Positions 1 through 9,359 of a stretch of DNA of 9,359 nucleotides are shown in pieces. The stretch spans positions 1 to 9,359 of the forward strand of contig JAJYDP010000151.1 of assembly GCA_021777365.1 (NCBI GenBank), read 5' to 3'. Within the stretch, counting starts at the first letter, position 1, and each line of letters starts with the position of its first letter. This DNA is from Chloroflexota bacterium (GTDB lineage Bacteria > Chloroflexota > Limnocylindria > Limnocylindrales > CSP1-4). The position numbers were made by a program, and so were the translations under genes. The notes under the pieces were generated by a model. That model was not told the origin of the DNA. It worked only from the letters and a program-made list of their open reading frames with translations, and searched no databases.

Positions 1-25
1 CCGCGCGCTTCGTCTTTCCCGCCAT
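1..25 (-). CDS. Start of an unidentified gene, cut by window edge
   Basis: Eight codons are visible on the minus strand, reading MAGKTKRA before the window ends. The start is supported by a textbook ribosome binding site: GGAGG (plus-strand cctcc at 31-35) five bases before the ATG (complement of 23-25). It lies 78 bases downstream of the feoB stop on the same strand, so it could be co-transcribed with feoAB or have its own promoter. The spacer at 61-90 is AT-rich relative to the rest and holds a -10-like TATACT on the minus strand, without a convincing -35. The product cannot be identified from eight residues. Seen: start and SD; inferred: that it is a gene. Confidence 0.4.
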
Positions 26-103
26 GATCGCCTCCGTCCGAGCGTGGGAAGATCATCATGGCGAGTATAGATCAGAACGTAAGTGTATTGCCGGAACGCT
101 CTA

Positions 104-2128
104 CTAGTCAGCATGGAGCCACGTCCCGACGTGGTAGACGATCGCACCGGCCGAAAGCGAGATGACGAGCAGGAGCCCGAGGTCCGCGAGCGCCCACCTC
201 CAGCCGCCGGTTTCCTGCCGCATGACGGCGAAGGTCGCCACGCAGGGGATGAAGAGCATCTGGACGACGAGGAACGCCAGACCTGCCGCCGGCGTCACGG
301 TGGGGGCCAAGTTGGCGGCCAAGTCGGTGCCGCCCCGACCGGACGCGAAGAGGATCCCGAGGGTGGCGATCGTGTTCTCCTTGGCCACGAAACTCGTCAG
401 CAAGGCCACGATCATCTGCCAGTCGAGTCCCAGTTGGGCGCCGAGCGGCGCGAAGAACCGACCGATCGCCGCGAGGTAGCTGGTCTCCATCTCTCTGGTC
501 GGGAACGTCGCGAGCACCCAGACCAGCACGGAAAAGACCACGATGATGCCGCCCGCCTTCTTGAGGAACGCGACCGTCCGTTGCCACACGGCAAGCGAGA
601 TGGTGCGGGCGTTGGGCAGATGGTACAGGGGCAGTTCCATGATGAACGCGGCGTGCTTGCCGCCGAAGACGAACCGGTGCAGCAGGACGCCGGTGAGCGC
701 GAGCGTCGCCAGGCTCAGGCCGATGAGCGCCCACATCACCCAGAAGGCCGCGGCGCCAAAGAAGATCGGCGCGAGGACCGTTACCACCGCCATGCGTGCC
801 GTGCACGGCACGAGCGGCGCGAGCAGGATGGTGAGGAGGCGTGCCTTGGGCGAATCGATGATGCGCGTGCCCAGGACCGCCGGGACGTTGCACCCGAAGC
901 CCAGGAGCAGCGGGAAGAACGACTTGCCGTGCAGGCCCATGAGGTGCATGTAGCGGTCCATCACGTAGGCGATGCGCGCCATGTAGCCGACGTCCTCCAG
1001 GAGCGCGAGGACGGCGAAGAAGATGAGCAGGATCGGCAGGAACGTGATGACCATCCCGGCCCCCGCCAGCACCCCGTCCGCGAGCACGCCCGATAGCCAC
1101 CAGGGCGCCCCGGCAAGGACCTGGCGCAGCCATGACGCGCCGCCCTCGACGAGGTATGTGTCGAGGAGACGCTGCAGCGGCGCGCCGATCGCGTACGTCA
1201 GCCAGAAGACGGCGCCCAGGATGCCCAGCACGAGGAGCAACCCCCAGAGCGGGTGCGTCGCGACCCGGTCGATCCCGTCGGTCAGGACGACCTGTCCGGC
1301 GCGCGGCCGGGAGACGGCGGCGCGCACCATCCGGGCGATCCATTCGTACCGGCTGCTGGCGATCTCGAGGATCGCGTCTTCGTGGCGCAGGAGGAGCGCA
1401 TCGACCTGCTCCCACTCGCCCGGCGGCAAGCGCTCGCGGATCATCTGTGAGATCTCGGTGTCGCCTTCGAGCAGCTTGAGGGACACCCAGTCGTGCGGAT
1501 AGGGCGCTGGCACGGCAGGCGCCACCAGCCGCTTGAGTTCTTGGGCCACACGTTGGTGCTCTGGGTCGATCTGCGGTCGCGAGGGCGCGTAACCCGCTGG
1601 GTCGCGGGCCGTGCGCAGGATCACCTGGACCAGTTCCCGCACGCCCTGGTTCTTCACGGCGATCATCGGCACCACCGGTAGCTTGAGGGCGCTCTCCAGC
1701 ACCGCGGGTTCGACGTGGATGCCACGTCGTTCGGCGATGTCCAGCATGTTGAGGGCGACGACGACGGGGGCCGGCAGCGCGAGCAACTCTGCCAGGAGGT
1801 ACAGATTGCGCTCGAGGGCGGCGACGTTGACGATCAGCACCACGAGGTCGGGGCGTTCCTTGACGACGAAATCCCGCGCAACCCGTTCCTCGGGCGAATC
1901 CGCCGTCAGGCTGTACGTACCCGGGAGATCGACCAGCCTGATCTCGACGTCTTCTTCACCGCGAGCGTAGTACACACCGGTCTTCTGCTCGACCGTCTTG
2001 CCGGGCCAGTTGCCGACATGCTGGCTCAACCCGGTCAACATGTTGAAGACGGTGGACTTGCCGACGTTGGGCTGGCCGGCCAAGGCCACCGTGATCTGGC
2101 GCGTTGCCGCACCCTGCGCCACCGTCAT
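104..2128 (-). CDS. feoB: Ferrous iron transport protein B (FeoB)
   Basis: FeoB is the inner-membrane Fe(II) transporter with a cytoplasmic N-terminal GTPase domain. The 674-residue length is within the normal FeoB range. The G-protein motifs are in order: G1 GQPNVGKST at residues 18-26, the G2 threonine near 45 (PGKTVE), G3 DLPG at 67-70 and G4 NMLD at 127-130. A helical GDI-like region spans about 180-275. The membrane part follows, with the two conserved cysteine-bearing gate motifs GFGCNVPAV (410-418) and LVPCTARM (439-446) and the late signature SFVAKENTIATLG (579-591). The ATG at 2126-2128 overlaps the feoA stop as ATGA, so translation is probably coupled. No FeoC gene is visible downstream. 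No frameshift or missing core motif was seen. The family assignment is close to certain; Fe(II) as substrate is inferred from family. Confidence 0.97.
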   Translation of the reverse strand: MTVAQGAATRQITVALAGQPNVGKSTVFNMLTGLSQHVGNWPGKTVEQKTGVYYARGEEDVEIRLVDLPGTYSLTADSPEERVARDFVVKERPDLVVLIVNVAALERNLYLLAELLALPAPVVVALNMLDIAERRGIHVEPAVLESALKLPVVPMIAVKNQGVRELVQVILRTARDPAGYAPSRPQIDPEHQRVAQELKRLVAPAVPAPYPHDWVSLKLLEGDTEISQMIRERLPPGEWEQVDALLLRHEDAILEIASSRYEWIARMVRAAVSRPRAGQVVLTDGIDRVATHPLWGLLLVLGILGAVFWLTYAIGAPLQRLLDTYLVEGGASWLRQVLAGAPWWLSGVLADGVLAGAGMVITFLPILLIFFAVLALLEDVGYMARIAYVMDRYMHLMGLHGKSFFPLLLGFGCNVPAVLGTRIIDSPKARLLTILLAPLVPCTARMAVVTVLAPIFFGAAAFWVMWALIGLSLATLALTGVLLHRFVFGGKHAAFIMELPLYHLPNARTISLAVWQRTVAFLKKAGGIIVVFSVLVWVLATFPTREMETSYLAAIGRFFAPLGAQLGLDWQMIVALLTSFVAKENTIATLGILFASGRGGTDLAANLAPTVTPAAGLAFLVVQMLFIPCVATFAVMRQETGGWRWALADLGLLLVISLSAGAIVYHVGTWLHAD

Positions 2129-2430
2129 GCGAGGTGCTCGCCGTCGGGTACAGGCTGGGATGGCGTGACCTGCACCAGCACGTGCCCGGCTTCACGACGT
2201 CCCAAGGCAATCCGACTCTCGCGCACGAGCGTGATCAACGGCCCGCGGCCGTAGTTCTGCATGACCCGTATCGGGGCGCCGACGGTGAACCCCAAGGCCG
2301 TCATCCGGCTCAGGAAGCCGGTGCCGCCCCTGAGATCACAGACGACGCCGTGCGCTCCGGCCGGCAGGTCACCCAACGGCGTGGGTGCCGCTCCCCGGCC
2401 ATTCGATCCCTGCGTCTCGCAGCGATCCAT
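2125..2430 (-). CDS. feoA: FeoA-domain ferrous iron transport accessory protein
   Basis: FeoA is a small cytoplasmic SH3-like protein required for FeoB-mediated Fe(II) uptake. The 101-residue product has the typical FeoA pattern: an N-terminal LGDLPAGAHGVV strand, then LSRMTALGFTVGAPIRVM and the C-terminal ITLVRESRIALGRREAGHVLV. It overlaps feoB by four bases, the usual feoA-feoB arrangement. I chose the ATG at 2428-2430 because AGGGGAGG lies immediately upstream (plus-strand 2433-2440). An in-frame ATG at 2452-2454 would add eight residues but has no ribosome binding site and would begin two bases after the inverted repeat at 2456-2489. The extra N-terminal tail before the domain (about 17 residues) is variable in the family. 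Family call strong; start site moderately sure. Confidence 0.92.
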   Translation of the reverse strand: MDRCETQGSNGRGAAPTPLGDLPAGAHGVVCDLRGGTGFLSRMTALGFTVGAPIRVMQNYGRGPLITLVRESRIALGRREAGHVLVQVTPSQPVPDGEHLA

Positions 2431-2455
2431 CGCCCTCCCCTGAGCGGGGCTCATG

Positions 2456-2489
2456 TTGCACCGGCCGAACGACGGGTCGGCCGGTGCAA
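2456..2489. repeat. Perfect 13-bp inverted repeat in the feoA leader
   Basis: The left arm at 2456-2468 (TTGCACCGGCCGA) and the right arm at 2477-2489 (TCGGCCGGTGCAA) are exact reverse complements, separated by eight bases. The repeat lies 26 bases upstream of the preferred feoA start and downstream of the candidate promoter at 2518-2546, so it would form a strong hairpin in the feoAB leader RNA, or serve as a dyad operator in DNA. There is no U-run on either side, which argues against an intrinsic terminator. It does not resemble a Fur or DtxR/IdeR consensus box. It also sits exactly at the edge of the feoB remnant, so it could mark a rearrangement junction. Seen: the repeat; function is inference. 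Confidence 0.6.
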
Positions 2490-2490
2490 T

Positions 2491-2711
2491 TCAGAGCCAC
2501 GCGGTCAGATTTACGCTATCGTACCGCCCAGCGGGTTCATGGCCAAGGAGAATGCGATCGCCACCCTGGGCGTCCTCCACGGCGGCCAGGCGCATGCCAG
2601 CCTCGACGCGGGCGCTGGCCGCTGGTGAGCAGCGGGCTTCTGCTCGCCGTCGCCCTGGCGGGAGGCACGCTGACCTATCAGGGCGCCCGCCTCCTCGGCG
2701 CCGGCACCTGA
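2491..2711 (+). pseudogene. Decayed C-terminal fragment of a second feoB
   Basis: Two plus-strand frames together resemble the end of FeoB. Frame one, near 2512-2580, reads PSGFMAKENAIATLGVL, matching TSFVAKENTIATLGIL of the intact FeoB (residues 578-593), and meets a stop at 2626-2628. A second frame, from about 2613 to the stop at 2709-2711, reads RWPLVSSGLLLAVALAGG and continues for fourteen residues, aligning with the intact C-terminus from RWALADLGLLL (644-654) to its end. The roughly 45 residues that should lie between the two matches, including the FIPC membrane motif, are largely missing, and the frames differ, so there is an internal deletion plus frameshift. The N-terminal part, including the whole GTPase domain, is absent. 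The copy is diverged from the intact feoB, so it is an old paralogue and not a recent duplication. Confidence 0.75.
2518..2546 (-). promoter_or_regulatory. Candidate sigma-70-type promoter for feoAB
   Basis: On the minus strand TTGGCC (complement of 2541-2546) and TACGAT (complement of 2518-2523) are separated by exactly 17 bases, the optimal spacing for a -35/-10 pair. Each hexamer matches four or five of six consensus positions. Transcription would begin near 2511 and run through the inverted repeat at 2456-2489 into feoA. The site lies inside the feoB remnant of the opposite strand. In GC-rich DNA such pairs arise by chance, so this remains a candidate. Confidence 0.35.
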
Positions 2712-2831
2712 GCCGTCGGGAGAGTCAGGTCCCGGCCGGGTTGAGCGCCCCGGCGGTTCAGCCGTTCAGCGAACAACACGCGCTCGACAGCACCTGGTTG
2801 ACCTCACCCGTCGCCTACATCCAGCACTGGC

Positions 2832-3944
2832 TCACCGCTCCCAGATGTCGCCCGAGCCGACCGCCCGCAGGGTCCCGACGGTCACGACCGCCCAGAAGCC
2901 CAGGAGCAGCAGGAAGAGCGCGAGCGCGGCCGTCTCCAGCAGCCCCACGTGCCAGCTCCGCGCCAGCGCGACGGTGCTCGCCGTATATGCCCCGAGCGGG
3001 AAGGTGAAGGCCCACCACCCCAGCCCGTACGGGAGCTCCCCGCGGCGCAGGTAGGCCGCCAGCAGCAGGATCGCCGAGGCCAGCCACCACAGCCCGAAGC
3101 CCCACATGGCGGCCGCCGTCAGCGACGAGAGCTGTGCCACGACCGGCGCCATGGAACCCCAGAGCGGCGCGCCCGCCTGGGCGGTCCGCAGCAGGACCAG
3201 GCTGCCCACCCCGATCGGCCCGAGCCCGATCCAGAGCGAGGGCGCCAGGGGCGCCGCCGGCAGCGGATGGAAGATCAGCCGGTCGTACAGGAGCGAGGCC
3301 ACCAGCACGAACAGCACGAACCCCATCCCCCAGAACGCGTAGGCGCCGAAGAGCAGGGCGGCCGCATCCTCGCGCCCCACGTGGGGCATCAGCGGGAGCA
3401 GGGCGAGCGGGACCACGATGTTGACCACCGGCGGGATGAACCACGCTCCGTTTGCCAGCTCGGGCCCAACAGGGTGCGTCACGAACAGCAGGTGGGCGAA
3501 CAGCACGCTGACCGCGAAGGCCAGCACCAGGCCAAGCGCGGCGAGGATCGCGACGGTGAAGGCGACGTCTCCGGGCGCGCCGATCGACGGCCCGACGGTG
3601 GCGATCCCCACCGCCAGCACCAGGATGCCGCCCGGGAACGTGCCGTAGAGGGCGCCGGCCACCGGGCTGGCCAGGTCCTGGCGCGCCGCGTCCGGGTGCT
3701 GGATCCAGCGCGCGACGTAGGGAAGCCCGAGCAGCACCGCGAGCACGGCGGCGAGCGCGACCAAGGCCACGCCGAAGGCCCTGGCGAGATCGCCGAGGCC
3801 GGCGACCTGGCCGGGGTCCTGGTAGGCGATGATCCCGACGATGGCCGTTCCCATGACGGCTCCATACCAGCCGGGGTGGAAGCCGCGCAGCCGCACCTGC
3901 GATGCGGTGGCCGCCGCTTCCTCGGCGAACAGGGTGGTGGACAC
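2832..3944 (-). CDS. TDT/SLAC1-family (TehA-like) anion channel or transporter
   Basis: This 370-residue, very hydrophobic protein belongs to the tellurite-resistance/dicarboxylate transporter (TDT) family, which includes TehA, the plant anion channel SLAC1, malate permease Mae1 and the fungal sulfite exporter Ssu1. About ten membrane helices are visible. Family signatures are FHPGWYGAVMGTAIVG (22-37), the early GTFPGG (101-106), NGAWFIPPVVNIVVPL (165-180), the central LGPIGVGS (241-248) and LGWWAFTFPLGAYT (308-321). The start is a GTG at 3942-3944 with GGAGG eight bases upstream. It is the last gene of the minus-strand group and follows a TauE-type exporter gene after 134 bases. The substrate cannot be read from sequence; sulfite or another oxyanion is inferred from neighbours. 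Tellurite or C4-dicarboxylates are alternatives. Confidence 0.9.
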   Translation of the reverse strand: MSTTLFAEEAAATASQVRLRGFHPGWYGAVMGTAIVGIIAYQDPGQVAGLGDLARAFGVALVALAAVLAVLLGLPYVARWIQHPDAARQDLASPVAGALYGTFPGGILVLAVGIATVGPSIGAPGDVAFTVAILAALGLVLAFAVSVLFAHLLFVTHPVGPELANGAWFIPPVVNIVVPLALLPLMPHVGREDAAALLFGAYAFWGMGFVLFVLVASLLYDRLIFHPLPAAPLAPSLWIGLGPIGVGSLVLLRTAQAGAPLWGSMAPVVAQLSSLTAAAMWGFGLWWLASAILLLAAYLRRGELPYGLGWWAFTFPLGAYTASTVALARSWHVGLLETAALALFLLLLGFWAVVTVGTLRAVGSGDIWER

Positions 3945-3983
3945 GAGAGATTCCTCCGAACGGGCGATGGTGGACGATGCGGT

Positions 3984-4025
3984 CCGTCAGGGCGGCCGTC
4001 AGGGTGGGGAGGGACACCCCTGACG
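3984..4025. repeat. Two direct and one inverted copy of CGTCAGGG
   Basis: CCGTCAGGG occurs at 3984-3992 and again at 3996-4004, twelve bases apart. The reverse complement CCCTGACG is at 4018-4025. The second direct copy and the inverted copy can form an eight-bp stem, extended by two more pairs across a single bulged C. The cluster lies between the tauE-like gene and the TDT channel gene on the minus strand, 40-80 bases upstream of the TDT start. It could be an operator or an intercistronic hairpin. No U-run follows on either strand, so a terminator is not supported. Confidence 0.45.
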
Positions 4026-4078
4026 CGCCGGGCACCGTCGTGCCGCGACCTGCACGAGCGGACGCATCGGGAGGCGCA

Positions 4079-4826
4079 TCACAGCAGGTCCAGCGCCATC
4101 TTGGCGGCGATCACCCAGAGCAGGACGCCGATGATCCGCTTGAGCTGCGGGCCAGTCAGCCGGGTCCTCATCACGTGCGATCCGACGAGGGACCCCGCCG
4201 CGGCCAGCGCGGCCATGCTCAGCGTGAAGCGCGGGTCGATGCCGCCCAGGGACGCGTGGCCGGCGAACCCCGAGAGCGAGGAGAAGAAGACCGCCAGTGC
4301 CGTGGTGCCGGCCGCGACCTTCGGCTCGAGGCCGAGCCAGGTGAGCCCGGGCAGGATGACGTTGCCGCCCCCCCACGCCGAGCAGGCCACCCAGGAACCC
4401 GGCCACGCCGCCGACCCCCGCCCCGACCCCGGCCTCGGCCGCCCGCCCGACATCGCGACGGGAGGCCCGGGCCCGGTAGAAGAGCATCATCGCCCCGGCG
4501 AAGAGCAGAAAGCCGACGAAGAGCGCGAGCAGCACGCGCCGGTCCACGCTCGCCGTCAGGCGCGCACCCAGGGGCGCCAGGACGACCGCCGCGACGAGCA
4601 CCGGCACGCCGGCTCGCCAGTCGATGAGCCGCCCGCGCCAGTACGCCACCGTTGCGGCCGAGAGGCTCACTGCGTTCAGCAGCAGCGCCGTGGACGTCGC
4701 CTGACCGAGGGGCACGCCCAGGTAGTAGAAGAGGGGCACGAAGAGGAACGCGGCGCCCAGGCCGACCATGGCCATGACGCCCGAGAAGACGAAGACGCTT
4801 GCCCCGCCGACGGCGTAGAGCAGCAC
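4079..4826 (-). pseudogene. TauE/SafE-family exporter with a one-base frameshift
   Basis: TauE/SafE proteins are membrane exporters linked to sulfite, sulfoacetate and other organosulfur compounds. The first half (about 153 residues from a GTG at 4824-4826) has the N-terminal repeat: FSGVMAMVGLGAAFLFVP, then STALLLNAVSLSAATVAYWR. The second half, including GGGNVILPGLTWLGLEP, AAGTTALAVFFSSLSGFAGH and a C-terminal helix ending AKMALDLL, lies in another frame and stops at 4079-4081. The break is at a run of seven Gs on the minus strand (plus-strand Cs 4368-4374). With six Gs the reading becomes GVGGGNVILP, the expected second repeat, giving about 248 residues, the normal size. Without correction the first frame runs on to 3999 as nonsense. 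Both halves look otherwise undamaged, so a sequencing error, phase variation or a very recent mutation is more likely than old decay. It starts 19 bases after the DsrE-FmdE stop. Confidence 0.85.
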
Positions 4827-4845
4827 GGCTCGACGGCCCTCTGGA

Positions 4846-5910
4846 TCAGCGCGGATAGCCCGAGCAGGCCGCGCACACCAGCCGGCCTTCCGCCACCCGA
4901 AGGTACGGCTCGGCGACGAGCTCGCCGCAGGACGGGCAGACCGCGAAGCGCACGACCTCCTCGGGCTCGCTCCACGCGCGCGCCTCGATCGGCCCGACGG
5001 TCATGATCTCCCCCGCCAGCGCGTCCCAGACCAGGTGCACGACCTCCATCTGCTCATCGTCGGGGATCTGCGAGGCTGGCACGCCCGCGGCGCGCTTCTG
5101 CATGAACGAGGTGGCGCGGATACGCGGCTGGAGGGTCGGCTTGTAGGCAACCCGGACGGCGCGCTGGGCATCCTTGTCGATGAGGGTGACCGCGAACTTC
5201 CCCTCCCCCGACTTCTCGATGTTGCCTTTGCCGAACGTGCAGCCGGTGGTGAACTGGATGCCGTCGCCGAAGCACATCCCGCCGTGGTAGTCGCCGGTCT
5301 CGATGATCGCGTGCAGTTCCTTGGCGCCCGCGCGCGTCGCGCCGAGTTCGCCCATGGCGGCCAGCCCCAGCCGCACGCCGGCCGTGCTGGCCCAGCACTT
5401 GTGGCCGTGGAAGGCCAGGGCCTGGCTCAGGATCTCGGTGTCATCCATGGATCGCTCCCCTGGTGGCCAGTAGACGAGGACGTGGGAGGCCGAGCCGATC
5501 TCGACGATGAAGCGCCCCGCCGCGATCACCTCGGCGTTCTCGACGAACTGGGTCGAGGCATCGATCCGCCGCTTGTTGACGCTCGGCGGGCAGGCCAGCA
5601 GCCGCCCTCCGAGCTCCCGGTAGTCCGCCAGCAGCTTCGACAGAGGTGGGAAGCCGTCCACGGCCACGGCGTCGGCGGCACCCTTGACGGCCAGTTCAAC
5701 ACCTGCGCCCTGCAGCCCCACGACGACGTCCACCTCGGATGCCAGGGCTCCGACGGCCATGACGAAGGGGATCGTCGCCTTCTCGGGCTCGTCGGGTCCG
5801 TGCGTGACCATGATCACGTCCACCGGTATCTGGCGGGTCACGCGCCGCGTCCGGCCTGCCCGTCCATCGGGCGGTTTGGCATGGTCGTGATGCCTCGCGC
5901 TGCTCTGCAT
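4846..5910 (-). CDS. DsrE-like / FmdE-domain / zinc-ribbon fusion protein
   Basis: Three parts are visible in 354 residues. Residues about 28-147 resemble DsrE-type small sulfurtransferase or peroxiredoxin-like proteins: VIMVTHGPDEPEKATIPF, a VGLQGAGVELAVKGAAD segment, and a cysteine at 107 in LLACPPSV. Residues about 158-260 are an FmdE domain, with FHGHKC (167-172), GDYHGGMCFGDGIQFTTGCT (206-225) and later FAVTLIDK; FmdE is named after a subunit of Mo/W formylmethanofuran dehydrogenase but occurs alone in many bacteria. The end is a zinc ribbon, C325-x2-C328 and C346-x2-C349. An in-frame ATG at 5446-5448 (residue 155), exactly at the domain junction, has GGGGAG six bases upstream, so a separate FmdE-ribbon protein may also be made. 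The N-terminal start is uncertain: the ATG at 5910 has no ribosome binding site, and a GTG at 5841 or ATG at 5811 fits the domain edge better. Likely role, inferred: sulfur or metal delivery to a molybdoenzyme. Confidence 0.85.
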   Translation of the reverse strand: MQSSARHHDHAKPPDGRAGRTRRVTRQIPVDVIMVTHGPDEPEKATIPFVMAVGALASEVDVVVGLQGAGVELAVKGAADAVAVDGFPPLSKLLADYRELGGRLLACPPSVNKRRIDASTQFVENAEVIAAGRFIVEIGSASHVLVYWPPGERSMDDTEILSQALAFHGHKCWASTAGVRLGLAAMGELGATRAGAKELHAIIETGDYHGGMCFGDGIQFTTGCTFGKGNIEKSGEGKFAVTLIDKDAQRAVRVAYKPTLQPRIRATSFMQKRAAGVPASQIPDDEQMEVVHLVWDALAGEIMTVGPIEARAWSEPEEVVRFAVCPSCGELVAEPYLRVAEGRLVCAACSGYPR

Positions 5911-6354
5911 GCGGAGGCGGGGAGGCGTGGGGCGCAGAGCCTTATGCCTCCCCGCCGGTACGTTCAGGTCTTCGCCGGCCGCGAGTGACCGCCGGGGCGT
6001 ACCCGGCGCCTCGCCGACGCCTCGAACATCTCAGGCACAACTGTGACAAGTTCGACTGAGGCGCGCCCGGGTCCCGAGGCCCGTTCTGGCAGGGCCGGAT
6101 GGCACGGGAGGCTCCGTCGGGCGGCAACGGCGCCGGACGGCTCGGGTTACTCGCCAGCCCTGGGCGTGCGAGGCGTGGTCGCACCACCCCGCGACGCTCC
6201 TGGCCTCCAGTCGCCGCAGATCCGGATCCGGCGAATCGGCCGCGTGCGAGCCCGGTGGCGGCTGCTGGGTGGCTACCCTGGGGCGGTTACCGTGGACCAG
6301 CCCTGGTGCACCGCACGGGGCACATCACCAGCCGGGGTGGCCGTGGACGATCCG
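5911..6354. other. 444-bp gap without a recognisable gene
   Basis: No frame here gives a protein I recognise; the open frames that cross it on both strands are arginine- and proline-rich, as expected of non-coding GC-rich DNA. It separates the DUF6457 gene from the DsrE-FmdE gene, so the latter probably has its own promoter. It contains the long hairpin at 5916-5956 and a ten-base palindrome CCGGATCCGG at 6222-6231, which is expected by chance at this GC. A TGTGA half-site occurs at about 6051, without a good second half. No tRNA, riboswitch core or promoter pair convinced me. Confidence 0.5.
5916..5956 (+). repeat. Long hairpin upstream of the DsrE-FmdE gene
   Basis: GGCGGGGAGGC at 5916-5926 and GCCTCCCCGCC at 5946-5956 are perfect 11-bp complements. 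Read as plus-strand RNA the stem continues inward without interruption for seven more pairs (G-U, U-A, G-U, G-U, G-C, G-C, C-G) to a five-base loop GCAGA at 5934-5938, making an 18-bp stem. On the minus strand the three G-U pairs become C-A mismatches, so the structure is stronger for plus-strand RNA although no plus-strand gene is known here. No U-run follows. It is six bases from the most upstream possible start of the DsrE-FmdE gene, where it could hinder translation or act as an operator. Confidence 0.45.
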
Positions 6355-6624
6355 TCACGCGCCGGTCTGGTTCTCCAGGTGCTCGACCAGCGTCCGCAGC
6401 GCGACGGCCCGATCCTCCGGTGCGTGCGAGGCAAGCGCGACGCCGACGAGGAACGCCGAGATGGGAGCCGCTATGCGCTCGCTGGCGTGGGCAGCCACGC
6501 GGGCCAGGTCGAGGATCGCGGCCTGTTCGACAGCGGTAGGCTGGGCGCTCCCCGCCGGCAGCTCGCGGGCCAGGAGATCGAGCCACGCCGACAGTGGCAG
6601 GGCGTGCTCGGATTGCGTTGTCAT
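6355..6624 (-). CDS. Small DUF6457-type protein
   Basis: The 89-residue product is acidic to neutral, helical and without membrane segments or cysteines. The central pattern LSAWLDLLARELPAG (11-25) followed by ILDLARVAAHASERIAAPISAFLVGVAL (37-64) matches my recollection of the DUF6457 family, small proteins that in Actinobacteria occur alone or joined to MobA-like molybdenum cofactor guanylyltransferases. The start ATG at 6622-6624 overlaps the stop of the upstream gene as ATGA and has AAGGAGAGG just before it; a longer frame reaching 6678 would have an arginine-rich, unlikely N-terminus. Function is unknown. Its place beside molybdoenzyme electron-transfer genes fits a role in cofactor maturation, but this is inference and the family call is from memory. 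Confidence 0.75.
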   Translation of the reverse strand: MTTQSEHALPLSAWLDLLARELPAGSAQPTAVEQAAILDLARVAAHASERIAAPISAFLVGVALASHAPEDRAVALRTLVEHLENQTGA

Positions 6625-6980
6625 CGGGCCTCTCCTTCGCTCGCTCCCGCGGCTGCGTCGAGCACCTCGCGCGCCCACCCGTAGGCGGCCGCCGTGGCAG
6701 GAAAGCCGGCCGTGGGCACCGCGAGGGCGACGGCATGGAGCAGGGCCTCGGCCGTGATCCCCTCCTCGAGCCCGCGCCGGACGTGCGAGCGCACCGCTCC
6801 CTCGGAGGACAGCCCGATCGCGATCCCCAGCTTCACCAACCGCTGCTCGCGCAGGGTCAGCGGGCCGGCCGCGCGGCAGGCTTCGGCCACCGCATCGTAC
6901 GCACCGGCCACGTCAGGGTACGAGGCTCGCAGCGCCAGGTACACGCCCGGGAGGTAGCCTCCCGGCTGTTGGTCGTTCAT
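6621..6980 (-). CDS. Carboxymuconolactone decarboxylase (CMD/AhpD-like) family protein
   Basis: The 119-residue protein has the CMD fold pattern: LTLREQRLVKLGIAIGLSSEGAVRSHVRRGLEEG (41-74), then ITAEALLHAVALAV (75-88) and AGFPATAAAYGWAREVL (91-107). In AhpD-type members this stretch holds a CxxC peroxidase/disulfide motif; here those positions read SSEGAVRSH, with no cysteine, while the histidine (66) and a nearby glutamate (60) are kept. Only one cysteine (C35) occurs, outside the motif, so thiol-based AhpD chemistry is unlikely. The ATG at 6978-6980 has GGAGG five bases upstream and is preferred to the long upstream extension, which looks non-coding. It is the first gene of the minus-strand arm and overlaps the DUF6457 gene by four bases. 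Exact function unknown. Confidence 0.88.
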   Translation of the reverse strand: MNDQQPGGYLPGVYLALRASYPDVAGAYDAVAEACRAAGPLTLREQRLVKLGIAIGLSSEGAVRSHVRRGLEEGITAEALLHAVALAVPTAGFPATAAAYGWAREVLDAAAGASEGEAR

Positions 6981-7271
6981 GGATCCCTCCAGGAGTGAAC
7001 GGGAGCGATCGCCGGGCCGTCGCGTGGCATGGTAGCCGCACGGACTGCCGATTGCCGCGGCAGTCCGCATGCTGGAAGTCCACTTTTCTCGCCGAACGGC
7101 AGGCGACTGGCATGCCGGATGACCCCTGACCCTCCACCGGAGGTCGACCAGCATGGCGGACGGTGCGGTGGTTCGCCGCTCGTCCAGGCGGCGAGCCTGG
7201 CCCCGGGGATTGCGCCCCGCGGGCGGCGGTGCGCACCGCGATTCCCACGGTACGGGAGGGAGCAGGGACCC
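6981..7271. promoter_or_regulatory. Divergent intergenic region between the two arms
   Basis: This 291-bp region separates the CMD-like gene (minus) from the Fe-S subunit gene (plus) and must hold both promoters unless transcription comes from further away. I found no clear -35/-10 pair on either strand and no convincing sigma-54 -24/-12 site. It contains a perfect ten-bp inverted repeat (7041-7067) and a 14-base palindrome GCGGTGCGCACCGC at 7226-7239, 32 bases before the Fe-S start. The palindrome alone is compatible with chance at this base composition. Confidence 0.55.
7041..7067. repeat. Perfect 10-bp inverted repeat in the divergent region
   Basis: CGGACTGCCG at 7041-7050 is exactly complementary to CGGCAGTCCG at 7058-7067, with a seven-base spacer ATTGCCG. 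It is 61 bases upstream of the CMD-like gene start and about 205 bases upstream of the Fe-S gene. A dyad of this size suits a dimeric regulator, or it may be a leader hairpin. It shares no clear sequence with the inverted repeat upstream of feoA. A repeat of this length is only marginally above chance at this GC. Confidence 0.4.
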
Positions 7272-8264
7272 ATGCCGAACCCGGAGACTCAGGGGGGCAC
7301 GGCCGTCGCAACGCCCGAACCGGCAGCCGACTCTGCCGAAACCACGGCCCTCCAACGACGCGAGTTCATGACCAAGGCGGCCGCCGTCCTGGCGGCCGGG
7401 GCCGTCCTTCCATGGGGTGGACTCCAGGCGACGGTGTTCGCCCCAGACAGGGAGAAGACCGCGAAGGGACATGGCGCCCGGCGTGCCGTGGCCGCCCCCG
7501 CGTTCGACATCAGCCCCCAGGCGGACGAGGACATCCTGGTCCGCATGCAGCGCGACCTGGTCCGTGCCCTGCGGAAGCCGATCGAGCAGCGCCGGTGGGG
7601 CATGGTCATCGACACGCGCAAGTGCGTGGCCTGCATGTCGTGCACCGTCGCGTGTGTGATGGAGAACAAGCTACCCCCCGGCGTCGTCTACCGTCCGGTC
7701 GTCGACACCGAGATCGGAACCTACCCCAACGTCACCCGGCGGTTCCTGCCCCGGCCGTGCATGCAGTGCGAGAACCCGCCGTGCGTCGCGGTCTGCCCCG
7801 TCGCGGCGACGTTCAAGCGGCCGGACGGGATCGTCGAGATCGACTACGACGCCTGCATCGGCTGCCGGTACTGCATCACCGCCTGCCCGTATCAGGCTCG
7901 AACCTTCGACTTCGGCGCCAACTGGACCGACAACGCGGCGCGCGGCCCGGAGGCCGCGCTCGCGCTCGACTCGGGCGCGCCCTACGAACACCTCCCCAAC
8001 TTCGAATACAGCGAGGAGTGGCGTCGGGCCGAGGGCGTCGTCCCCACGAGCCCGGTCGGAAACGCCCGGAAGTGCACGTTCTGCGCCCACAGGCTCGAGG
8101 TGGGCTTGCTGCCGATGTGCGTCACGACGTGCATCGGCCGGGCGACGTTCTTCGGCGACCTCGACGATCCGACCGCCCTCGTCTCGGAGCTCACCGCCAG
8201 CCCCAGCGTGACCCGACTCAAGGAAGAGCTTGGGACCGAGCCCAAGGTCTTCTACCTGCTGTGA
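7272..8264 (+). CDS. Tat-exported four-[4Fe-4S] electron-transfer subunit of a molybdoenzyme complex
   Basis: The 330-residue protein carries electrons between a membrane quinol subunit and a molybdopterin catalytic subunit (PsrB/TtrB/SrdB/DsrO type). Four cysteine groups are complete: C118-x2-C121-x2-C124-x3-C128; C163-x2-C166-x4-C171-x3-C175; C195-x2-C198-x2-C201-x3-C205; C268-x2-C271-x11-C283-x3-C287, enough for four [4Fe-4S] clusters. Near the N-terminus is a twin-arginine signal, [20 protein letters not shown] (29-48), after a long 28-residue lead, so this subunit has its own Tat signal and the complex should face outside the cytoplasm. The ATG at 7272-7274 follows GGGAGGGAGCAGGG; an upstream extension of the frame lacks family features. 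The NrfD-type gene begins 13 bases after the stop. The substrate cannot be read from this subunit. Confidence 0.95.
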
Positions 8265-8277
8265 GGAGGACCGAGGC

Positions 8278-9359
8278 ATGACTGCCGGGACACGAGCACC
8301 CCAGCTCACCGGTCTTGGCTGGCCGCCCGCCGTGCGCTACGGCGCCCTCGTCGTCTGGCTGGTGGCCGCGGTCATCGGGGCGATCGGGATCGGCCAGCGG
8401 CTCCTGCTCGGCGAGCGGCTGACGGCCTACTCGAGCTACATCCCGTGGGGCCTGTGGGTCGCCGCGTACATCTTCTTCGTCGGCCTCTCTGCCGGGGCGT
8501 TCCTCCTGTCCAGCCTCGTCTACGTCTTCGGCGTCCGCCAGTTCGAGCGGATTGGGCCGCTCGCGCTCTTCGTGGCGGCGGTCACGCTCGCGATGGCCCT
8601 CCTCTCGATCCTCTTCGACCTGGGCCACATGGAGCGCTTCTGGGAGGTGTTCGTCCGGCCCCAGTTCCACTCGATGATGGCCTGGATGGTCTGGCTCTAT
8701 GCCGCCTACTTCTTGCTCCTGCTCGGGGAGCTGTTCCTTGCTCTCCGCCGCCGCGTCGTGCGCCTGAGTGCGGACCAGATCGGTCGCGACGACCGGTGGA
8801 TCCGGATCCTGGGCACGATCGGCGTCCCGCTCGCCGTCGCCTTCCACGGCGGTGTCGGCGCCTTGTTCGGTACGGTCGTCGCGCGCGAGTACTGGAACAC
8901 GGCGCTCTTCCCGATCATCTTCCTCAGCGGCGCGCTCCTGTCCGGCAGCGCGCTCCTGACCGCCACCGTGGTGTTCATCTGGCCGACGCGGGATGCGGCG
9001 TGGCGCGAGCTCGTGGGCGGGCTCGTCAAGATCGTCATCGGCCTCGTCCTGCTCGAGCTCCTGCTCGAGTTCGCCGAATTCACGATCCCGGCCTGGTACC
9101 AGGTCGGCTCGGGGGCCAACCTCATCACGTATGTGCTGTTCGGGCCGTTCTGGTACGTGTTCTGGGTGGTCTACCTCCTCCTCGGGGTCGTGGTCCCACT
9201 CATCCTCCTGACCCGACGCAACATTGCCCTGCAGGGCATCGGCGCGGCGCTCGTCGCGATCACCTTCTTCGCCGTCCGGCTCAACCTGATCATCCCGGGC
9301 CTGATCACGCCCGAGCTCCGAGGCCTCGAGCACGCGTATCTCGACCCGGTTGCCGGTCG
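8278..9359 (+). CDS. NrfD/PsrC-family membrane quinol subunit, 3' end cut by window
   Basis: The frame stays open for 360 codons to the window end. It is an integral membrane protein with about eight to nine helices visible, and it anchors the complex and exchanges electrons with the quinone pool. Family features are SSYIPWGLWVAAYIFFVGLS (52-71) followed by AGAFLLSSLVYVFG, the HMERFWEVF stretch (117-125), HSMMAWMVWLYAAYF (131-145), FHGGVGALFGTVVAREYWNT (189-208) and a late NIALQGIGAALVAITFFAVR (315-334). GAGGAGG overlapping the stop of the Fe-S gene serves as ribosome binding site for the ATG at 8278-8280, showing a tight operon. Most NrfD proteins are roughly 300-420 residues, so only a short C-terminal part should be missing. 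The next gene, outside the window, is expected to be the catalytic molybdopterin subunit. Confidence 0.94.
   Translation, partial: MTAGTRAPQLTGLGWPPAVRYGALVVWLVAAVIGAIGIGQRLLLGERLTAYSSYIPWGLWVAAYIFFVGLSAGAFLLSSLVYVFGVRQFERIGPLALFVAAVTLAMALLSILFDLGHMERFWEVFVRPQFHSMMAWMVWLYAAYFLLLLGELFLALRRRVVRLSADQIGRDDRWIRILGTIGVPLAVAFHGGVGALFGTVVAREYWNTALFPIIFLSGALLSGSALLTATVVFIWPTRDAAWRELVGGLVKIVIGLVLLELLLEFAEFTIPAWYQVGSGANLITYVLFGPFWYVFWVVYLLLGVVVPLILLTRRNIALQGIGAALVAITFFAVRLNLIIPGLITPELRGLEHAYLDPVAG

Follow-up and report, generated by a model that had tools for sequence, protein, structure and literature searches.

Does the single reading frame that joins a DsrE domain to an FmdE domain in this DNA encode a fusion protein, or does it represent two genes run together? 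Within the window (the whole stretch of 9,359 nucleotides that was analysed), positions 4846-5910 of the minus strand form one open frame of 354 aa, in which Pfam places DsrE at residues 33-146 (2.7e-11; 44.1 bits against a cut-off of 22.7) and FmdE (PF02663) at residues 167-286 (3.4e-27; 95.6 bits against a cut-off of 22.9). A dksA/traR-type C4 finger at residues 322-349 scores 23.4 bits, just under its cut-off of 24.9. An earlier note on this DNA had described DsrE, FmdE and a C-terminal four-cysteine finger in one frame, with an ATG at residue 155 preceded by GGGGAG, and all of this is present in the letters, the ATG at 5446-5448 and the GGGGAG in front of it at 5455-5460. The parts of the frame, as we read them here and with four related loci (L001, L003, L005 and L066) for comparison, are as follows.

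5470-5841, minus strand: DsrE gene, probably running in its native form from GTG (5839-5841) up to the codon in front of the presumed lost stop (Pfam, 26 aligned relatives, Foldseek)

5467-5469, minus strand: TGG codon where the DsrE stop would belong (TAG in L001 and L003, TGA in L005 and L066, at the same place)

5449-5466, minus strand: probable former intergenic spacer, in which GGGGAG (5455-5460) is likely to be where ribosomes bind for fmdE (the L001 spacer is of equal length)

4846-5448, minus strand: fmdE, 200 aa when counted from its ATG; its FmdE core carries the HxHxC...C metal site (free-standing relatives, 92% identity in L001, match to 2gvi)

4864-4938, minus strand: C-terminal four-cysteine finger (C325, C328, C346 and C349 of the open frame; 2gvi profile match, row conservation)

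The relatives of both halves are free-standing. When the 7999 candidates sharing the most words with the full query were scored, 608 proteins matched; the 120 listed are free-standing, with lengths of 197 to 217 aa, and most have 200 aa, which is also what the frame measures from residue 155 onward. The 24 FmdE relatives that were aligned start at the position of window M155, at most 17 residues earlier or at most 3 later. The DsrE part matched 334 proteins (the 120 listed are free-standing, of 116-159 aa), and all 26 aligned DsrE relatives stand alone and end with the tyrosine (in L-V-Y or L-T-Y) that precedes W in the window, which past this tyrosine reads Y-W-PPGERS-M155. Among 948 candidates of fusion length, none matched the DsrE part (residues 20-165) at E <= 0.001, in a search that depends on shared five-residue words and that a very distant fusion could escape. 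A six-frame search of 126 genomes of the order, reading through stops, gave matches in 42, none with an open frame over both halves; the sole place that covers both halves lies in the genome of L001 (the match in G001) and has one TAG inside. A set of 61 relatives, many from the same genomes, agrees in having no open fusion. The established DsrE-FmdE architecture that the earlier note had considered is therefore rejected, since neither these candidates nor these genomes provide a second frame of this kind.

Loci in which the two genes are neighbours indicate where the stop went. The genome collection holds 70 loci with a relative of the FmdE part, and in four of them (L001, L003, L005 and L066) DsrE, with its own stop, lies directly upstream of FmdE. 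The junction codons are TAC-TAG in L001 and L003, TAC-TGA in L005 and L066, and TAC-TGG in the window. In L001, the closest locus (FmdE 92% identical to that of the window), the DNA runs TAC-TAG-18 nt-ATG, compared with TAC-TGG-18 nt-ATG in the window; the former stop and spacer are identical at 17 of 21 bases, and, relative to L001, one base (the second of the codon, window 5468) joins both genes into one frame. The TAG of L001, followed by the same spacer and ATG, supports the other suggestion made for this frame, that two neighbours have run together and kept the old ribosome binding site. Because the relatives are separate, L001 has a stop at this place and no open fusion was found, the ‘internal start’ at residue 155 is read as the native start of fmdE, served by a ribosome binding site of that gene. 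The comparison thus points to two separate operon genes, dsrE and fmdE, joined where the dsrE stop reads TGG, and we give this reading of the 4846-5910 frame a probability of about 75%.

Two transporter genes on the same strand complete the conserved set, and the first of them bears on how the stop came to be missing.

4079-4826, minus strand: TauE/SafE permease, with a +1 frameshift where seven G follow one another (about 4368-4374); both pieces match PF01925

2832-3944, minus strand: SLAC1/TDT family anion transporter, the last gene of the conserved set (PF03595, 1.3e-61; 86% identical in L001)

The extra base in the G run of TauE is absent in four relatives, and it sits about 1.1 kb from the lost dsrE stop. 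Compared with L001, TauE is constrained on both sides of the frameshift (dN 0.041 and dS 0.448 over the first 124 codons, dN 0.060 and dS 0.429 over the last 94, beyond the frameshift; dN/dS about 0.09 before and 0.14 after), and it was therefore either broken only very recently or is still whole in the cell. The corresponding values are dN 0.044 and dS 0.384 for FmdE, dN 0.085 and dS 0.440 for SLAC1, and dN 0.161 and dS 0.373 for the last 75 codons of DsrE, the weakest constraint of the genes compared, partly because some of the L001 codons compared lie in a foreign segment (a chimeric gene).

With two lesions in one operon, a sequence error appears at least as likely as a biological event. 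That sequencing or assembly went wrong at the stop codon, and that the organism has two normal genes, seems to us an even bet: two gene-disrupting differences fall within one small operon, and one of them is an extra base inside a run of seven G in a gene constrained on either side of it. A single substitution, however, is less typical of sequencing error than a homopolymer indel, and the other window genes that were scanned show no visible breaks. A genuine recent fusion, in which the stop codon really mutated and the cell makes a 331-354 aa fusion together with free FmdE from the retained start, falls well short of even odds. The spacer is in register with both dsrE and fmdE, so a true fusion would be translated; the frame is open, the GGGGAG...ATG start region is kept and FmdE is under constraint. 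Yet such a fusion would be a singleton among the 948 candidates and 126 genomes, and the second disruption nearby, in a constrained gene, points to sequence error. The probability left beside these two accounts belongs to cases such as a mixed population. The fusion itself, being one codon in one sequence, is of little weight.

For DsrE as a gene of its own, the GTG at 5839-5841 (residue 24) is more likely the start than the ATG at 5910, because conservation in DsrE sets in at about residue 24-30. Both a profile match and the conserved cysteine place the product in the DsrE family (PF02635): all 27 aligned rows, that of the window among them, have Cys at position 107, in agreement with the remark in the earlier note that this residue is kept. 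The same note had read CPPS in place of a second cysteine, which is also correct and is common to some close relatives, residue 110 being C in 14 rows, G in 7 and S in 6. Both by profile (4.3e-8) and by Foldseek (3.8e-6) the DsrE half matches 3mc3, and its best Foldseek matches are DsrE/DsrF-like; the two halves were modelled apart, so that the models carry no junction information, and the DsrE model is poor at 136-147. Fold and conserved cysteine are common to the window DsrE and the DsrE/DsrF-like family (PDB 3mc3, DsrEFH 2hy5, TusBCD 2d1p), whereas the window gave no match to DsrF, DsrH or a TusA-like protein among the ten frames scanned. At two other loci only part of the gene is seen. The DsrE gene of L001 (9479-9982) retains the C-terminal half alone, behind a hydrophobic segment that by eye is like a cation-efflux protein (Pfam DsrE weak, 0.017), apparently through chimeric assembly or recombination; this damage calls for care with L001 as the closest comparison for the junction. 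In L105 (1513-1965) a DsrE C-terminal half stands behind a TauE-like N-terminal segment (weak Pfam, 0.002) and is followed by a SLAC1 gene 87% identical to that of the window.

All four residues that bind metal in the solved structures, HxHxC plus a Cys further on, are present in FmdE of the window. They are His, His, Cys and Cys in 68-69 of 71 rows, the remainder being gaps, a conservation that is partly by construction because the loci were fetched by patterns containing these residues; the finger cysteines are Cys in 63-64 of the 71 rows, with gaps in the rest. Sequence (7.3e-16), profile (1.2e-19) and Foldseek (1.2e-9) comparisons all match the FmdE half to 2gvi, and the profile match takes in part of the finger, ending at position 193 of 200. 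The FmdE model is poor at 53-77, the stretch with the later metal Cys, and is uninformative on that ligand. Passages of PMC2954224 describe a His-His-Cys-Cys metal site in the structures 2glz, 2gvi and 3d00, an unidentified ligand near the second Cys of this site in 2gvi, and a core with a circularly permuted thioredoxin-like fold and domain-swapped dimers. In the same passages, Thermoplasma acidophilum TA1109 (PDB 2gvi) has a core with FHGHxC and a later Cys, followed by a C-terminal treble-clef finger, as in the window (PMC2954224); the window finger has four Cys, whereas that of 2gvi has three Cys and one Asp.

What surrounds FmdE in other genomes is more telling than the fused frame. TauE lies within 400 nt of FmdE on the same strand in 59 of the 70 loci, whereas random placement of the FmdE interval within these loci would give 2.9. 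Going by their record titles, these 59 loci come from Chloroflexi, Actinomycetes, Proteobacteria, Thermodesulfobacterium, Nitrospirae, Caldisericales and Dictyoglomaceae, among others; the cultivable relatives Bellilinea and Leptolinea (L023, L027) have the FmdE-TauE pair. TauE is upstream of FmdE in 30 cases and downstream in 30 (window included), so the link between the two genes has survived rearrangement. Among the 11 loci with no TauE inside 400 nt, four have a same-strand TauE 646-3914 nt away; in three of the 11 (L052, L057 and L069) the contig stops no more than 1 nt from the FmdE frame. Genes found up to 3 kb away from FmdE are Thioredoxin_3 in 28 loci, an ArsP permease in 24, SLAC1 in nine and DsrE in four of the 70 (the TauE, thioredoxin and ArsP profiles were built from 36, 8 and 23 sequences, respectively), and ArsR, LMWPc and SBF genes also occur in FmdE loci. 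The gene order DsrE-FmdE-TauE-SLAC1 is shared by the window, L001, L003 (where SLAC1 is cut by the contig end), L005 and L066 (where ArsP and thioredoxin precede the set). FmdE was absent from all 27 other DsrE loci of the order (L081-L106 and L113; flanks about 1.5 kb or less), two of which, L105 and L106, carry SLAC1. The linkage of FmdE with TauE is thus the useful result from these sequences, DsrE and SLAC1 having apparently been added in the window's clade; the open-licence papers searched contained no report of it, with or without DsrE, nor of FmdE together with DsrE in Chloroflexi. TauE/SafE permeases and FmdE proteins both occur widely but are little understood, and the name of FmdE continues to come from methanogenesis; in contrast to FmdE of fmd operons, the subfamily in the window keeps company with TauE, and this tight linkage, from Chloroflexota to Thermodesulfobacterium, offers a testable function for FmdE outside methanogens.

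For the gene set as a whole we infer a substrate, a direction of transport and a chemistry. SLAC1-type transporters can export sulfite (yeast SSU1), and a search of the open-licence literature returned no paper on sulfite export by a transporter of this type. The set DsrE-FmdE-TauE-SLAC1 may form a module that transports a small sulfur oxyanion, e.g. sulfite or thiosulfate, a reading that we place a little below even odds. TauE and SLAC1 would move the oxyanion across the membrane, the cytosolic DsrE is predicted to be a Cys107 persulfide carrier, and FmdE, with a His2Cys2 metal site in a thioredoxin-like fold, would act with DsrE to load, sense or chemically process the oxyanion at the membrane. 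This mechanism is proposed by analogy to the TsuA/TsuB pair: as passages of PMC11582611 describe, E. coli TsuA (YeeE) has an essential cytosolic partner, TsuB (YeeD), that is persulfidated, and thiosulfate uptake by YeeE/YeeD shares with the window the logic of a transporter gene beside a gene for a cytosolic persulfide-type carrier. The families differ, however, in that the window transporter is TauE/SafE (PF01925), and the role of the TusA-like TsuB would fall to DsrE and FmdE; the two operon transporters match PF01925 and PF03595 only, and neither matches a YeeE/YedE-type importer. One TauE is termed a putative sulfite exporter in a passage of PMC11582611, and TauE sulfite exporters and SLAC1/TDT transporters belong to the same Pfam families as the two operon transporters, a likeness by family only.

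Two other functions have to be weighed against a sulfur-oxyanion module. DsrE accompanies FmdE in just 4 of the 70 loci, and the thioredoxin_3, ArsP, ArsR, LMWPc and SBF neighbours would allow FmdE-TauE to belong to a module for metal(loid) or thiol-stress export, in which FmdE would be a metal chaperone or a regulator. The frequency of Thioredoxin_3 and ArsP in the FmdE loci argues for this, as do three small frames scanned from those loci, which are ArsR-type regulators; passages of PMC2954224 likewise report that most PF02663 genes adjoin metal-ion transporters and suggest a regulatory role for the zinc finger of their products. It nevertheless strikes us as rather unlikely, since the most constant neighbour is TauE and the partners in the window's clade, DsrE and SLAC1, are of sulfur- and anion-type families. 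A more specific version of the sulfur-oxyanion reading, equally doubtful, would make the zinc-finger FmdE a dedicated cytosolic partner of TauE/SafE in several phyla, to which one Chloroflexota group has added DsrE and SLAC1 to give a module of four genes, with the DsrE persulfide being exchanged at the FmdE metal site next to the transporter.

The other function, proposed in the earlier note, is FdhD-like: DsrE-FmdE would deliver sulfur or metal to the molybdenum cofactor of a neighbouring NrfD/Fe-S enzyme. It draws on the genes upstream of the frame, which are listed here with the rest of the window (all by Pfam).

104-2128, minus strand: FeoB

2125-2454, minus strand: FeoA

6355-6678, minus strand: DUF6457 gene

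within 6621-7472, minus strand: carboxymuconolactone-decarboxylase-like gene

within 7029-8264, plus strand: Fe-S protein, DsrO/TtrB-like

8230 to the window end, plus strand: NrfD

The DsrO/TtrB-like Fe-S gene and NrfD are divergent neighbours of the operon. They are 75-77% (Fe-S) and 73-82% (NrfD) identical to pairs in two genomes, G001 (contig C75) and G006 (C214), where a gene for a TtrA-like molybdoenzyme comes directly after them. This gene is an open frame of 1121 or 1187 aa that NCBIfam matches best to the tetrathionate reductase TtrA, with scores (469 and 489 bits) far under the cut-off of 1750, and the best solved relatives of the first of these frames (1121 aa) are thiosulfate reductase 2vpw and ArrA 6cz7. 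In both genomes, however, FmdE is on another contig (C3 and C217), and in six of six relatives' genomes, which are fragmented, the molybdopterin and NrfD matches lie on contigs other than that of FmdE or NrfD is absent. The linkage expected under this proposal was borne out in part, with NrfD/Fe-S genes 2.4-9.3 kb from FmdE in 3 of the 70 loci: NrfD at 3.2 kb in L069, 8.9 kb in L065 and 9.3 kb in L007, and an Fe-S homologue at 2.4 kb in L069. Because this Fe-S/NrfD pair resembles the arrangement in the window, which is thus not unique, the odds of cofactor delivery are somewhat higher, and the DNA of L069, L065 and L007 ends in or just after NrfD, before any catalytic gene could appear. The catalytic part of the expectation failed: of the 70 loci, 37 of which extend more than 3 kb to both sides of FmdE and 64 to one side or both, none has a molybdopterin oxidoreductase closer than 3 kb, and three have one at 5.6, 8.3 and 9.4 kb. 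These counts come from profiles built from eight frames for NrfD and ten for the oxidoreductase (the L115 and L116 matches, which have an inner TGA, were left out), plus tblastn. By profile, NrfD also is within 3 kb in none of the 70, but a stop-to-stop NrfD tblastn match reaches 2.5 kb in L069, at the Fe-S gene, and by the same measure the window's own NrfD is 2.8 kb from FmdE, so the 3-kb line is not to be pressed.

Other evidence runs against cofactor delivery as well. Linkage to a Mo/W formylmethanofuran dehydrogenase, the minority trait that gave FmdE its name, was found within 3 kb in 0 of the 70 loci by the same oxidoreductase search, and in the published context described in passages of PMC2954224 only 13 of 208 PF02663 genes adjoin fmd catalytic genes. 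The open frame has no Pfam or NCBIfam match to an FdhD domain. With no fused relative, no molybdopterin oxidoreductase inside 3 kb and TauE as the usual neighbour, we regard delivery to a molybdenum cofactor as very improbable; in most relatives the Ttr-like genes are probably neighbours of FmdE by position, though a sulfur-oxyanion theme is shared.

Three smaller observations concern the DNA around the operon. For the Fe-S and NrfD genes at 7239-9357, a corresponding catalytic gene would lie past the window end. A perfect 11-bp inverted repeat (GGCGGGGAGGC ... GCCTCCCCGCC, window 5916-5926 and 5946-5956) is located just upstream of the open frame and is possibly an operator or a hairpin. Finally, a 67-aa segment 40% identical to DUF6457 occurs near a molybdopterin oxidoreductase in L123, suggesting a possible link between DUF6457 and molybdoenzymes.
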